64,000 bases of DNA from Burkholderia cepacia (lineage in GTDB: Bacteria > Pseudomonadota > Gammaproteobacteria > Burkholderiales > Burkholderiaceae). Shown here in pieces: positions 1-64,000 of this stretch. The DNA lies in assembly GCF_029962485.1 (NCBI RefSeq), contig NZ_CP073638.1, forward strand, positions 1,612,001 to 1,676,000. The letters are read 5' to 3'. A program made the translations under genes and the position numbers. A model generated the notes under the pieces. It had not been told where the DNA came from. It made no database searches and saw only the letters and a program-made list of their open reading frames with translations. Each line of letters opens with the position of its first letter. Positions within the stretch are counted from its first letter, which is position 1.

Positions 1-2
1 CG

Positions 3-491
3 GCCGAGGCCGACGTCGCGAAACGCACGCTGTACAACCACTTTCCGACGAAGGAAGCCGTGCTCGCGCACTGGCTCGAAGGTGAACTCGCGCGCGATCT
101 CGCGCATCTGCAGCGCGACGTCGCACGGCGCAAGACCTTCGCATCGCGCATCGGCTGCGTGCTCGACGCGTCGGCCGCGTGGTGCGAAGCGCATCCCGCA
201 TACCTGCTCGCGTACCTGCGGCACCGACTCCTGAGCATCGGCGCGGTCGAACCGGATATTGGGGGAGAGAACGGCAGCGATATCGCGCTGGTGTGGCGGC
301 AACTGATCGTCGCCGGGCAGCAGGCCGGCGAACTGAACGGCACGTTGCAGGCCGATCAGCTCGCCACCTGGTTCCACCACCTGTATCTGGCGGCGATGCT
401 GCGCTGGCTGACCGTGCCGGGGTTGTCGCTGAAACGGGAGTTTCAGTCGATTGCGAAGCTGTTTATCGAAGGCGCGGAAGCGAAAAACTGA
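3..491 (+). CDS. TetR-family transcriptional regulator, C-terminal part (5' end outside window)
   Basis: The open frame is already coding at the left edge. The first residues (DVAKRTLYNHFPTKEAVL) are the recognition helix and following turn of a TetR DNA-binding domain, so perhaps 30-40 residues are missing upstream. The remaining roughly 140 residues form the helical ligand-binding and dimerisation domain and end at a TGA. The ligand cannot be predicted and the regulated gene lies outside the window. It converges with the next TetR gene, and a 6-bp GC hairpin at 568-582 lies between the two stop codons. Confidence 0.85.
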   Translation, partial: AEADVAKRTLYNHFPTKEAVLAHWLEGELARDLAHLQRDVARRKTFASRIGCVLDASAAWCEAHPAYLLAYLRHRLLSIGAVEPDIGGENGSDIALVWRQLIVAGQQAGELNGTLQADQLATWFHHLYLAAMLRWLTVPGLSLKREFQSIAKLFIEGAEAKN

Positions 492-613
492 GCAACGCCC
501 GCCTTCGCATCGCGCATTCACACGCGCTTGCGCTTACAAGCGCCCAAGTACGACCGCGAGCAACGAGCGCCCGAAACGGGCGACCGCTGCACCGCATGCG
601 ACCCATGCGCGCC

Positions 614-1228
614 TCATTTTTTCCGCGACGCGTTCGCCGCCGGCGCACCGCGTTGCGCGACGGCGTCACCGCCCGATGGCCATTGCGTCTCGTCGAGCAG
701 CCGGTCGAACAGCCTGGCGCGCTCATCGGCCGACAGCGGGCACAGCCCGAACATCGCCGATAGCGCGAGCCCCCACGCGGCCTTCCATCGCAGCAGCGCG
801 AGATCGGGATCGCCGGATTCGGCCGCCATGCGCTTCACGTTCGCGGCATCGGTCTCGCGCACCGTCTGCAGCGGCGCGGGATCCTCGACGAGCGCCGCCA
901 TGATCGCGAGCGCCGCCGACGGCTGCTGGTTGATCACTTCGCGCATCGTCGCGATCTGCGCGGACAGTGTCGGCTGCGCTTCGCGCGGATCGCGCGCGGC
1001 CAGATAGTCGCGCTGGAAGCGTTGGTAGGTGTCCTGCTGATGTTCCATCAGCGCGTTCAGCACATCGCCTTTCGTGCGGAACTGATGCATCAGCCCGCCC
1101 TTGCTGATCCCGCTTTCGCGCGAAATCGCATCGAACGTGAGCTTGCCCGGACCGTCGCGCTCGAGGATCGCGAGCGCCGCCTGGATCGCGGCAGTGCGCG
1201 TTCGCTCGGAACGCGTCGGGTTATCCAT
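614..1228 (-). CDS. TetR-family repressor (204 aa)
   Basis: Residues about 8-55 form a TetR helix-turn-helix (TFDAISRESGISKGGLMHQF). The rest is a helical effector domain. I start at the ATG that gives MDNPTRSERTR, just before the first DNA-binding helix; longer in-frame starts only add Arg-rich sequence. The upstream region carries a dyad at 1316-1333, and a near copy stands before the divergent lipoprotein gene at 1513-1530. This suggests that the protein represses both itself and the lipoprotein/MCE pair. The inducer is unknown. Family assignment is firm; target assignment is inferred from the shared operators. Confidence 0.88.
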   Translation of the reverse strand: MDNPTRSERTRTAAIQAALAILERDGPGKLTFDAISRESGISKGGLMHQFRTKGDVLNALMEHQQDTYQRFQRDYLAARDPREAQPTLSAQIATMREVINQQPSAALAIMAALVEDPAPLQTVRETDAANVKRMAAESGDPDLALLRWKAAWGLALSAMFGLCPLSADERARLFDRLLDETQWPSGGDAVAQRGAPAANASRKK

Positions 1229-1315
1229 GTACTGTCCCCGGAATGGAGTGATGCCATGCGACCGCGCCGGACCGATGCGATCGTATGAAGGAAGTGCGCG
1301 GAGTCTATCACAAAC

Positions 1316-1333
1316 AAACCGCCTGGTCGGTTT
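1316..1333. promoter_or_regulatory. TetR-type operator 1
   Basis: AAACCGCCTGGTCGGTTT has 6-bp arms AAACCG/CGGTTT around a 6-bp core. It lies 88 bp upstream of the tetR start codon. A second copy with the same pattern AAACCGNCTGGTNGGTTT is 197 bp to the right, and both copies share a leading AAAC. Confidence 0.7.
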
Positions 1334-1512
1334 ACATCCGGAAACGGCGGTGCTACGATCGGCTCCCGCATCGGCCCCGGCCGGATGACGGGCACGTCGC
1401 GCAACGCATGGTGCGACGCAAGGACCGCCTGTGGCCTGGCTTTCCGGCCGATAACCGCTGCAGGATGGCCCATCCGTCACCGATCGTCATGCGGCTATTG
1501 CGCCTTAAAAAC

Positions 1513-1530
1513 AAACCGTCTGGTTGGTTT
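1513..1530. promoter_or_regulatory. TetR-type operator 2
   Basis: AAACCGTCTGGTTGGTTT differs from operator 1 at only two positions and lies 87 bp upstream of the lipoprotein start. The near-equal distances to the two divergent genes suggest that one regulator controls both. Confidence 0.7.
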
Positions 1531-1616
1531 TTTTACGAACCCAAGCGGCGGTGCCGCTTTGTTGCCCCACCCTTCGCACCGGCTCCACCGGCGCGAATCC
1601 CGACCCGGAGCGTCAG

Positions 1617-2306
1617 ATGAACCGAACGATCAAGCCCAGCCACCTGCTCAACGCCGCGCTTTGCGCCGCACTTACCGCACTTACCGCGCTTGCCGCACTC
1701 GCCGGATGCGCTGGCGTCCAGCCCGCCCGCTACAGCAGCATCGAATCGTCGCCATATCTGCGCAGCGATCCGCAAGACAAGTCGGGCCGCGTGCCCTACC
1801 GCTACGCGCTACCGGCGGACTGGCACGCGTACCGGAAGCTGATCCTCGACCCGATCGCCGTCTATCGCGGCACCGATCATCAGTTCGGCGACCTGACCGA
1901 CCAGGACAAGTCGACGCTCGCCGCGTACATGGGCGACACGTTCGCGAAGAAGCTCGGCAAGCGTTTCGAGCTGACGAGCACGCCGGGCCCCGACACGCTG
2001 CGCGTGAAGCTGACGCTGACGGGCGCCGTCACGACGACGACGTTTGCCGGCGCATTCGCGCATTTCGATCTCGCGGGCAACGTCTACAACGGCGTGCAGG
2101 CTATCCGCGGTCGCGAAGGTGCGTTCACGGGTTCGGTCATCTACGCGGTGGAGATCCGCGACGCCTCGACGAACCGGCTGATCAACGCCTACGTGACGAA
2201 GCAGTATCCGAACGCGATGAACATCGGCGCGAGTTTCGGCGCGCTCAGTGCGGCGAAGACCGGCATCGACAAGGGTGCCGATGCGCTCGTCGCACAATTC
2301 GACTGA
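1617..2306 (+). CDS. DUF3313-family outer-membrane lipoprotein (229 aa)
   Basis: The N-terminus is a lipoprotein signal: Arg/Lys/His near the start, an Ala/Leu-rich core repeating ALTAL, then the lipobox LAGC with the lipidated Cys near residue 31. The mature part, starting YSSIESSPYLRSD, matches my memory of the DUF3313 family, whose function is not established. The ATG at 1617 is the only start that places the signal peptide at the N-terminus. It overlaps the start of the downstream MCE gene, so the two are probably co-translated. The TetR dyad at 1513-1530 suggests inducible expression. Confidence 0.8.
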   Translation: MNRTIKPSHLLNAALCAALTALTALAALAGCAGVQPARYSSIESSPYLRSDPQDKSGRVPYRYALPADWHAYRKLILDPIAVYRGTDHQFGDLTDQDKSTLAAYMGDTFAKKLGKRFELTSTPGPDTLRVKLTLTGAVTTTTFAGAFAHFDLAGNVYNGVQAIRGREGAFTGSVIYAVEIRDASTNRLINAYVTKQYPNAMNIGASFGALSAAKTGIDKGADALVAQFD

Positions 2307-3936
2307 AGCCTGCCGGCGTACGTCGGCACGTGTTGCGCAGATGCGTGCCGGGTGGCCGCGGGCGGCAATCGTCTGGATCGTTCCGCTCGCGGCCGCTGCA
2401 TGCTGTCTCGCATGGGGCGTATCGTTGCTCGGCAGCCGCGGGCCGACGGTCACGATCGCATTCGCGACCGCCGACGGACTGGAAGCCGGCCGATCGACAC
2501 TGCGGCTGCGCAACGTCGAGATCGGCCGCGTCACGCGTGTTCACGCATTGCACGGGCAACCGGGCGTGCTGATCGACGTGCGGCTGGACACCAGCGCACG
2601 CGCGCTGGCAGTGGCGGACACGCGTTTCTGGATCGTGCGGCCGCGCATCGGGCCCGGTGGCCTCTCGGGTCTCGACTCGATGCTGTCCGGTTCGTACATC
2701 GCGGCCGCACTCGGCAGTTCGCACGAACCGCGCGCGCATTTCACCGGGCTCGATGCGCCGCCGCCCATGACCGGGGACGGCGGCCGGCGCTACACGTTGC
2801 GCGCGACATCACTCGGCTCGGTCGCGATCGGCTCGCCGGTCTACCACCGGCGCGCACGCGTCGGCCAGGTTACCGGCTGTGCGCTCGATGCGGACGGACA
2901 CGGCGTGTCGATCGACGTGTTCATCGCCGCGCCGTTCGATCGCTACGTCGACGTCGATACGCGCTGGTGGCAGGCCGGCGGCCTCGGCCTGCGACTCGAC
3001 GCCGGCGGCATGCAACTCGACACGCCGTCGATTGCCGCGCTGCTCGCCGGCGCGCTGGCATTCGCATCGCCGCCCGGGCACGCATCGATCACGGCTGCGC
3101 CGGACGGCACGCGTTTTCGCGTGGCCGACAACGAGATCGACGCAATGCGCACGCCGAACGCGCCGGCCGCGCCGGTGGTGATGCGTTTCGACCGCTCGCT
3201 GCGCGGCCTCGCGGTCGGTGCGCCGGTGGATTTTCGCGGGATCGAACTCGGCAACGTGACGGCAGTCGGCACCGAATACGACGCAACGCGCGGCGACGTC
3301 ACGATGCGCGTGACGATGGCGCTCTACCCCGATCGTCTCGGGCAACGCTACCGCGCCGTGCTCGGCAACGGCGACACCGATGCCGGCAGGGCGCTACTGC
3401 ACACGCTCGTCGCACGCGGTTTGCGCGGCCAGCTGCGCATCGGCAATCCGATTGCGAACCGCTCGTATGTCGCGCTCGACATGTTCCCGCACGCGCCGCC
3501 CGCGTCGGTCGACACGAATCGCGAGCCGATTGCACTCCCGACCGTGCCCGGCACGCTCGACGTACTGCGCGACCAGATTGCCGACATCGTCGGCACCGTT
3601 TCCCGATTGCCGCTCGACAGAATGGGCGCACACCTGAACGCCGCGCTCGTGAACACCGATGCGCTGTTCGCACAACTCGATACCGAACTGGCGCCGCAAA
3701 CGCACGATGCGCTGGGCGCCGCACGTCAGGCATTCACGACTGCGCAGGCCATGCTTCGGCAAGAGGGTGCGAACACATCGAATGTCCGCCGCACGCTGAC
3801 GCAGTTCGCGCGCACATCGAGCACGCTGCGCGCACTGGCGGACGATTTGGAGCAGCATCCGGAATGGTTGCTGCCGAACGGTTCAGGCGCCACGCGGCGC
3901 GATAATGCACCGCATCCGGCAAGTACGGCGCGGTAA
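2281..3936 (+). CDS. MCE-domain (PqiB-like) inner-membrane lipid-transport protein (551 aa)
   Basis: One N-terminal membrane segment (IVWIVPLAAAACCLAWGVSLL) is followed by three MCE repeats, beginning near GPTVTIAF, RRYTLRAT and APVVMRFD. The C-terminal part is helical. This is the layout of PqiB, which forms a periplasmic tube that carries lipids between the membranes. I chose 2281 because AAGGG precedes it; 2341 (MRAGWPRA) is a possible shorter start. It overlaps the DUF3313 gene by 26 bp. The usual partners, PqiA (membrane protein) and PqiC (DUF330 lipoprotein), are absent, so the upstream lipoprotein may serve as the partner. Family confident, partner inferred. Confidence 0.85.
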   Translation: MRSSHNSTEACRRTSARVAQMRAGWPRAAIVWIVPLAAAACCLAWGVSLLGSRGPTVTIAFATADGLEAGRSTLRLRNVEIGRVTRVHALHGQPGVLIDVRLDTSARALAVADTRFWIVRPRIGPGGLSGLDSMLSGSYIAAALGSSHEPRAHFTGLDAPPPMTGDGGRRYTLRATSLGSVAIGSPVYHRRARVGQVTGCALDADGHGVSIDVFIAAPFDRYVDVDTRWWQAGGLGLRLDAGGMQLDTPSIAALLAGALAFASPPGHASITAAPDGTRFRVADNEIDAMRTPNAPAAPVVMRFDRSLRGLAVGAPVDFRGIELGNVTAVGTEYDATRGDVTMRVTMALYPDRLGQRYRAVLGNGDTDAGRALLHTLVARGLRGQLRIGNPIANRSYVALDMFPHAPPASVDTNREPIALPTVPGTLDVLRDQIADIVGTVSRLPLDRMGAHLNAALVNTDALFAQLDTELAPQTHDALGAARQAFTTAQAMLRQEGANTSNVRRTLTQFARTSSTLRALADDLEQHPEWLLPNGSGATRRDNAPHPASTAR

Positions 3937-4113
3937 ATGCGTCGCGCGCAGCACACACATTTTTACGACGACTGCACGCACCGCAAGCCAAATTTCCCGC
4001 GCGGCAGTATGCTGGTGTCGTACGGCTGCGCACTGTGCATCGGGTAATCCCTTCGTTCGCATGTGACCGCGCCGCCGTCGCGACTGCAATCACGCGTTGC
4101 AAGGAGGGTTGTG

Positions 4114-4467
4114 ATGGCTACCACGCATCAGCACTTCCACCTCGAACTACGGCACGCTACCGCGCCGACCTACTTCATCAGTTACCTGTTCCCCGCCTTG
4201 CTGTTCGTCTACGAACTGCTGCGCGTCGGCCAGTGGATCCGCGATCACGGGATGCAATTTGCCGCGTTCAAGCAGATGGGTTACGAGTACCTGCTGATGC
4301 TGCTGTTCGTCGGGCTGCAGATCGTCGTCGAGGCGATCTTCCTGCTCGGCGCCGCGATGCGCCGCGACAATCGCGACTTCGAGCACCGGCTGCCAAACGT
4401 GATCCTCGGCATCGGCTGCTCGATCGCGCTGCTCGCGATCGATCTCGCGATCCAGCTGTCGTTCTGA
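4114..4467 (+). CDS. Small three-helix membrane protein, unknown (117 aa)
   Basis: Not recognised as a named family. The start is set by an excellent ribosome-binding site (AAGGAGGG) a few bases before the ATG. Three hydrophobic stretches (about FISYLFPALLFVYELL, YLLMLLFVGLQIVVEAIFLL and VILGIGCSIALLAIDLAIQL) suggest an inner-membrane protein with short loops. It stands alone, 177 bp after the MCE gene, and converges with the hydrolase gene across a terminator palindrome. Confidence 0.65.
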   Translation: MATTHQHFHLELRHATAPTYFISYLFPALLFVYELLRVGQWIRDHGMQFAAFKQMGYEYLLMLLFVGLQIVVEAIFLLGAAMRRDNRDFEHRLPNVILGIGCSIALLAIDLAIQLSF

Positions 4468-4470
4468 CGG

Positions 4471-4491
4471 CCGGCGGGCCCGGCCCGCCGG
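4471..4491. terminator. Bidirectional terminator palindrome
   Basis: CCGGCGGGCC and GGCCCGCCGG form a 10-bp perfect stem separated by one base, between two convergent stop codons (4467 and 4511). No T-run follows on either side. Confidence 0.5.
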
Positions 4492-4510
4492 TTGCCGGGC
4501 GGCCGGGCGC

Positions 4511-5308
4511 TCAGGCGCCCGCGTCGCGCAGGAACGTCGCGATGGCGGCCAGCACGTCGTCGGTCCGCTCGCGGTGCGGCATGTGCCCGCATCGTGCCAG
4601 CAGCAGGAACGACGACGGCCCCGCGACGCGCGCGGCGATCCGCTTCGGATGCACGTCGGACCCGTATTCGTCGTCTTCGCCGTGAATCGCGAGCGTCGCG
4701 CATTGCACGCGCGGCAAGTCTTCGTCGAGATTCCAGCCGCGAAACGCCGGTGACAGCCACGTGTCGACCCATGAGCGCAGCACCCAGCCGGCCTTGTCGC
4801 CGTGGTAGCGCGCGAGCCGGTCGAGCTGACCCGGTTCGTCGAACTGCTGCCCCGCCGCGCGAATGCCGTCCAGCGTGCGGTCCTCGACGAACGCCTGCGC
4901 GGCGACCGTCACGAGCGCGCGACAGCGATCGGGATGCGCGGCGGCGCAACCCACCGCCATCCCGCCGCCGACGCTATGCCCGAATGCGACGAACGCATCG
5001 ACGCGCAGTTGCTCGAGCACCGCAGCGAACGCGTGATCGGCCTCGTCGCGCACGAACGTCGTGCCGAGCGTTCCCGGATGACGATCCGAGCGGCCGAAGC
5101 CGAGGCGATCGTATGCGATCACGTCACGCTGCGTGGCACGCGCGAGTTGCTCGGGAAAGTCACGCCACAGGTCGACGCAACCGAGCGAATCGTGCAGCAG
5201 CACGATGGGCGCTGCCACATCCTGCGCCGGGCCCGCACGCCAGCGTTTCGCAAAGAGTCGCCCTTGCGGCGTCTCGACGGTAGTCTCCTCGGTCACGATA
5301 TCGGTCAT
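4511..5308 (-). CDS. Alpha/beta-fold hydrolase (265 aa)
   Basis: The nucleophile elbow GHSVGG, the acid in HGEDDEYG and the late histidine in CGHMPHRE give the Ser-Asp-His triad of alpha/beta hydrolases, with HDSLGCVD as the oxyanion-hole region. The start MTDIVTEETTV avoids an Arg-rich extension. Size and layout resemble enol-lactonases and haloperoxidase-like esterases, but the substrate cannot be fixed. It lies 109 bp downstream of a LysR gene on the same strand and may be co-transcribed with it. Confidence 0.85.
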   Translation of the reverse strand: MTDIVTEETTVETPQGRLFAKRWRAGPAQDVAAPIVLLHDSLGCVDLWRDFPEQLARATQRDVIAYDRLGFGRSDRHPGTLGTTFVRDEADHAFAAVLEQLRVDAFVAFGHSVGGGMAVGCAAAHPDRCRALVTVAAQAFVEDRTLDGIRAAGQQFDEPGQLDRLARYHGDKAGWVLRSWVDTWLSPAFRGWNLDEDLPRVQCATLAIHGEDDEYGSDVHPKRIAARVAGPSSFLLLARCGHMPHRERTDDVLAAIATFLRDAGA

Positions 5309-5417
5309 GTGTCTGTCGTCTGCGTGAAAGCGGCCGCACACGGGCGGCCGCATCGAATCCGGACATGGTGGCCTGCCGGCGCGCGCAGCGTCAAGCAAGC
5401 CCCTACGGCCCGCGCGT

Positions 5418-6335
5418 TCATTCGGGCTGCGGCGGCAGGTACTCCATCTGCGCTTCGTCGTAGAGCCGGTAGATCAGCGCCTGCATCGCGCGAATGTCCT
5501 CCGATTCGTCGAGCATCCGCATGCTCATGATGATCGGCGACACGAGGTTCGGATCGTCGAGCGGCTTGTAGCTGATGTCGTCGCGCTTCAGCCCGTACAC
5601 GCTGTGCGGCACGACCGATACGCCCTCGCCCATCGCCACGAGGCCGAGCGCGATCTGCAGTTCGCGCGTCTCGTAGATCTTGCGCGGCTGCAATGCGCGA
5701 TCGTGGAAGGCCGCGAGCACCTGGTCCGCATAGCTCGGGCGCGGCGCCTTCGGGAAGATGATCAGCGTGTCGTTCACGAGATCGTGCAGCGACAGCACGG
5801 GTTTCGCGCTGTCGAGCACATGGCCGACCGGCAGCGCGACGATCATCCGCTCCTCGCGCAGCACGACGCGCCGCACGCTCGGATCCTCGTGGCGGATGCG
5901 CCCGAACCCGACGTCGATGCGCCCTTCCTTCAACGCCTTGATCTGGTCCATCGTCGACATCTCGTGCAGGCTCAGCTCGACGGCCGGATACTCGCTGCGA
6001 AAGCGCCGGATGATCTTCGGCAGCATCCCGTACAACGTCGAGCCGACGAAACCGACCGACATGCTGCGCTCGATCTTGCCGACCCGCTTCGTCATCGATT
6101 CGAGTTCGGTCGTCTGCGCGAGCAGCTGCACCGCGTGCGAATAGAAGAAGCGTCCCGCGTCGGTCAGTTTCAGCGGCCGCGCGTTGCGCTCGAACAGCGG
6201 CACGCCGAGCGCTTCCTCGAGCTGCTGGATCTGCCGGCTCAGCGGCGGCTGCGCGATATGCAGCCGTTCCGCCGCCCGCGTGAAATTCCGCTCTTCGGCC
6301 ACCGCGACGAAGTAGCGGAGGTGTCTCAACTCCAT
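5418..6335 (-). CDS. LysR-family regulator, CatM/BenM-like (305 aa)
   Basis: The N-terminus MELRHLRYFVAVAEERNFTR, followed by AAERLHIAQPPLSRQIQQLE, is a textbook LysR winged helix; the rest is the two-lobed inducer-binding domain. The wording of the N-terminus resembles regulators of aromatic-acid catabolism (CatM, BenM, CbnR), but no catechol genes are adjacent. GGGAGA precedes the ATG. Its target may be the downstream hydrolase or a remote operon. Family certain, ligand unknown. Confidence 0.9.
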   Translation of the reverse strand: MELRHLRYFVAVAEERNFTRAAERLHIAQPPLSRQIQQLEEALGVPLFERNARPLKLTDAGRFFYSHAVQLLAQTTELESMTKRVGKIERSMSVGFVGSTLYGMLPKIIRRFRSEYPAVELSLHEMSTMDQIKALKEGRIDVGFGRIRHEDPSVRRVVLREERMIVALPVGHVLDSAKPVLSLHDLVNDTLIIFPKAPRPSYADQVLAAFHDRALQPRKIYETRELQIALGLVAMGEGVSVVPHSVYGLKRDDISYKPLDDPNLVSPIIMSMRMLDESEDIRAMQALIYRLYDEAQMEYLPPQPE

Positions 6336-6434
6336 TTTGATGTCTCCCGGACAGCGTTCCGGCGCAATCCACAGCCGGATGATGTCGTCACGATACCGCA
6401 GGCGGCGCCAGCCGCCACGCGCCGCCCAAAGCAA

Positions 6435-6460
6435 AACGGGAAGCCCGCGAGCTTCCCGTT
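6435..6460 (-). terminator. Rho-independent terminator of the DUF3717 gene
   Basis: AACGGGAAGC and GCTTCCCGTT form a perfect 10-bp stem with a 6-base loop, followed on the minus strand by TTTTGC. The stem sequence is repeated in the lysP terminator 500 bp away. Confidence 0.8.
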
Positions 6461-6501
6461 GCTTCATCGACGCCGTGTGGCGATGACGTCACGACCGCAC
6501 G

Positions 6502-6747
6502 TCACACCTCGGTCGCGTAGAGCGCATCGCGCTGCTCGTGGCTCAGCGAGTCGAGCGGCACGTCCGGCAGCTGGTAGCAGATCATCGTGCCGTACAGCTC
6601 GGCGAGGCAGTTGCTGCCGGCGTCCAGCGCGTAGCCGTCCTCGCCGTCCGGCGCCGGCGGGTACACTTCGCGCCACGCGTTGATCGCGGCTTCGATTCGC
6701 ACGATGGAAACGGGTCCGGCCTTCCGCTCGGCGGGTGATGCGCTCAT
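6502..6747 (-). CDS. DUF3717-family small protein (81 aa)
   Basis: Short acidic protein with the segment VSIVRIEAAINAWREVYPP and a later CLAELYGTMI, which matches my recollection of DUF3717, a Burkholderiales family of unknown function. AGAGGA lies before the ATG. Its own terminator follows. No signal peptide or membrane segment is seen. Confidence 0.65.
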   Translation of the reverse strand: MSASPAERKAGPVSIVRIEAAINAWREVYPPAPDGEDGYALDAGSNCLAELYGTMICYQLPDVPLDSLSHEQRDALYATEV

Positions 6748-6949
6748 GGATTCCTCTGGGTTGCGCGCTCCGCGGGCCCTGCCGGCCCGGATGGAACGAT
6801 GAAAACGCCGGGCATCTCGCCGGCCGCCGCGCGCCGCGCACGCCGGATGCCGATCCGCGCTGCGCCTGTCGCGCCGGCCGGGCCGTGGCCCGGTAGGGTC
6901 GGGCAATATAACCGGCTTTGACCCCGTGCAGGCAAAAGCCGGGCAAAAA

Positions 6950-6976
6950 AAACGGGAAGCACGCGGCTTCCCGTTT
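6950..6976 (-). terminator. Rho-independent terminator of lysP
   Basis: AAACGGGAAGC and GCTTCCCGTTT form an 11-bp perfect stem with a 5-base loop. On the minus strand it is followed by eight T residues, just downstream of the permease stop codon. Confidence 0.9.
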
Positions 6977-7011
6977 CATCGTGCGGCGCGCGGCCGCTTG
7001 CCGCGCCCGCG

Positions 7012-8547
7012 TCAGCCCGCGGTTTCGCGGTTCGCCACCGGCTGCCCCTGCGCGCCGCGGCTCGCGGCGATCCACGGCGCGATCTCCATGTCTTCGTAGC
7101 GCACGAAGCGGCTCTTCTTCAGGAACCGGTAGCCGAGCCACACGACGAGGAACAGCGGAATGCCGACATAGGTCGCGGTGACGCCGGCCCAGTCGATCCG
7201 GTTCGCGAGGAACGCCTGGTAATCCTGGCCGAGCGCGATCACGAGACACAGCACGAACGCGAACAGCGGGCCGAACGGGAACCACTTCGACTGGTACGGC
7301 AGTTGGTCGAGCGCATAACCCTGCTTCACGTAGCCCTTGCGGAAGCGGTAATGGCTGACCGCGATGCCGAGCCACGCGATGAAGCCCGTCATCCCCGACG
7401 TGTTCAGCAGCCACAGGTACACGGTCTTGTCGCCGTACAGCGACGTAAAGAAGCACAGCGCGCCGACGGCGGTGGTCGCGTACAGCGCGTTGCGCGGCAC
7501 GCCGCCCGCCGACAGCTTCGCGAAGATCTTCGGCGCGCGGCCTTCGGTCGCGAGGGTGTAGAGCATCCGCGTCGACGCGTACATGCCCGAGTTGCCGGCC
7601 GACAGCACGGCCGTCAGGATCACCGCGTTCATCACGCCGGCCGCGAACGCGAGGCCCGCGTGGCGGAACACGAGCGTAAACGGGCTCACGCCGATGTCGG
7701 TCACGTCCGTCTTCAGGAGGTTCGGGTCGGTGTACGGAATCAGCACGCCGATCACGAAGATCGCGAACACGTAGAACAGCAGGATCCGCCAGAACACCTG
7801 GCGCACCGCGCGCGGAATCGTCGTGCGCGGGTTTTCCGATTCGCCGGCCGCGACGCCGATCAGCTCGGTGCCCTGGAACGAGAAGCCCGCGATCATCGCG
7901 ACGCCCATCAGCGCCGGCAGGCCGCCCGCGAACGGTGCGTCGCCGATCGTCAGGTTGCCCCAGCCGTTGCTCGGCGCGCCCTTCAGAATGCCGAAGATCA
8001 TCAGCAGGCCGACGCCGATGAACGCGACCACGGTGACGACCTTGATCAGCGCGAACCAGTATTCGGCTTCGCCAAAACCGCGCACGGTGAGCGCGTTGAG
8101 CAGGAACATCACGCCGAGGAAGGCCGCGCTCCACCACACGCCCGGCACGTCCGGAAACCAGTAGTGCATCACGAGCTGCGCGGCGACGAGTTCCACCGCG
8201 ATCGTCACGGCCCAGTTGTACCAGTAGTTCCAGCCGAGCGCGAAGCCGAAGCCTTCGTCCACGTATTTCGCGCCGTAGGTCGCGAACGAACCCGACACCG
8301 GCATGAACGCGGCCATTTCGCCGAGGCTCGTCATCAGGAAGTAGACCATCAGGCCGATCAGCATGTACGCGACCATCGCGCCGCCGGGGCCGGCCTGCGA
8401 GATCGACGCGCCGGACGCGACGAACAGGCCCGTGCCGATCGAGCCGCCGATGGCGATCATCGTCAGGTGGCGCGCCTTCAGCGCGCGATGAAGCTTGGGT
8501 GGGTTCGCGGACGAACCGGGTTGGTCGGAATTCGGAATTGCGGACAT
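7012..8547 (-). CDS. lysP: Lysine-specific amino-acid permease (511 aa)
   Basis: APC-superfamily carrier with 12 predicted membrane helices. The first helix carries MIAIGGSIGTGLFVASG, and the C-terminal half contains LYGDKTVYLWLLNTSGMTGF and LGQDYQAFL, very close to E. coli LysP, the proton-driven L-lysine importer. Length equals the family norm. I start at MSAIPNSDQ; neither this ATG nor the upstream in-frame one at 8577 has a good ribosome-binding site. The gene is monocistronic with a strong terminator. Arginine or ornithine as an additional substrate cannot be excluded. Confidence 0.88.
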   Translation of the reverse strand: MSAIPNSDQPGSSANPPKLHRALKARHLTMIAIGGSIGTGLFVASGASISQAGPGGAMVAYMLIGLMVYFLMTSLGEMAAFMPVSGSFATYGAKYVDEGFGFALGWNYWYNWAVTIAVELVAAQLVMHYWFPDVPGVWWSAAFLGVMFLLNALTVRGFGEAEYWFALIKVVTVVAFIGVGLLMIFGILKGAPSNGWGNLTIGDAPFAGGLPALMGVAMIAGFSFQGTELIGVAAGESENPRTTIPRAVRQVFWRILLFYVFAIFVIGVLIPYTDPNLLKTDVTDIGVSPFTLVFRHAGLAFAAGVMNAVILTAVLSAGNSGMYASTRMLYTLATEGRAPKIFAKLSAGGVPRNALYATTAVGALCFFTSLYGDKTVYLWLLNTSGMTGFIAWLGIAVSHYRFRKGYVKQGYALDQLPYQSKWFPFGPLFAFVLCLVIALGQDYQAFLANRIDWAGVTATYVGIPLFLVVWLGYRFLKKSRFVRYEDMEIAPWIAASRGAQGQPVANRETAG

Positions 8548-9134
8548 AAACGAAACGAACGTTGAGCGGGCCGGCATCCGTAGCCGGCGCATGCGGAATC
8601 GGAGCGCGGTGCGCGTCCTGCGATGCATTCGATACGGCCCCGATACGCGTTGCGCGACGGGCGCCTGCGGCGAAGCGCGGATTCTACCTGATTCGCCAAG
8701 GGGACAGCTCGGGTCGACGCGCCCGCCATCGCGGGGAGATTTCGCAGAATCAAGGAGTTGGCTGCATCAACGCGGCCACCATCGCATGCCGGCACAAAAA
8801 CCATACGTTATTCGGGGTTATTCGGTTTTCCATTCCAGCCTGAATGCAGGCAATCCTGTCGCAATCCGCCAAATACCGCGCGGATATGCAAAATCGACCG
8901 GCCCTCTCGCTATTAATCAGACAAAACGACCGGAACTGATAATTGATTCAAATCAAATCGCCCTCGTGCGATGCGGTAATGATGCGTAACAGTTTCGAAT
9001 CACCGTTTCCGCATGCATGTTTTGCATGCGCACGCGAAAATCAGGAATTCGCGAGATAATGTCGATTAATTCGAAATAATCAGCGCGCGGAATCGCCAGC
9101 CACGCGAATATCCGCCGCCCCGCCACTCCCGAGG
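8548..9134. other. Divergent intergenic region between lysP and the diguanylate cyclase
   Basis: No gene is supported in these 587 bp. The part from about 8780 to 9110 is AT-richer than the surroundings. It contains a repeated GTTATTCGG (around 8809-8828) and a dyad GCATGC...GCATGC at about 9013-9031. It probably holds both promoters; I could not assign clear -35/-10 pairs. Confidence 0.4.
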
Positions 9135-10667
9135 ATGAAGTCACTCCCGCTGCCCGCCACGCTGCGCCGCCATACCGCGTCGATCGTGGCACGCATTCTG
9201 TCGCCCCGCGGCGTGCTCGTTGCGGGCATCCTGCTGCTGATGTTCAGTTGGGGACTTTCCGCGTCGCTATTAATCGAGGCTCGGCGCGACGCGTATGACC
9301 ATGCGGTCGAAAATGCGCGCAACCTGATGCTGCTGATCGAACGCGATATCGCGCGCAATATCGAGCTCTACGATTTGTCGCTGCAAAACGTCGTCGACGG
9401 CGTCATCGATCCCGAACTGATGACATTGCCGCCGCGCCAGCGCCACCGGCTGCTGTTCGACCGCGCCGCGACCGGCGAGTATCTCGGCTCGATTTTCGTG
9501 ATGGACCCGCACGGCAATATCGTGATCGATTCGAGTGCGTCGCCTCCCCGGCAAGGCAATTTCGCCGACCGCGACTATTTCGCCGTGCATCGCGACCGGC
9601 TCGCGCAGGGCCTCTACATCAGCCGGCCCTACGCTTCCCGGCTGCGCGGCGGCGCACTGACGATCGCGCTCAGCCGCCGGATCACCCTGTCCGACGGCAG
9701 TTTCGGCGGCATCGTCGTCGGCACGCTCAGCGTCGACTACTTCCGCGCGCTGCTCGACGGCCTCGCGGTCGGCCGGCACGGCAGCGCGGCGATCGTCGAG
9801 GACAACGGCACGCTCGTGTCGCGCCTGCCGTACGACACGCGTGTGGTCGGCCTCGACCTGCGCGACTCGCCGCTGTTCATCGAGTCGCAGCGCAGCCGCA
9901 ACGGCGAGCTGACCGGTACCGGCGCGATCGACGGCGTCCGGCGCATCTACGTCTACAAGCATCTCGCCGGCCTGCCGCTGGTGGTCGACGTCGCGCCGGC
10001 CGAGATCGACATCTACGCGTCGTGGCACCACCGCGCGGTCTGGACCGTCGTGCTGATGTGCCTGTTCACCGGGTTCATCGCGTGGGGATCGCTCGCGCTG
10101 TCGCGCGAACTGAAGCGGCGGCAGGTCGCCGAGTCGAAGCTGTACCGGCTCGCCCACACCGATTCACTGACGGGCCTCGACAACCGCGGCACGTTCGACA
10201 CGGTGCTCGCGAAAGAGGCGCAGCGCGCGGCGCGCAGCGGCCGGCCGCTGTCCGTGCTGTTCGTCGACGTCGATCACTTCAAGGCATTCAACGACTTCTA
10301 CGGCCACCCGGCGGGCGACGACGTGCTGCGCCGCGTCGCGCAATCCGCCTCGGGCTGCCTGCGCCGCAACAGCGACCATGTCGCGCGCTACGGCGGCGAG
10401 GAATTCGTCGTCACGCTGCCCGATACCGACGCGCGAGGCGCGGCCACGGTCGCCGAAGGCATCCGGCACGCGATCGCGGAACTCGGCATCGAGCACGTGA
10501 AGAGCCCGTACGGGCACGTCACGGCCAGTATCGGTACGGCAACCACCGCCGACGGCCGGATGAACGCCGCGACACTGCTGAGGCGCGCCGACGAAGCGCT
10601 GTACCGCGCGAAGTCAGGCGGCCGCAACCGCGTACTGGAAGCGCTGCCGACCACGGCCGACGCGTGA
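9135..10667 (+). CDS. Membrane-bound sensor diguanylate cyclase (510 aa)
   Basis: Two membrane segments (about residues 20-43 and 298-320) enclose a periplasmic sensor region of the double-Cache/PDC type (FVMDPHGNIVIDSS, DRDYFAVHRD). The cytoplasmic half is a GGDEF domain with an intact GGEEF at residues 420-424. RNSD at 411-414 is a complete RxxD inhibitory site, so the enzyme should make cyclic di-GMP from GTP under product inhibition. No EAL domain is present. The sensed ligand is unknown. The ATG at 9135 is preceded by GAGG at unusually short spacing, so the exact start is uncertain. Confidence 0.9.
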   Translation: MKSLPLPATLRRHTASIVARILSPRGVLVAGILLLMFSWGLSASLLIEARRDAYDHAVENARNLMLLIERDIARNIELYDLSLQNVVDGVIDPELMTLPPRQRHRLLFDRAATGEYLGSIFVMDPHGNIVIDSSASPPRQGNFADRDYFAVHRDRLAQGLYISRPYASRLRGGALTIALSRRITLSDGSFGGIVVGTLSVDYFRALLDGLAVGRHGSAAIVEDNGTLVSRLPYDTRVVGLDLRDSPLFIESQRSRNGELTGTGAIDGVRRIYVYKHLAGLPLVVDVAPAEIDIYASWHHRAVWTVVLMCLFTGFIAWGSLALSRELKRRQVAESKLYRLAHTDSLTGLDNRGTFDTVLAKEAQRAARSGRPLSVLFVDVDHFKAFNDFYGHPAGDDVLRRVAQSASGCLRRNSDHVARYGGEEFVVTLPDTDARGAATVAEGIRHAIAELGIEHVKSPYGHVTASIGTATTADGRMNAATLLRRADEALYRAKSGGRNRVLEALPTTADA

Positions 10668-10806
10668 CGCCCCGCGTCGCGACCGGGCGCGGCGCCCGCG
10701 CCGTGGACAGCCCGCGCGCGTTCGGTTAGCGTGACGTCTGCTGCGCAAGCGGCGTGCGCCGGCCCGTGCACGCCGCCGTGCGCGTTCCGGCCACCTCCGC
10801 TCCGTC

Positions 10807-13540
<2,734 letters not shown>

Positions 13541-13556
13541 GTCGTTTCGCTCGACG

Positions 13557-13584
13557 CCGTGCCGCATCGCTGCATGCGGCACGG
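13557..13584 (+). terminator. Hairpin after argG
   Basis: CCGTGCCGCAT and ATGCGGCACGG form an 11-bp perfect stem with a 6-base loop, 17 bp after the argG stop. There is no T-run, so it may act as an mRNA 3' stabiliser or a weak terminator. Confidence 0.5.
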
Positions 13585-13752
13585 TCGGGCAGGCTGCGTG
13601 TGCGGCGCATCATCGCGCACGCAGCCTGCCACCTCTTCCCTCTCCTGCTTTCCCCCTCCGCAAACGCATCACGCCGCGTGACGCACCCACGGCACTGCAT
13701 CGCCACGCCCGTCATGGCAAGCTGCGAGTCATTCGATTCTCCGCCTCGTCTC

Positions 13753-14250
13753 ATGACCACCCTTACCGTCATCCACCTGAATGGCCCAATCAACAGCGGC
13801 AAGACGACGATCGGCCTCGCACTCGCGCGCGTGCTGCCCGACGCGCGCTTCATCGACGGCGACGATCACGATGCGCCTGACGATGCGCCGTTCGACGTGC
13901 AGTGGGCGATCGCGCTCGAACGCCTCGTCACGCTGATCACGACCGCGCGCGAACGCCATCTGGTGATCGCCTATCCGATCGGCGAAGCGGAACACGAACG
14001 GCTGCGCGCCGCCTGCGACGCGCGTGATGCGCGGTTGTTCGTCATCACGCTTGCGCCGCCCGAGGCGATTGCCGCATCGAATCGCGGCTCGCGCGCATTG
14101 ACGGACTGGGAGCGCAGCCGGATCGCCGAGATGTATCGCGAAGGCTATGCGTCGCGGCCGTTCAGCCAGATGGTGCTGGATACGTCGGGCGCGACGCCCG
14201 ATGCCTGTGCGGCGCGCATCGCGCAGCATGTCGCTGCTGCGGCGTCGTAA
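13753..14250 (+). CDS. P-loop kinase, shikimate-kinase-like fold (165 aa)
   Basis: The Walker A motif GPINSGKTTIG is at about residues 10-20, followed by DGDDHDAPDD, which resembles the metal and substrate-binding segment of small-molecule kinases, and a lid-like SNRGSRALTDWER region. The size fits the shikimate/gluconate-kinase class, but this is not aroK, and the substrate is unknown. An upstream in-frame ATG at 13714 would add 13 residues; neither start has a clear ribosome-binding site. It stands alone between argG and the lyase gene. Confidence 0.65.
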   Translation: MTTLTVIHLNGPINSGKTTIGLALARVLPDARFIDGDDHDAPDDAPFDVQWAIALERLVTLITTARERHLVIAYPIGEAEHERLRAACDARDARLFVITLAPPEAIAASNRGSRALTDWERSRIAEMYREGYASRPFSQMVLDTSGATPDACAARIAQHVAAAAS

Positions 14251-14608
14251 CGCCCGCGCCTGCGCGCACACCACTGTACCGAATCGCGAATTGCACGCGC
14301 CGCGGCTCGGCGGCAAACAGCTTCATCACCCCACGAAGGAAAACGTTTACTCTTCTGAGGCTTCTTGCTAGCATCGTCCCCGACCGGCTGACCAAACCAC
14401 CCGGAAAGCCGATCGCAAGCTTCAAGAATTTCAGAATTCCCCGCTTTAAACTTCCAGCTTCCCCAGTCGTGCCCGCGCCTTACCTGCTTTCTGTATTTTG
14501 GAGTGCTTTCTACTGGCTGCCGACCGCCTTCGCGGCGATCTCATGCCAAAAAAGGAAAACGTTATCCACAACGTGGCGCCCGGCCACGGACCATCAGAGA
14601 GAGACATC
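14251..14608. other. Intergenic region before the alginate-lyase-like gene
   Basis: No gene is supported. A 12-base direct repeat, AAGGAAAACGTT, occurs at 14336-14347 and 14552-14563. Its AAACGTT core resembles half of a LacI-family operator. The region is AT-richer than its neighbours and probably contains the promoter of the lipoprotein gene. Confidence 0.4.
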
Positions 14609-15403
14609 ATGAAGAACCGGATCATCCCGTGCGTCGCCGCCGTCCTGTCCGTTGCGTTCCTTTCCGCCTGCGGCGGTGACGACCCGGCCAGCCCGGCCGC
14701 CGCCGCGCGCCAGCAGGCCACCGTCATGGCGCTCAGCCCGTCGAACCCGCCCGGCTCGAACTTCAACCTTGCGCCGTTCACGCTGCAGTTGCCGACCGGC
14801 TCGTCCGGCAACGTCAACACCGTGAGCGGCTCGTCGCTCGCGGGCGGCTACGTGAACCCGACGTATTTCTACACGGACGGCAGCGACGGCTCGATGGTGA
14901 TGATGGACCCGACGCAGGGCTGGACGACGTCCGGCTCGCTGCATCCGCGCACGGAGCTGCGCGAGAACGCGATCTGGCCGACGTCCGGCACCAACCGGCT
15001 GAATGCGACGGTGGCCGTCACGCAAGTGCCCGATCACACGACGATCGGCCAGATCTTCCAGGGCACCGGCCCGAGCAAGCCGCTGTGCGAGTTGCAGTTC
15101 ACATCCGGCGGCGTCGTGCAACTGCTGCTCGAAAGCACCAACCAGGGCGGCAAGTCGACGACCACGCCGATCACTACGGTCGGCGTCGGCAAGACGTTCA
15201 GTTATGCGCTGAGCCTGAGCGGCACGACGATCACCGTCACCGCGAACGGCACGACCAAGACTTTCACGATGGATTCGAGCTTCGACGGCGAGAGCTTCTA
15301 CTTCAAGGCGGGCGACTACGACCAGACGGCCGTGTCCGGCACGCCGCTGACGACGCCCGGCACCGTCGTGAAGTTCTATGCGCTGACGCTCACGCACAGC
15401 TGA
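14609..15403 (+). CDS. Polysaccharide lyase family 7 (alginate-lyase-like) lipoprotein (264 aa)
   Basis: A signal peptide with lipobox LSAC (Cys21) makes this a lipoprotein. The mature part has the PL7 beta-jelly-roll signatures: RTELR at 114-118 and YFKAGDYDQ at 231-239. These belong to enzymes that cleave alginate by beta-elimination. The third PL7 motif, normally Q(I/V)H, reads Q148-I149-F150, so the usual catalytic histidine is missing. The protein may be inactive, use another base, or only bind polymer. AGAGAGA lies before the ATG. No other alginate gene is nearby. Family assignment is strong; activity is doubtful. Confidence 0.85.
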   Translation: MKNRIIPCVAAVLSVAFLSACGGDDPASPAAAARQQATVMALSPSNPPGSNFNLAPFTLQLPTGSSGNVNTVSGSSLAGGYVNPTYFYTDGSDGSMVMMDPTQGWTTSGSLHPRTELRENAIWPTSGTNRLNATVAVTQVPDHTTIGQIFQGTGPSKPLCELQFTSGGVVQLLLESTNQGGKSTTTPITTVGVGKTFSYALSLSGTTITVTANGTTKTFTMDSSFDGESFYFKAGDYDQTAVSGTPLTTPGTVVKFYALTLTHS

Positions 15404-15431
15404 AGAGGCTCGCGCGTCACGACGCACGAAG

Positions 15432-15467
15432 CCGGGCGGGTATGCAACGCGCACCCGCCCGGTTTTT
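15432..15467 (+). terminator. Strong terminator after the PL7 gene
   Basis: CCGGGCGGGT and ACCCGCCCGG form a 10-bp stem followed by five T residues. Confidence 0.9.
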
Positions 15468-15484
15468 CCGCGCGCATGCCACGC

Positions 15485-16795
15485 TTACGAGTGATGCCGC
15501 ACGCCCGGCACGACCGCTTCCCGCGCGCTCTTGCGGCTCAGCATCAGCGTGACGATCGCCGACACCGCGAGCGTGCCGGCCACCACGTACAGCCCCGCCG
15601 CATACCCGCCCGTCGCGTGCTTCAGCCAGCCGATCGCGAACGGCCCGACGAACCCGCCGAGATTGCCGATCGAGTTGATCATCGCGATGCCCGCCGCCGC
15701 GCCGGCACCCGACAGGAACGCGCTCGGCATCGCCCACAGCGGCGCCTTCGCGGCGCTGATCCCGATGTTGACGACGACCAGCGCGAGCACGGTCAGCAGC
15801 GCGGTGCTCGCCTGCCCCGCGAACACGAAGCCGATGCACGCGAGCACGCACGGAATCACGACGTGCCACGTGCGCTCGCCGGTGCGATCCGAATGCCGCG
15901 CCCACACGATCATCGCGACGACGGCGGCGATGCTGGGGATGCCGGTCAGCAAACCCGTCTGCAACGCGGTGAAGCCGAACTGCCTGACCATCAGCGGCGC
16001 CCACAGCCCGAGCGTATAGAGCCCGGCCGACGTGCCGAAGTAGATCAGCGCGAGCGCCAGCACGCGCGGATCGCGCAGCGCCTGCCACGCGCCGGCCGTG
16101 TGCCCGGCGTGCGTATGCCGCGCGTCGGCTTCGGCTTTCAGCTTCGCGATCAGCCAGTCGCGCTCGTCGGCGCGCAGCCATGCGGCCTTCGACGGCGAAT
16201 CGGTCAGGCACTTCAGCACCACGAAGCCGAGCACGACCGCCGGCAGCGCTTCGACGATGTACAGCATCTGCCAGTCGGCGAGCCCGAACATCGGCGGCAT
16301 CTGCATGATCGCGCCCGACAGCGGCGAACCGATCGCGGTCGAGATCGGCGCGGCCGCCATGAACCATGCGGCGGCCACCGCGCGCTGCTTCGCGGGGAAC
16401 CACAGGCTCAGGTACAGGATGATGCCGGGGAAGAAGCCGGCTTCGGCCATGCCGAGCAGGAAGCGCAGCACGTAGAAGCTCGTCGGCCCGGCCGCGAATG
16501 CGGACACGGCCGACACGCCCCCCCACGTGATCATCACGCGTGCGATCCAGATGCGCGCGCCGACACGATGGAGGATCAGGTTGGACGGCACTTCGAACAG
16601 AAAGTAGCCGATGAAGAACAGGCCGCCGCCGAACCCGAACGCGGTCGGCGACAGGCCGATCGCCTTGTTCATCGTCATCGCGGCGAAGCCGACGTTGACG
16701 CGATCGAGAAAGCTGACGAAGTAAAGCAGCATCACGAACGGAATGATGCGCCACATCAGTTTCCGCGCGACGCGGGTTTCCAGATCCGCTTGCAT
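15485..16795 (-). CDS. MFS transporter, anion:cation symporter type, probably for tartrate/malate (436 aa)
   Basis: Twelve predicted membrane helices in two halves. The N-terminal RKLMWRIIPFVMLLYFVSFLDRVNVGFA is the signature of the ACS family, whose members import organic acids with protons. AGGAGGA lies directly before the ATG. It follows the tartrate/D-malate dehydrogenase gene on the same strand (186-bp gap), and a LysR gene diverges beyond that. This is the arrangement of tartrate-utilisation loci, where the carrier is TtuB. The substrate is therefore inferred from context. Confidence 0.85.
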   Translation of the reverse strand: MQADLETRVARKLMWRIIPFVMLLYFVSFLDRVNVGFAAMTMNKAIGLSPTAFGFGGGLFFIGYFLFEVPSNLILHRVGARIWIARVMITWGGVSAVSAFAAGPTSFYVLRFLLGMAEAGFFPGIILYLSLWFPAKQRAVAAAWFMAAAPISTAIGSPLSGAIMQMPPMFGLADWQMLYIVEALPAVVLGFVVLKCLTDSPSKAAWLRADERDWLIAKLKAEADARHTHAGHTAGAWQALRDPRVLALALIYFGTSAGLYTLGLWAPLMVRQFGFTALQTGLLTGIPSIAAVVAMIVWARHSDRTGERTWHVVIPCVLACIGFVFAGQASTALLTVLALVVVNIGISAAKAPLWAMPSAFLSGAGAAAGIAMINSIGNLGGFVGPFAIGWLKHATGGYAAGLYVVAGTLAVSAIVTLMLSRKSAREAVVPGVRHHS

Positions 16796-16981
16796 GTGTC
16801 TCCTCCTTCGAGGTCGAGCCGTGCTCTGTCTGTGAATGTTCGGCGGCGCCGGGATGAAGCGGGCGGCGGGCGGCCGGCGCCCGGCTCGCGTCGGATGCGC
16901 GAGTCCCGGGCAGGAAAATCCGGGGCGATGAGCGGACGGCGCCCGCCTGCTACTTGCGCAGGCGCGCCGCCCGCCCGTTCG

Positions 16982-18064
16982 TCAGGCCGCGACCGCCGCG
17001 TGCGCGACGCGCTCGCACACGGCCGCCGTCACCTGCGCGGTCGTCGCACTGCCACCGAGATCGCGCGTATGCAGCGACGGGGCGGCCGTCACGGCCTCGA
17101 TCGCCTGCATCACGCGCGCGGCGGCGTCCGTTTCGCCGAGATGCTCGAGCAACATCACGACCGACCAGAACGTGCCGACCGGATTCGCGAGCCCCTTGCC
17201 CATGATGTCGAACGCGGAGCCGTGGATCGGCTCGAACATCGACGGGTAGCGGCGTTCGGGATCGATGTTGCCGGTCGGCGCGATGCCGAGGCTGCCGGCC
17301 AGCGCGGCGGCGAGATCGCTGAGGATGTCCGCGTGCAGGTTGGTCGCGACGATCGTGTCGAGCGACGCCGGCCGGTTGACCATGCGCGCGGTCGCTGCAT
17401 CGACGAGCTCCTTGTCCCACGTCACGTCGGGGAATTCCTGCGCGATCTGCTTCGCGATCTCGTCCCACATCACCATCGCATGCCGCTGCGCGTTGCTCTT
17501 CGTGATCACGGTCAACAGCTTGCGGGGGCGCGACTGCGCGAGCCGGAACGCGAAGCGCATGATGCGTTCGACGCCGGCGCGCGTGAGGATCGACACGTCG
17601 GTCGCGGCCTCGATCGGATGGCCCTGGTGCACGCGGCCGCCGACGCCCGCGTATTCGCCTTCGGAGTTCTCGCGGACGATCACCCAGTTCAGGTCGTCCG
17701 GCCCGCAGCGCTTCAGCGGCGCGTCGATGCCCGGCAGGATGCGCGTCGGGCGCACGTTCGCGTACTGGTCGAAGCCCTGGCAGATCTTCAGGCGCAGCCC
17801 CCACAGCGTCACGTGGTCGGGCACGTCGGGGTCGCCCGCCGAGCCGAACAGGATCGCGTCCTTGCCGCGCAGCGCGTCGAGACCGTCGGCCGGCATCATC
17901 GCGCCGTGCTGGCGGTAGTAATCGGCGCCCCAGTCGAAATCCTCGAACTCGAAGGCAAAGCGGTCGCTGCCGCGGGCCAGCGCTTCCAGCACCTGCTTGC
18001 CGGCCGGCACCACTTCCTTGCCGATGCCGTCGCCGGGAATCGTTGCGATACGGTAGGTCTTCAT
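16982..18064 (-). CDS. Tartrate dehydrogenase/decarboxylase or D-malate dehydrogenase (360 aa)
   Basis: Member of the isocitrate/isopropylmalate dehydrogenase superfamily. TIPGDGIGKEVVPAG is the N-terminal strand, VRENSEGEYAG holds substrate-binding residues, and EPIHGSAFDIMGKGLANPVG is the NAD-binding motif. The wording matches TtuC/DmlA, which oxidise tartrate or D-malate with Mn2+ and NAD. GAGGA precedes the chosen ATG (MKTYRIATIPGDG); an upstream ATG adds only an Arg-rich tail. Divergent from a LysR gene, as dmlA is from dmlR in E. coli. Which acid is preferred cannot be told from sequence. Confidence 0.9.
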   Translation of the reverse strand: MKTYRIATIPGDGIGKEVVPAGKQVLEALARGSDRFAFEFEDFDWGADYYRQHGAMMPADGLDALRGKDAILFGSAGDPDVPDHVTLWGLRLKICQGFDQYANVRPTRILPGIDAPLKRCGPDDLNWVIVRENSEGEYAGVGGRVHQGHPIEAATDVSILTRAGVERIMRFAFRLAQSRPRKLLTVITKSNAQRHAMVMWDEIAKQIAQEFPDVTWDKELVDAATARMVNRPASLDTIVATNLHADILSDLAAALAGSLGIAPTGNIDPERRYPSMFEPIHGSAFDIMGKGLANPVGTFWSVVMLLEHLGETDAAARVMQAIEAVTAAPSLHTRDLGGSATTAQVTAAVCERVAHAAVAA

Positions 18065-18172
18065 GCGGACATCCTCGATTGATCGTGAGCGTGAACGCAC
18101 TTTACCGAACCAGAAGTGCAGAAACCGGGGCTATACTCAAAGCATCTTTAACTTAAATTCACAAATCCCGTC

Positions 18173-19093
18173 ATGGCGGATACCGTTCAGCCGGCCGATC
18201 TCGGCTTCTTCTCGACACTGGCCGCGTCGGGCAGCCTGAGCGCGGCCGCGCGCGAACTCGGGCTGACCGCGGCAGCCGTCAGCAAGCGGCTCACGCAGAT
18301 GGAGCGGCGCGCGGGCGTAACGCTCGTCAACCGCACGACGCGACGGATGATGCTGACGCCCGAAGGCGACGTGTATCTCGACTACGCGCGCCGGATCCTC
18401 GACCAGATGGACGAACTCGGCGAACTGCTTGGCAGCGCGAAGCAGCGGCCGAAAGGGCTGCTGCGCGTGAACGCGACGCTCGGGTTCGGGCGCAGCCACA
18501 TCGGCCCCGCGATCTCGCGCTTCGTCGCGCGCTATCCGGAGGTGTCGGTGCAGTTGCAGCTGTCGGTGATGCCGCCGCCGCTCACCGACGATGCATTCGA
18601 CGTGTGCATCCGCTTCGGCGAGCCGCCCGACACGCGCGTCGTCGCGCGGCGGCTCGCGCCGAACCGCCGGCTGCTGTGCGCGGCGCCCGCCTATCTCGCG
18701 CGGCACGGCACGCCCGGCACGCCGCACGACCTCGCGCGGCACAACTGCATCGGCATCCGGCAAGGCGACGAAGGGTACGGCGTCTGGCGCCTGACGAGCG
18801 GCCGCGGCGCGGCGCGCCACACGGAGGCCGTGCGGATCAACGGCAACCTGACGACGAACGACGGCGAGATCGCGGTGAAGTGGGCGCTCGACGGACACGG
18901 GATCCTGATGCGCGCGGAGTGGGACCTGCGCGACTATCTCGCCGACGGGCGTCTGGTCGTCGTGCTGCCTGATCAAGAAACGCCGAGCGCCGACATCTAC
19001 GCGGTGTATGCGCAGCGTCACCAGATGTCCACGCGGATTCGCGCGTTCGTCGATTTCCTGGCGGAAGAGCTGGGGCGGTTGAAGGCGGCGTAG
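18173..19093 (+). CDS. LysR-family regulator, DmlR/TtuA-like (306 aa)
   Basis: Winged helix at residues about 8-65 (FFSTLAASGSLSAAARELGL, then SKRLTQMERRAGV), followed by the periplasmic-binding-protein-like effector domain. It is divergent from the tartrate/D-malate dehydrogenase gene, and the intervening 108 bp must contain both promoters. By position it is the likely activator of the dehydrogenase and carrier genes with the substrate acid as inducer. The upstream CTATACTC could be part of a promoter. Confidence 0.88.
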   Translation: MADTVQPADLGFFSTLAASGSLSAAARELGLTAAAVSKRLTQMERRAGVTLVNRTTRRMMLTPEGDVYLDYARRILDQMDELGELLGSAKQRPKGLLRVNATLGFGRSHIGPAISRFVARYPEVSVQLQLSVMPPPLTDDAFDVCIRFGEPPDTRVVARRLAPNRRLLCAAPAYLARHGTPGTPHDLARHNCIGIRQGDEGYGVWRLTSGRGAARHTEAVRINGNLTTNDGEIAVKWALDGHGILMRAEWDLRDYLADGRLVVVLPDQETPSADIYAVYAQRHQMSTRIRAFVDFLAEELGRLKAA

Positions 19094-19117
19094 GCGGCGA
19101 CACGTCAAATATGGTTG

Positions 19118-19154
19118 TTATTTTGGCGAAATTTGTTCTAAATCGCCAAAATAA
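19118..19154. promoter_or_regulatory. Large dyad upstream of the hipB-like gene
   Basis: TTATTTTGGCGA (19118-19129) and TCGCCAAAATAA (19143-19154) are perfect 12-bp inverted repeats with a 13-base spacer. They lie 102 bp before the antitoxin start. They could also terminate the LysR transcript, but the half-site recurs in the next dyad, which favours an operator. Confidence 0.6.
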
Positions 19155-19214
19155 TTGCATTCTCGCGCACTTGACTGGCTATGATTATCCTAACGTCACT
19201 CCAATTGCGCTAAT

Positions 19215-19239
19215 ATTCTGGCATTATCGTCACCAGAAT
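19215..19239. promoter_or_regulatory. Second dyad before the hipB-like gene
   Basis: ATTCTGG (19215-19221) and CCAGAAT (19233-19239) flank an 11-base spacer, 17 bp before the antitoxin ATG. The half-site matches the ATTTTGG/CCAAAAT core of the upstream dyad, as expected for sites of one autoregulator. Confidence 0.6.
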
Positions 19240-19256
19240 GATGAAATATCACCATC

Positions 19257-19760
19257 ATGGGACAGAAGACAGCACCACTCCTGCCGGTATCGAGCAAGCT
19301 GCTCGCCGAATTTGGCGAGCGGTTGAAACTGGCTCGCCTGCGCCGGAAGTTGACGGCCAAGCAGGTCGCGGAGCGCGCCGGCATGTCGCCGATGACGCTT
19401 CGTTCACTGGAAGCCGGCGGGGCGGGCGTGACCATGGGGGCGTATCTTTCCGTGATGCAGGTGCTGGGCCTCCAGAACGATCTGGAGCAGCTGGCCGCCA
19501 CTGACGAAGTCGGCCGCCAGCTTCAGGACGCCCGCCTCGTCACGCCACGATCCGCCAGACAAACCTCGGCGCCTCGGTCCCCCGCAACTTCGCCCACACG
19601 CAGTCAGTACAAGCGAGCCGTCGTTCGACCCGTTGCGGAAACGGCGGTACCAGACACATCGGCGTACGGCACTACCGAACCTGGCGAGATCCGTGGCACG
19701 ACGGCGGCCGATCTGGTCGCCCTGCTGAAGCCTGCGAAGCGACGGCATAGGGAGCCTTGA
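19257..19760 (+). CDS. XRE-family antitoxin/regulator, HipB-like (167 aa)
   Basis: Residues about 16-72 form a Cro/C1-type helix-turn-helix ([20 protein letters not shown], then [14 protein letters not shown]). The C-terminal 90 residues are Ser/Thr/Pro/Arg-rich and probably disordered, making it about twice the length of E. coli HipB. It directly precedes a hipA-like gene (6 bp apart), so it is the predicted antitoxin and autorepressor. Two dyads with a shared half-site lie upstream. The ATG lacks a good ribosome-binding site. Confidence 0.85.
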
Positions 19761-19765
19761 GGAAC

Positions 19766-21037
19766 ATGACAACGATCGGTGTCTACGCAGATTGGGAAGG
19801 GCTGCCGGAACCCCGAAAGCTCGGACTCCTGCACAGCCGCAAGACGCGAGCGCACGAGCGGTTCGAGTTCCAGTACGATCCTGCTGCGCTGGCTGCTCCC
19901 GAATTCGCCAACGTACAGATCGATCCGGGTATCGGTCTCTTCGAGGGCCCGCAGTATCCGCTTCCGCCACGGGATGCGTTCGGCGCCTTCGCCGATTCCA
20001 GCCCCGACCGGTGGGGCCGCATGCTGATGGATCGCAGGCTGGAGCGGGACATGCGTGCCGGCCAGCGGCCGGCGGGCACCCGGCTCCACGAATCGGACTA
20101 CCTGCTTGGCGTTCACGATCTTTATCGTGTCGGCGCGTTGCGCTACAAGCTAGACGACACCGGCGAATTCCTCGACGATCGCCTTGATCTTGCCGCCCCT
20201 CCGTTTGCGGAAATCCGTGAACTGGAACGTGCGAGTCGCGCGCTGGAGGACGACGTCGACAACGTCGCCCCGGACGGCCGCGACTGGCTGGCGATGCTGA
20301 TCGCACCCGGCGGCTCGCTCGGTGGCGCCAGGCCGAAGGCAAGCGTGGCCGACGATCTCGGCCATCTCTATATCGCCAAATTCCCGAGCGCGCGAGACGA
20401 CTACGACGTAGGCGGCTGGGAAATGGTGGTGAACGCGCTGGCAGCCGGTTGCGGCTTGAACGTCGCCCAAGCCGAAGCGCGGAAATTCGCCAGCGACCAT
20501 CACTGCTTCCTGGTTCGACGTTTCGATCGAACCGCGGCAGGCCGACGTCTGCATTTCGCATCGGCCATGACGATGACCGGCCACGTCGACGGCGACGACG
20601 CATCGACAGGTGTCAGCTATCTGGAATTGGCCGAAGTCCTCATGCGGCACGGTGCGCAACCGAATGCCGACTTGCGTGAGCTTTGGGCGCGCATCGTATT
20701 CAATCTGCTCGTCTCGAATACGGACGACCATCTTCGCAATCACGGATTCATGCTCGCACCGGGCGCCGGCTGGCGACTCTCCGCCGCCTACGACATGAAT
20801 CCGGTCGCGATCGCCGACGGCCTCAAGCTCAACATCACGGAAGCCGACAACGCGCTCGACCTCGAACTCGCCCGCGAGGTATGCGAGTACTTCCGACTGA
20901 GCCTGAGCGACGCCGACGAAATCATCGATGATTTCCGCGGCGTCGTCAGCCAGTGGAGAACGCTCGCGATGCGACTCGCGCTTCCTGCCCGGGAACAGGA
21001 GCGCATGGCCGGGGCGTTCCACCTCGCGGACGCCTGA
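19766..21037 (+). CDS. HipA-type Ser/Thr kinase toxin (423 aa)
   Basis: Kinase of the HipA family. An N-terminal subdomain (YADWEGLPEPRKLGLLH) is followed by PGGSLGGARPKAS, equivalent to the ATP-binding/regulatory loop. The catalytic segment SNTDDHLRNHGF has D320 and N325 in an NxDxHxxN arrangement, and AYDMNP lies where the metal-binding DFG equivalent sits. All catalytic elements look intact. Well-studied HipA toxins phosphorylate glutamyl-tRNA synthetase, and related ones hit other targets; the target here is not known. TTG at 19757 is an alternative start. Confidence 0.88.
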   Translation: MTTIGVYADWEGLPEPRKLGLLHSRKTRAHERFEFQYDPAALAAPEFANVQIDPGIGLFEGPQYPLPPRDAFGAFADSSPDRWGRMLMDRRLERDMRAGQRPAGTRLHESDYLLGVHDLYRVGALRYKLDDTGEFLDDRLDLAAPPFAEIRELERASRALEDDVDNVAPDGRDWLAMLIAPGGSLGGARPKASVADDLGHLYIAKFPSARDDYDVGGWEMVVNALAAGCGLNVAQAEARKFASDHHCFLVRRFDRTAAGRRLHFASAMTMTGHVDGDDASTGVSYLELAEVLMRHGAQPNADLRELWARIVFNLLVSNTDDHLRNHGFMLAPGAGWRLSAAYDMNPVAIADGLKLNITEADNALDLELAREVCEYFRLSLSDADEIIDDFRGVVSQWRTLAMRLALPAREQERMAGAFHLADA

Positions 21038-21062
21038 ATTCACATCAGGCGGCGTCATGCCG

Positions 21063-22064
21063 TCACGCCAGTTCGGCCAGCCTGCTATCGCGATCGCAGG
21101 TGGCGATTGCCTCCGGCACCGGCCGCCACCCTGCCGCCCCCGCCGCCGCCATCCCTTCATGTTCGTGCGCGGCCTGCGCGAAACGCTCCGCGATCCAGTC
21201 GACGAATGCACGCACGCCGGGCGACACATGCGGGCGCTTCACATAGACCGCCGACACGGCAGCCGCCGCGGGCCGCCAGCGCGGCAGCACTTCCCGCAAC
21301 CGCCCCGCGTCGATCAGCGGCTGCGCGGCGATGCGCGTCGGCTGGATCAGCCCGAGGCCATGCACGCCGCAGGCCAGATACGCCTGCTCGTCGTCCACGC
21401 TGACGATGCTGTCGAGCCGGATCTTGCGCACGACGTCGTCCGCGACGAAATCGAGTTCGGCCGTGCGCTGGCCGGACACCAGCGTGCCGCTGACCGCGCG
21501 GTGCGCCGTCAGCGCGTCGAGCGTGCGCGGAACGCCGAAGCGGTCGAGATACGCGGGGCTCGCGCACGTCACGCGCTCGAGCGTGCCGAGCCGGCGCGCG
21601 ACGAGCGACGAATCGGGCAGCGCACCCAGCCGGATACGGCAGTCGATCGCGTCGGCGTCGCGATCGCCCGCGCGCCCGGCCACGCCCAGCATCAGCACGA
21701 GATCGGGATGCCGTGCATGAAACGCGTCGAGCGCCGGCAGCACGATCGCGCCGGCCACCGACGCCGGCACCTCGACGCGCAGCGGCCCGCTCGGGTGCCG
21801 CGCGGCGCCGCGAATGCTGGCCTCGAGCTCGTCGACGTCCGCCGTGATGCTCACGCAGCGTCGGTAATACGCGTCGCCTTCGGACGTCGCCCGCAGCGCG
21901 CGCGTCGTGCGCACCAGCAGCGGCGTGCCGAGCGCCGCTTCGAGTTCCTGCACGGTTCGCGTCGCGGTGGCGCGCGAGATGCCGAGCGCCAGCGCCGCGC
22001 GTGTAAAGCTCTTCATTTCGACGATGCGCGTAAAGATGCGCATCGCGCGGATCGGATTGTCCAC
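21063..22064 (-). CDS. LysR-family regulator (333 aa)
   Basis: Starts with GTG: MDNPIRAMRIFTRIVEMKSF, followed by a LysR winged helix (AALALGISRATATRTVQELE) and an effector domain with VEVPASVAGAIVLPAL. It belongs to the group whose N-terminus reads like MxxxxAMRVFxRVVE, often repressors or activators of neighbouring oxidoreductases, but none is adjacent. It ends 25 bp from the hipA stop, convergently. The unusual alanine-rich C-terminus (HEHEGMAAAGAAG) lies beyond the normal domain end. Confidence 0.85.
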   Translation of the reverse strand: MDNPIRAMRIFTRIVEMKSFTRAALALGISRATATRTVQELEAALGTPLLVRTTRALRATSEGDAYYRRCVSITADVDELEASIRGAARHPSGPLRVEVPASVAGAIVLPALDAFHARHPDLVLMLGVAGRAGDRDADAIDCRIRLGALPDSSLVARRLGTLERVTCASPAYLDRFGVPRTLDALTAHRAVSGTLVSGQRTAELDFVADDVVRKIRLDSIVSVDDEQAYLACGVHGLGLIQPTRIAAQPLIDAGRLREVLPRWRPAAAAVSAVYVKRPHVSPGVRAFVDWIAERFAQAAHEHEGMAAAGAAGWRPVPEAIATCDRDSRLAELA

Positions 22065-22163
22065 CGGTCACCCCTGCGTGGTTGCGACACGCCGCGGCGC
22101 GCGTGCGCACCGTGCATGTGTGTCGTTGTCGACGAGAGCCGCGCGGCTCGCGCGGCGGCCGGT

Positions 22164-22583
22164 TCAGGCGTTCGCCGCCGCCATGCTGCGCGCGGGTTCC
22201 GCAAGCAGCCGCTGCGCGAGCGCCAGCGCGTCGTCGCGCGTCGCCGCCGCGTTCAGCGGATAGCCCCAGACCTTCTCGAACGTGCCCGAAAATGCATCGA
22301 GCGCGACACGCCGTGCCGCATCCGGCTCGATCGCGATCATCGCGGGGATCCACTCGCGCGACTGCGCGCGGTTGGCCTTGCTCCACTTCGCGAGCTGCTT
22401 GCGCATCTCGTGATCGGTGTCGCCTCGATCGTCGCCGGACGGCGCATCGTCGGTCAGAAGAACGAAGCGTTCGCCGCGCGCCAGCAGCGCATCGAGCTCG
22501 GCGATCAGTTGGGCCGGTTCGAGGTGCGTCGAACCGCTGTAACGCAGCCAGACAAACGGGAATTCAGTCGTGGTGATTTGCAT
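22164..22583 (-). CDS. Unknown protein, predicted Fur-regulated (139 aa)
   Basis: Not recognised. The sequence alternates strand-like and helix-like segments (FPFVWLRYSG, RFVLLTDDAP, ALALAQRLLAE) with no signal peptide or membrane helix, so a small cytosolic alpha/beta protein is likely; a STAS-like fold is one possibility. A GGGGG run precedes the ATG. A near-perfect Fur-type dyad covers the promoter 13 bp upstream, which suggests expression under iron limitation. Nearby genes give no further clue to its job. Confidence 0.6.
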   Translation of the reverse strand: MQITTTEFPFVWLRYSGSTHLEPAQLIAELDALLARGERFVLLTDDAPSGDDRGDTDHEMRKQLAKWSKANRAQSREWIPAMIAIEPDAARRVALDAFSGTFEKVWGYPLNAAATRDDALALAQRLLAEPARSMAAANA

Positions 22584-22595
22584 GTCGACCCCCAG

Positions 22596-22612
22596 ATGAG
22601 AACGATTCTCAT
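22596..22612 (-). promoter_or_regulatory. Putative Fur box
   Basis: ATGAGAACGATTCTCAT is a perfect 7-1-1-1-7 dyad very close to the Fur consensus (GATAATGATAATCATTATC). On the minus strand it directly follows a possible -10 (ATAAAAT), so binding would block transcription of the 139-aa gene. Confidence 0.7.
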
Positions 22613-22707
22613 TTTATGGATCGAGGCCAAACACGTCATTTCTCATCCCGGCCAACTGCTTTTTCAATCCGGCCAAACGTGCGTGAACGCCGGTGCGGCC
22701 CGGTCGT

Positions 22708-23508
22708 TCAGCGCTGCCGGTCGGTCAGGAATTGCGTGGGCGACTTGCCGGTCGCCTTGCGGAACATCGTCACGAAGCTGCTCGCGCTCTCGTAGCCGAG
22801 GTCGATCGCGATCTGGTGCACGCGGCGGCCGGTCGTCAGCATCCGCAGCGACAGCGCGACGTGCAGCCGCCGGCGCCAGTCGCCGAGGCTCATCCCGAGC
22901 TCCTTCGTCGCGAGGCGTGTGAGGCTGCGCTCGCTGACGCCCGCGCGCCGCGCGAGTTCGGGCAGCGGCGACTTGTCGGCCGGATCGTCGAGCAGATGGT
23001 CGATCAGCTTGCGCAGCCGGCGGTCGGTCGGCATCGGCAGGTACAGGTCCTCGACCGGCGCCGCCACGAGTTCGTCGAGCAGCGTCGCCATCAGCCGCCC
23101 TTGCGGCCCGTCGACGTCGTACAGGTTCGGGAAGCTCGCGGCTTTCAGCAGCAGTTCGCGCAGCAGCGGCGACACGGACAGCGTGCAGCAGCGCGCCGGC
23201 AGGTCGAGCGCGGCGTCGGGTTCGACCAGCACCGCATAGAAGGTCGCACCGGCCGAGCCGCGCGCGGCGTGCGGGACGTCGCCAGGAATCCATACCGTGC
23301 ATTGCGGCGGCGCGCTCCACACGCCGCCGTCGATCTCGCAATAGACGACGCCACTCAGCGTGTAAAGCAACTGCGCCTGGCGATGGCGGTGCCGCTCCAG
23401 CCGCCATTCGGGCTCCACGACCGAGCCGCCGAACACGACGAGCGGACGCGGCACGTGATAGACGTCGGCGTCCGCGGCGGGATCGGTGGTCGGTGGAAGC
23501 TCGCGCAT
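22708..23508 (-). CDS. AraC-family regulator with N-terminal cupin (266 aa)
   Basis: The first 110 residues are a cupin-like sensor (LERHRHRQAQLLYTLSGVV). Residues about 165-262 are the two helix-turn-helix units of AraC/XylS proteins (LARRAGVSERSLTRLATKEL and VHQIAIDLGYESASSFVTMF), ending KATGKSPTQFL. It is divergent from a LysE-type exporter gene, whose promoter it probably controls; this layout is common for AraC/LysE pairs. The effector could be the exported compound. Family assignment is firm. Confidence 0.9.
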   Translation of the reverse strand: MRELPPTTDPAADADVYHVPRPLVVFGGSVVEPEWRLERHRHRQAQLLYTLSGVVYCEIDGGVWSAPPQCTVWIPGDVPHAARGSAGATFYAVLVEPDAALDLPARCCTLSVSPLLRELLLKAASFPNLYDVDGPQGRLMATLLDELVAAPVEDLYLPMPTDRRLRKLIDHLLDDPADKSPLPELARRAGVSERSLTRLATKELGMSLGDWRRRLHVALSLRMLTTGRRVHQIAIDLGYESASSFVTMFRKATGKSPTQFLTDRQR

Positions 23509-23677
23509 GAAACGATGGGCGGTGGAAGAAGCCGGACGCCCTGCTGCGCGTCCTTTCGTGCTTATACCAGAAAGGCGCCCGTGCGGCCGGGTCGTTCAAC
23601 GGCGCGTCAGCGGCCGTGCGCCGAACCGAATACAATGCCCCGATCCCCCGCCGCTGCGCCAAACTGCCGGAGCCGCC

Positions 23678-24304
23678 ATGTTCGACCTGACCACGCTGAC
23701 CACCTTCACGGCCGTCGTTCTGGGCTTGTTCCTGATCCCCGGCCCCGCCGTGCTGCTCGTGCTGAGCCGCACCGTGCAGGGCGGGCGCAAGACCGGCATC
23801 CTGACCGGCCTCGGCGTCGCGAGCGGTGACTTCGTGCACACGCTGTTCGCGGCCGTCGGGCTGTCCGCGCTGCTGATGACGTCGGCGCTCGCGTTCAACG
23901 TCGTGAAACTGGTCGGCGCCGCGTACCTGATCTATCTCGGCGTGCGTGCGCTGCTGGAGAAGGCGTCCGATCCGTCGCTGCCGCAAGTGTCGCCCGTCAC
24001 GCCGCTCAAGGCGTACCTGCAGGCCATTCCCGCCGAAGTGCTGAATCCGAAGACCGCGCTGTTCTTTCTCGCGTTCATGCCGCAGTTCGTGCATCCGGAG
24101 CGCGGCTCGACGTTCGTGCAGTTCGCGGTGCTCGGGCTGATCTTCGTCGTGCTCAGCTCGCTCTACACGACGCTCATCGCGTGCTCGATCCGCCCGCTCG
24201 GCCGCATCGTGAAACGGCTCACGTGGCTCACGCGCTGGCAGGGCAAGATCATCGGTTCGATCTTCATCGCGCTCGGGCTGCGCGTGGCCGTGCAGCAGCG
24301 GTAA
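23678..24304 (+). CDS. LysE/RhtB-family exporter (208 aa)
   Basis: Six hydrophobic segments in about 200 residues. The family motif region LGLFLIPGPAVLLVLSRTVQGGRKTGI is at the N-terminus, and AEVLNPKTALFFLAFMPQFV is in the middle, both diagnostic for RhtB/LysE amino-acid exporters. CCGGAG lies before the ATG. Divergent AraC-family regulator. The exported substrate (homoserine lactone, threonine, leucine or another) cannot be assigned. Confidence 0.88.
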   Translation: MFDLTTLTTFTAVVLGLFLIPGPAVLLVLSRTVQGGRKTGILTGLGVASGDFVHTLFAAVGLSALLMTSALAFNVVKLVGAAYLIYLGVRALLEKASDPSLPQVSPVTPLKAYLQAIPAEVLNPKTALFFLAFMPQFVHPERGSTFVQFAVLGLIFVVLSSLYTTLIACSIRPLGRIVKRLTWLTRWQGKIIGSIFIALGLRVAVQQR

Positions 24305-24388
24305 GCCCGGCAAGCGGCTCGCCCCGCACGGCGAGCGCGGACGGACCAGACAACAACTCGACAACCACCGGCAGCGACGCCCCGATCC

Positions 24389-25816
24389 ATGGCCGCTTCC
24401 CCTCGCGTATCGCGCACCCGCACCACCCGGCGCCTGACGTGGATACTCGGCGTCGCCGCCGCGAGCACGATTGCAGCCTGGTGGCTGCTGACACCCCGCG
24501 ATCCAAAGCCCCGCGACGTCCTGGCACCGCCCGGCACCTCGCACGTCACGATCGCACTGAGCGATCTCTACATGCCGTTCCTGTCGCCCGGGGAAAATGC
24601 CGATCTGCGCAGCCGGCTGCCCGACAGCGTCGAGATCGTCGCGCACTACACGCGCACGACCACCACCTACAGCCTGCTGTCGTGCAGCTATGGCCTCGGG
24701 TGCTTGCCCGATCCGCAATGGAACCAGCACACCGACGAGGAAGTGCGCCGTCTGACCGCCACGGTCACGCCGCGACGCGGCCTCGACACGTTGCGCACGA
24801 TCGGCTTCGACCTGCCGCACCGGATCGACGACGGCTTCTCGATCGCGTCGTTTGCCGTGGTGCTGTCGCCCGGCGCGCTACCGCGCCAGCCCGGCTACCA
24901 AGCGCTCGTCTCGAGAAGCGGGGAGGCCCATGCCAAACCGCTCGGAGACAACGGCCCACTGCTCGACTATAGCGTGCGCTTCGACGCGCAGGACACGGGC
25001 CACGACGCAGGGGCAGGCTCGCGCAACGTGCAGGACTGCCTCAATACGATTTTGCCGATCGCCCTCCCCGGGGTGAGCGTTCCGATCGTCACGACGCTCA
25101 CGACCAGTACGCCGAGCATGTCGCTCACCGGCAGCACGCGCTGCCCGATGCCGGATGCTCTGGCCAATGCCATTCCCGGCTACGACGTGACGCCCGGCAT
25201 CAACGTGCCTGCGGTACCGGGGCGGTTGCCGCCGAGCCGGATCGCCGCCGCGCAGGTTGCGCTCGACCTGGATCACCATGACGGCGCCACGCTGCTGTCG
25301 GGCCCCTTCACGCCGACGCCCGCGATGGTGCGCTGGTATCACCGGAATGACGAAGGGCCGGACGCGTACCTGATCGAATTCGGTCCGTATCGCCAGCTCG
25401 AGGTCCGCATGCGCTTCGACAACGCGCATCCGGTGAACGGGTTGCTGCCGATCCGTACCGAACGCTGGACCTTCTTCGACGACGCGCTGGTCGGCTACAC
25501 CGCCGACATCAACTACTTCGTCGATACGCAGAAGGGCATCGTCATCTTCAACACGCATTGGGACCAATATTTCCACGATGGCAAGACCGTGTTCACGCAG
25601 ACAACATCGCGACCATGCGACGACGCGGTTTCCTGCGGCAACGACGTGGCGGGCAACCCGGAAGCGCAGGCGGTCAGCGGCGCGGTGCGGGCCGCCGGCC
25701 GCGATGCGCTCGCCGAGATCAGAGACTGGATGACGCGGCCCTACGATGCGCTGCAGGCCGAAGCGCACGCATACCTGCAATTTCGCGGGGTGCTGAAGCC
25801 GGTTGCCGATCGTTGA
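24389..25816 (+). CDS. Membrane-anchored protein of unknown function (475 aa)
   Basis: One N-terminal membrane segment (LTWILGVAAASTIAAWWLL, about residues 16-34) is preceded by Arg residues, so most of the protein is periplasmic. The rest is rich in beta-like segments and contains several cysteines (LLSCSYGLGCLP, SRPCDDAVSCGND) that could form disulfides. No family is recognised. It runs in the same direction as the following methyltransferase gene with only 14 bp between them, so the two may be co-expressed. Confidence 0.6.
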   Translation: MAASPRVSRTRTTRRLTWILGVAAASTIAAWWLLTPRDPKPRDVLAPPGTSHVTIALSDLYMPFLSPGENADLRSRLPDSVEIVAHYTRTTTTYSLLSCSYGLGCLPDPQWNQHTDEEVRRLTATVTPRRGLDTLRTIGFDLPHRIDDGFSIASFAVVLSPGALPRQPGYQALVSRSGEAHAKPLGDNGPLLDYSVRFDAQDTGHDAGAGSRNVQDCLNTILPIALPGVSVPIVTTLTTSTPSMSLTGSTRCPMPDALANAIPGYDVTPGINVPAVPGRLPPSRIAAAQVALDLDHHDGATLLSGPFTPTPAMVRWYHRNDEGPDAYLIEFGPYRQLEVRMRFDNAHPVNGLLPIRTERWTFFDDALVGYTADINYFVDTQKGIVIFNTHWDQYFHDGKTVFTQTTSRPCDDAVSCGNDVAGNPEAQAVSGAVRAAGRDALAEIRDWMTRPYDALQAEAHAYLQFRGVLKPVADR

Positions 25817-25830
25817 CGTCTCGCCTGCCG

Positions 25831-26580
25831 ATGCCGACCATCGAAGACGCCCTCTACACCGACCCACGCCTCGTCGCGGTCTACGACCTGTTCAACGCGG
25901 ATGATCGGGATTTCGCGTTCTACGCGTCCGTGATCGGCACCTCGCCGCAACGCATCCTCGATCTCGGCTGCGGCACCGGCACGTTCGCGCGCCGGCTCGC
26001 GACAGCCGGGCATGACGTCGTCGCGATCGATCCGGCGCCCGCAATGATCGAATACGCTCGACGCCAGCCGCACGCCGACACCGTGCGCTGGTTCGCGTGC
26101 GAACTCGGTGGCCTGCCGCCCGGCGCGCCGTTCGATTCGGTCGTGATGACCGGGCATGCGTTCCAGTGCCTGCTGACCGATGACGAAATCGACGTCGTGC
26201 TGCACGGCGTGCGACGCGTACTCGCCGATGGCGGCCGCTTCCTGTTCGACACCCGCAACCCGCGCATCGAGCCGTGGCGTGCGTGGACACCCGCGCATTC
26301 GGCACGCCGCGTCGAATCGCGCGACTTCGGCAGCGTCGATCTCCATCACGCGGTGCGTGCGGTCGACCGCGCGATCGTGACGTTCGACACGCACTACCGC
26401 TTCCACCGCGACGATACGGTGCTGACGAACACGAGCCGGCTGCGTTTCATCGCGCAACCCGAATTGCAGGCACGCGTGGCGGCAGCCGGATTCGCGTCGG
26501 CCGACTGGTACGGCGACTGGCAGCATGCGCCATTCGACGAAGCGGCCAGCGCGGAGATCATCGCGATCTGCCGCGCTTAA
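25831..26580 (+). CDS. Class I SAM-dependent methyltransferase (249 aa)
   Basis: Rossmann methyltransferase: motif I ILDLGCGTGTFARRLA (about residues 43-58), the acidic end of strand 2 in VVAIDPAPAMIEYAR, and FDSVVMTGHAFQCLL as motif II. This is the Methyltransf_25/11 type acting on small molecules; the acceptor is unknown. The ATG at 25831 lies 14 bp after the upstream stop. A TTG at 25813 overlapping that stop is the only longer option. Confidence 0.82.
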   Translation: MPTIEDALYTDPRLVAVYDLFNADDRDFAFYASVIGTSPQRILDLGCGTGTFARRLATAGHDVVAIDPAPAMIEYARRQPHADTVRWFACELGGLPPGAPFDSVVMTGHAFQCLLTDDEIDVVLHGVRRVLADGGRFLFDTRNPRIEPWRAWTPAHSARRVESRDFGSVDLHHAVRAVDRAIVTFDTHYRFHRDDTVLTNTSRLRFIAQPELQARVAAAGFASADWYGDWQHAPFDEAASAEIIAICRA

Positions 26581-26610
26581 GTGCGCTTGCGTGCGCGAGC
26601 ATCGACGACG

Positions 26611-27300
26611 TCAGCCCGCAATGGGCAGCGCATCGACCGCATACGCGTGGCGAATCGTGCGGCCCAGCACTGGATCTTCCAACTCGACCTCGAAGCGCTC
26701 GGCCGGCCGGATGCCGCCGATCGCCGCAAGCGTACCGCACAGCATCGCGGTGCCGTCGACGAAGCGGCCGTCATCGCGCGCGAACTGTGCGATCAGGTCG
26801 TCCGGTGCGCGCATCGCGGTCACCTTGCCTTCCTGGTACAGCACGCGCTCGCCGTCGATCGTCGCGTACGCGCGCAGCACGAGCTGATCCCAGTGCCCGG
26901 CCACGTCGTCGAACTTCCATAGCGTGCTCGCGCACGGCTTGCCGCACATCTGCTTCGAGACGGTGATCCCGTACGTCTCGACTTCGCGGTCGGTGTGATC
27001 GGACGCGATGCCGACGAACGTCTCGCCGCCGTCGCGCACCAGCACGAATTCCGCTTCGCCGCTGCTCTGCCCGCCCGACACCTGGATCGCGGGTGACGGG
27101 CCGAGGCGATCGGCCGCGACGCGGTAGAACACCGGTGTCGTCGCCGGGCGCTTGACGCCCAGTTCCTCCAGCTCGCGGATGTGCTTCTCCATGGCGACCG
27201 TGTCGCGTCCGGTCCAGCCCGCGATCACGAGCGTGTCGATCGCGATCGCGCGCTCGGTACGGCCGTCGCGACCGTCGATCGCGAACGTAATGGTTTTCAT
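26611..27300 (-). CDS. DUF2848-family protein (229 aa)
   Basis: N-terminus MKTITFAIDGRDG, later GWTGRDTVAMEKHIRELEEL and GTLAAIGGIRPAERFEVELEDPVLGRTIRHAY. The last part resembles the C-terminal core of fumarylacetoacetate-hydrolase-fold enzymes, and the whole matches my memory of DUF2848. GAGGAG precedes the ATG. It is the last gene of a four-gene leftward unit with a flavin-dependent monooxygenase, so a hydrolytic or isomerising step after ring hydroxylation is plausible but unproven. Confidence 0.7.
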   Translation of the reverse strand: MKTITFAIDGRDGRTERAIAIDTLVIAGWTGRDTVAMEKHIRELEELGVKRPATTPVFYRVAADRLGPSPAIQVSGGQSSGEAEFVLVRDGGETFVGIASDHTDREVETYGITVSKQMCGKPCASTLWKFDDVAGHWDQLVLRAYATIDGERVLYQEGKVTAMRAPDDLIAQFARDDGRFVDGTAMLCGTLAAIGGIRPAERFEVELEDPVLGRTIRHAYAVDALPIAG

Positions 27301-27367
27301 CGAATGCTCCTCGTGGCGGGCAGAGCACGATATGGCGCTGCCCGCGATGTGTCGTGAATGGCCGCGC

Positions 27368-27754
27368 TTATGCCGGGTCGTAGTAGTGGATCTCCAGCAG
27401 CACGCAGCCGCCGTTCGATTTGAACGGGCCGTGCCATGCACCGGGCGGACGCACCGCGTACGTGTAGCCGTTGAACGGCGTGCCGCCGTCGCCGTGCTCG
27501 TCGTTGCCGACGGTCAGGTCGCCTTCGACCAGAAACACTTCTTCCCAGTAGTCGTGCACGAACGGCTTCTTCGTATGCAGCCCGGCAGGCAGTCGCAGCA
27601 GGCGCGTGCGGCTGCCGCGCTTGCGCTCGGTATCGAGCGCGCCGGACAGGATCAGCTCCTGCGCGCCGGATGCGGGGTCATAGCCTTCCGGCAGTTGCCA
27701 GTCGCGCTGCATGTCCAGCGTATGGAATTCGTCGTGAAGCTTGTTGATGGCCAT
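27368..27754 (-). CDS. Cupin-domain protein (128 aa)
   Basis: Single cupin barrel. FVHDYWEEVFLVEGDL and AVRPPGAWHGPFKSNGG carry the two cupin motifs with metal-ligand candidates His, Glu and a second His (AWHGP). Such proteins bind Fe or Mn and act as small dioxygenases, isomerases or sensors. CAGGAG lies before the ATG. It sits between the monooxygenase (50 bp upstream) and DUF2848 (67 bp downstream), so it is probably an enzyme of the same pathway. Confidence 0.82.
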   Translation of the reverse strand: MAINKLHDEFHTLDMQRDWQLPEGYDPASGAQELILSGALDTERKRGSRTRLLRLPAGLHTKKPFVHDYWEEVFLVEGDLTVGNDEHGDGGTPFNGYTYAVRPPGAWHGPFKSNGGCVLLEIHYYDPA

Positions 27755-27804
27755 CTGTCTCTCCTGAATGCGATAGCGGGTGAAGTTGGACGCGACCGGA
27801 CGCG

Positions 27805-29283
27805 TCAAGCGGCGCGCGGCGTCGACAGTTCCTGGTTCAGCGAATAGCTGCCGAGCATCGAATCGACGAGATGCGACGCGCGCTGCCAGTCGTACGTGCG
27901 GTACGCATGCCCCTTCGTGACGAACGACGCACCCGCATAGAACAGTTCGTACTGGTTGTGGCGCGACGCGAATTCGGAGCCGACCGCGTCCCACGCGAGC
28001 TTGAAGAACTTCACGCGCTCCTCGGACGAGCACACCGGCGACTTCTGCGTCTTCTCGATGATGCGCAGCAGGTCGGGGTTCTCGAAATCGCGCACGCTGG
28101 ACGGCAGCATGATCATTCCGCCGCCGGCGAGCTCGCGCAGCGTGTTGAGCACCTTCGAATACAGCTGCTGCGTGACGACCTGCGAGCCGTACAGCATGTT
28201 GCGGTCGGGCACGTAGAAGCCGTTGACGACCGTGCCCTTCGCCTCCATCCCGTAGACCCACGCCTCGACCATCGACGCTTCGGCCGCGAGCTGGCCCAGC
28301 GTCTCGCGCACCTGCGGGAACGTGTTCGTCCCGTTGACCTCGGAGATCTTCAAGCCGAGCCCGACCAGGAAGCGCAGCTTCGTCATCAGGCGCACCTGGC
28401 ATTGATAGTTCTGGTACACGTGGGCCGGCGTCGCGTGAAACTGCTTCGCGCACATCGCCGTATTGCCGGCGACGAAGATCCGTTCCCACGGCACCTTCAC
28501 GTCGTCGAAGTACAGCACCGCGTCGTTCTCGTCGAAGCGGCTCGACAGCGGGTTGTCGAACACCGATGTCGCGTTTTCCTCGTACGACTTGCGCGACATG
28601 ATCTTCATGCCCTTCGCGTTCATCGGCACCGCAAACGACAGCGCGTACATCTCGTCGCCTTCGCGCAGCGGCTGGATGCAGCTGCAGAACACCTCGTTCG
28701 CCATGATTCCGCTTGTCGCGAGCATCTTCGCGCCGCGCACCGTGATGCCTTCGGCGTCCTGATCGACGATGCCGACTGCGAGGTACTTGTCTTCCTGTTC
28801 GTGCGCGCTCTTCGACTGGTTCGCCTGAGGATTCACGATCACGTAGGTCAGGAACAGGTCGTTGTCGCGTGCGTAACGGTAGTAGTCGCGCAGCGCGCCT
28901 GCACGGGCGGGGTCGTATTGCTCGAACACGTCGGCGCCCATATACATGCCCGACAGGCACGACGCAACGTGGTCGGGCGAACGGCCCATGAAGCCGTAAT
29001 GCAGCTCAGACCACGCCTCCAGCGCGGTACGGCGCTCGAGCAGTTCGTCATAGGACGTCGGCAGTTGCCAGATCCGGCTCACGCGGTTGCCCGTGTCGGG
29101 CGACACGAACGTCATCTTCTCGACGTTTTCGTCGCGCGCCTGGTAGTCGTACAGGCTCGCGTAGCTGCGAATCGAATTGCGGAATGCTGCATGCGCGGTC
29201 ACGTCGCCGACCGGCTGGCCGTTCAGGTAAACCTGCCGACCGTCGCGCAGCGACGCGATGTGCTGAGTCCCGTTCTTGATCAT
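27805..29283 (-). CDS. HpaB-type FADH2-dependent monooxygenase, large component (492 aa)
   Basis: Acyl-CoA-dehydrogenase-fold flavin monooxygenase of the 4-hydroxyphenylacetate 3-hydroxylase family. Signatures seen are YVIVNPQANQSKSAHEQEDK, GAKMLATSGIMANEVFCS and DDVKVPWERIFVAGN. It hydroxylates (or dehalogenates) a phenolic or heteroaromatic ring using FADH2 supplied by the reductase encoded 36 bp upstream. AGGAGG precedes the ATG. Length is typical. No other hpa genes are present, so the substrate is open; chlorophenol and heteroaromatic oxygenases are close relatives. Confidence 0.9.
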   Translation of the reverse strand: MIKNGTQHIASLRDGRQVYLNGQPVGDVTAHAAFRNSIRSYASLYDYQARDENVEKMTFVSPDTGNRVSRIWQLPTSYDELLERRTALEAWSELHYGFMGRSPDHVASCLSGMYMGADVFEQYDPARAGALRDYYRYARDNDLFLTYVIVNPQANQSKSAHEQEDKYLAVGIVDQDAEGITVRGAKMLATSGIMANEVFCSCIQPLREGDEMYALSFAVPMNAKGMKIMSRKSYEENATSVFDNPLSSRFDENDAVLYFDDVKVPWERIFVAGNTAMCAKQFHATPAHVYQNYQCQVRLMTKLRFLVGLGLKISEVNGTNTFPQVRETLGQLAAEASMVEAWVYGMEAKGTVVNGFYVPDRNMLYGSQVVTQQLYSKVLNTLRELAGGGMIMLPSSVRDFENPDLLRIIEKTQKSPVCSSEERVKFFKLAWDAVGSEFASRHNQYELFYAGASFVTKGHAYRTYDWQRASHLVDSMLGSYSLNQELSTPRAA

Positions 29284-29319
29284 GATGTCCTCCTGGGTGG
29301 AATGAATCGTGGGTTGCGT

Positions 29320-29847
29320 TCACACGGACGGCGCGTGCGCGCCGTCGAGCGCGCGGTAGCGACCGCCGAAGAAGATCAGCGGGCGCCCTTCCGAGCGCGC
29401 GCGATGTCGCGTCACGCGGCCGACGAAGATCACGTGGTCGCCGCCGTCGTACTGCGCATAGGGTTCGCATTCGAACGTCGCGAGTGCGTCGGGCAGCAGC
29501 ACCGCGCCGTCGTCGTCCGTCGCGCCGGCGCGCCAGCCCCATTTGTCGCCGTTCGCTTTCGCAAAGCAGTTCGACAGGTGCTGCTGCGTCTCGTCGAGCA
29601 CGTTGACCGCGTAGCCGCGCGCGCCGGCCAGGTCGCCAAGGCTCAGGCTGCGGCGATCGACCGAGAACAGGATCAGCGGCGGATCCAGCGAGACCGAATT
29701 GAACGACGCGACCGTGATGCCGACCGGCATCCCCTCCTTGCGCGGTGCGGTAATCACCGCGACACCCGTCGCGAACATCGACAACGCACTGCGAAAGCGC
29801 CGCTGCTCGTCAGCGCCCGCGCCGGCTCCGGCATGGTTCTCGCTCAT
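29320..29847 (-). CDS. NAD(P)H:flavin oxidoreductase, HpaC-like (175 aa)
   Basis: Flavin-reductase domain with FRSALSMFATGVAVITA, GITVASFNSVSLDPPLILFSV and GDHVIFVGRV, the pattern of the small component of two-component monooxygenases. It reduces free FAD or FMN for the HpaB-type partner encoded next. AAGGAGG lies directly before the chosen ATG (MSENHAGAG). First gene of the leftward operon. Its upstream region has a 13-bp tandem repeat also partly found before the marR gene. Confidence 0.9.
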   Translation of the reverse strand: MSENHAGAGAGADEQRRFRSALSMFATGVAVITAPRKEGMPVGITVASFNSVSLDPPLILFSVDRRSLSLGDLAGARGYAVNVLDETQQHLSNCFAKANGDKWGWRAGATDDDGAVLLPDALATFECEPYAQYDGGDHVIFVGRVTRHRARSEGRPLIFFGGRYRALDGAHAPSV

Positions 29848-29907
29848 CTCGTCCTCCTTGGGTTGCATCGCCGGATCCCGCCGTGGAATCCGGCCCAACA
29901 AAGCACC

Positions 29908-29933
29908 GTTATTTAGCTTTGTTATTTAGCTTT
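29908..29933. promoter_or_regulatory. Tandem 13-bp repeat before the flavin-reductase operon
   Basis: GTTATTTAGCTTT occurs twice back to back (29908-29920 and 29921-29933), followed by an AT-rich TATTAAATG. The core ATTTAGCTTT recurs at 31944-31953 before the marR gene, which makes it a candidate MarR operator. Confidence 0.55.
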
Positions 29934-30120
29934 TATTAAATGTAAACACAAAGGCGGGTTCAAGCTGTCGTAAACCCTGACCTTGAAAGCTTTGTTTGAA
30001 AGACAACCCTACTGGCGTGATGGATGTTGCGCGGCGCCCGTGAATGTCCACGTACACTGCGGCAACCGTATTCCCCGGCTTTCGCGATCCGCGAGAGACC
30101 CGCTTTCCGGAGCCCTTTCG

Positions 30121-31332
30121 ATGTCATCTCGTCCGATCTACATGGACTACAGTGCGACGACACCCGTCGATCCGCGCGTGGTCGACAAAATGGTGCCATT
30201 CCTGCACGAGCGGTTCGGCAACCCCGCTTCACGCAGCCACAGCTATGGCTGGGATGCCGAGCAGGCCGTCGAGGAAGCGCGCGCGCACGTCGCCGCACTG
30301 CTGGGCGCGGACCCGCGCGAAATCGTGTGGACGTCCGGCGCGACCGAAGGCAACAACCTCGCGATCAAGGGAGCCGCGCACTTCTACCAGGGCCGCGGCA
30401 GGCATCTCGTCACGGTGAAGACCGAGCACAAGGCCGTGCTCGATACGTGCCGCGAACTCGAACGGCAGGGCTTCGACGTCACGTACCTCGACGTGCGGGA
30501 AGACGGCCTCGTCGATCTCGATGCGCTGCGGCAGGCGCTGCGCGGCGACACGATCCTGGTGTCGGTGATGCTCGCGAACAATGAAACGGGCGTGATCCAG
30601 CCGGTTGCCGAGATCGGTGCGCTGTGCCGCGCGCGCGGCATCGTGTTCCACTGCGACGCCGTGCAGGCGGCCGGCAAGATTCCGGTGGACGTCAATGCGC
30701 TGAATGTCGACCTGCTGACGGTGACCGCGCACAAGGTGTACGGCCCGAAGGGGATCGGCGCGCTGTACGTGCGCCGCAAGCCGCGCGTGCGCATCGAAGC
30801 GCAGATGCACGGCGGCGGCCACGAGCGCGGGATGCGCTCGGGCACGCTGCCGACGCACCAGATCGTCGGGATGGGCGAAGCGTTTCGGCTTGCGAAGGAA
30901 GAGATGGGAGAAGAAAGCCGCCGCGTCGGCGCGTTGCGCGACCGGCTGCTGGCCGGGCTGTCGACGCTCGACGAGGTTTACGTGAACGGCGACCTGACGC
31001 AGCGGATTCCGCACAACCTGAACGTCAGCTTCAACTTCGTCGAAGGCGAATCGCTGATCATGGGGATCAAGGGCGTGGCGGTATCGTCAGGCTCCGCGTG
31101 TACGTCGGCGTCGCTGGAGCCGTCTTACGTGCTGCGTGCGCTCGGCCGCAGCGACGAACTCGCGCACAGCTCGATCCGTTTCACGCTCGGCCGCTTCACG
31201 ACCGAAGCCGAAGTCGACAGCGTGATCGCACAGGTGCGCGACACGGTCGGCAAGCTGCGCGCGCTGAGCCCGTTGTGGGACATGCATCTGGAAGGGGTCG
31301 ACCTGAACACGATCGAGTGGGCCGCGCACTGA
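30121..31332 (+). CDS. iscS: Cysteine desulfurase, IscS-type (403 aa)
   Basis: PLP enzyme that removes sulfur from cysteine for Fe-S clusters and tRNA thiolation. [19 protein letters not shown] and the PLP lysine in [19 protein letters not shown] are present, as is the persulfide cysteine in [15 protein letters not shown]. Length equals E. coli IscS (404 aa), and the sequence is IscS-like, not SufS. It stands alone, without iscR, iscU, iscA or hscBA, so it is probably a second copy. It lies between the monooxygenase operon and its putative MarR regulator. Confidence 0.93.
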
Positions 31333-31372
31333 GTGTGGCCGAGGCGCCGCGCCGGCCCGCGGCCGGCGTGCG

Positions 31373-31915
31373 TCAGCTTTTTTCCTGGCGCGCGATCATG
31401 TGCGCGAGATCGAGCGTCGCGCGATCGCCGTTGGTGACGAGGCGGTCGATCACCGAGCACATCACCTTGAATTCGGTCTTGGTCACGCCCTCGAACAGCA
31501 CGTTGTTGATCCGTTGCTGGGTGGGCGCCAGCGCCTTCAGCAGCTTCGTGCCGGCCGACGTGACCGTGAGCCGCATCTTGCGCTTGTCGTCCGGGTCCGC
31601 TCGCTTGTCGATCAGGCCGAGCTTCTTGAGCTTGCCGGTTTCGATCGTCACGAACGCGCCGCTCAGGTGCAGGTGATCGGCCAGGCGGTTGACGGTCACG
31701 ACGTCGTCGTGAGACAGGTGCGCGACCGACACGAGCAACGAATACTGAATGCCGGTCAGCCCGGCGATCGAGCCGAAACCGTCGCGCACCGACAGCAGGC
31801 GCGCCGCGAACGGCAACAGCCCGTTGATCAGGTGACGGAATTCCGTGTCCGTGCCGTCGATCAGGCAGGCCGGGTTGGTAATGGTCAGAACGGACTCCTC
31901 TTGCTGCTTGGCCAT
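31373..31915 (-). CDS. MarR-family regulator (180 aa)
   Basis: Winged helix in the middle (VTVNRLADHLHLSGAFVTIE, then KLKKLGLIDKRADPDDKRKM), flanked by dimerisation helices. I prefer the ATG giving MAKQQEESVL: GGAG lies upstream of it, and the alternative ATG at 31939 would put the putative operator on its own ribosome-binding site. A motif ATTTAGCTTT shared with the flavin-reductase promoter suggests that it controls itself and that operon, released by a phenolic ligand. Target assignment is inferred. Confidence 0.85.
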   Translation of the reverse strand: MAKQQEESVLTITNPACLIDGTDTEFRHLINGLLPFAARLLSVRDGFGSIAGLTGIQYSLLVSVAHLSHDDVVTVNRLADHLHLSGAFVTIETGKLKKLGLIDKRADPDDKRKMRLTVTSAGTKLLKALAPTQQRINNVLFEGVTKTEFKVMCSVIDRLVTNGDRATLDLAHMIARQEKS

Positions 31916-31942
31916 GACGTCGACGCTCCGTGCAGTCATGCG

Positions 31943-31964
31943 AATTTAGCTTTGAAACGAAATT
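31943..31964. promoter_or_regulatory. Putative MarR operator at its own promoter
   Basis: AATTTAGCTTT at 31943-31953, followed by GAAACGAAATT, has outer arms AATTT/AAATT. The ATTTAGCTTT core is shared with the tandem repeat at 29908-29933. Confidence 0.45.
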
Positions 31965-32044
31965 ATACGGCAAAGGCACATGCACCCCCGACCAGGTCCG
32001 GCGGCCCGCATGCGGCCCGATTTTCCGACACTGGAGGTTCGACC

Positions 32045-32638
32045 ATGCCCTTCCCGCTTCATCCCGCGACGGTTCGCGCGCTGCTCGAATGCTATCTGCG
32101 CGCGAAAGACCTGAACCGGCCCGCACTGATCGCCGACTGCTTCGCGGCCGATGCCGAGCTGAGCTTTTCGCTCGCCAACGACGATATCGATTTTCCGCCG
32201 CGCGTGACGGGCGCGGGCGCCATCGCGCGCACGCTCGTCAAGGAATTCGGCGAGCGGTTCGAGCGGTGCCGCACCTATTACGTCTGCACGGAACCGGATG
32301 TCGACAAACATGGCGTCAGCAACATGCCGTGGCTCGTCGCGATGCGGCAGAAGGACAGCGGCGCGCTGCGGATCGGGCATGGCACGTATCGCTGGCAGTT
32401 CGCGGGAGATGACAACGGTGATGACGTTGTGCGGATCGCCGCGCTGCACATTCATATCGCGCGGATGGATACGGTCGACGATCCGCAATCGCTGAAGCTC
32501 GGCGCGCTGCATGCGGCGTTCGGGTATCCGTGGCTGCCGGCGCGTGCGTTTGCGCACGGGCTGGCGGATGTCGCGGCGGCTCACCCGGATTGGGGATTCC
32601 TGGCGCCGTTTCACGACGCGGCGACTGCGGCGGCCTGA
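32045..32638 (+). CDS. SnoaL/NTF2-like protein (197 aa)
   Basis: The pattern LLECYLRAKDLNRPALIADC followed by FAADAELSF and a middle GTYRWQF strand is that of the NTF2-like/SnoaL cone fold, often isomerases, dehydratases or binding proteins. No catalytic residues can be named. GGAGG precedes the ATG. It is divergent from marR and convergent with rtcR (25 bp between stops), with no obvious pathway link. Confidence 0.65.
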   Translation: MPFPLHPATVRALLECYLRAKDLNRPALIADCFAADAELSFSLANDDIDFPPRVTGAGAIARTLVKEFGERFERCRTYYVCTEPDVDKHGVSNMPWLVAMRQKDSGALRIGHGTYRWQFAGDDNGDDVVRIAALHIHIARMDTVDDPQSLKLGALHAAFGYPWLPARAFAHGLADVAAAHPDWGFLAPFHDAATAAA

Positions 32639-32663
32639 CCGATCACGCCGGCCGCGCCGCTCG

Positions 32664-34280
32664 TCATGCCCCGTCGAGCGCCTGCCTCGCCGCCTCCCAA
32701 TCGAGCCCGAACCGCGCGAGATACTTGCGCAGCCGGTCCGCATCGTTCGGCTGCTTCTTGCTCTGCCGCGACACCGCGAACAGCGTGCGCCCTGCTTCCG
32801 ACAGGCTCGCCGAAGTGCGACACACGTCGAGCACGCGTTCGAGCTGCGCCCGGTCGAACAGGTCGAGTTCCGCCGCGCGCGTACCGAACACCGCGTCAAC
32901 GCACGATTCCGACACACCCGCGCCGCCCGGCGACGACCACGTGCGCGTCAGCCGCTCGACTTCCTGCTCGGCAAGCGCCTCGGTAATCCGCCCTGCATCG
33001 GCCAGCGTCGCCATCCGCGTGACCGACGCCGACAGTTCGCGGAAGTTGCCGGCCCACGTTGCGCGCGGTGACGCCGCGAACGCGAGATAGCGCCGCTTCG
33101 CCTCCACGTTGAATCGCACCTGCTCGCCCTGCTCGCGGCCGAAGCGATCGAGTTCGAATTCGAGATTCGGCTCGATGTCCTCGCGGCGTTCGGCGAGCCC
33201 CGGCAGTTCGTACGTCCACAGATTGATCCGCGCATAGAGATCCTCGCGGAACGTGCCGGCCGCCACCATCTGCCGCAGGTCGCGATGCGTGCCCGCAATC
33301 AGCTCGAAATCGCTGGTCGCCTCGACGTCCGCGCCGACCGGCAGGAAACGCTTCTCCTCGATCGCCTTCAGCAGCATCGCCTGCTCGTCGAGCCCGAGCT
33401 CACCGATCTCGTCGAGAAACAGCAGCCCGCCGTCCGCCGCGCGCAGCAGGCCCGCGCGCGCCGTCTGCGCGCCCGTGAACGCGCCCTTCACGTGCCCGAA
33501 CAGCGTCGACATCGCCGCGTCGCCGCGCAGCGTCGCGCAGTTGATCTCGATGAACGGCCCCGCGAGCCGATGGCGGCCGCGCTTCAGCTCGTACACGCGC
33601 TTCGCGAGAAACGATTTGCCGGCGCCCGTCGGCCCGACCAGCAGCATCGGCGCGCGCGAACGCACGGCCACGCGCTCCAGTTGCTCGATCAGCGCATTGA
33701 AACGCGCGTTGCGCGTGGCGATGCCGGCCTTCAGGAACGACACCGTTTCGTCGCGCTCCCGCGTGAAGCGTTGCGCGATCCGGTTGTAGCGCGACAGGTC
33801 AAGATCGATCACCGATATCGTGCCCGGCCCGCTCGGGCCCTCGTCGGTCCGCTGCGGCGGCCCCGTCTGCACGAGCCGTGCGGGCAGGTAGCGCGCTTCC
33901 GCCAGCAGGAACCAGCAGATTTGCGCGACGTGCGTGCCGGTCGTGATGTGGATCAGGTAATCCTCGTGCTCGAGGTCGAACGGATATGCGCGTGCGAAGT
34001 CGTGCAGCGTCGCGTAGACCTCCTCGAAATCCCACGGATCGTGGATCGTGACCGGCGTGAGCCGCACGTCGGTATGCGGCGACAGTTGCGCGAGATCCTC
34101 CCGCACGTGGCTCGCGAGACGCAGGTACTCCTTCGGATACAGCAGTTCGAGCCGGTCGATCGGCTGGCCGGGATGCTCGCACAGCGAAATCGTCGGCCGC
34201 CATTTCGGGTAGCGACGCGCCGTGCGATCGCCCTGATCGAGCACGATACCGAGAAAACCGATGGCAACGGTCTTTCGCAT
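32664..34280 (-). CDS. rtcR: RtcR, sigma-54-dependent activator of RNA repair (538 aa)
   Basis: The N-terminal 180 residues form the CARF-type sensor domain of RtcR (MRKTVAIGFLGIVLDQG), thought to sense RNA ends. Then comes an AAA+ sigma-54 activator domain: Walker A GPTGAGKS at 216-223, GAFTGA at 266-271 (contacts sigma-54) and Walker B LLFLDE at about 286-291. The C-terminus is a DNA-binding helix-turn-helix region. Length matches E. coli RtcR (532 aa). It is divergent from the RNA-repair operon, which has a sigma-54 promoter. GTGAGA precedes the ATG. Confidence 0.95.
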   Translation of the reverse strand: MRKTVAIGFLGIVLDQGDRTARRYPKWRPTISLCEHPGQPIDRLELLYPKEYLRLASHVREDLAQLSPHTDVRLTPVTIHDPWDFEEVYATLHDFARAYPFDLEHEDYLIHITTGTHVAQICWFLLAEARYLPARLVQTGPPQRTDEGPSGPGTISVIDLDLSRYNRIAQRFTRERDETVSFLKAGIATRNARFNALIEQLERVAVRSRAPMLLVGPTGAGKSFLAKRVYELKRGRHRLAGPFIEINCATLRGDAAMSTLFGHVKGAFTGAQTARAGLLRAADGGLLFLDEIGELGLDEQAMLLKAIEEKRFLPVGADVEATSDFELIAGTHRDLRQMVAAGTFREDLYARINLWTYELPGLAERREDIEPNLEFELDRFGREQGEQVRFNVEAKRRYLAFAASPRATWAGNFRELSASVTRMATLADAGRITEALAEQEVERLTRTWSSPGGAGVSESCVDAVFGTRAAELDLFDRAQLERVLDVCRTSASLSEAGRTLFAVSRQSKKQPNDADRLRKYLARFGLDWEAARQALDGA

Positions 34281-34429
34281 GTTTATCTCACCGGATAAAA
34301 AACGATCCGATTGTATCGGAATTTCGCGATGACGCGAGACGGGGCGCACCGACAACCAATGAATCGCATCAAATAAAATCCCTTTATTTTCAATGAATTA
34401 AAAAATATCCCGAGCGCAAACACGCCCAC

Positions 34430-34446
34430 TGGCACGCTCCTCGCTT
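34430..34446 (+). promoter_or_regulatory. Sigma-54 (-24/-12) promoter of the RNA-repair operon
   Basis: TGGCACGCTCCTCGCTT fits the consensus TGGCACG-N4-TTGCW with one mismatch, and GG to GC spacing is exactly 12. The predicted start of transcription is near 34456, so the non-coding RNA segment forms the first 490 bases of the transcript. The AT-rich DNA between here and rtcR should hold the RtcR activator sites. Confidence 0.88.
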
Positions 34447-34505
34447 AATAGAACACGCCGGATGTCCCGCTGGCCCGCGAGTCAGGGTTCAACAAGCCCT
34501 GCTGG

Positions 34506-34542
34506 TGCGCCGCCGCCGAACCTCGTTCGTCGCGGTAGCGCA
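34506..34542 (+). ncRNA. Long hairpin in the RNA-repair leader
   Basis: TGCGC/GCGCA, CCGC/GCGG and CGAAC/GTTCG stack into one rod of 14 pairs with small internal loops and a CTC apical loop. It lies directly upstream of the first tRNA-like element and within the sigma-54 transcript. It could be a protein-binding arm, like the stem of a bacterial Y RNA, but no Ro/Rsr gene is nearby. Confidence 0.5.
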
Positions 34543-34569
34543 TGCCGCCATGGACAGATGAAGGCAAAG

Positions 34570-34617
34570 GGGCGCGCGCCAGGATGCCTCGTCCGGGTTC
34601 GAATCCCGGAGCGCCCA
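34570..34617 (+). ncRNA. tRNA-like element 1: acceptor plus T arm minihelix
   Basis: GGGCGC (34570-34575) pairs with GCGCCC (34611-34616). The T arm is perfect: CCGGG, loop TTCGAAT, CCCGG (34593-34609). Only 17 bases lie where D and anticodon arms should be, so this is not a functional tRNA; the fold is an acceptor/T-arm minihelix of about 48 nt. It is transcribed from the sigma-54 promoter, just upstream of tRNA-like element 2. Confidence 0.65.
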
Positions 34618-34618
34618 T

Positions 34619-34691
34619 TGTTCGGAAGCTCAGCCAGGTGGAGCAGCCGGCGAAAGCCGGCCGGTGGCGGGTTCGAATCCCGCTCGAACAC
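34619..34691 (+). ncRNA. tRNA-like element 2 with GAAA-capped stem instead of an anticodon arm
   Basis: A 7-bp acceptor (TGTTCGG 34619-34625 with TCGAACA 34684-34690, one G-U). D arm GCTC/GAGC (34628-34631, 34641-34644) has a GG-containing loop. T arm GCGGG-TTCGAAT-CCCGC spans 34667-34683. Between D and T arms, where the anticodon arm belongs, is GCCGGC-GAAA-GCCGGC (34646-34661), a GNRA tetraloop hairpin with no anticodon loop. CCA is not encoded. It should fold like a tRNA but cannot decode. YrlA-type Y RNAs also carry tRNA-like modules, so a role as substrate, decoy or ligand of RtcB/RtcR is plausible. Confidence 0.8.
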
Positions 34692-34948
34692 TGTCCGTAA
34701 AGACAGTCTTGTGATGAAAGCAGTACCCGCCGGTGCGGGCCGACAGGCCCGCCGCGCGTCGGACCGGTCAAGGTTCCGCGCGATCGGCCGGGCGGCCGCA
34801 CGGCCCGCGCGAATGCGCACGACGACGCGATGCAGGATGCGTCGCTGTGTGCTTCGACGCCGGCCAGCGCGCCGCCCGCCCGATCGCGTCGCACCCCGAT
34901 TCGCACGATGCGCGTCACCCGGCGGCCGTTGAAAAAAAGGACAAAAAT
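34692..34948 (+). other. Leader between tRNA-like RNA 2 and the slipin gene
   Basis: No coding sequence is supported. Two further stems are visible: CTGTC/GACAG at 34691-34706, right after the tRNA-like RNA and followed by TCTT, and GCGGGCC-GACA-GGCCCGC at 34735-34752. They may define the 3' ends of the small RNAs. Confidence 0.45.
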
Positions 34949-36088
34949 ATGTGGAAGCGTCATGTAGTGAAAAAGAACGAACGCGCGCTGCTGATGAGCG
35001 AAGGCGATTTCGTGAAGGTGCTGGAACCGGGCGTGTTCAAGGCTTTCGATCCGTTCAAGCGTCTGTCGGTGCAGACCGCGCGTCTCGACGCGCCGCTCGC
35101 CGACGCCGCGCTGGCCGACTACCTGCGTCACGACGCACCTGACGTGCTCGCGCGGTACTTCGTCGCGATGGATCTCGCCGACGACGAAGCGGGCCTGCGC
35201 TATGAAGACGACGTGCTCGTCGAGATCCTGGCGCCGGGCACGCGCCGGCTGTACTGGCGCGGCCTGACCGCGCACCGCCTCGAACGCGTCGACCTCGCGC
35301 AGGACAGCATGCTGCCGGCCGCGCTCGTGAAGCGCATCGCGCAACCGGCGCTGCGGGCACGCGGCGTGGCGGGCCTGACGGGCGTACTGCTGGCGCAGGT
35401 GCCGGCGTACCACGTCGGCGTGCTGAAGATCGACGGCAAGATCGAGCGGTTGCTGGACGCGGGTACGTCGGCGTTCTGGCGCTTCAACCGCGACGTCGCG
35501 GTCGAACTCGTCGACCTGCGCCTGCAGGCGATCGAAGTCGGCGGACAGGAAATCCTGACGCGTGACAAGGTCGCGCTGCGGTTGAACCTGTCGGCGACGT
35601 GGTGCTATGCAGACGTGCTGCGTGCATTCGGCCAGTTGCAGAAGCCGGTCGAGCACCTGTATCGCGAGCTGCAGTTCGCACTGCGCTCGGCGGTCGGCAC
35701 GCGCTCGCTCGATGAACTGCTGGAGGACAAGCAGTCGATCGACGAGGTCGTGATCGCACAGGTGCGTGCCCGTCTCGGCGATTCGGGCGTGGACGTGCGC
35801 AGCGTCGGCGTGAAGGATATCGTGCTGCCGGGCGACATGAAGACGATCCTCGCGCAGGTGGTCGAGGCGGAGAAATCCGCGCAGGCGAACGTGATTCGCC
35901 GCCGCGAGGAAACGGCGGCCACGCGTTCGCTGCTGAACACCGCGAAGGTGATGGAAGAAAACCCGACCGCGCTGCGGCTCAAGGAGCTGGAAACGCTCGA
36001 GCGCGTCGCGGAACGGATCGACCGCATCTCGGTGTTCGGCGGTCTCGACCAGGTGCTGAACGGACTCGTCAGCATCAAGGGCACGTAA
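34949..36088 (+). CDS. Slipin/SPFH (band 7) protein of the RNA-repair operon (379 aa)
   Basis: SPFH-domain protein: FVKVLEPGVFKAFDPFKRLSV at the N-terminus and, in the second half, VEHLYRELQFALRSAVGTRS followed by the long helix ILAQVVEAEKSAQANVIRRR typical of stomatin/slipin assemblies. No strong membrane segment precedes the domain. AAGGA lies before the ATG, which follows an A-rich stretch. Slipin genes next to rtcB are a known association, but their biochemical role is unknown; scaffolding of the repair enzyme is a guess. RtcB follows 60 bp downstream. Confidence 0.85.
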   Translation: MWKRHVVKKNERALLMSEGDFVKVLEPGVFKAFDPFKRLSVQTARLDAPLADAALADYLRHDAPDVLARYFVAMDLADDEAGLRYEDDVLVEILAPGTRRLYWRGLTAHRLERVDLAQDSMLPAALVKRIAQPALRARGVAGLTGVLLAQVPAYHVGVLKIDGKIERLLDAGTSAFWRFNRDVAVELVDLRLQAIEVGGQEILTRDKVALRLNLSATWCYADVLRAFGQLQKPVEHLYRELQFALRSAVGTRSLDELLEDKQSIDEVVIAQVRARLGDSGVDVRSVGVKDIVLPGDMKTILAQVVEAEKSAQANVIRRREETAATRSLLNTAKVMEENPTALRLKELETLERVAERIDRISVFGGLDQVLNGLVSIKGT

Positions 36089-36148
36089 TGCAGGACACGG
36101 CGCGGCACGCGTGTGCCGCGCCGGACAACGAAATGAATGGTGAAGCAA

Positions 36149-37372
36149 ATGAATGACATGGGTTACCAGGTGATGGAACTGGCGAACGGCAAGCCGGTGA
36201 AGATGTGGACGCAAGGCGTCGCCGTCGAGGACGAAGCGCGCGCGCAGCTGCGCAACACCGCGCAGATGCCGTTCGTCTTCAGCCACATCGCGGTGATGCC
36301 GGACGTCCACCTCGGCAAGGGCTCGACGATCGGCAGCGTGATTCCGACGAAGGGCGCGATCATCCCGGCCGCGGTCGGCGTCGATATCGGCTGCGGGATG
36401 ATGGCGGCACGCACGACGCTGACGGCGTCCGACCTGCCGGATTCGCTCGCGGGGCTGCGCGGCGCGATCGAGCGCGCGGTGCCGCACGGCCGCGCGCCGG
36501 GCCGTCGCGATCCGGGCGCGTGGGGCGATCGCACGCCGGCCGCCGTGACCGAATCGTGGAAGTCGCTGCTGCCGGGTTTCCAGCGGATCGTCGACAAGTA
36601 TCCGAAGCTGGAAAAGACGAACCACTACGCGCATCTCGGCACGCTGGGCACCGGCAATCACTTCATCGAAGTGTGCATCGACGAAGCGGACCACGTGTGG
36701 TTCATGCTGCACAGCGGCTCGCGCGGCGTCGGCAATGCGATCGGCAGCCTGTTCATCGAACTCGCGCAGGCCGACATGCGTCAGCACATCGCAAACCTGC
36801 CGGATCGCAACCTCGCGTATTTCACCGAAGGCAGCCGGCACTTCGACGACTACGTCGAAGCGGTCGGATGGGCGCAGGACTATGCGCGGCGCAATCGGCA
36901 GGCGATGATGGACGCGGTGATCGCCGCGGCGCGCAGCGTGATCGCGAAGCCGTTCGCGGTCGACGAGCACGCGGTGAACTGCCACCACAACTACGTGCAA
37001 CGCGAACGCCACTTCGGCGAAGACGTGCTCGTGACGCGCAAGGGCGCGGTGTCCGCGCAGAAGGGGCAACTGGGGATCATTCCGGGCTCGATGGGCGCGA
37101 AGAGCTTCATCGTGCGCGGGCTCGGCAACCCGGAAAGCTTCTGCTCGTGCAGCCACGGCGCGGGCCGGACGATGAGCCGCACCGAAGCGAAGCGCCGCTT
37201 CACGGCTGACGACCAGGCGCAAGCCACGCAAGGCGTCGAATGCCGGAAGGACGCGGGCGTCGTCGACGAAATCCCGATGGCCTACAAGGACATCGACGCG
37301 GTGATGGCGGCCCAGCGCAGCCTCGTCGAAGTGGTGCACACGCTGCGTCAGGTGGTGTGCGTGAAGGGATAG
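36149..37372 (+). CDS. rtcB: RNA ligase RtcB (407 aa)
   Basis: GTP- and Mn2+-dependent ligase that joins 2',3'-cyclic phosphate or 3'-phosphate ends to 5'-OH ends, as in broken tRNAs. Metal ligands and active site are intact: GVDIGCGM (Cys82), GTGNHFIEV (167-175), HSGSRG (188-193), HHNYVQ (279-284) and the guanylated histidine in SHGAGR (His336). I start at MNDMGYQVMEL (36149), which aligns with the E. coli N-terminus and gives nearly the same length; 36137 is an alternative. No rtcA (RNA cyclase) gene follows. Confidence 0.97.
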   Translation: MNDMGYQVMELANGKPVKMWTQGVAVEDEARAQLRNTAQMPFVFSHIAVMPDVHLGKGSTIGSVIPTKGAIIPAAVGVDIGCGMMAARTTLTASDLPDSLAGLRGAIERAVPHGRAPGRRDPGAWGDRTPAAVTESWKSLLPGFQRIVDKYPKLEKTNHYAHLGTLGTGNHFIEVCIDEADHVWFMLHSGSRGVGNAIGSLFIELAQADMRQHIANLPDRNLAYFTEGSRHFDDYVEAVGWAQDYARRNRQAMMDAVIAAARSVIAKPFAVDEHAVNCHHNYVQRERHFGEDVLVTRKGAVSAQKGQLGIIPGSMGAKSFIVRGLGNPESFCSCSHGAGRTMSRTEAKRRFTADDQAQATQGVECRKDAGVVDEIPMAYKDIDAVMAAQRSLVEVVHTLRQVVCVKG

Positions 37373-37436
37373 CATGGGGCGGCGTGTCGATGCCCGACAT
37401 GTTCCCGTGCGACATCATCGAAGGTCGATGACAAGC

Positions 37437-37470
37437 AAACGGCGCGGTGCCTGGCGGCATCGCGCCGTTT
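37437..37470 (+). terminator. Probable terminator after rtcB
   Basis: AAACGGCGCG and CGCGCCGTTT form a perfect 10-bp stem with a 14-base loop; the downstream tail is short on T residues. Confidence 0.6.
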
Positions 37471-37665
37471 GTCCGTCTGCAGCGGCCTCCGCGCGGCCAG
37501 CAACGCACGCACCCGCGTACTACGAGCCGCCACATCGGGCGCCTCCCGTCGCAGCGGTATACTTGACGCCGTTCGCGCCGCTGCACTCGACCTGCACCGC
37601 TTGCTGACGATGCGCTTGCAGTCCGGCATCTTCCGCCCGCCCTTTCACCGTCGATACGAACCGTC

Positions 37666-38817
37666 ATGTCGCACCGTTTTTCGCTTGCCCTCGCCGTCCT
37701 CCTCGCCGTTTCCCCATTCGCCGCACAGGCCCGTCCGCTCGCGCGGCCGCCGGTCGAGCGCGATTTCAAGAACTGGGCAGTTGTCTGCGACAACGGCAAT
37801 CGCTGCATCGCCGAAAGCCATGCGGACGATATCGACGATGCACGCCCCACCCTCATCCTGCGCGTGACGCGCGATGCCGGCCCCGATGCGCAACCGTCGC
37901 TCGACCTCTACGCGTCGGCGCCGCTGGACCTGCGTACCGCACGCGTCGACGGCCGCCCGTTCGATGCGGTGCCGGCCCAATGGCATGCGTTCGGCGACAA
38001 GACCGACGACGAAGCACACCCGTTCCGGGTCCGCACGAGCGATCCGGCAACGGTTGCCGCGTGGCTTTCCGCGTCGCGCAACGCACAGCTGCTGAGCTTC
38101 GGCGATCCGGCGTCGGCGCACACCGCGCGTACGCCGTTGTCGGGGCTGAATGCCGCGCTGCTGCTGATCGACGATACGCAGGGCCGTGTCGGCACGGTCA
38201 CCGCGCTGCTGCGCCCCGGTACCAAGCCTGCGTCGTCGGTGCCGTCCGCACCGGCGCTGCCGCCCGCCGTCACGCCGGCGCCGCCGCCCGTCGCCAACCT
38301 GTCGGCAGCAGAACAGCGTCCGCTCGTCGACGCGGTGCTTGCGAAATTCGGCACGGACGTGAAGCAATGCGCGGCCGATGTCGAAGACGAAATGTCGGCA
38401 AGCGATCGCAGGAAGGCGTCGACCGCCGTCGCGATCTCGGCCGACGAGGCGCTCGTCGCGATCCCGTGCCAGACCAGCAGCATGTATAACCACACCGATC
38501 TGTGGTATCGCATCCGCCGCACCGCACCGTACGCGCCGACGGCCCTGAATTTCGGCGAATACGCGAATGCGGGCCTCGATTCGGCGTCGTTTCCGAATGA
38601 ACTCACCGACGCCGGCTACGATCCGTCGAGCGCGATGCTGTCGAGCAAGGTCCGGTTGCGCAGTGCCGGCGATTGCGGCTCGACCGCGTCGTGGATCTTC
38701 GACGGCCGGCGCTTCCTGCTCGCCGACATCGCAACGCACGGCACCTGCAACGGCCTGTTCCAGGATCAGTGGCCACGCCTGTATCGCCGCGCCGACGCGA
38801 GCACAAGCGCGCACTGA
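37666..38817 (+). CDS. DUF1176-family exported protein (383 aa)
   Basis: Signal peptide MSHRFSLALAVLLAVSPFAAQA. The mature protein begins with RDFKNWAVVCDNGNRCIAES, the N-terminal signature I associate with DUF1176, and ends with a segment FDGRRFLLADIATHGTC-like. Several cysteines point to disulfides in the periplasm. A Pro/Ala-rich linker near residue 200 separates two halves. No function is established. It converges with the methyltransferase gene. Confidence 0.8.
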   Translation: MSHRFSLALAVLLAVSPFAAQARPLARPPVERDFKNWAVVCDNGNRCIAESHADDIDDARPTLILRVTRDAGPDAQPSLDLYASAPLDLRTARVDGRPFDAVPAQWHAFGDKTDDEAHPFRVRTSDPATVAAWLSASRNAQLLSFGDPASAHTARTPLSGLNAALLLIDDTQGRVGTVTALLRPGTKPASSVPSAPALPPAVTPAPPPVANLSAAEQRPLVDAVLAKFGTDVKQCAADVEDEMSASDRRKASTAVAISADEALVAIPCQTSSMYNHTDLWYRIRRTAPYAPTALNFGEYANAGLDSASFPNELTDAGYDPSSAMLSSKVRLRSAGDCGSTASWIFDGRRFLLADIATHGTCNGLFQDQWPRLYRRADASTSAH

Positions 38818-38826
38818 CGCATCACG

Positions 38827-39495
38827 TCACGCGCCGACGATCGAGATCGAGAACCCGTCCCAGCCCTTCTGCCCGACCGTCTGCACGGCCGTCGTCGTGA
38901 GCGACGGCTCGGCCACGAGGCGCGCGAACCCGTCGCGCACGCCGACCACGTCGGGCTCGCGATTGTCCGGGTCGGCCACGCGCCCGCGCCGCACGACGTT
39001 GTCGACGACGATCACCGTGCCGGGCCGCGACAGCTTCAGCGCCGCGTCGAGATAGACCGCGTTGTTGTCCTTGTCCGCATCGATGAAGATGAAATCGAAC
39101 GGCGCCTCACCGGCGTCGACGAGCCGCGCGAGGCTGTCTTTCGCGCTGCCGACCACCACCGACACGACCTCCGCGAACCCGGCGCGCGCGATGTTCTGCG
39201 TCGCGACCTTCGCATGCTCGGGGTTCAGTTCGAGCGTCACGAGCGTGCCGCCGGGCGGCAATGCGCGCGCGAGCCAGATCGTGCTGTAGCCGCCGAGCGT
39301 GCCGACCTCGAGAATGCGGCGCGCGCCGCGGATCGTCGCGAGCAGCTGCAGCAGCTTGCCCTGGTTCGGCGCGACGTTGATCGCGGGCAGCCCGGCCGCG
39401 TCGCTTGCCGCCAGCGCGGCATCGAGCGCGTCGTCGGACGGCACGAGCGTTGCGGAGAAATACGCATCCACCTGGTTCCACTGATCCTGATCCAT
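38827..39495 (-). CDS. O-methyltransferase, class I (222 aa)
   Basis: Caffeoyl-CoA/catechol O-methyltransferase-like: ILEVGTLGGYSTIWLARAL (motif I), TLELNPEHAKVATQN, and the metal-binding FDFIFIDADKDNN followed by VIVVDNVVRRGRV. Such enzymes methylate catechol-type hydroxyls using SAM and Mg2+. AAAGGTG precedes the ATG (MDQDQWNQ). It is divergent from metY with 149 bp between. The acceptor is unknown. Confidence 0.88.
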   Translation of the reverse strand: MDQDQWNQVDAYFSATLVPSDDALDAALAASDAAGLPAINVAPNQGKLLQLLATIRGARRILEVGTLGGYSTIWLARALPPGGTLVTLELNPEHAKVATQNIARAGFAEVVSVVVGSAKDSLARLVDAGEAPFDFIFIDADKDNNAVYLDAALKLSRPGTVIVVDNVVRRGRVADPDNREPDVVGVRDGFARLVAEPSLTTTAVQTVGQKGWDGFSISIVGA

Positions 39496-39589
39496 CGCGC
39501 ACCTTTCGTCTGCGGAAAAAGGCATTCTATGCGCGACGTCCCCATAAGCAACAAACCATTCGTTCTAAGGACAGCAGCGCACGTGCTCC

Positions 39590-39595
39590 TATAAT
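39590..39595 (+). promoter_or_regulatory. -10 element of metY
   Basis: A perfect TATAAT 50 bp upstream of the metY ATG; no convincing -35 hexamer at 16-18 bp spacing. Confidence 0.5.
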
Positions 39596-39644
39596 CGCCG
39601 GACGGCAGGACCCCTCGACCTTCACAACAACAAACGGAGCACCC

Positions 39645-40940
39645 ATGACCGATCAGGCCAATCCGAACTGGCGTCTCGAAACCATCGCCGTGCACGGCGG
39701 TTATCGTCCCGACCCGACCACGCGTGCGGTCGCCGTCCCGATCTACCAGACCGTTGCGTACGCATTCGACGATACGCAGCACGGCGCCGACCTGTTCGAC
39801 CTGAAGGTCCAGGGCAACATCTACACGCGGATCATGAACCCGACGACGGACGTGCTCGAGCAGCGGATCGCCGCGCTCGAGGGCGGCATCGGCGCGCTCG
39901 CGCTTGCATCGGGGCAATCCGCGGTCACGTACGCGATCCAGACGATTGCCGAAGCCGGCGACAACATCGTGTCCGCGAGTTCGCTGTACGGCGGCACCTA
40001 CAACCTGTTCGCGCATACGCTGCCGCAATACGGGATCACCACGCGCTTCGCCGATCCGCGCGACCCCGCATCGTTCGAACCGCTGATCGATGCACGCACG
40101 AAGGCGATCTTCGCGGAATCGGTCGGCAACCCGCTCGGCAACGTCACCGACATCGCCGCGCTCGCGGAAGTCGCGCATCGGCATGGCATCCCGCTGATCG
40201 TCGACAACACGGTGCCGTCGCCGTACCTGCTGCGCCCGTTCGAGCATGGCGCGGACATCGTCGTGCACTCGCTGACGAAGTACCTCGGCGGGCACGGCAC
40301 GAGCCTCGGCGGCGCGATCGTCGATTCGGGCAAGTTCCCGTGGGCCAAACACGCCGACCGGTTCAAGCGGCTGAACGAGCCGGACGTCAGCTACCACGGC
40401 GTCGTCTATACGGAAGCGTTCGGGCCGGCCGCGTATATCGGCCGCGCGCGCGTGGTGCCGCTGCGCAACATGGGCGCGGCGATCTCGCCGTTCAACGCCT
40501 TCCAGATCCTGCAGGGCATCGAGACGCTGGCGCTGCGCGTCGAGCGGATCAGCGACAACGCGCTGAAGATCGCGCAGCATCTCGCGCGCCACGAGCACGT
40601 CGAGTGGGTGAACTATGCGGGCCTGCCCGATCACCCCGACCATCCGCTCGTCGCACGCTACCTGTCGGGCCGCGCGCCGGGCATCCTGACGTTCGGCGTG
40701 AAGGGCGGCCGCGACGGCGGTGCGAAGTTCCAGGATGCGCTGAAGCTGTTCACGCGGCTCGTCAACATCGGCGATACGAAGTCGCTCGCGACGCACCCCG
40801 CATCGACGACGCACCGGCAACTGTCGCCGGCCGAGCTCGCGAAGGCCGGCGTGAAGGAAGAAACGGTGCGGCTGTCGATCGGCATCGAGCATATCGACGA
40901 TCTGCTCGCCGACCTCGATCAGGCGCTCGCGCAACTTTGA
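39645..40940 (+). CDS. metY: O-acetylhomoserine sulfhydrylase / aminocarboxypropyltransferase (431 aa)
   Basis: PLP enzyme of the Cys/Met metabolism family. GNIYTRIMNPTTDVLEQRIA and SGQSAVTYAIQTIAEAGDN are family signatures; the PLP lysine is in HSLTKYLGGHGTSLGG. The long insert WAKHADRFKRLNEPDVSYHG and total length indicate the MetY (OAH sulfhydrylase) class rather than MetB/MetC, so it makes homocysteine directly from O-acetylhomoserine and sulfide. CGGAG lies before the ATG. Confidence 0.93.
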   Translation: MTDQANPNWRLETIAVHGGYRPDPTTRAVAVPIYQTVAYAFDDTQHGADLFDLKVQGNIYTRIMNPTTDVLEQRIAALEGGIGALALASGQSAVTYAIQTIAEAGDNIVSASSLYGGTYNLFAHTLPQYGITTRFADPRDPASFEPLIDARTKAIFAESVGNPLGNVTDIAALAEVAHRHGIPLIVDNTVPSPYLLRPFEHGADIVVHSLTKYLGGHGTSLGGAIVDSGKFPWAKHADRFKRLNEPDVSYHGVVYTEAFGPAAYIGRARVVPLRNMGAAISPFNAFQILQGIETLALRVERISDNALKIAQHLARHEHVEWVNYAGLPDHPDHPLVARYLSGRAPGILTFGVKGGRDGGAKFQDALKLFTRLVNIGDTKSLATHPASTTHRQLSPAELAKAGVKEETVRLSIGIEHIDDLLADLDQALAQL

Positions 40941-41102
40941 CGGGAACGGGCGTGCCGGCTGGCCGGTGCGCCCCGCATCAAATGCCTTGACCCTGAAGCG
41001 GCTTCAAGGTGTTCAATCCCCGGTTGATGCCGGGGCACCGCCCGGCGCGTACGAACCGTGCAATGCAGCGCCCGCTGCGGCACGCCAACTGCCCGAGGCC
41101 AC

Positions 41103-41828
41103 ATGACACCGACCGCGAAGCTTGCGCTGCTCACGTTACCGCCCGTGCTGGCGGCCTGTTTCGGCGCCCTCGCGGCCGCGTGGCGCGCGCCCGGCCCGAA
41201 AACGTCGAGCGTCATCCAGCATTTCACCGGCGGCATCGTGTTCGCGGCCGCGGCGCTCGAACTGCTGCCGCAAGACCGCGCGCATGCGCTGTTTCCGGTC
41301 GTCGTCGGGTTCGTGCTCGGCATCGCGCTGATGCTCGCGATCCGCGCGCTGTCGGGCGCGATCGAGACGCGCTTCGAGGAAGCGCGGCTGCCCGTGAGCC
41401 TGATCGTCGTCACCGCGATCGACCTCGTCGTCGACGGCCTCGTGCTCGGCATCGCCTTCTCGGCCAGCGACGAAAGCGGCATCATCCTGACTGTCGCGCT
41501 GACGCTCGAAGTGCTGTTCCTCGCGCTGTCGGTCAGCGCCGCGCTTGCCGCCGCAGGGATCGGCCGGATGCTGTCGATCGTCGTGCCGGTCGGGCTGGCC
41601 GCATTGTTGAGCATCGCGGCCGTTGCCGGCAATGCGGCGTTTGCCGGCCTGCCGACGAATATCTACGCGGCGCTACTGGGGCTCGGCACCGTCGCGCTGC
41701 TGTACCTCGTGACCGAAGAACTGCTGGTCGAAGCGCACGAGGTGCCCGAAACGCCGTTCGCGACGGCCGCGTTCTTCATCGGCTTCATCGTGTTCTTCCT
41801 GATCGAAGGGTCGGTCAAGGCCGGATAA
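41103..41828 (+). CDS. ZIP-like divalent-metal transporter (241 aa)
   Basis: Seven to eight hydrophobic segments. FTGGIVFAAAALELLP and VTAIDLVVDGLVLGIAFSA occupy the positions of the ZIP metal-site helices (typically HNxxDG/HEGxxxG). Here the first His is replaced (AIDLVVDG), so metal selectivity and even transport activity are uncertain. A C-terminal pair of acidic residues (TEELLVEAHEVPE) is also kept. It lies beside the metal-response block. Start set at MTPTAKLALL. Confidence 0.68.
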   Translation: MTPTAKLALLTLPPVLAACFGALAAAWRAPGPKTSSVIQHFTGGIVFAAAALELLPQDRAHALFPVVVGFVLGIALMLAIRALSGAIETRFEEARLPVSLIVVTAIDLVVDGLVLGIAFSASDESGIILTVALTLEVLFLALSVSAALAAAGIGRMLSIVVPVGLAALLSIAAVAGNAAFAGLPTNIYAALLGLGTVALLYLVTEELLVEAHEVPETPFATAAFFIGFIVFFLIEGSVKAG

Positions 41829-41842
41829 GCCGGACGCGGCGG

Positions 41843-42346
41843 CTACCACGTCGTCGCGCCTGCCGGATAGGTGTCGACGATCCGCGTGCCGTTCACGGGC
41901 GTGACGCCCTCGTTGCGCAACGCAGCCCACAGATCGATCGCATGTTCACGCGACTTGCGGCTGCCGTCGTCGGTCAGCACGTTCAGTGCGATCACTTCGT
42001 CGCGCGTCGTCAGTTGCAGCTGTTCCTTCAACTTGCGCGACTGATGCGACGCGGTACGGACGTCGCCGAGCACGATCCGTTTCTCCGTCATCGTCGCCCC
42101 GCTTCCCGCATCGGCTGGCACGAACGTCAGCCGGCCGTTGTCGACTTCGCATTGCCCTCGCGTGAACGTCGCCGTCCACGCGCCAGCGGGCACGGCCGCG
42201 AATTCGCAGCGCATCCGCTCGTTTGCACGGCTGCCGACGTCATGCGCCGGCGCGTGCGACAGCGCACGTTCCGGCCAGCCGGCCGCCATCGCGGCCGTCG
42301 ACATCAGGCACACCGCAAGCACGATTCCTTTCGCAATAGTGCGCAT
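41843..42346 (-). CDS. Exported protein of unknown function (167 aa)
   Basis: Signal peptide MRTIAKGIVLAVCLMSTAAMA, then a mature part with two cysteines and a beta-rich look (AWTATFTRGQCEVDNGRLTFV). No family is recognised. GAGGAG precedes the ATG. It follows the DUF4148 gene by 66 bp on the same strand and may belong to the same unit, expressed from the dyad-bearing promoter at 42768. Confidence 0.65.
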   Translation of the reverse strand: MRTIAKGIVLAVCLMSTAAMAAGWPERALSHAPAHDVGSRANERMRCEFAAVPAGAWTATFTRGQCEVDNGRLTFVPADAGSGATMTEKRIVLGDVRTASHQSRKLKEQLQLTTRDEVIALNVLTDDGSRKSREHAIDLWAALRNEGVTPVNGTRIVDTYPAGATTW

Positions 42347-42412
42347 GGCACGCTCCTCTACACAGCTGAATCCAGCCGGCGGGCATCGCGCCGCCCGGCC
42401 ACGAATGAACGC

Positions 42413-42688
42413 TCAACGCACCGCAAAGCGGTTGTCGTGCGCATCGACCATCGGTGCCTGCTCGCCGCGATGAACGGTCGAGCGATGAATTTCCTGATTT
42501 CGCGCGACAACAGCCGGGCTCGCCGGGTAATCGTGATTCGGGCTCGGGATCACGCCGTCGTGCCGCGCGCGCACCAGTTCCTGACGCACTTCCTGCCGGG
42601 TTTTCGATTGGGCGGCAACCGCCTGTGAGAAGGCCGCAATCGACAGTGCGGCAACGGCGATGACGATCATCGGTCGCGGAATGTTCAT
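42413..42688 (-). CDS. DUF4148-family exported small protein (91 aa)
   Basis: Signal peptide MNIPRPMIVIAVAALSIAAFSQAVA, then KTRQEVRQELVRARHDGVIPS and a terminal AHDNRFAVR. This is the DUF4148 pattern (KTRxxVxxELxxAxxxGxxP), common as small periplasmic proteins in Burkholderia. AAGGAG lies before the ATG (an upstream in-frame ATG is less likely). A paralogue is encoded at 44908. Function unknown; the context suggests metal or envelope stress. Confidence 0.85.
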   Translation of the reverse strand: MNIPRPMIVIAVAALSIAAFSQAVAAQSKTRQEVRQELVRARHDGVIPSPNHDYPASPAVVARNQEIHRSTVHRGEQAPMVDAHDNRFAVR

Positions 42689-42767
42689 GTTGTTGGCTCC
42701 TTGCTGGAAATCCGTGACGGGAGCGTTCACTTTGAGCCGACGCCGGTGCGAGATCGTGATCGCAGCA

Positions 42768-42781
42768 TGACGGTTTCGTCA
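42768..42781. promoter_or_regulatory. TGAC-N6-GTCA dyad (copy A)
   Basis: TGACGGTTTCGTCA, 80 bp upstream of the DUF4148 start at 42688. Candidate binding site of the nearby CzcR-type response regulator. Confidence 0.6.
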
Positions 42782-42852
42782 CCGTCCCGGCATCTGCTGC
42801 GTCGCAGTACGAATGAAATCCCTCGCCTGATTTGGCGCACATGACACGGCGA

Positions 42853-42866
42853 TGACATTTTTCTCA
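42853..42866. promoter_or_regulatory. TGAC-N6-CTCA dyad (copy B)
   Basis: TGACATTTTTCTCA, about 138 bp upstream of the porin start. Same layout as copies at 42768, 44755, 44809 and 53628, with one mismatch. The 315-bp intergenic region contains no gene. Confidence 0.45.
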
Positions 42867-43003
42867 TTTGTCCCTCACCTCCACGATCCGAACGCTTTCC
42901 AGAATCGCCAGCGCGATCGCGATATTCCTGCCCGCCATCACAAGGCGCCGCACCGGAATCGAGCGATGCACGAAACGATCTTCTTGAACCTCAGGGGCAC
43001 ACC

Positions 43004-44164
43004 ATGAAAACTCCAGTTCGGCTCGTCATGATGTCGGGTACGCTGCTCGCGGCCACCCACGCGGCACATGCGACGGAAGTCACGCTGTACGGCCTGTTCG
43101 ATACGTCGCTCACGTACGTGTGGAACGCCAGCGCGGACGGCAAGAACCTCGTCGGCCTCGGCAACGGCAATCTGCTCGGCAACCGCTTCGGCGTGAAAGG
43201 CGCGGAAGACCTGGGCGGCGGGTTGAAAGCGGTCTTCACGCTGGAAAACGGCTTCAATCCGAACACCGGCGCGCTCGGGCAAGGCAACCGGATGTTCGGC
43301 CGGCAGGCGTTCGTCGGCCTTGAAAGCGCCCGCTGGGGCACGCTGACGCTCGGCCGCCAGTACGACGCGCTTGCGGACGTCGCATGGCCGGTCACCGGCG
43401 ACTTCTACTTCGGCAGCGTGTACGCGACACCCGGCGACGTCGACAACTACGACACGTCGTCGCGCACCGACAATGCGGTGAAGTACACGTCCCCCGTGAT
43501 CGGCGGATTCCAGTTCGTCGGCATGTATGCGCTCGGCGGCGTGGCCGGCAAGAGCGGCGCGGGCCAGACCTGGTCGGCCGGCCTGTCGTACAGCAACGGC
43601 CCGGTGGACGTCGCGGGCGGCTACTACTATGCGGCCAATCGTTCATCGCTCGCCAACGGGATCCGGACGGGCTGGAACGGTACGTCCGACGGCACGTTCG
43701 ACGGGTCGCTGGTCAACGGCGGCTACATCTCCGCGAAATCGATCGGCATCGCGCGCGGTGCGCTGCGCTACAACTTCGCGCCATTCGCGATCGGCATCGA
43801 CTACAGCAATGCGCTGTACAAGGCCGACGCGATGTCCGCGTTCCGCAGCACGCAGAAGTACGACACCGCGCGCGGCTTCTTCAACTATCAGGCGACGCCG
43901 AGCCTGCTCGTCGGCCTCGGCTACAGCTACACGCGTGCCCGCGGCGATACGGGCGCAACCTACCATCAGGTGTCCGCCGGCGCCGACTACGTGCTGTCGA
44001 AGCGCACCGATCTCTATGCGGTCGGCGCCTGGCAGCGTGCGAACGGCGAGCAGCGCACGCTCGACGGCGGCACGCAAACGGCGCAGGCATCGATCGGTTC
44101 CTACGGCTACGGCGGCATGCGCACGCAGGGCATCGTCAATCTCGGGTTGCGCCACCGGTTCTGA
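43004..44164 (+). CDS. Gram-negative porin, OmpC/Burkholderia type (386 aa)
   Basis: Signal peptide of about 23 residues, then TEVTLYGLFDTSLTYVWNAS, the first strand of trimeric porins of the betaproteobacterial family. GNRFGVKGAEDLGGGLKAVFTLENGF and GRQAFVGLESARWGTLTLGRQYD follow, and the protein ends NLGLRHRF with the C-terminal Phe required for outer-membrane assembly. Sixteen beta strands are expected. AGGGG lies before the ATG. Placed beside metal-responsive genes, it may be regulated with them. The solute is unknown. Confidence 0.93.
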   Translation: MKTPVRLVMMSGTLLAATHAAHATEVTLYGLFDTSLTYVWNASADGKNLVGLGNGNLLGNRFGVKGAEDLGGGLKAVFTLENGFNPNTGALGQGNRMFGRQAFVGLESARWGTLTLGRQYDALADVAWPVTGDFYFGSVYATPGDVDNYDTSSRTDNAVKYTSPVIGGFQFVGMYALGGVAGKSGAGQTWSAGLSYSNGPVDVAGGYYYAANRSSLANGIRTGWNGTSDGTFDGSLVNGGYISAKSIGIARGALRYNFAPFAIGIDYSNALYKADAMSAFRSTQKYDTARGFFNYQATPSLLVGLGYSYTRARGDTGATYHQVSAGADYVLSKRTDLYAVGAWQRANGEQRTLDGGTQTAQASIGSYGYGGMRTQGIVNLGLRHRF

Positions 44165-44314
44165 TCGCGACGGCCAGCTCCGCGCTGCGTGACAAAAATT
44201 TCATGTTGCGATCAGGTTCGCGATGCGTGATGTCGCTACGATCGGTACGGTAACGGGCCCTGCCCGTTCCCACCCACGCAGCGGGTCGTTGTCGTACGGC
44301 ACGATCACGCGTTA

Positions 44315-44348
44315 GGCCCGGACTCGTCGAGTGCCGGGCCTTTTTTTT
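44315..44348 (+). terminator. Strong terminator after the porin gene
   Basis: GGCCCGG (44315-44321) pairs with CCGGGCC (44334-44340), with an inner CTCG/CGAG, followed by eight T residues. Confidence 0.93.
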
Positions 44349-44361
44349 GCATATCGGACGA

Positions 44362-44613
44362 TCACTGTGCGGGATTGCGTTGCGGAAACAGGCACGTGTG
44401 CGTTTTCACATACAGGTTCGGATTGCCGCAGCGGTGACCGGCATAGTCGATCTGCTCGCCGGGCATCAGGTCGGCCGGCACCGGCTTGCGTGCGGCGGAA
44501 GACGTGGCGGCAGGCGTGGCCGCGGAGGTGCCGGAGCGAGTCGACGCGCAGCCCGCGAACAGCGGGACGATCAGGACTGCGATCAAGGTTAAGCGAATGG
44601 CGGGACAATGCAC
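44362..44613 (-). CDS. Small lipoprotein (83 aa)
   Basis: Starts with GTG: a short basic segment, LTLIAVLIVPL, then lipobox LFAGC, with the lipidated Cys near residue 21. The mature part has a Ser/Thr/Ala linker and a Cys pair (HRCGNPNLYVKTHTCLFP). No ATG is available in a sensible place, and the lipobox supports this start. Its stop lies 14 bp beyond the porin terminator. It is divergent from the second DUF4148 gene, and TGAC-N6-GTCA dyads lie between them. Confidence 0.65.
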   Translation of the reverse strand: MHCPAIRLTLIAVLIVPLFAGCASTRSGTSAATPAATSSAARKPVPADLMPGEQIDYAGHRCGNPNLYVKTHTCLFPQRNPAQ

Positions 44614-44752
44614 TTTTCGGTCCGGAATGGGAGGCTGAACAGGGCCGCCCGCTTTCCATGCTGCTGTCGCGAACGGCGCGAATGCCTTCGGCCCTGTCGG
44701 CCAACGGCAGACTTCATGTTCCGCTTCCCGCTCATCGCGCCCATGACGCGAA

Positions 44753-44770
44753 CATGACGGTTGCGTCATG
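44753..44770. promoter_or_regulatory. TGAC-N6-GTCA dyad (copy C)
   Basis: CATGACGGTTGCGTCATG has perfect 6-bp arms. It lies between the divergent lipoprotein (140 bp from its start) and DUF4148 genes. Best copy of the motif. Confidence 0.65.
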
Positions 44771-44808
44771 TCGGGAGTCCCAACGATTCGCCACCTGCTT
44801 TCGCAATC

Positions 44809-44822
44809 TGACGATTTTTTCA
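44809..44822. promoter_or_regulatory. TGAC-N6-TTCA dyad (copy D)
   Basis: TGACGATTTTTTCA, 86 bp upstream of the DUF4148 start at 44908, nearly the same distance as copy A has to its paralogue. Confidence 0.5.
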
Positions 44823-44907
44823 TCTCGCGATCACGATCACGCACGGCTGCTTTCGCATACTGGGTCCATGGTTCGCCACCCGGCGACCTGATCAAGGAGA
44901 GCACTCG

Positions 44908-45195
44908 ATGAAAACGGCAAAACTCGCAGCACTGTTCGTCACCGCCACGCTGTCGCTCGGCATGGCCACGCAGGCCGCATTCGCGGAAACGCAAACGCAG
45001 GGCAAGACCCGCACGCAGGTCGTCAACGAACTGAAGCAGGCGCAGCACGACGGCGTCGTGCCGACGGGCAAGACGCAATATCCGCCGACCGGCGAGATGG
45101 TCGCGCGCAACAAGGAGCTTCACGGGATTTCGGTGCATGGCGGCGAGAAGAAGCCGCAGGCCGACAACCACGACAACCTGACCGCGCGGCAATGA
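44908..45195 (+). CDS. DUF4148-family exported small protein, second copy (95 aa)
   Basis: Signal peptide MKTAKLAALFVTATLSLGMA ending TQAAFA, then KTRTQVVNELKQAQHDGVVP and the terminal HGISVHGGEKK-DNHDNLTARQ region. It is paralogous to the protein encoded at 42413-42688 (shared KTRxxVxxEL, HDGV and VARN segments). AAGGAG precedes the ATG. It is convergent with the sensor-kinase gene. Confidence 0.88.
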   Translation: MKTAKLAALFVTATLSLGMATQAAFAETQTQGKTRTQVVNELKQAQHDGVVPTGKTQYPPTGEMVARNKELHGISVHGGEKKPQADNHDNLTARQ

Positions 45196-45274
45196 CGCTC
45201 GGCCGCACGACCGCGGGCAGCGCGCCGCGCGCAGCCGCCTCATGGCGAACGCGCGAGCGTGCCCGCCCGCGGTG

Positions 45275-46708
45275 TCAGGTGCTGAGGGCCGCCGGCCGGT
45301 TCGGCTCGGCCGGCCGGCGCGGAAAGCGCAGCCAGAACGTCGTGCGCCGGCCGGGATCGCTGTCGACACCGCATTCGCCGCCGTGATTGTCCATGATCGA
45401 CCGGACGATCGCGAGACCGAGCCCCGTGCCCGACGCGGAATTGTGCCGCGACGGATCGACACGATAGAAGCGCTCGAAGATCCGCCCGACATGTTCCGCG
45501 GCAATGCCGGGCCCCGTATCCGACACGGCGATCGTCGTCGCGCCGCCCTGCTCGATGCAATCGATCGTCACGACGCTGCCGCGCGGCGCATAGGTCAGCG
45601 CATTGGACAGCAGGTTGCTCAGCGCACGCTGGTACAGCGTCAGGTCGGCATCGACCCACGCGTGGCCGTCGACCTTCACCGTCACGCCCTCGTCCTCCGC
45701 AAGCGGCTCGTAGTAGCCGGCCACCCGCTCCGCCTCCTCCGCCGCATTCAGGCGCCGCACGCCGATTGACGTGCCGGCCTGTTCCGAGCGCGCGAGAAAC
45801 AGCATGTCCTCGATCATGCGGGACAAGCGCTGGTATTCGTCGATGCTCGACTCGATCACGTTCCGGTATTCATCCGCGCTGCGCGGCTGCGACAGCACGA
45901 CCTGCGCGGCCGCCTGCAGGTTCGTGAGCGGCGTGCGCATGTCGTGCGCGAGATTCGACGAGAACTGGCTCAGTCGCGTAAACGACTCGTTCAGCCGTTC
46001 GAGCATCCCGTTGAATGCATGCTCGAGTTCCTTCAGCTCGCCGGACGTATCGAGTTCCGGCAGCGGATGCGCCAGCCGGCTCGTCGACATCTGCTCGGCC
46101 CGCGCCGCGAAGCGCCGCAGCGGGCTCAAGCCCAGCGCCGCGATGCCGTACGCGATCGCGGCCGCCAGCACCACGCCGAACACCTCGATCACGACGATCG
46201 TATAAGCATGCGTGCGCAGCAGCAGCACGTCGGCGCTGCGGTCGTACTGCACGGCGACGCGCACCACGGGCGCACCGGCGCTGGTGCCGCCCGCGAGCGG
46301 CACGGTCGTCACCAGATACTGGTGCCGCGCGCCGGGCGGTGTGACGGCGACCGGCACGCGCCCCGCATCCAGCGACAGCAGCGGCGCATAGGGACGGAAT
46401 CCGGGCGTACCGACGAGGCGCGTGCCCGTCGCGTCGAAAATCGCGAGATCCATGTTCGGATGGCCGTGCAACTGGTCGATCCAGATGCCGGGGTTGCGCG
46501 CGACGTCGGCCGTCGTGTCCGCTCCGCCCAGGTGCGTGCCCAGCGCGGCGGATATGCCGGCCATCTGCTCGGCGGCCGTCATCTCGACACGGTTGCTCAA
46601 CGCCTTGTAAAGCGCGACGCCGCTCGACGCGAGGATCACCGACGTCGACAGGATGATCAGCGCGGTCAGGCGTCCGCGCAGCGTGCGCGGCAGCAGGCGC
46701 GCGATCAT
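45275..46708 (-). CDS. czcS: Heavy-metal sensor histidine kinase, CzcS/CusS type (477 aa)
   Basis: Two membrane helices (about residues 13-35 and 168-190) frame a periplasmic sensor of about 130 residues. HAMP follows, then the dimerisation box [14 protein letters not shown] (phospho-His about 255), and ATPase boxes [10 protein letters not shown] (N), DTGPGIA (G1) and GTGLGLAIV (G2). Length and order match heavy-metal sensor kinases. It overlaps the response-regulator gene by 4 bp and ends the efflux operon. Gene symbol by operon context (CzcA motif); CusS/IrlS-like naming is also possible. Confidence 0.9.
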
Positions 46709-47387
46709 GCGGCCGCGCCGCCGCGCGCTTCGAGCACGTAGCCCATGCCGCGCACCGTGTGGATCAGTTTCGGTTCGTACGCGTCGTCGATCTTCGAGCG
46801 CAGCCGCCGGATCGCCGAATCGACGACGTTCGTGTCGCTGTTGAAGTTCATGTCCCACACCTGCGACGCGATCGTCGCGCGCGGCAGGATCTCGCCTTCA
46901 CGGCGCATCAACAGCCACAGCAGCGCGAATTCCTTCGCGGTCAGCAGGATCGTGTCGCCCTGCCGCGTGGCCTTGCGGCGTGTCAGGTCGAGCTCGAGAT
47001 CGGCCACGCGCAGCGTATTCGAATCGCGCGGCTGGCCGCGCCGCAAGATCGACTTGATGCGCGCGGTCAGCTCGACGAAGTCGAACGGCTTCGCGAGATA
47101 GTCGTCGGCGCCGAGCTCGAGCCCCTTCACGCGATCGCCGACGTCGTCGCGCGCGGTGAGGAACAGCACGGGCGTCGACTTGCTGCGCCGCAGGTTCTGC
47201 AGCAGCGTCCAGCCGTCCTGGCCGGGCAGCATCACGTCGAGCACGAGCAGGTCGTACTCCTCGGTTTCGGCCTGGTGCTGGCCCGTGATGCCGTCCTCGA
47301 CCCAATCGACGACGTAGCCGGCCTCGGTGAGCCCCTTGCGCAGGTACGCGCCCGTCTTCGGTTCATCCTCGACAATCAGAATTCGCA

Positions 47388-47388
<1 letters not shown>
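46705..47388 (-). CDS. czcR: OmpR-type response regulator, CzcR/CusR/IrlR-like (227 aa)
   Basis: Receiver domain with phospho-acceptor D51 ([14 protein letters not shown]), acidic pocket VEDE and the conserved Lys in LAKPFDF. A winged helix follows ([20 protein letters not shown], then [15 protein letters not shown] and [11 protein letters not shown]). The ATG overlaps the czcA stop as TGATG, so it is translationally coupled. A preceding GTG is an alternative start. Likely binds the TGAC-N6-GTCA dyads seen before czcC, both DUF4148 genes and the porin. Confidence 0.92.
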
Positions 47389-50657
<3,269 letters not shown>

Positions 50658-50725
50658 TCACGCGACGGACCGGAAAGCGGGCCGCATATCGGGCCGCGAG
50701 CCGCGTAACGGCGCACACGTATCGC

Positions 50726-52201
50726 TCATTCATGTTCCGCGCTCCCCTTGCCCAGCTCGGCCTTCAGCACGAAGCTGTTCGACGCCGCGTATTCCTGGCC
50801 CGGCTTGAGCCCCTTCAGCACCTCGGTCGCGCGCTCGTCGCGCCGCCCCGTTTCGACGGCCTGCGCGACGAAGCCCTTCGGCGAACGCACGAACACCGAC
50901 GGCGCGCCGTCGACGTCCTGCAGCGCGTCGCTCGCGACCGCCAGCGGCACGCCCTGCTTGCCCGCATCGACCGACACGTTGACGAACATCCCCGGGCGCC
51001 ACACGCCGTTCGGGTTCGGCAGCACGACACGCGCCGGCGCAGTGCGCGTCTGTTCGCCGAGCAGCGACCCGACGTACGCGATCGGGCCGCTCGAACGCGA
51101 TTCGAACGCCGTCGCGACGACCGTCGCATCGCGGCCGACGCGCACGTCGTTGAGCCGCTGTGCCGGCACGGCCATCTCGGCCCACACGGTCGACAGATCG
51201 GAGATCACGAACATGCTCGCATCGGCGGCGATCGCCTCGCCGGGCGTCGCGTGCTTTTCGACGATCGTGCCCGCGAACGGCGCACGCAGTTCGTAGCGGT
51301 TCAGCGCGCCCGCACCGACCGGCGCGTTCAGCGCGGCGAGCTTCTGCCGTGCGTTCTGCACGGCGATCTCGGCTTCGCGCAATTGCACCTGCGCCTGCTG
51401 GTAATCCTGCTCGGCGGAGATGCGCTCCTTCCACAACGTGCGTTCGCGCTCGTAGGTCGCGCGCGCCCCCGACAGCCTGCGCTCGGCCGTCAGCAGTTCG
51501 CTGCGGCGGTCGGCCAGGTCGGTGCTTGCAATCACCGCGAGCACCTGCCCCTTCGCGATGTTCTGCCCGAGCGACACCGACACCTGCTCGACGATGCCGG
51601 CCACGCGCGGCACCACGTGCGCGGTGCGGTCCTCGTTGAACTTGATCTCGCCCGGCAACTGGAACGGCGTCGCGATCTGCGCGGGGCCGGCCTTCGCGAG
51701 TGCGATCTTCGAGGTAGCGAGTTGCGCGTCGGTCAACGCGATCGCACCGTCGGCGCGTGCGAACGGGAACGAGGCGGCTTCATTGCCCGCCTTCACGTCG
51801 ATCGTCGCATCGAACACATGCGGCTTGGCAATCGACTGCGCGGACACGAACTTCTGGCCGGCCGCGTCGAAACGCAACGGTTCGTGGGTGCGGTCGTATC
51901 GCACCAGCGTGCCGGACACGGTGACGCCCTTGGTCGCAGGCTTGCCGTCGACGAACGGATAGACGACGAGGCGCGCGTCGCCGGGCTTCTCCGTCATCAC
52001 GATTTCGACGGACAGCTTGCCGCGCTTGAGCACGACACCGCCGCGCTCGCCGACGGCTGCGGCGGATGAAGCGGCGTCGGGCGCCGCCGACACGGACGTG
52101 CCGTTGCCGCCGCTATTGCGCGTGACGCCGAGTGCGCCGAGGACGATCCCGGCACTGCCGAGCACGACCGCCGCGATGATCAGGATTCTGCTGCGTGACA
52201 T
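50726..52201 (-). CDS. czcB: RND periplasmic adaptor, CzcB (491 aa)
   Basis: N-terminal membrane anchor (ILIIAAVVLGSAGIVLGAL). The first third is an additional beta-rich domain containing FVDGKPATKGVTVSGTLV, often present in CzcB-type adaptors. Then come the lipoyl/coiled-coil/lipoyl and beta-barrel parts (GIVEQVSVSLGQNIAKGQVL, AERRLSGARATYERERTLWK, RAPFAGTIVEKHATPGEAI). It links pump and outer-membrane channel. GAAGGAT precedes the ATG. 125 bp separate it from czcA. Confidence 0.93.
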   Translation of the reverse strand: MSRSRILIIAAVVLGSAGIVLGALGVTRNSGGNGTSVSAAPDAASSAAAVGERGGVVLKRGKLSVEIVMTEKPGDARLVVYPFVDGKPATKGVTVSGTLVRYDRTHEPLRFDAAGQKFVSAQSIAKPHVFDATIDVKAGNEAASFPFARADGAIALTDAQLATSKIALAKAGPAQIATPFQLPGEIKFNEDRTAHVVPRVAGIVEQVSVSLGQNIAKGQVLAVIASTDLADRRSELLTAERRLSGARATYERERTLWKERISAEQDYQQAQVQLREAEIAVQNARQKLAALNAPVGAGALNRYELRAPFAGTIVEKHATPGEAIAADASMFVISDLSTVWAEMAVPAQRLNDVRVGRDATVVATAFESRSSGPIAYVGSLLGEQTRTAPARVVLPNPNGVWRPGMFVNVSVDAGKQGVPLAVASDALQDVDGAPSVFVRSPKGFVAQAVETGRRDERATEVLKGLKPGQEYAASNSFVLKAELGKGSAEHE

Positions 52202-52235
52202 GATGATCCTTCAGGTAATGGAGGCGTCTGTTGCG

Positions 52236-53558
52236 CTATTGCGTGACAGGTGCAAGCGGCGCGAGCGGCGTACCGACGAGCCGGCCGATGTCGGCACGCG
52301 CCGTATGGGCATCGGCGAGCGCGCGCACGTATTGCGACTGGCCCTGAAACAGCGTGCGCTGCGCGTCGAGCACGTCGAGGAAGCTGAACTTCCCGAGCTC
52401 GTAGCCGCGCGACATCGCATCGAGCGCGAGGCGCGCGGCCGGCAGGATGTCGGCCTTCAGCCGCTGCGCTTCCTGCGCGGCGGCTTCGAAATTCGCGTAC
52501 GCCTGCGTGAGCTCCAGCCGCAGGCGCGTGCGTTCGCGATCGAGATCGGCGTTCGCCCGCTCGGCCTTGTGCGTCGCTTCGAGCAGCGCGCCCTTGTTCG
52601 TGTTGAACAGCGGAATCGGGATCGACACGCCGACCACGGCCTGGTTGTCCGGCACGCCGCCCGTGGTCACGCGCTTCACGCCCGCGCTGATCGTCACGTC
52701 CGGAATGCGCCGTGCACGTTCGAGCGATACGGCCGCGTTCGAGCGCAGCATCTCGGCGCGCGCGACCCGCGCGAGCGGCGCATCGTCGAGCTGTGCGGTC
52801 AGCGCGGACAACGACTCGACCGGCGGCACGACTTCGAGGTCGCCGAGCACCGCGAGCCGGCCGTCGCGCGCTTCGCCCATCACCGCGATCAGCTTCTCGC
52901 GTGCGACCTCGACACGGCCGCGCGCGGTCACGACTTCGATCTGCACGCCGGCCGCTGCCACATGCGCCTTGGTCGCCTCGACCGGCGACACCTTGCCGGC
53001 CTGTGCCCGGCGACTCGCGAGATCCGCCGAGCGCGCGGCGATCGCGGCCGATTCCTCGGTGACCTGGAGCTGGCGCTGCGCGGCGAGCAGCCCGTAGAAT
53101 GCGGCGATCACGCCGGCACGCACGACGGCGCCCTGCTCGTCGAGCGATGCATTGGCCGCTTCCCTGCCGTACGACGCGACGTCGAGCCGCGCGCTGCGCT
53201 TGCCGCCGAGTTCGATCGTCTGGTTGATCAGCGCGGTCGACGTGCGTTCGGCGCGACGAAAGCCTTCCTGCAGGAACGACACTTCGGGGTTGGGGCGCGC
53301 GCCGGCCTGCATCAGCGTGCCGGCCGACGCATCGACGTCCGCGCGTGCACCGCGCAGCGCAGGGTTGTTCCGGGCCGCGACGGCGAGTGCATCGGGAAGC
53401 GTCAACGACGGGGCGGGAAGTGCGTCGGATGGCGGCGCGCCGATCGGTGCGGCGCTGCCCGAGACAGCCGGAGTCGGCCCCGGCGACAGCGACGGCTGCG
53501 CATAAGCCGTCGCGGCCGTCGCGAAGGCGACGGCCACGGCGAGAGAGAGCTTGAGCAT
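52236..53558 (-). CDS. czcC: RND outer-membrane channel, CzcC (TolC family, 440 aa)
   Basis: Signal peptide MLKLSLAVAVAFATAATAYA. Two OEP repeats follow (LTLPDALAVAARNNPALRGA; LRLELTQAYANFEAAAQEAQ and the mirrored halves), the TolC-like trimer-forming pattern. First gene of the leftward efflux operon; its promoter carries a 9-bp-arm dyad at 53622-53647. No strong ribosome-binding site is seen at the ATG. Length is normal for CzcC. Confidence 0.92.
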   Translation of the reverse strand: MLKLSLAVAVAFATAATAYAQPSLSPGPTPAVSGSAAPIGAPPSDALPAPSLTLPDALAVAARNNPALRGARADVDASAGTLMQAGARPNPEVSFLQEGFRRAERTSTALINQTIELGGKRSARLDVASYGREAANASLDEQGAVVRAGVIAAFYGLLAAQRQLQVTEESAAIAARSADLASRRAQAGKVSPVEATKAHVAAAGVQIEVVTARGRVEVAREKLIAVMGEARDGRLAVLGDLEVVPPVESLSALTAQLDDAPLARVARAEMLRSNAAVSLERARRIPDVTISAGVKRVTTGGVPDNQAVVGVSIPIPLFNTNKGALLEATHKAERANADLDRERTRLRLELTQAYANFEAAAQEAQRLKADILPAARLALDAMSRGYELGKFSFLDVLDAQRTLFQGQSQYVRALADAHTARADIGRLVGTPLAPLAPVTQ

Positions 53559-53621
53559 GTTCGGTTCTGCGGTAACGGTTTGCGACCGATGCTACGGTCG
53601 GGCCGCAGTGCGAACATGAGG

Positions 53622-53647
53622 CGAAGATGATATTTCCGTCATCTTCG
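53622..53647. promoter_or_regulatory. Perfect dyad upstream of czcC
   Basis: CGAAGATGA and TCATCTTCG are 9-bp perfect arms around TATTTCCG, 64 bp upstream of czcC. The inner TGAT-N6-GTCA matches the layout of the other dyads in this block. A CzcR operator is the simplest reading. Confidence 0.7.
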
Positions 53648-54022
53648 GTGCGTTGTACTCGCCCAACCAGCGTGCGTATCTGCCCAGACGGCCATCTGTA
53701 CGCGGCGTCCGAACGATCGCGTGCGATCCCGCGAAGCCATCAAATTTCGCCAGACCGTTCGCATTACTTTCGATCACGTACAAATCAAAAAATCTCTTTG
53801 CATTCCGAAATTTCGAACTAGTTCTATAGACACGTTCACTTGAAAAGACGATTGTTCGAGGTTCCGGAGACACAAACGTAACCATTCCGCTCCATGACTA
53901 TTGAAGCGTAACGGAGACCGCACAGATCTTCACCTGCAACACTGATAGCGCCGAGCAAACGCGAAGCTTCGTTACTGATGCGACAACATCCTTGAAAATC
54001 TAAACGACGGGGCCTTGAAACC
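53648..54022. other. Start of AT-rich islet, non-coding
   Basis: Base composition falls sharply here compared with flanking DNA. No convincing gene is found on either strand. The bases before 54023 should include the promoter of the metallopeptidase gene. Confidence 0.4.
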
Positions 54023-54748
54023 ATGAACAATTTTTCTGACAACAACCAATACAATTTTGATGCTGACGAAGACAAAGATTGGTTTCTCGTTCACTCCGGA
54101 GCAGTCACCAACACAAATCCGGGATCAACGGTTGACGTTTACATCAACACAACACCCATTTGCCCCAACATGACCAATAAAGAATTCAGAACTATGGTAG
54201 CGCGACTGCTTAAATGGTCCATCATTCTTGTCGAACGAAGGATTGCCGACCTGAATCGATATGACAAGACCGTCAAGGATAGAATGACCTATTGGTTCAA
54301 TCGATGCGATGAGAATACTCGGCAATATCTTATCATCGGCTTCTCACGACATCTCTCCGTACTGAAGACGCTAACGCCACACAACTTCGTCCGAACCGAT
54401 TCGAACCTCGACCGAATGTTAGGCTGCGTCCCGAATATGAGTGACATCGATAACGAGGCAGCTCATGTTTGCGGACCTAATACGGAGCGAAAACTTATAA
54501 GTATCGCCATGAAATTCTGCACCGGCTTGCGCGACCAGAATATGTTCGGAGATTCCCGGCTGTCTACGCTCATTCACGAAGTAACACATTTCATTGACAC
54601 CTTCGGCAGCAGCGACCCTCGTTACGGGATTGATCCCACAGCAGCCGCATGGGCAAGGGCCAATCCTGACCTGGCATTGAGAAATGCGGATACACTCACC
54701 GGATTCGTGATCTACGGCGAAAGCTTATTTGCAGATCAAGGAGCCTAA
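54023..54748 (+). CDS. M35-like (deuterolysin/Lys-specific type) zinc metallopeptidase (241 aa)
   Basis: HEVTH at residues 185-189 is the HExxH zinc site. It is followed by FIDTFGSSDPRYG, in the position of the GTxDxxYG third-ligand motif of aspzincins, and NADTLTGFVIYG, like the NADSY/F segment of this family. There is no signal peptide, although the family is normally secreted, so export by a dedicated system (for example type VI) or an intracellular role is possible. Five cysteines and AT-rich codons differ from neighbouring genes, suggesting horizontal origin. An exported OmpA-like protein is encoded 6 bp downstream. Confidence 0.72.
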   Translation: MNNFSDNNQYNFDADEDKDWFLVHSGAVTNTNPGSTVDVYINTTPICPNMTNKEFRTMVARLLKWSIILVERRIADLNRYDKTVKDRMTYWFNRCDENTRQYLIIGFSRHLSVLKTLTPHNFVRTDSNLDRMLGCVPNMSDIDNEAAHVCGPNTERKLISIAMKFCTGLRDQNMFGDSRLSTLIHEVTHFIDTFGSSDPRYGIDPTAAAWARANPDLALRNADTLTGFVIYGESLFADQGA

Positions 54749-54754
54749 ATCAAC

Positions 54755-55204
54755 ATGAAAATTTTTACCACAACACTCGTCACCGCGATTTCAGGATTAT
54801 TTATTTTTCCCGCAGACGCCACTGCAGAATGCCAGGCATCACAAAATCTTCCATCACAACAACTGTTCGTGCCATTTTCACCCAACAGCCACGAGATCAC
54901 CGAATCCGAGAAAATACGAATTGAACGATGGGTGTCAGAAATCAATTCCAAGCACCCGATTCAGAACTGGATCTACATAATTGGCAGCGCGTCCAAAAAT
55001 GAAACCACTCCTACCCAACTCGCGACAAAACGTGCTTCCGAAGTGACAAAGACCATCATAGACGATGGTTTGACAAACGCACCATTTCAGATAAAAACGC
55101 AAATTTATCCGATCAACAGCGCGAGCGAATCAACGTTCGCAACCCGTGAAGTCACCGTGCAAGTGAGTCCCGGCTGTCTCGACAACTGCTGTACTGACCA
55201 TTGA
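54755..55204 (+). CDS. Exported OmpA-like-domain protein (149 aa)
   Basis: Signal peptide MKIFTTTLVTAISGLFIFPA ending DATA. The mature part reads LFVPFSPNSHEITESEKIRI, then a strand ending IIGSASKNETTPTQLATKRA and SEVTKTIIDDGL, which follows the beta-alpha-beta layout of OmpA-type domains. The usual peptidoglycan-binding residues are not obvious. It ends with a Cys-rich tail (CLDNCCTDH). AAGGAG lies 11 bases before the ATG, inside the end of the peptidase gene. It could be the partner or immunity protein of that peptidase; this is inference only. Confidence 0.62.
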   Translation: MKIFTTTLVTAISGLFIFPADATAECQASQNLPSQQLFVPFSPNSHEITESEKIRIERWVSEINSKHPIQNWIYIIGSASKNETTPTQLATKRASEVTKTIIDDGLTNAPFQIKTQIYPINSASESTFATREVTVQVSPGCLDNCCTDH

Positions 55205-55205
55205 C

Positions 55206-55298
55206 ATGAGAGTTGGCTCATTTATCGCCGCTGCGTTTGCAGTGAGCTCAGCGCTTCCGGCACTCGCGTGCGACAGCCCATCGAATCTATCCAGGTAA
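55206..55298 (+). pseudogene. Truncated exported ORF, 30 codons
   Basis: ATG directly after the preceding stop opens MRVGSFIAAAFAVSSALPAL, then ACDSPSNLSR and TAA. It is a complete signal peptide with cleavage after ALA, followed by only nine residues. This looks like the surviving 5' end of a third gene of the islet, cut at its right border where composition returns to normal. A genuine micro-peptide cannot be excluded. Confidence 0.45.
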
Positions 55299-55367
55299 GA
55301 TTTCGATAACGATTCGAGCAACATATCGATCGCCGAACCGGTGAAGCTGCCAGGGTATTCTCAAGAA

Positions 55368-56558
55368 TCAAACGCCCCCTTGCTTCGCGCGCCGACGCTG
55401 CACGAGCCAGTCGAGCAGTTGCCGACCGTCACGTTCGCCGAACCACCGCGCGTGCCCGATCAGATATCCGTCGTATGCGATATCGACGATGGCCGGCGCA
55501 TCGATGATGCAGCCGAAGTAAGCCACTTCCGACAGCGCGAACTCCGTATGCACGATCGGCAGCAGCGCAACCAGTGCCGCATAGGCTGCGTCGCCCAGCG
55601 GTTCGAGCGATTCATACCCGTCGAGCAGCGCGTCGATCTGGGCGTACTCGACGCGGCGCGCATCGGCCGGCGCCATCCAGTCGACCGTATTGCGCTCGAT
55701 CGCGAGCGCGAGGTCCATCACCGCGCAAGTGCGATCCGACAGCCCGAAATCGAGCACGGTCCGCACCTGCGCGCCGGGCCCCGCCTCGGTCCACAGCAGG
55801 TTCGACGCGTGCCAGTCGCCGTGCGTCCACAGCGGCGGCAGCGCAGGCAGCAGCGGCGCGAGGCGCGCGTGATACGGGCCGATCGCGTCGGCCACGTCGC
55901 CGCGCCAGTCGCGCGCGCCGAGCGCACGCACGAGCAACGGCTGCGCCTCGACCCAGCGTTCGAGCGCCCCCGCCAGATCGCCGGACGACAGCACGCGAAA
56001 GCTCGACAGCAGCGTGCGCACGGGCCGCGCCGGCGCATCGTAGCCGGCCGACGCGCGATGCAGTTCGGCCAGCGCGCGACCGGCCGCGTATGCGTGCGAC
56101 GGATGCGTGAACGGCTGCCACGACATCACGCCGCGATACGGATCGACGCCGGGTGCCCGCACGTGCACCTCGTAGGTCCAGTCGCCCGATGCGAACGCGG
56201 TGGTGCCGTCGCGATCCGCGAGCACGTCGACCACCGGCATACCGCGTTCGCGCAGATGCGCGATGAAGCGATGCTCTTCCTCGAGCCCTTCGACATCGCG
56301 CAGGCTGACGTGGTGACGCTTGACGAACAGCCCGCGCCCGTCCGTCATCTGCACCAGGACGGCCGCCGCGAACTGCCGCGGGCTGTGCCACGTGAGCCGC
56401 GCCGGCTCGCCGGCGCCGTCGATCCGCGCGAGCACCGCTGCTACCTCGTCGTGCGTCATCAGCGGCCAGTCGCGTTCGGCCTGCTCGCCGTCGACACCGA
56501 ATTGCGGTGGCGCGATGTCACGCGACAGGGATCCGTCCGGCTCGAGTGGGAATGACAT
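55368..56558 (-). CDS. APH-family small-molecule kinase (396 aa)
   Basis: Aminoglycoside-phosphotransferase/choline-kinase fold: the catalytic loop WTHGDWHASNLLW and the metal-binding VLDFGLSDR are both intact. The N-terminal lobe contains GRGLFVKRHH with the ATP lysine. Such enzymes also phosphorylate homoserine, choline, thiamine or nucleosides. It is the last gene of an operon with a TonB receptor and a PnuC-type transporter, so phosphorylation and trapping of the imported compound is the likely job. The compound itself is not determined. Confidence 0.82.
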   Translation of the reverse strand: MSFPLEPDGSLSRDIAPPQFGVDGEQAERDWPLMTHDEVAAVLARIDGAGEPARLTWHSPRQFAAAVLVQMTDGRGLFVKRHHVSLRDVEGLEEEHRFIAHLRERGMPVVDVLADRDGTTAFASGDWTYEVHVRAPGVDPYRGVMSWQPFTHPSHAYAAGRALAELHRASAGYDAPARPVRTLLSSFRVLSSGDLAGALERWVEAQPLLVRALGARDWRGDVADAIGPYHARLAPLLPALPPLWTHGDWHASNLLWTEAGPGAQVRTVLDFGLSDRTCAVMDLALAIERNTVDWMAPADARRVEYAQIDALLDGYESLEPLGDAAYAALVALLPIVHTEFALSEVAYFGCIIDAPAIVDIAYDGYLIGHARWFGERDGRQLLDWLVQRRRAKQGGV

Positions 56559-56600
56559 GAACGACGTTGCTCCGTAGTTGAATCCGAATCGGCGCGTGGA

Positions 56601-57233
56601 TCAGCGCGCGCTGCCGCCCGTTGCCAGCGCACCGCCGGCCGCCGCGCGCAGCGCCGCGGCCGTGCGGCTCCAGTCGCGCCAGCCGACGATGGCCAGCCCG
56701 ATGAACAGCGCATAGAGTCCGGCCGTCAGATACAGTTCCTTGAACACGAACATCCCGACGTACACGACGTTCACGACGATCCACAGCCCCCACGACGCGA
56801 TGTAGCGCCGCGCGGTCCAGTATTGCGCGACGAGGCTGAACGCGGTCAGCGACGCATCGACGAACGGCAGCGCCGCGTCGGTCCAGCGCGCCATCATGCC
56901 GCCGAGCAACGCGCTGCCGACGACGGCCGCGATCAGGTCGGGCAGCATCTGCATCGGCCGCACGCCCGTGACGGGCGCGACATCGCCCGCCGGCGCGGCG
57001 CTGCCGTCGGCTTCGCTCGCGCGCTGCGCGAGCCAGCGTTGCCAGCCGTACACCTGCAGCACCGCGAACGCGCCCTGCAGCAGCATGTCCGAGTACAGCT
57101 TTGCATCGAAGAAGATCCAGCCGTACAACGCGACCGATACGAGCCCGACCGGCCAGCACAGCATGCGGCGCTTCGCGGTCAGCCAGATCGCGAGCGCGCT
57201 GACGATCACGCCGGCGATTTCGAGTGGGGACAT
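56601..57233 (-). CDS. PnuC-family vitamin/nucleoside transporter (210 aa)
   Basis: Seven hydrophobic segments. The N-terminal region LEIAGVIVSALAIWLTAKRRMLCWPVGLVSVALYGWIFFDAKLYSD is the PnuC pattern, and SWGLWIVVNVVYVGMFVFKELYLTAGLYALF carries the WxxWxxxN substrate-site helix. PnuC members carry nicotinamide riboside, thiamine or riboflavin by facilitated diffusion and rely on a kinase for trapping. AGGAGAG precedes the ATG. It sits 59 bp after the TonB receptor gene and 42 bp before the kinase gene. No TPP riboswitch was seen upstream of the operon. Confidence 0.9.
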   Translation of the reverse strand: MSPLEIAGVIVSALAIWLTAKRRMLCWPVGLVSVALYGWIFFDAKLYSDMLLQGAFAVLQVYGWQRWLAQRASEADGSAAPAGDVAPVTGVRPMQMLPDLIAAVVGSALLGGMMARWTDAALPFVDASLTAFSLVAQYWTARRYIASWGLWIVVNVVYVGMFVFKELYLTAGLYALFIGLAIVGWRDWSRTAAALRAAAGGALATGGSAR

Positions 57234-57292
57234 CGTCTGTGCTCTCCTGGTTGGCTGCCGGGGCCGCGCATCACGCGGCCGGATCCGGACGA

Positions 57293-59524
57293 TCAGAAAT
57301 CATAGGTCAACGACACGCGCGCGGTGCGCGGCGCACCCGGGAACAGGTACGCATCGCCCTGCTGCTCGCCCGCATCGCGCCAGTAGAACTTGTTGAACAG
57401 GTTGTCGACCGACACGCGCAGCACCGTGCGGTGGCCGCCAATCTTCGTCGTGTAACGCGCACCGAGATTGAACACGAACCACGACGGCACGCGCGCGGTA
57501 CCCTCCTCATTCGCATTGCGCGCCGCGCTGTACTCGACGCCGCCCAGCACGTTCAGCCCCGCGACGCCCGGCACCGCGTAGTCCGCATATACCGACGCGC
57601 GCAGCGCGGGCACGTTGATGATCTGGTGCCCTTCGTACGCCGGCGAACCCGAATCGTACGCGCGCGCGCGAATCGCCGCGACGCTGGCCGTCAGCCCGAG
57701 CCGCTCGGTCACGCGCCCGGCCGCGCCGAGCTCGATCCCCTGGTGGCGCTGCGTGCCGCGCTGCACGAACGTGTAGGACGTGCCCGACGGATCCGGATCG
57801 GCGAACTGGAACGGCTTGCTGATCGAGAACACGGCCGCCGTGAGGCTCAGCCGGTCGAGCCAGTCGTATTTCGCGCCGACCTCGATCTGGTGCGATTCGA
57901 CGGGCGGCAGGAACGCATACGCGTTGGTCGCACGCACGGGCGCCTGGTCGCCGAGCGACAGCGCCTTGCTATACGACGCGTACAGCGACAGCACGTTCAC
58001 CGGCTTGTAGACGAGCGCGACCTGCGGCAGGAACACCGAGCGGTCGGTGTGTGTCGTGTCGCCGTCGAGGCTGCTCCAGCTGCGCTGGCGCAACAGCACT
58101 TCCTTGCCGCCCGCGAGCACCTGCCAGTGTTCGCCGATGCTGATGCGATCGAGCCCGAACACACCGTACTGCCATGCGTCGAGGCGCGGGTACGACGGCC
58201 CCGGCGAATTCGGCGACGGCGAGAAGGCCGTGTCGGGCCCGTAGATGTTCTCGCTGCCCACGTAGTCGTACACGGCATCGGCCATGCTCACGACGCGGCG
58301 CTGCACGCTCACGCCGAGCGTCAGCTCGTGCCGCAGCGGCCCCGTCGCGAACTTGCCGGTCGTAACCGCACGCAGGTCGTCGTTGCGCCGGTATTCGCCG
58401 GGGCTGCGGAAATCGTAGACGTCGTAGTCGCCGTTCGCGCCGAAGAAGAACGGCGATGTCGCGCCGGCCGTGCAACTCGCCGCGTACGAGCAACCGTACG
58501 CGAACGCGCTGTTGTCATCGATCATCGTGCGGCTGCGGCCGGCGGCGATGTAGGCCTTCCAGTCGTCGTTGAACTGGTAGTCGAAGCGCGCGTTCAGGTT
58601 CAGCGCATCGGTCGTCACCGGTTTCGCCCATGGCTGCGTGCCGAGCGCCTTCGACGTCGTCTTGACCGACGGCACGACGGTGCCGCCGAGCAACTGGTAG
58701 CCGGGCGCCGAGCGCTGGATCCACTGCTGGAATTCGGCGTTGAGCTGCAGGCTTGCGCGCGGGCTGATGTCCCAGTCGGCGGCGATCGAGCCGAACGTAC
58801 GCCGCCCGTTCGTGCCGTCGATATAGGAGTGCATGTTCTCCTTCGCGGCATTGATCCGGAAGCCGAACTGATTGTCGGGGCCGAAGCGGCGGCCGAGATC
58901 GACGGCCGCCGACGTCGAGCCGCGGCTGTCGACGCCGCCCGTCACGCTCGCGACATTCGCGGAGCGCTTGGTCACGAAGTTGATCACGCCGCCGGGCGCG
59001 ACGACGCCGCTGTCGATGCCGGCCAGCCCCTTCAGGATCTCGACGCGCTCCTTGTTCTCGAGCGGCACGTTCTGCTCGCCGGACACCGTCAGCCCGTCGA
59101 TCCGGATCGCGCTCGCGAGATCGACCGGAAAGCCGCGGATCGCGAAGCCTTCGAAATAACCGACCGGCGCATAGTCGTTGACGACCGATGCGTCGTTGCG
59201 CACGACGTCGCTCAGCCGCTTCGCCTGCTGGTCGTCGATCAACGCGCGCGTGATGACGTTCACCGACGCCGGCGTGTCGCGCAGCGGCGCGTCGTCGAGC
59301 CCGGCGACCGAGGCTTCGCGCGCGCGCAGCGTGCTGCCGCGCTCGCCGCTCACCGTGATCGCGGGCAGCGTCGCGGTGCCGGCCGCATCGGCGTCCGGTG
59401 CGGGCGCGTCGCCCGGTGCCGCGGCGGCCTGCGCCGCGAAAAGCGTGATGCCGAGGCCGACTCCGAGCCCGACCTTCGTGCGCCGCCGCCGTGCGGGCGT
59501 CGCTGTTGTTCTATTTACCGTCAT
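57293..59524 (-). CDS. TonB-dependent outer-membrane receptor (743 aa)
   Basis: Signal peptide (VGLGVGLGITLFAAQAAAA), TonB-box-like TLPAITVSGE, and the plug domain (DTPASVNVITRALIDDQQAK; GFAIRGFPVDLASAIRIDGL; GVVAPGGVINFVTKRS). A 22-strand barrel follows, ending ARVSLTYDF with the terminal Phe. The plug wording is that of siderophore receptors, but the operon (PnuC transporter, kinase) points to a vitamin or nucleoside-like ligand. Start chosen at MTVNRTTATP; a GTG at 59566 is possible. First gene of the operon. Confidence 0.9.
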   Translation of the reverse strand: MTVNRTTATPARRRRTKVGLGVGLGITLFAAQAAAAPGDAPAPDADAAGTATLPAITVSGERGSTLRAREASVAGLDDAPLRDTPASVNVITRALIDDQQAKRLSDVVRNDASVVNDYAPVGYFEGFAIRGFPVDLASAIRIDGLTVSGEQNVPLENKERVEILKGLAGIDSGVVAPGGVINFVTKRSANVASVTGGVDSRGSTSAAVDLGRRFGPDNQFGFRINAAKENMHSYIDGTNGRRTFGSIAADWDISPRASLQLNAEFQQWIQRSAPGYQLLGGTVVPSVKTTSKALGTQPWAKPVTTDALNLNARFDYQFNDDWKAYIAAGRSRTMIDDNSAFAYGCSYAASCTAGATSPFFFGANGDYDVYDFRSPGEYRRNDDLRAVTTGKFATGPLRHELTLGVSVQRRVVSMADAVYDYVGSENIYGPDTAFSPSPNSPGPSYPRLDAWQYGVFGLDRISIGEHWQVLAGGKEVLLRQRSWSSLDGDTTHTDRSVFLPQVALVYKPVNVLSLYASYSKALSLGDQAPVRATNAYAFLPPVESHQIEVGAKYDWLDRLSLTAAVFSISKPFQFADPDPSGTSYTFVQRGTQRHQGIELGAAGRVTERLGLTASVAAIRARAYDSGSPAYEGHQIINVPALRASVYADYAVPGVAGLNVLGGVEYSAARNANEEGTARVPSWFVFNLGARYTTKIGGHRTVLRVSVDNLFNKFYWRDAGEQQGDAYLFPGAPRTARVSLTYDF

Positions 59525-60102
59525 TGTTCTGGATGGAAAACTCGCCACTCGACCCTGTCGAAACACGTTACGAAGCTGCGAAGCGTGCCCCCGCGGACGC
59601 GTGCGACAACACGATATTCATCAGACGAATCGGACGATACGGCACACTCGCGTGCCGGTCGGTCAGGAAGACGCAGGATGGGACATCGGATACAGGTGAC
59701 GCACCGGGCACCGACGCAGCCGTCGACGGATTCGTCGGGAGCGGGCGGGCGGCCGGCGGCATCGCGCGGTCGTGTCATGCGGGGGACGCTTCGAACGCCC
59801 CGGCGCAGGCGGCGGGCGCTTGCGCCGGCCGTTCATCGGAACGGCGGCCTGCCCGTCGCGCGCGACATCGCGGCGTGGCGCGCATTTTACCCCGGGCGGG
59901 AACGATGGCCGTGGAATCGGGTGGAACGGGAGGCGGGAACGGCGGAATGGGGGAAATGTACTGCGAGTGATGCGACCGCGGCGACGATGCGATCGCTGTG
60001 CTCGTCCTGCGAGGCAACCGCGACAACCGGTGCAGTCACGCGCCGGTCGAACGGGCGAAAACCGGCGCGGGAATGACAGCCCGCTGCCGGCTCACTCGCC
60101 GC
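59525..60102. other. Intergenic region upstream of the TonB receptor gene
   Basis: No gene is supported in these 578 bp. I looked on the receptor strand for TPP and B12 riboswitch consensus pieces and for a Fur box and saw none. The left third (59525-59700) is the likely promoter region. Confidence 0.4.
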
Positions 60103-60306
60103 TCAGAACCCCTGCATCGTCGCGGTCGGATCGACAACCAGATGCACGACGCCGTAGATGACCGCGCCGACGAGCAGCGCGAGCACAATCGCCACGAACG
60201 GCAGCAACGTGTAGTTCACGTTCGCGAGATCGGCCGCGTGCGCCTTGCTGTTGCGTACGCCGAAGAAACTCCACAGGACCAGCTTGATCATGCCGAGCAG
60301 TTTCAT
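60103..60306 (-). CDS. DUF2970-family small membrane protein (67 aa)
   Basis: The N-terminal MIKLVLWSFFGVRNSKAHAADL is the DUF2970 signature (LKAVLWSFFGVRK-like), followed by one membrane helix (LPFVAIVLALLVGAVIYGVV). Found next to many proteobacterial respiratory or membrane genes, of unknown function. An AAAGGAGC ribosome-binding site lies before the ATG. It follows the large flavoprotein gene on the same strand. Confidence 0.8.
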   Translation of the reverse strand: MKLLGMIKLVLWSFFGVRNSKAHAADLANVNYTLLPFVAIVLALLVGAVIYGVVHLVVDPTATMQGF

Positions 60307-60429
60307 GGTTGTGCTCCTTTCATCGAATCGGTTGACGCTATCGTCGATCCGACCGGCATCCGAAAAAAGAAGCAGTTGCGCGTGCTTTTCGCGCAGCAGG
60401 CCGTCTGCGGCGGCATGTCGCAGGGGCCA

Positions 60430-62514
60430 TCAGCGGTCGAGCACGAGCGGCGCCGTGGCGCCTGTCGCGGGCCGCGCGACGCACAGCAGCGCGCAGCCCG
60501 GTTCGACCGGCGCATCGGGCGTTTGCTCGTAGTCGACCGCACCGGACAGCACGCGCGTCGCGCACGTGCCGCACGAGCCGGACCGGCATTCGGACGGCAC
60601 GGCAACCCCCTGCCCCTCGGCGAACTCGAGCAACGGGCCGTCGGCGGATGTCCATGCGGCTTCGCGCCCCGTGCGCCGGAAGACGACCGGCACGCTCGCC
60701 GCAGGCGGCGTGGCAGACGTGCGGGTCGCGGTGCGTGCAACGCTCGACGGCCCGAACGCCTCGAAACGGATGCGTTCGTCCGGCACGTTCAACGCACGCA
60801 GCCCGTCGTACAGGTCGCGCATGAACGCCGCCGGCCCGCACAGGTAGAAGTCGTAGTCGTCGAACGACAGGATCCGTTTCAGCTGTGCGATGTCGATGCG
60901 GCCGGCCTGCGCTGCCGAGCCTTCTTCAGGATGACTGTCGAACCAGTGGAGCGACAGGCGTGGATCGGTGGCCGCGACGCGCGTCAGTTCCGTCGCGAAC
61001 GGCCGGTCGGCCGCTTCACGCGCGCCGTGCACGAACACGATGCGGCGCAACGGTTGATCGTCAGCCAGCGCTCGGCGCAGCATCGCAACCATCGGCGTGA
61101 TGCCGATGCCGGCCGACACGAGCACGGCCGGGCGCGGGCTCGCGAGATCGAACGTGAAGCGGCCGCGCGGCATCTGCGCGTCGAGCGTCATGCCCGCCCA
61201 CGCGTGATCGTGCAGCCATGCCGATACGCGCCCTTCACGCTTCACGGTGATCCGGTAATGCGTGTTGCCCGGCGCATCGGACAGCGTGTAGCTGCGAATC
61301 GACGGCGCATCGCTGCCCGGCAGCGCAACGCGCAGCGTCAGGTGCTGCCCGGCGTCATGGGCCGGCAGCGCGCCGCCATCGGCCGGTTCGAAATGAAACG
61401 AACGGATCGCGCGCGCTTCGTCGACGATCTTCGCGACGCGCAGCGGCCGCCATGCGGGTGCCGGTGCGGAGAGCGATTCTGATGCCGGTGCCGGTGGCGT
61501 TGCCGATGCGGACTGCACCGGGCCGCCCGCCGCACCCGTGCCCGCCGCCATCGCCGCGAACTGCGGCGCGCGTTCGACCGCCGACCACCGGAACGGCAGC
61601 ACCGCGCGCAAGCGCCGCACTTCCCGCACATGGAACCGCACGACGCGCTGCGCGCCGTCGAACGACGCGACGAGCGGCCCGTCCCATACGATTTCCGCCC
61701 GCGCGGCCACGACCAGCAGGTCGCCGCTGTCGAAATCGATGAACAGCAGCCCCGCGCGCGGATCGTGCTGCAGGTTGCCGAGCGTGTTGAAGAAGCGGTT
61801 GCCGCTGAAATCCGGCGTCGTCAGCGTGTGTGCATCGTCGACACGCACGAAACCCGGCATCCCGCCGCGATGCGACACGTCCGCGCCGCGCGCGGCCCCC
61901 GCGTCTGCAGACGTGTTTGCGCTCGCGACGAAAAACGTGTCGGCCTGCGCGAGCAGCACACGATCGGCGTCGCTCAATGCGTCCGACACGTCGGGCTCGA
62001 CGGCGGCATCGACTTCGCGTGCCACGAAAGTCGGCTTGCGGCCCTGGATGTACTTCGCGCAATTGCCGAAGCTCTGCTCGACCGCGATCGTCAACGCATC
62101 GCCGTCGACCGCGCGCACGACGCCGTTCACGCGATTGCGCCGCCGCGTATCGAATTCGATCCCGAGCCCGCCGAGCGCCGCGCCCGGCTGCCACGCGCCG
62201 GCCAGCGGATCGCCCGGCAGCGCGCGCGCCGCGATGCGCAGCGTGCGGGCGTCCGGCGACGCGACGAAACCCGGCTCGCCCGCGCGCAACGTCGCCCACG
62301 GCTGGCCATGCGCATCGACGCCGCCGAGCACGAAGAACGGCAATTGCGCGAAGAACGTCCGGTGCTGGTCCGGCATGAAACGCCGGATTCCGCGCCGGCC
62401 GGCCGAACCCGCGGCCTCCGTCACGCCCGCGCGCTGCTGCACGGCGAGCTCGCCCGCATGAAACGGCGCGGTGTCGAGTTCCCAGCCCGGTACGACGGAG
62501 GTCGGTGCGTTCAT
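60430..62514 (-). CDS. Fusion of PNPOx-like flavin domain, ferredoxin reductase and 2Fe-2S ferredoxin (694 aa)
   Basis: Three parts. Residues about 40-320 are a pyridoxamine-phosphate-oxidase-like split barrel (FFAQLPFFVLGGVDAHGQPW, GNRFFNTLGNLQHDPRAGLL). Then an FAD/NAD(P)H reductase unit has SIRSYTLSDAP for flavin, AGIGITPMVAMLRRAL and YLCGPAAFMRDL for NAD. The C-terminal plant-type 2Fe-2S domain has ECRSGSCGTCATRVL with a fourth Cys in ALLCVA. The joined enzyme could pass electrons from NAD(P)H through FAD and Fe-S to a substrate at the split barrel. An Ala/Pro linker separates domains 1 and 2. Substrate unknown. Confidence 0.88.
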   Translation of the reverse strand: MNAPTSVVPGWELDTAPFHAGELAVQQRAGVTEAAGSAGRRGIRRFMPDQHRTFFAQLPFFVLGGVDAHGQPWATLRAGEPGFVASPDARTLRIAARALPGDPLAGAWQPGAALGGLGIEFDTRRRNRVNGVVRAVDGDALTIAVEQSFGNCAKYIQGRKPTFVAREVDAAVEPDVSDALSDADRVLLAQADTFFVASANTSADAGAARGADVSHRGGMPGFVRVDDAHTLTTPDFSGNRFFNTLGNLQHDPRAGLLFIDFDSGDLLVVAARAEIVWDGPLVASFDGAQRVVRFHVREVRRLRAVLPFRWSAVERAPQFAAMAAGTGAAGGPVQSASATPPAPASESLSAPAPAWRPLRVAKIVDEARAIRSFHFEPADGGALPAHDAGQHLTLRVALPGSDAPSIRSYTLSDAPGNTHYRITVKREGRVSAWLHDHAWAGMTLDAQMPRGRFTFDLASPRPAVLVSAGIGITPMVAMLRRALADDQPLRRIVFVHGAREAADRPFATELTRVAATDPRLSLHWFDSHPEEGSAAQAGRIDIAQLKRILSFDDYDFYLCGPAAFMRDLYDGLRALNVPDERIRFEAFGPSSVARTATRTSATPPAASVPVVFRRTGREAAWTSADGPLLEFAEGQGVAVPSECRSGSCGTCATRVLSGAVDYEQTPDAPVEPGCALLCVARPATGATAPLVLDR

Positions 62515-62550
62515 CGCGTTCTCCCTGGACAGGCGCGGCTTAGGTGGTCG

Positions 62551-63195
62551 TTACGCGGCGAGCAGGCCCGCGCGCGTCGCCGGCATGCCGACGAAGCCCG
62601 GCAGCGCCTCGACACGCGCCAGCCACGCACGCACGTGCGGATACGGCTCGAGCGACACGCCGCCTTCCGGGGCGTGCGCGATATACGTGTACGCAGCAAT
62701 GTCCGCGATCGTCGGCTGCGTGCCGGCCGCGAACGGCTTGCCGGCCAGCTCGCGATCGATCACGTCGAGCACCTTCGCGGCCGTGCGCTTGGCCGCCTCC
62801 GGGTCGAGCGGCGCGCCGAACACGGTCACGAGCCGTGCGGCGGCCGGGCCCGACGCGATCGGGCCAGCCGCATATGACAGCCAGCGCTGCACCACGGCCG
62901 CGCCGGCCGGATCGTCAGGCAGCCAGTGCGCATCGCCGTAGCGCTTCGCGAGGTACACGAGGATCGCGTTCGAATCGGCGATCACGGTGCCGCCGTCGTC
63001 GATCACCGGCACCTGCCCGAGCGGATTGAGCGCGAGGAACGCCGGCTCGCGTTGCGCGCCGGCCGCGAGATCGACGTCGACGGTCTCGGACGGCAGGCCG
63101 AGCAGCGACAGGAACAACCTGACGCGGTGCGCGTGCCCCGAGAGCAGGAACGAATACACGCGGATCGGCGAGGCGGGCTTGCTGGCGGCAGACAT
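62551..63195 (-). CDS. Glutathione S-transferase (214 aa)
   Basis: Thioredoxin-like N-domain (YSFLLSGHAHRVRLFLSLLG; the catalytic Ser/Tyr is near the start; the GSH-binding NPLGQVPVIDDGG and DSNAILVYLA are explicit), followed by the all-helical domain with TIADIAAYTYIAHA. It is 36 bp upstream of the flavoprotein fusion gene on the same strand, so probably co-transcribed. A LysR gene diverges upstream. Substrate unknown; detoxification of electrophiles is the family role. Confidence 0.92.
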   Translation of the reverse strand: MSAASKPASPIRVYSFLLSGHAHRVRLFLSLLGLPSETVDVDLAAGAQREPAFLALNPLGQVPVIDDGGTVIADSNAILVYLAKRYGDAHWLPDDPAGAAVVQRWLSYAAGPIASGPAAARLVTVFGAPLDPEAAKRTAAKVLDVIDRELAGKPFAAGTQPTIADIAAYTYIAHAPEGGVSLEPYPHVRAWLARVEALPGFVGMPATRAGLLAA

Positions 63196-63276
63196 GGAAA
63201 CACTCCGGAATCTCGCGCCGCCGGGAGTCGGCGACGAACGGCTCCAGCGTAGCGCTCGCCGTTCATTGCCAGAAGA

Positions 63277-63301
63277 CGGATAATCGCTGAAACATTATCC
63301 G
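63277..63301. promoter_or_regulatory. Dyad between the GST and LysR genes
   Basis: CGGATAAT (63277-63284) and ATTATCCG (63294-63301) are perfect 8-bp arms with a 9-base spacer. It lies 21 bp before the lysR start and 82 bp before the GST start, a good position for autoregulation and activation by the LysR protein. Confidence 0.6.
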
Positions 63302-63321
63302 CTCCTATAGGACAATCGACG

Positions 63322-64000
63322 ATGGCCGATCTGCGCGACGTGAACCTGAACCGGCTGGCGATCTTCGTCGCGGTGGTCGATGCCGGCTCGCTGACGGCCG
63401 CGGCCGAGCGGCTCGGCCTCGCGAAGACGGTCGTCAGTACACACATGCAGCGCCTCGAATCCGAGATCGGCGCGAACCTGCTGGTACGCACGACGCGGCG
63501 GCTGAGCGTGACCGATGCGGGGCGCACGTTCTACGACGCGTGCCGCGACATCCTGCGCGCAACCGAAACCGCGCTGGATGCGGTGTCGTCCGACGCGGGG
63601 CCGCTGCGCGGCACGCTGCGCGTGAGCGTGCCGATCGACTACGGCGCGCTGGTCGTCGCGCCGGCCGTCGTCGCGTTGCGCGACCTGCATCCGGCGCTCG
63701 ATGTGGAACTGGTCGCGAACGACCGCGTCGTCGACCTCGTCGCCGACAACCTCGACGTCGCGATCCGGATCGGCCGCCTCGCCGATTCGAACTATCGTGC
63801 GGTGCAGCTCGGCACCTACGAGAAATGGCTGGTTGCGAGCCCCGCGTTCATCGCGCGATACGGGCTACCGCGCGATACGGATGCGCTCGCCGCGCTGCCG
63901 TTCGTGATGCTGTCGACGCTGCCGCGCCCGCATACGCTCGAACTCGACCACGAGAGCGGCGGCAGCGCGGCGGTCCGCTGCGTCGCGCCGGTGGTGTCGA
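63322..64000 (+). CDS. LysR-family regulator, N-terminal 226 residues (runs off the window)
   Basis: LNRLAIFVAVVDAGSLTAAA, then ERLGLAKTVVSTHMQRLESE, is a LysR winged helix; the effector domain follows (LRVSVPIDYGALVVAPAVVA) and continues past the right edge. Roughly 70-80 residues should be missing. It is divergent from the GST/flavoprotein genes, with a dyad between, and is their likely regulator. Confidence 0.9.
   Translation, partial: MADLRDVNLNRLAIFVAVVDAGSLTAAAERLGLAKTVVSTHMQRLESEIGANLLVRTTRRLSVTDAGRTFYDACRDILRATETALDAVSSDAGPLRGTLRVSVPIDYGALVVAPAVVALRDLHPALDVELVANDRVVDLVADNLDVAIRIGRLADSNYRAVQLGTYEKWLVASPAFIARYGLPRDTDALAALPFVMLSTLPRPHTLELDHESGGSAAVRCVAPVVS

Follow-up and report, generated by a model that had tools for sequence, protein, structure and literature searches.

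An RNA with the outline of a tRNA and no anticodon arm lies ahead of the slipin and RtcB genes in an RNA-repair locus of Burkholderia cepacia, which raises the questions of what such an RNA does there and with which of the neighbouring genes it belongs. The window, i.e. the whole 64,000-nt stretch of DNA analysed, came from a 7.7-Mb genome in three contigs (G000), whose slipin gene had its closest named relatives in Burkholderia species. The element, designated TL-B, is a real feature and part of a wide RNA system. It is not a product of chance, since blastn matched 40 of the 65 genomes of the genus, 39 of these matches being located in the intergenic region between RtcR and slipin; the remaining one, in G028, was a 36-nt chance match without slipin or RtcR.

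Organization of the locus

The features of the locus are listed in Table 1. With a divergent RtcR gene, a sigma-54 promoter motif and an RtcB gene, it represents an RtcR-controlled RNA-repair operon; no RtcA was found among the genes tested. The promoter, which is of the sigma-54 consensus type, had a mean column identity of 99.4% in 39 Burkholderia leaders, and a motif of this type recurred in most of the RtcR-slipin leaders scanned. The leader lying 3′ of it, between RtcR and slipin, was about 490 nt in length, and TL-B was situated, as the first-pass annotation had it, within the transcript that also encodes RtcB; this transcript is predicted to depend on sigma-54 and RtcR, and TL-B precedes both slipin and rtcB in it.

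Some variation in layout was observed elsewhere. In Burkholderia sp. MS389 (L121), about 1.2 kb of additional DNA separated slipin from rtcB. Two other loci, L226 and L228, had RNA-repair islands adjoining slipin, with RlaP-type polymerase-beta proteins and RtcA, and L226 gave two RtcB matches.

Table 1 Features of the RtcR-slipin-RtcB locus, in coordinates of the window
Feature	Position (nt)	Strand	Evidence
RtcR, CARF-AAA-type sigma-54 activator, divergent	32664-34280	-	Pfam PF06956 (E 9.4e-79) and PF00158
Sigma-54-type promoter TGGCACGCTCCTCGCT, -24/-12, GG-GC spacing 10 nt	34430-34445	+	Sequence motif
M0 domain	34462-34551	+	cmsearch with model R1, 71.3 bits; covariation
TL-A, reduced tRNA-like module	34570-34616	+	Sequence; 39-leader alignment
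TL-B, anticodon-less cloverleaf (element first reported)	34619-34691	+	ARAGORN, fold, alignments, pair counts
GNRA-type hairpin GCCGGC-GAAA-GCCGGC, in the place of the anticodon arm	34646-34661	+	4/6 pairs changed on both sides (39 rows)
3′ hairpin CTGTCC-GTAA-AGACAG, immediately 3′ of TL-B	34691-34706	+	3/6 pairs changed on both sides (39 rows)
GC-rich leader remainder, conserved, non-coding, GCAGTACCCGCCGG at start	34720-34948	+	Identity; broken frames
Slipin (SPFH/Band 7)	34949-36088	+	PF01145
RtcB RNA ligase	36137-37372	+	PF01139 (E 1.5e-129)
DUF1176, next tested gene 3′ of RtcB, not RtcA	37666-38817		PF06674

Structure of TL-B and the rest of the leader

ARAGORN called TL-B as "tRNA-???", the sole tRNA call in the window. 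Its acceptor stem (34619-34625/34684-34690) had 7 pairs including one G-U, the D arm was at 34628-34644 and the T arm, with the loop TTCGAAT, at 34667-34683, whereas a 6-bp hairpin with a GAAA loop replaced the anticodon arm. The fold was better than those of shuffled sequences (z -3.1, with none of 200 shuffles as good), which, together with the ARAGORN call and the arms found as described, confirmed the anticodon-less cloverleaf first reported. Position 8 in the window copy was an A. Having a GAAA tetraloop instead of a 7-nt loop with U33, and no encoded 3′ CCA, TL-B is not a canonical tRNA, and the view of it as a tRNA-like element that cannot decode was borne out. Within the genus, the loops closing the stem in place of the anticodon arm included GAAA, GCAA, GCGA and GAGA and, once, a loop of seven bases.

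Three structures absent from the first-pass annotation, M0, TL-A and a GNRA-type 3′ hairpin, were present alongside TL-B. M0 contained a hairpin, CAGGG..CCCTG (34483-34501), and a helix, TGGTGCGC/GCGC-AT-GCCG, in which 34503-34510 paired with 34538-34547 leaving a 2-nt AU bulge; a bulge of two bases was constant across rows from Burkholderia to Chamaesiphon. TL-A had the acceptor GGGCGC/GCGCCC and a T arm at 34593-34609, with about 17 variable nt in place of the D and anticodon arms. A small hairpin was also observed at the position of the 3′ hairpin in many other lineages.

Mean column identity in the 39 genus leaders was 96% for M0, 97.8% for the T arm and 3′ acceptor strand of TL-A, 61.4% for the middle of TL-A, 91% for TL-B and 94% for the 3′ hairpin. 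It fell to 69% 5′ of the promoter and to 76% just 3′ of the 3′ hairpin, and was 0.96 (34720-34800) and 0.91 (34801-34948) in the remainder of the leader. A coding leader was rejected, as the three long frames tested, namely that at 34462-34932, a 5′ extension of slipin from 34733 and an antisense ORF, were each interrupted in roughly half of the 39 leaders or more: 23-27 leaders had net frameshifts and 20-27 had internal stops. The motif GCAGTACCCGCYGG was located 3′ of the hairpin in Burkholderia, at 34720-34745 in the window, and was also seen in Pseudomonas, Thiobacillus and others.

Covariation in the RNA

The genus alignment contained 39 rows (38 distinct) of Burkholderia and close kin, the window included. 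They came from 47 loci after removal of five identical ones (L004, L011, L029, L033 and L137), of L073 for its degenerate TL-B and of two that were not parsed (L038 and L152). Pairs changed on both sides were present in the GAAA-loop stem and the 3′ hairpin (Table 1), and four of five measures, including the covariation score, beat all 500 shuffles; the count of further pair types was not above shuffles (167/500). Compensatory changes in related leaders, which the initial report had set as a test of the D, T and GAAA stems alike, were seen for the GAAA stem and not for the D and T stems, which like the acceptor stem were nearly invariant in the genus and therefore uninformative on covariation there.

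Across phyla, the D, T and acceptor stems did covary. The alignment comprised 60 of 71 modules from Proteobacteria and cyanobacteria; three upstream modules whose D arm was of another type, near-duplicates and the atypical L112 had been removed. Since a row had to show a T arm, a D arm and no fewer than 5 acceptor pairs, some of the conservation in this alignment follows from the selection itself; the anticodon stem played no part in that choice, and all five of its pairs covaried. Overall, 93.6% of the cells were paired and 307 had changed on both sides, with a covariation score of 0.648 versus 0.173 in shuffles, above all 500 of them, and the number of pairs with both-side change was not outstanding (38/500 shuffles).

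For M0, 43 rows ranging from Burkholderia to Chamaesiphon were obtained by a motif scan that missed some loci, several of which were afterwards recovered by model R1. In this alignment, to which L203 and L204 of the 23 sampled slipin loci described below also contribute rows, 93.7% of the cells were paired and 45 had changed on both sides. The score was above 500/500 shuffles; the number of pairs with both-side change was not outstanding (87/500).

Decoding capacity of the modules

The anticodon loop was counted between five-pair stems, as inward extension of the stem would also shorten normal loops having a 32-38 pair. A normal loop was missing in 41 of the 60 modules, 28 having 4-6 loop bases instead of 7 and 13 of the 32 with seven bases lacking T33, and was normal-looking in the other 19, which had T33. 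In the control, all 19 distinct true tRNAs of G000 possessed a 7-nt loop, T33 and an encoded CCA; xCCA was encoded in 11 of 71 relative modules. At the elbow, the D-loop GG and TTC-R-A were present in 60/60 modules, T8 in 58 and A14 in 59, but modules had been selected on their T arm and on some of the D arm. At least one module passed the Rfam tRNA threshold in 16 of 18 loci tested, the exceptions being the two Burkholderia loci, so that many such modules are probably annotated as tRNAs. This is a warning for annotation, as a module may score as an ordinary tRNA, while many of them are unable to decode.

The Rfam scores, together with those modules having a 7-nt loop with T33 or an encoded xCCA, would suit backup or degenerate tRNA genes resembling stress-induced tRNA operons. 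However, loops that are not normal were found in most modules and in none of the 19 true tRNAs, a GNRA loop closes the stem in Burkholderia, and the strong covariation speaks against decay. Moreover, five of the 19 normal-looking modules carried the A34 anticodons AAT or AGT, which are unusual in bacteria. Backup tRNAs therefore appear a very improbable explanation.

Anticodon nucleases read the anticodon arm, which is precisely the part not kept in these RNAs, being replaced in TL-B and erratic in its relatives; the suggestion that the element serves as bait for such nucleases therefore lost ground. In a broader form, the RNA would be a competitive inhibitor or decoy: having the shape of a tRNA, it would engage nucleases that cut tRNAs, or enzymes that handle them, under stress and would escape cleavage itself. 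Retention of the elbow together with a replaced or erratic cleavable loop is consistent with this, and competitive inhibition was raised for YrlA in the available part of Hughes et al. 2020 (PMC7790460), but a decoy leaves the linkage to slipin described below unexplained and is regarded as quite unlikely.

Association with the slipin gene

RtcR was present in 40 of the 65 genus genomes, namely the 39 mentioned above and G051, which keeps M0 and both T arms and has a degenerate TL-B. By blastn, the element was accordingly detected in 39/40 genomes with RtcR and, apart from the chance match in G028, in 0/25 without it.

Outside the genus, an even sample of 398 Pseudomonadota genomes was searched for slipin by tblastn, giving 26 genomes, 23 with a full-length homologue. 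T arms were found within 700 nt 5′ of slipin in 22/22 testable loci (L217 ends at a contig edge), at least two in 21 of them, and downstream of slipin in 1/23. None was found at three distant Band_7 genes in the sample, nor was the T-arm core, which occurs 237 times in the 7.7 Mb of G000 with true tRNAs counted in, observed in the four stretches covering the other five Band_7 genes of that genome. Among the collected loci, a T arm was upstream of slipin in 83/84, a set with many Burkholderia and one locus counted twice, downstream in 2/77, and in 5/24 slipin-less RtcR loci, three of these five genomes having YrlA-like matches adjoining RtcR. Where found, the last T arm was 224-569 nt 5′ of the slipin start and always on the same strand.

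M0 showed a similar association. A search of the 398 genomes of the phylum gave six strong matches, 6/6 adjoining slipin, with strict filters that missed weaker copies such as that of L204 (45 bits), and model R1 matched 0/26 slipin-less loci (25 RtcR-positive by tblastn, one 1.1 kb long). By direct scan, a strong M0 was present in only 10 of the 23 sampled slipin loci; L205, L206, L212, L216 and L220 had R1 scores of 20-28 bits on the correct strand just 5′ of the modules, which is within the noise of up to about 28 bits.

Of the 23 sampled slipin loci, 7 had RtcR no more than 1.5 kb away, and at least two others (L226 and L234) had it at up to 6 kb. Neither RtcR nor RtcB gave a match over roughly 12 kb at five slipin loci of another class, probably Alphaproteobacteria, or over 5-8 kb at five named alphaproteobacterial slipin loci. 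In the cyanobacterium Chamaesiphon, M0 and tRNA-like modules were present and neither RtcR nor RtcB was found. The genes beside RtcR-less slipins belonged to unrelated Pfam families (e.g. LysR, PGK and ketoacyl synthase) or, for several ORFs, had no match. The genetic partner of the tRNA-like modules is thus slipin, a gene not named in the first-pass annotation, and not RtcR or RtcB.

These distributions bear on the proposals that the element is a signal RNA for RtcR or a test substrate for RtcB. Its location within the RtcR/RtcB operon in Burkholderia and Pseudomonas suits a ligand of either protein, but the RNA is kept with slipin where neither was found, including the ten loci above, and the M0 model matched none of the slipin-less loci of the RtcR search. 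There is consequently little to commend either proposal, and the chance that one of them is correct seems slight.

A cis-acting leader is the main rival and a serious one, with a substantial though lesser chance of being right. The modules would stay in the slipin mRNA and control slipin, either through operator mimicry, with slipin, RtcB or a tRNA enzyme repressing until broken tRNAs compete, or as processing sites for RNase P and RNase Z that free the slipin mRNA. The position is constant, 5′ of slipin and on the same strand in every case found; the leader is conserved in the genus right up to the start codon; and the T arm and acceptor, which are the handles of RNase P, are among its most constant parts. 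On the other hand, three structured domains and covarying hairpins exceed the needs of a cleavage site, the modules are mostly paired and once in triplet, and those of Chamaesiphon locus L173 lie about 1 kb 5′ of the slipin core match, although the gene start there may be earlier.

The triplet, three tRNA-like modules in succession, was observed at L212:1072-1286. Several Chamaesiphon loci had a third T arm about 120-165 nt 3′ of the pair.

The slipin protein

The protein has a Band_7 domain and the SPFH fold and thus belongs to the slipin family. No strong membrane segment was found in 38 homologues. In the AlphaFold2 model (pLDDT 84), additional beta domains at the N terminus accompanied the SPFH core and a long helix, and the relatives of known structure were stomatin, HflK, QmcA and flotillin. 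Such relatives form rings according to the accessible part of one report (PMC9157467), and rings and cages according to the titles of structure entries, and slipin is predicted to be a ring- or cage-forming protein. Major vault protein aligned over nearly the full length of slipin, more weakly than stomatin, and the N-terminal fold alone was not specific to it. The protein had no net positive charge.

In Burkholderia stagnalis and Burkholderia sp. SRS-46 (L137:3501-5081 and L170:3501-5081), the beta-domain region was duplicated in frame and in tandem, giving slipins of 527 aa versus 379 aa; several Chamaesiphon slipin matches likewise span more DNA.

The P. aeruginosa slipin (PaFlo8) was placed in the rtc locus in a study whose text does not contain the word tRNA; there, its single deletion left pyocyanin, swimming and biofilm unaffected (PMC13086221). 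In Anabaena, a slipin gene and rtcB were described, in the accessible part of the paper, as repressed by the regulator of a tRNA operon (PMC10272220).

Relation to known RNAs

The closest printed case was Pcar_R0061, a "mutant tRNA" of Pelobacter carbinolicus, which is also tRNA-like with its decoding parts damaged and is flanked by a divergent rtcR on one side and by a stomatin-like gene with rtcA/rtcB on the other; it was proposed by its authors as a substrate or guide (PMC3543383). It differs in being described as a single mutated tRNA-Asn, in one genome, and in having the anticodon arm still there, and section 6 of the account, the part available, speaks neither of a pair or M0 nor of slipin as a linked family (PMC3543383). 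Judged by title and the start of the abstract, no slipin-linked tRNA-like RNA was described among the matches listed from the open literature, and Pcar_R0061 is, among these, the only printed precedent, an isolated case (PMC3543383).

YrlA, a bacterial Y RNA (RF02553), is likewise non-coding, carries a tRNA-like module and occurs in RtcR-controlled RNA-repair operons, so that the comparison with YrlA made in the first-pass annotation was apt. YrlA pairs with the ring protein Rsr (Ro60), whereas the leader RNA has two successive modules and slipin as partner; the absence of Ro/Rsr from the locus also held for the genome, no TROVE match (PF05731) being found in G000. Membership in YrlA was rejected, the window match scoring 19.5 bits versus a gathering cut-off of 69. 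The sub-threshold YrlA scores met in slipin loci (28-32 bits) look like those of tandem tRNAs, given that matches with E up to 0.001 were likewise obtained in 7 of 14 control genomes. In Salmonella, the RNA-repair operon has been tied to damaged tRNAs, and the tRNA-like domain of YrlA was uncut, according to the available portion of the report (PMC7790460).

A weak alternation between slipin and YrlA was observed, in that YrlA adjoined RtcR in 10/24 slipin-less versus 1/14 slipin loci (p 0.03, kinship ignored). The comparison covered 38 of 44 RtcR genomes, leaving out G000, G012 and four weak matches, at cut-offs of 45 bits and 9 kb, with YrlA on other contigs (G336 and G343) uncounted. Of 40 genomes, 8 gave a TROVE match, and slipin was found in none of these 8. 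One slipin locus, L090 (G389:C34:74515-74635), had a YrlA-like match of 50.6 bits near RtcR and possibly possesses both RNA types.

tmRNA and the eukaryotic mascRNA/menRNA resemble the modules in that they combine a T arm and acceptor with the lack of a normal anticodon arm. Both assignments were rejected: the RF00023 match was a 17-nt T arm only (15.8 bits versus a cut-off of 47), and mascRNA scored 23.6 versus 42.5. The vault particle, with major vault protein and vault RNA, is also among the closest known systems.

Possible function

Taken together, the constant partner, constant elbow, missing or erratic anticodon, repair promoter and partial alternation with YrlA suggest that the M0/TL-A/TL-B RNA may be a trans-acting tRNA mimic bound by slipin in a particle like that of Ro and Y RNA, serving tRNA repair. 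The probability of this reading is put at about 0.43. In Burkholderia, broken tRNAs would activate RtcR, as shown by others in Salmonella, and sigma-54 RNA polymerase is predicted to produce a single transcript with the RNA first, followed by slipin and RtcB. The modules might then mature in tRNA fashion, and slipin could bind the tRNA elbow and acceptor that they display. The particle would recruit or scaffold the repair ligase or handle damaged tRNAs, its own RNA presumably being no substrate for anticodon nucleases.

Several observations stand against a slipin-bound mimic acting in trans. The constant 5′ position on the same strand also fits a cis-acting leader; the modules with normal-looking loops (19/60) or encoded xCCA (11/71) indicate that some might still be tRNAs; a strong M0 was seen in fewer than half of the sampled loci (10/23); slipin lacks a net positive charge; deletion of PaFlo8 alone left pyocyanin, swimming and biofilm unchanged (PMC13086221); and G389 carries both slipin and a YrlA-like match.

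A bolder and rather improbable version is that of an ancient, unrecognised ribonucleoprotein, in which a soluble slipin with multiplied beta domains would cage its own non-coding RNA, the paired mimics would display an anticodon-less elbow, and damaged tRNAs and RtcB would be gathered inside, the whole replacing the Ro/Y-RNA particle in RNA-repair operons.

What were scattered, odd "tRNA genes" can thus be seen as a single conserved RNA system that has one constant protein partner. This bears on two questions, the role of SPFH proteins without a membrane anchor and the purpose of the RNAs of RNA-repair operons, and the occurrence of the slipin-RNA pair in Proteobacteria and cyanobacteria makes both testable. 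From its locus number and from PA4582 and PA4583 (rtcB) in the accessible part of PMC8619066, PA4581.1 was taken as the P. aeruginosa copy of the RNA; annotated as a "tRNA gene", it was among the most increased transcripts in a late P. aeruginosa isolate, according to the available part of that study (PMC8743555).
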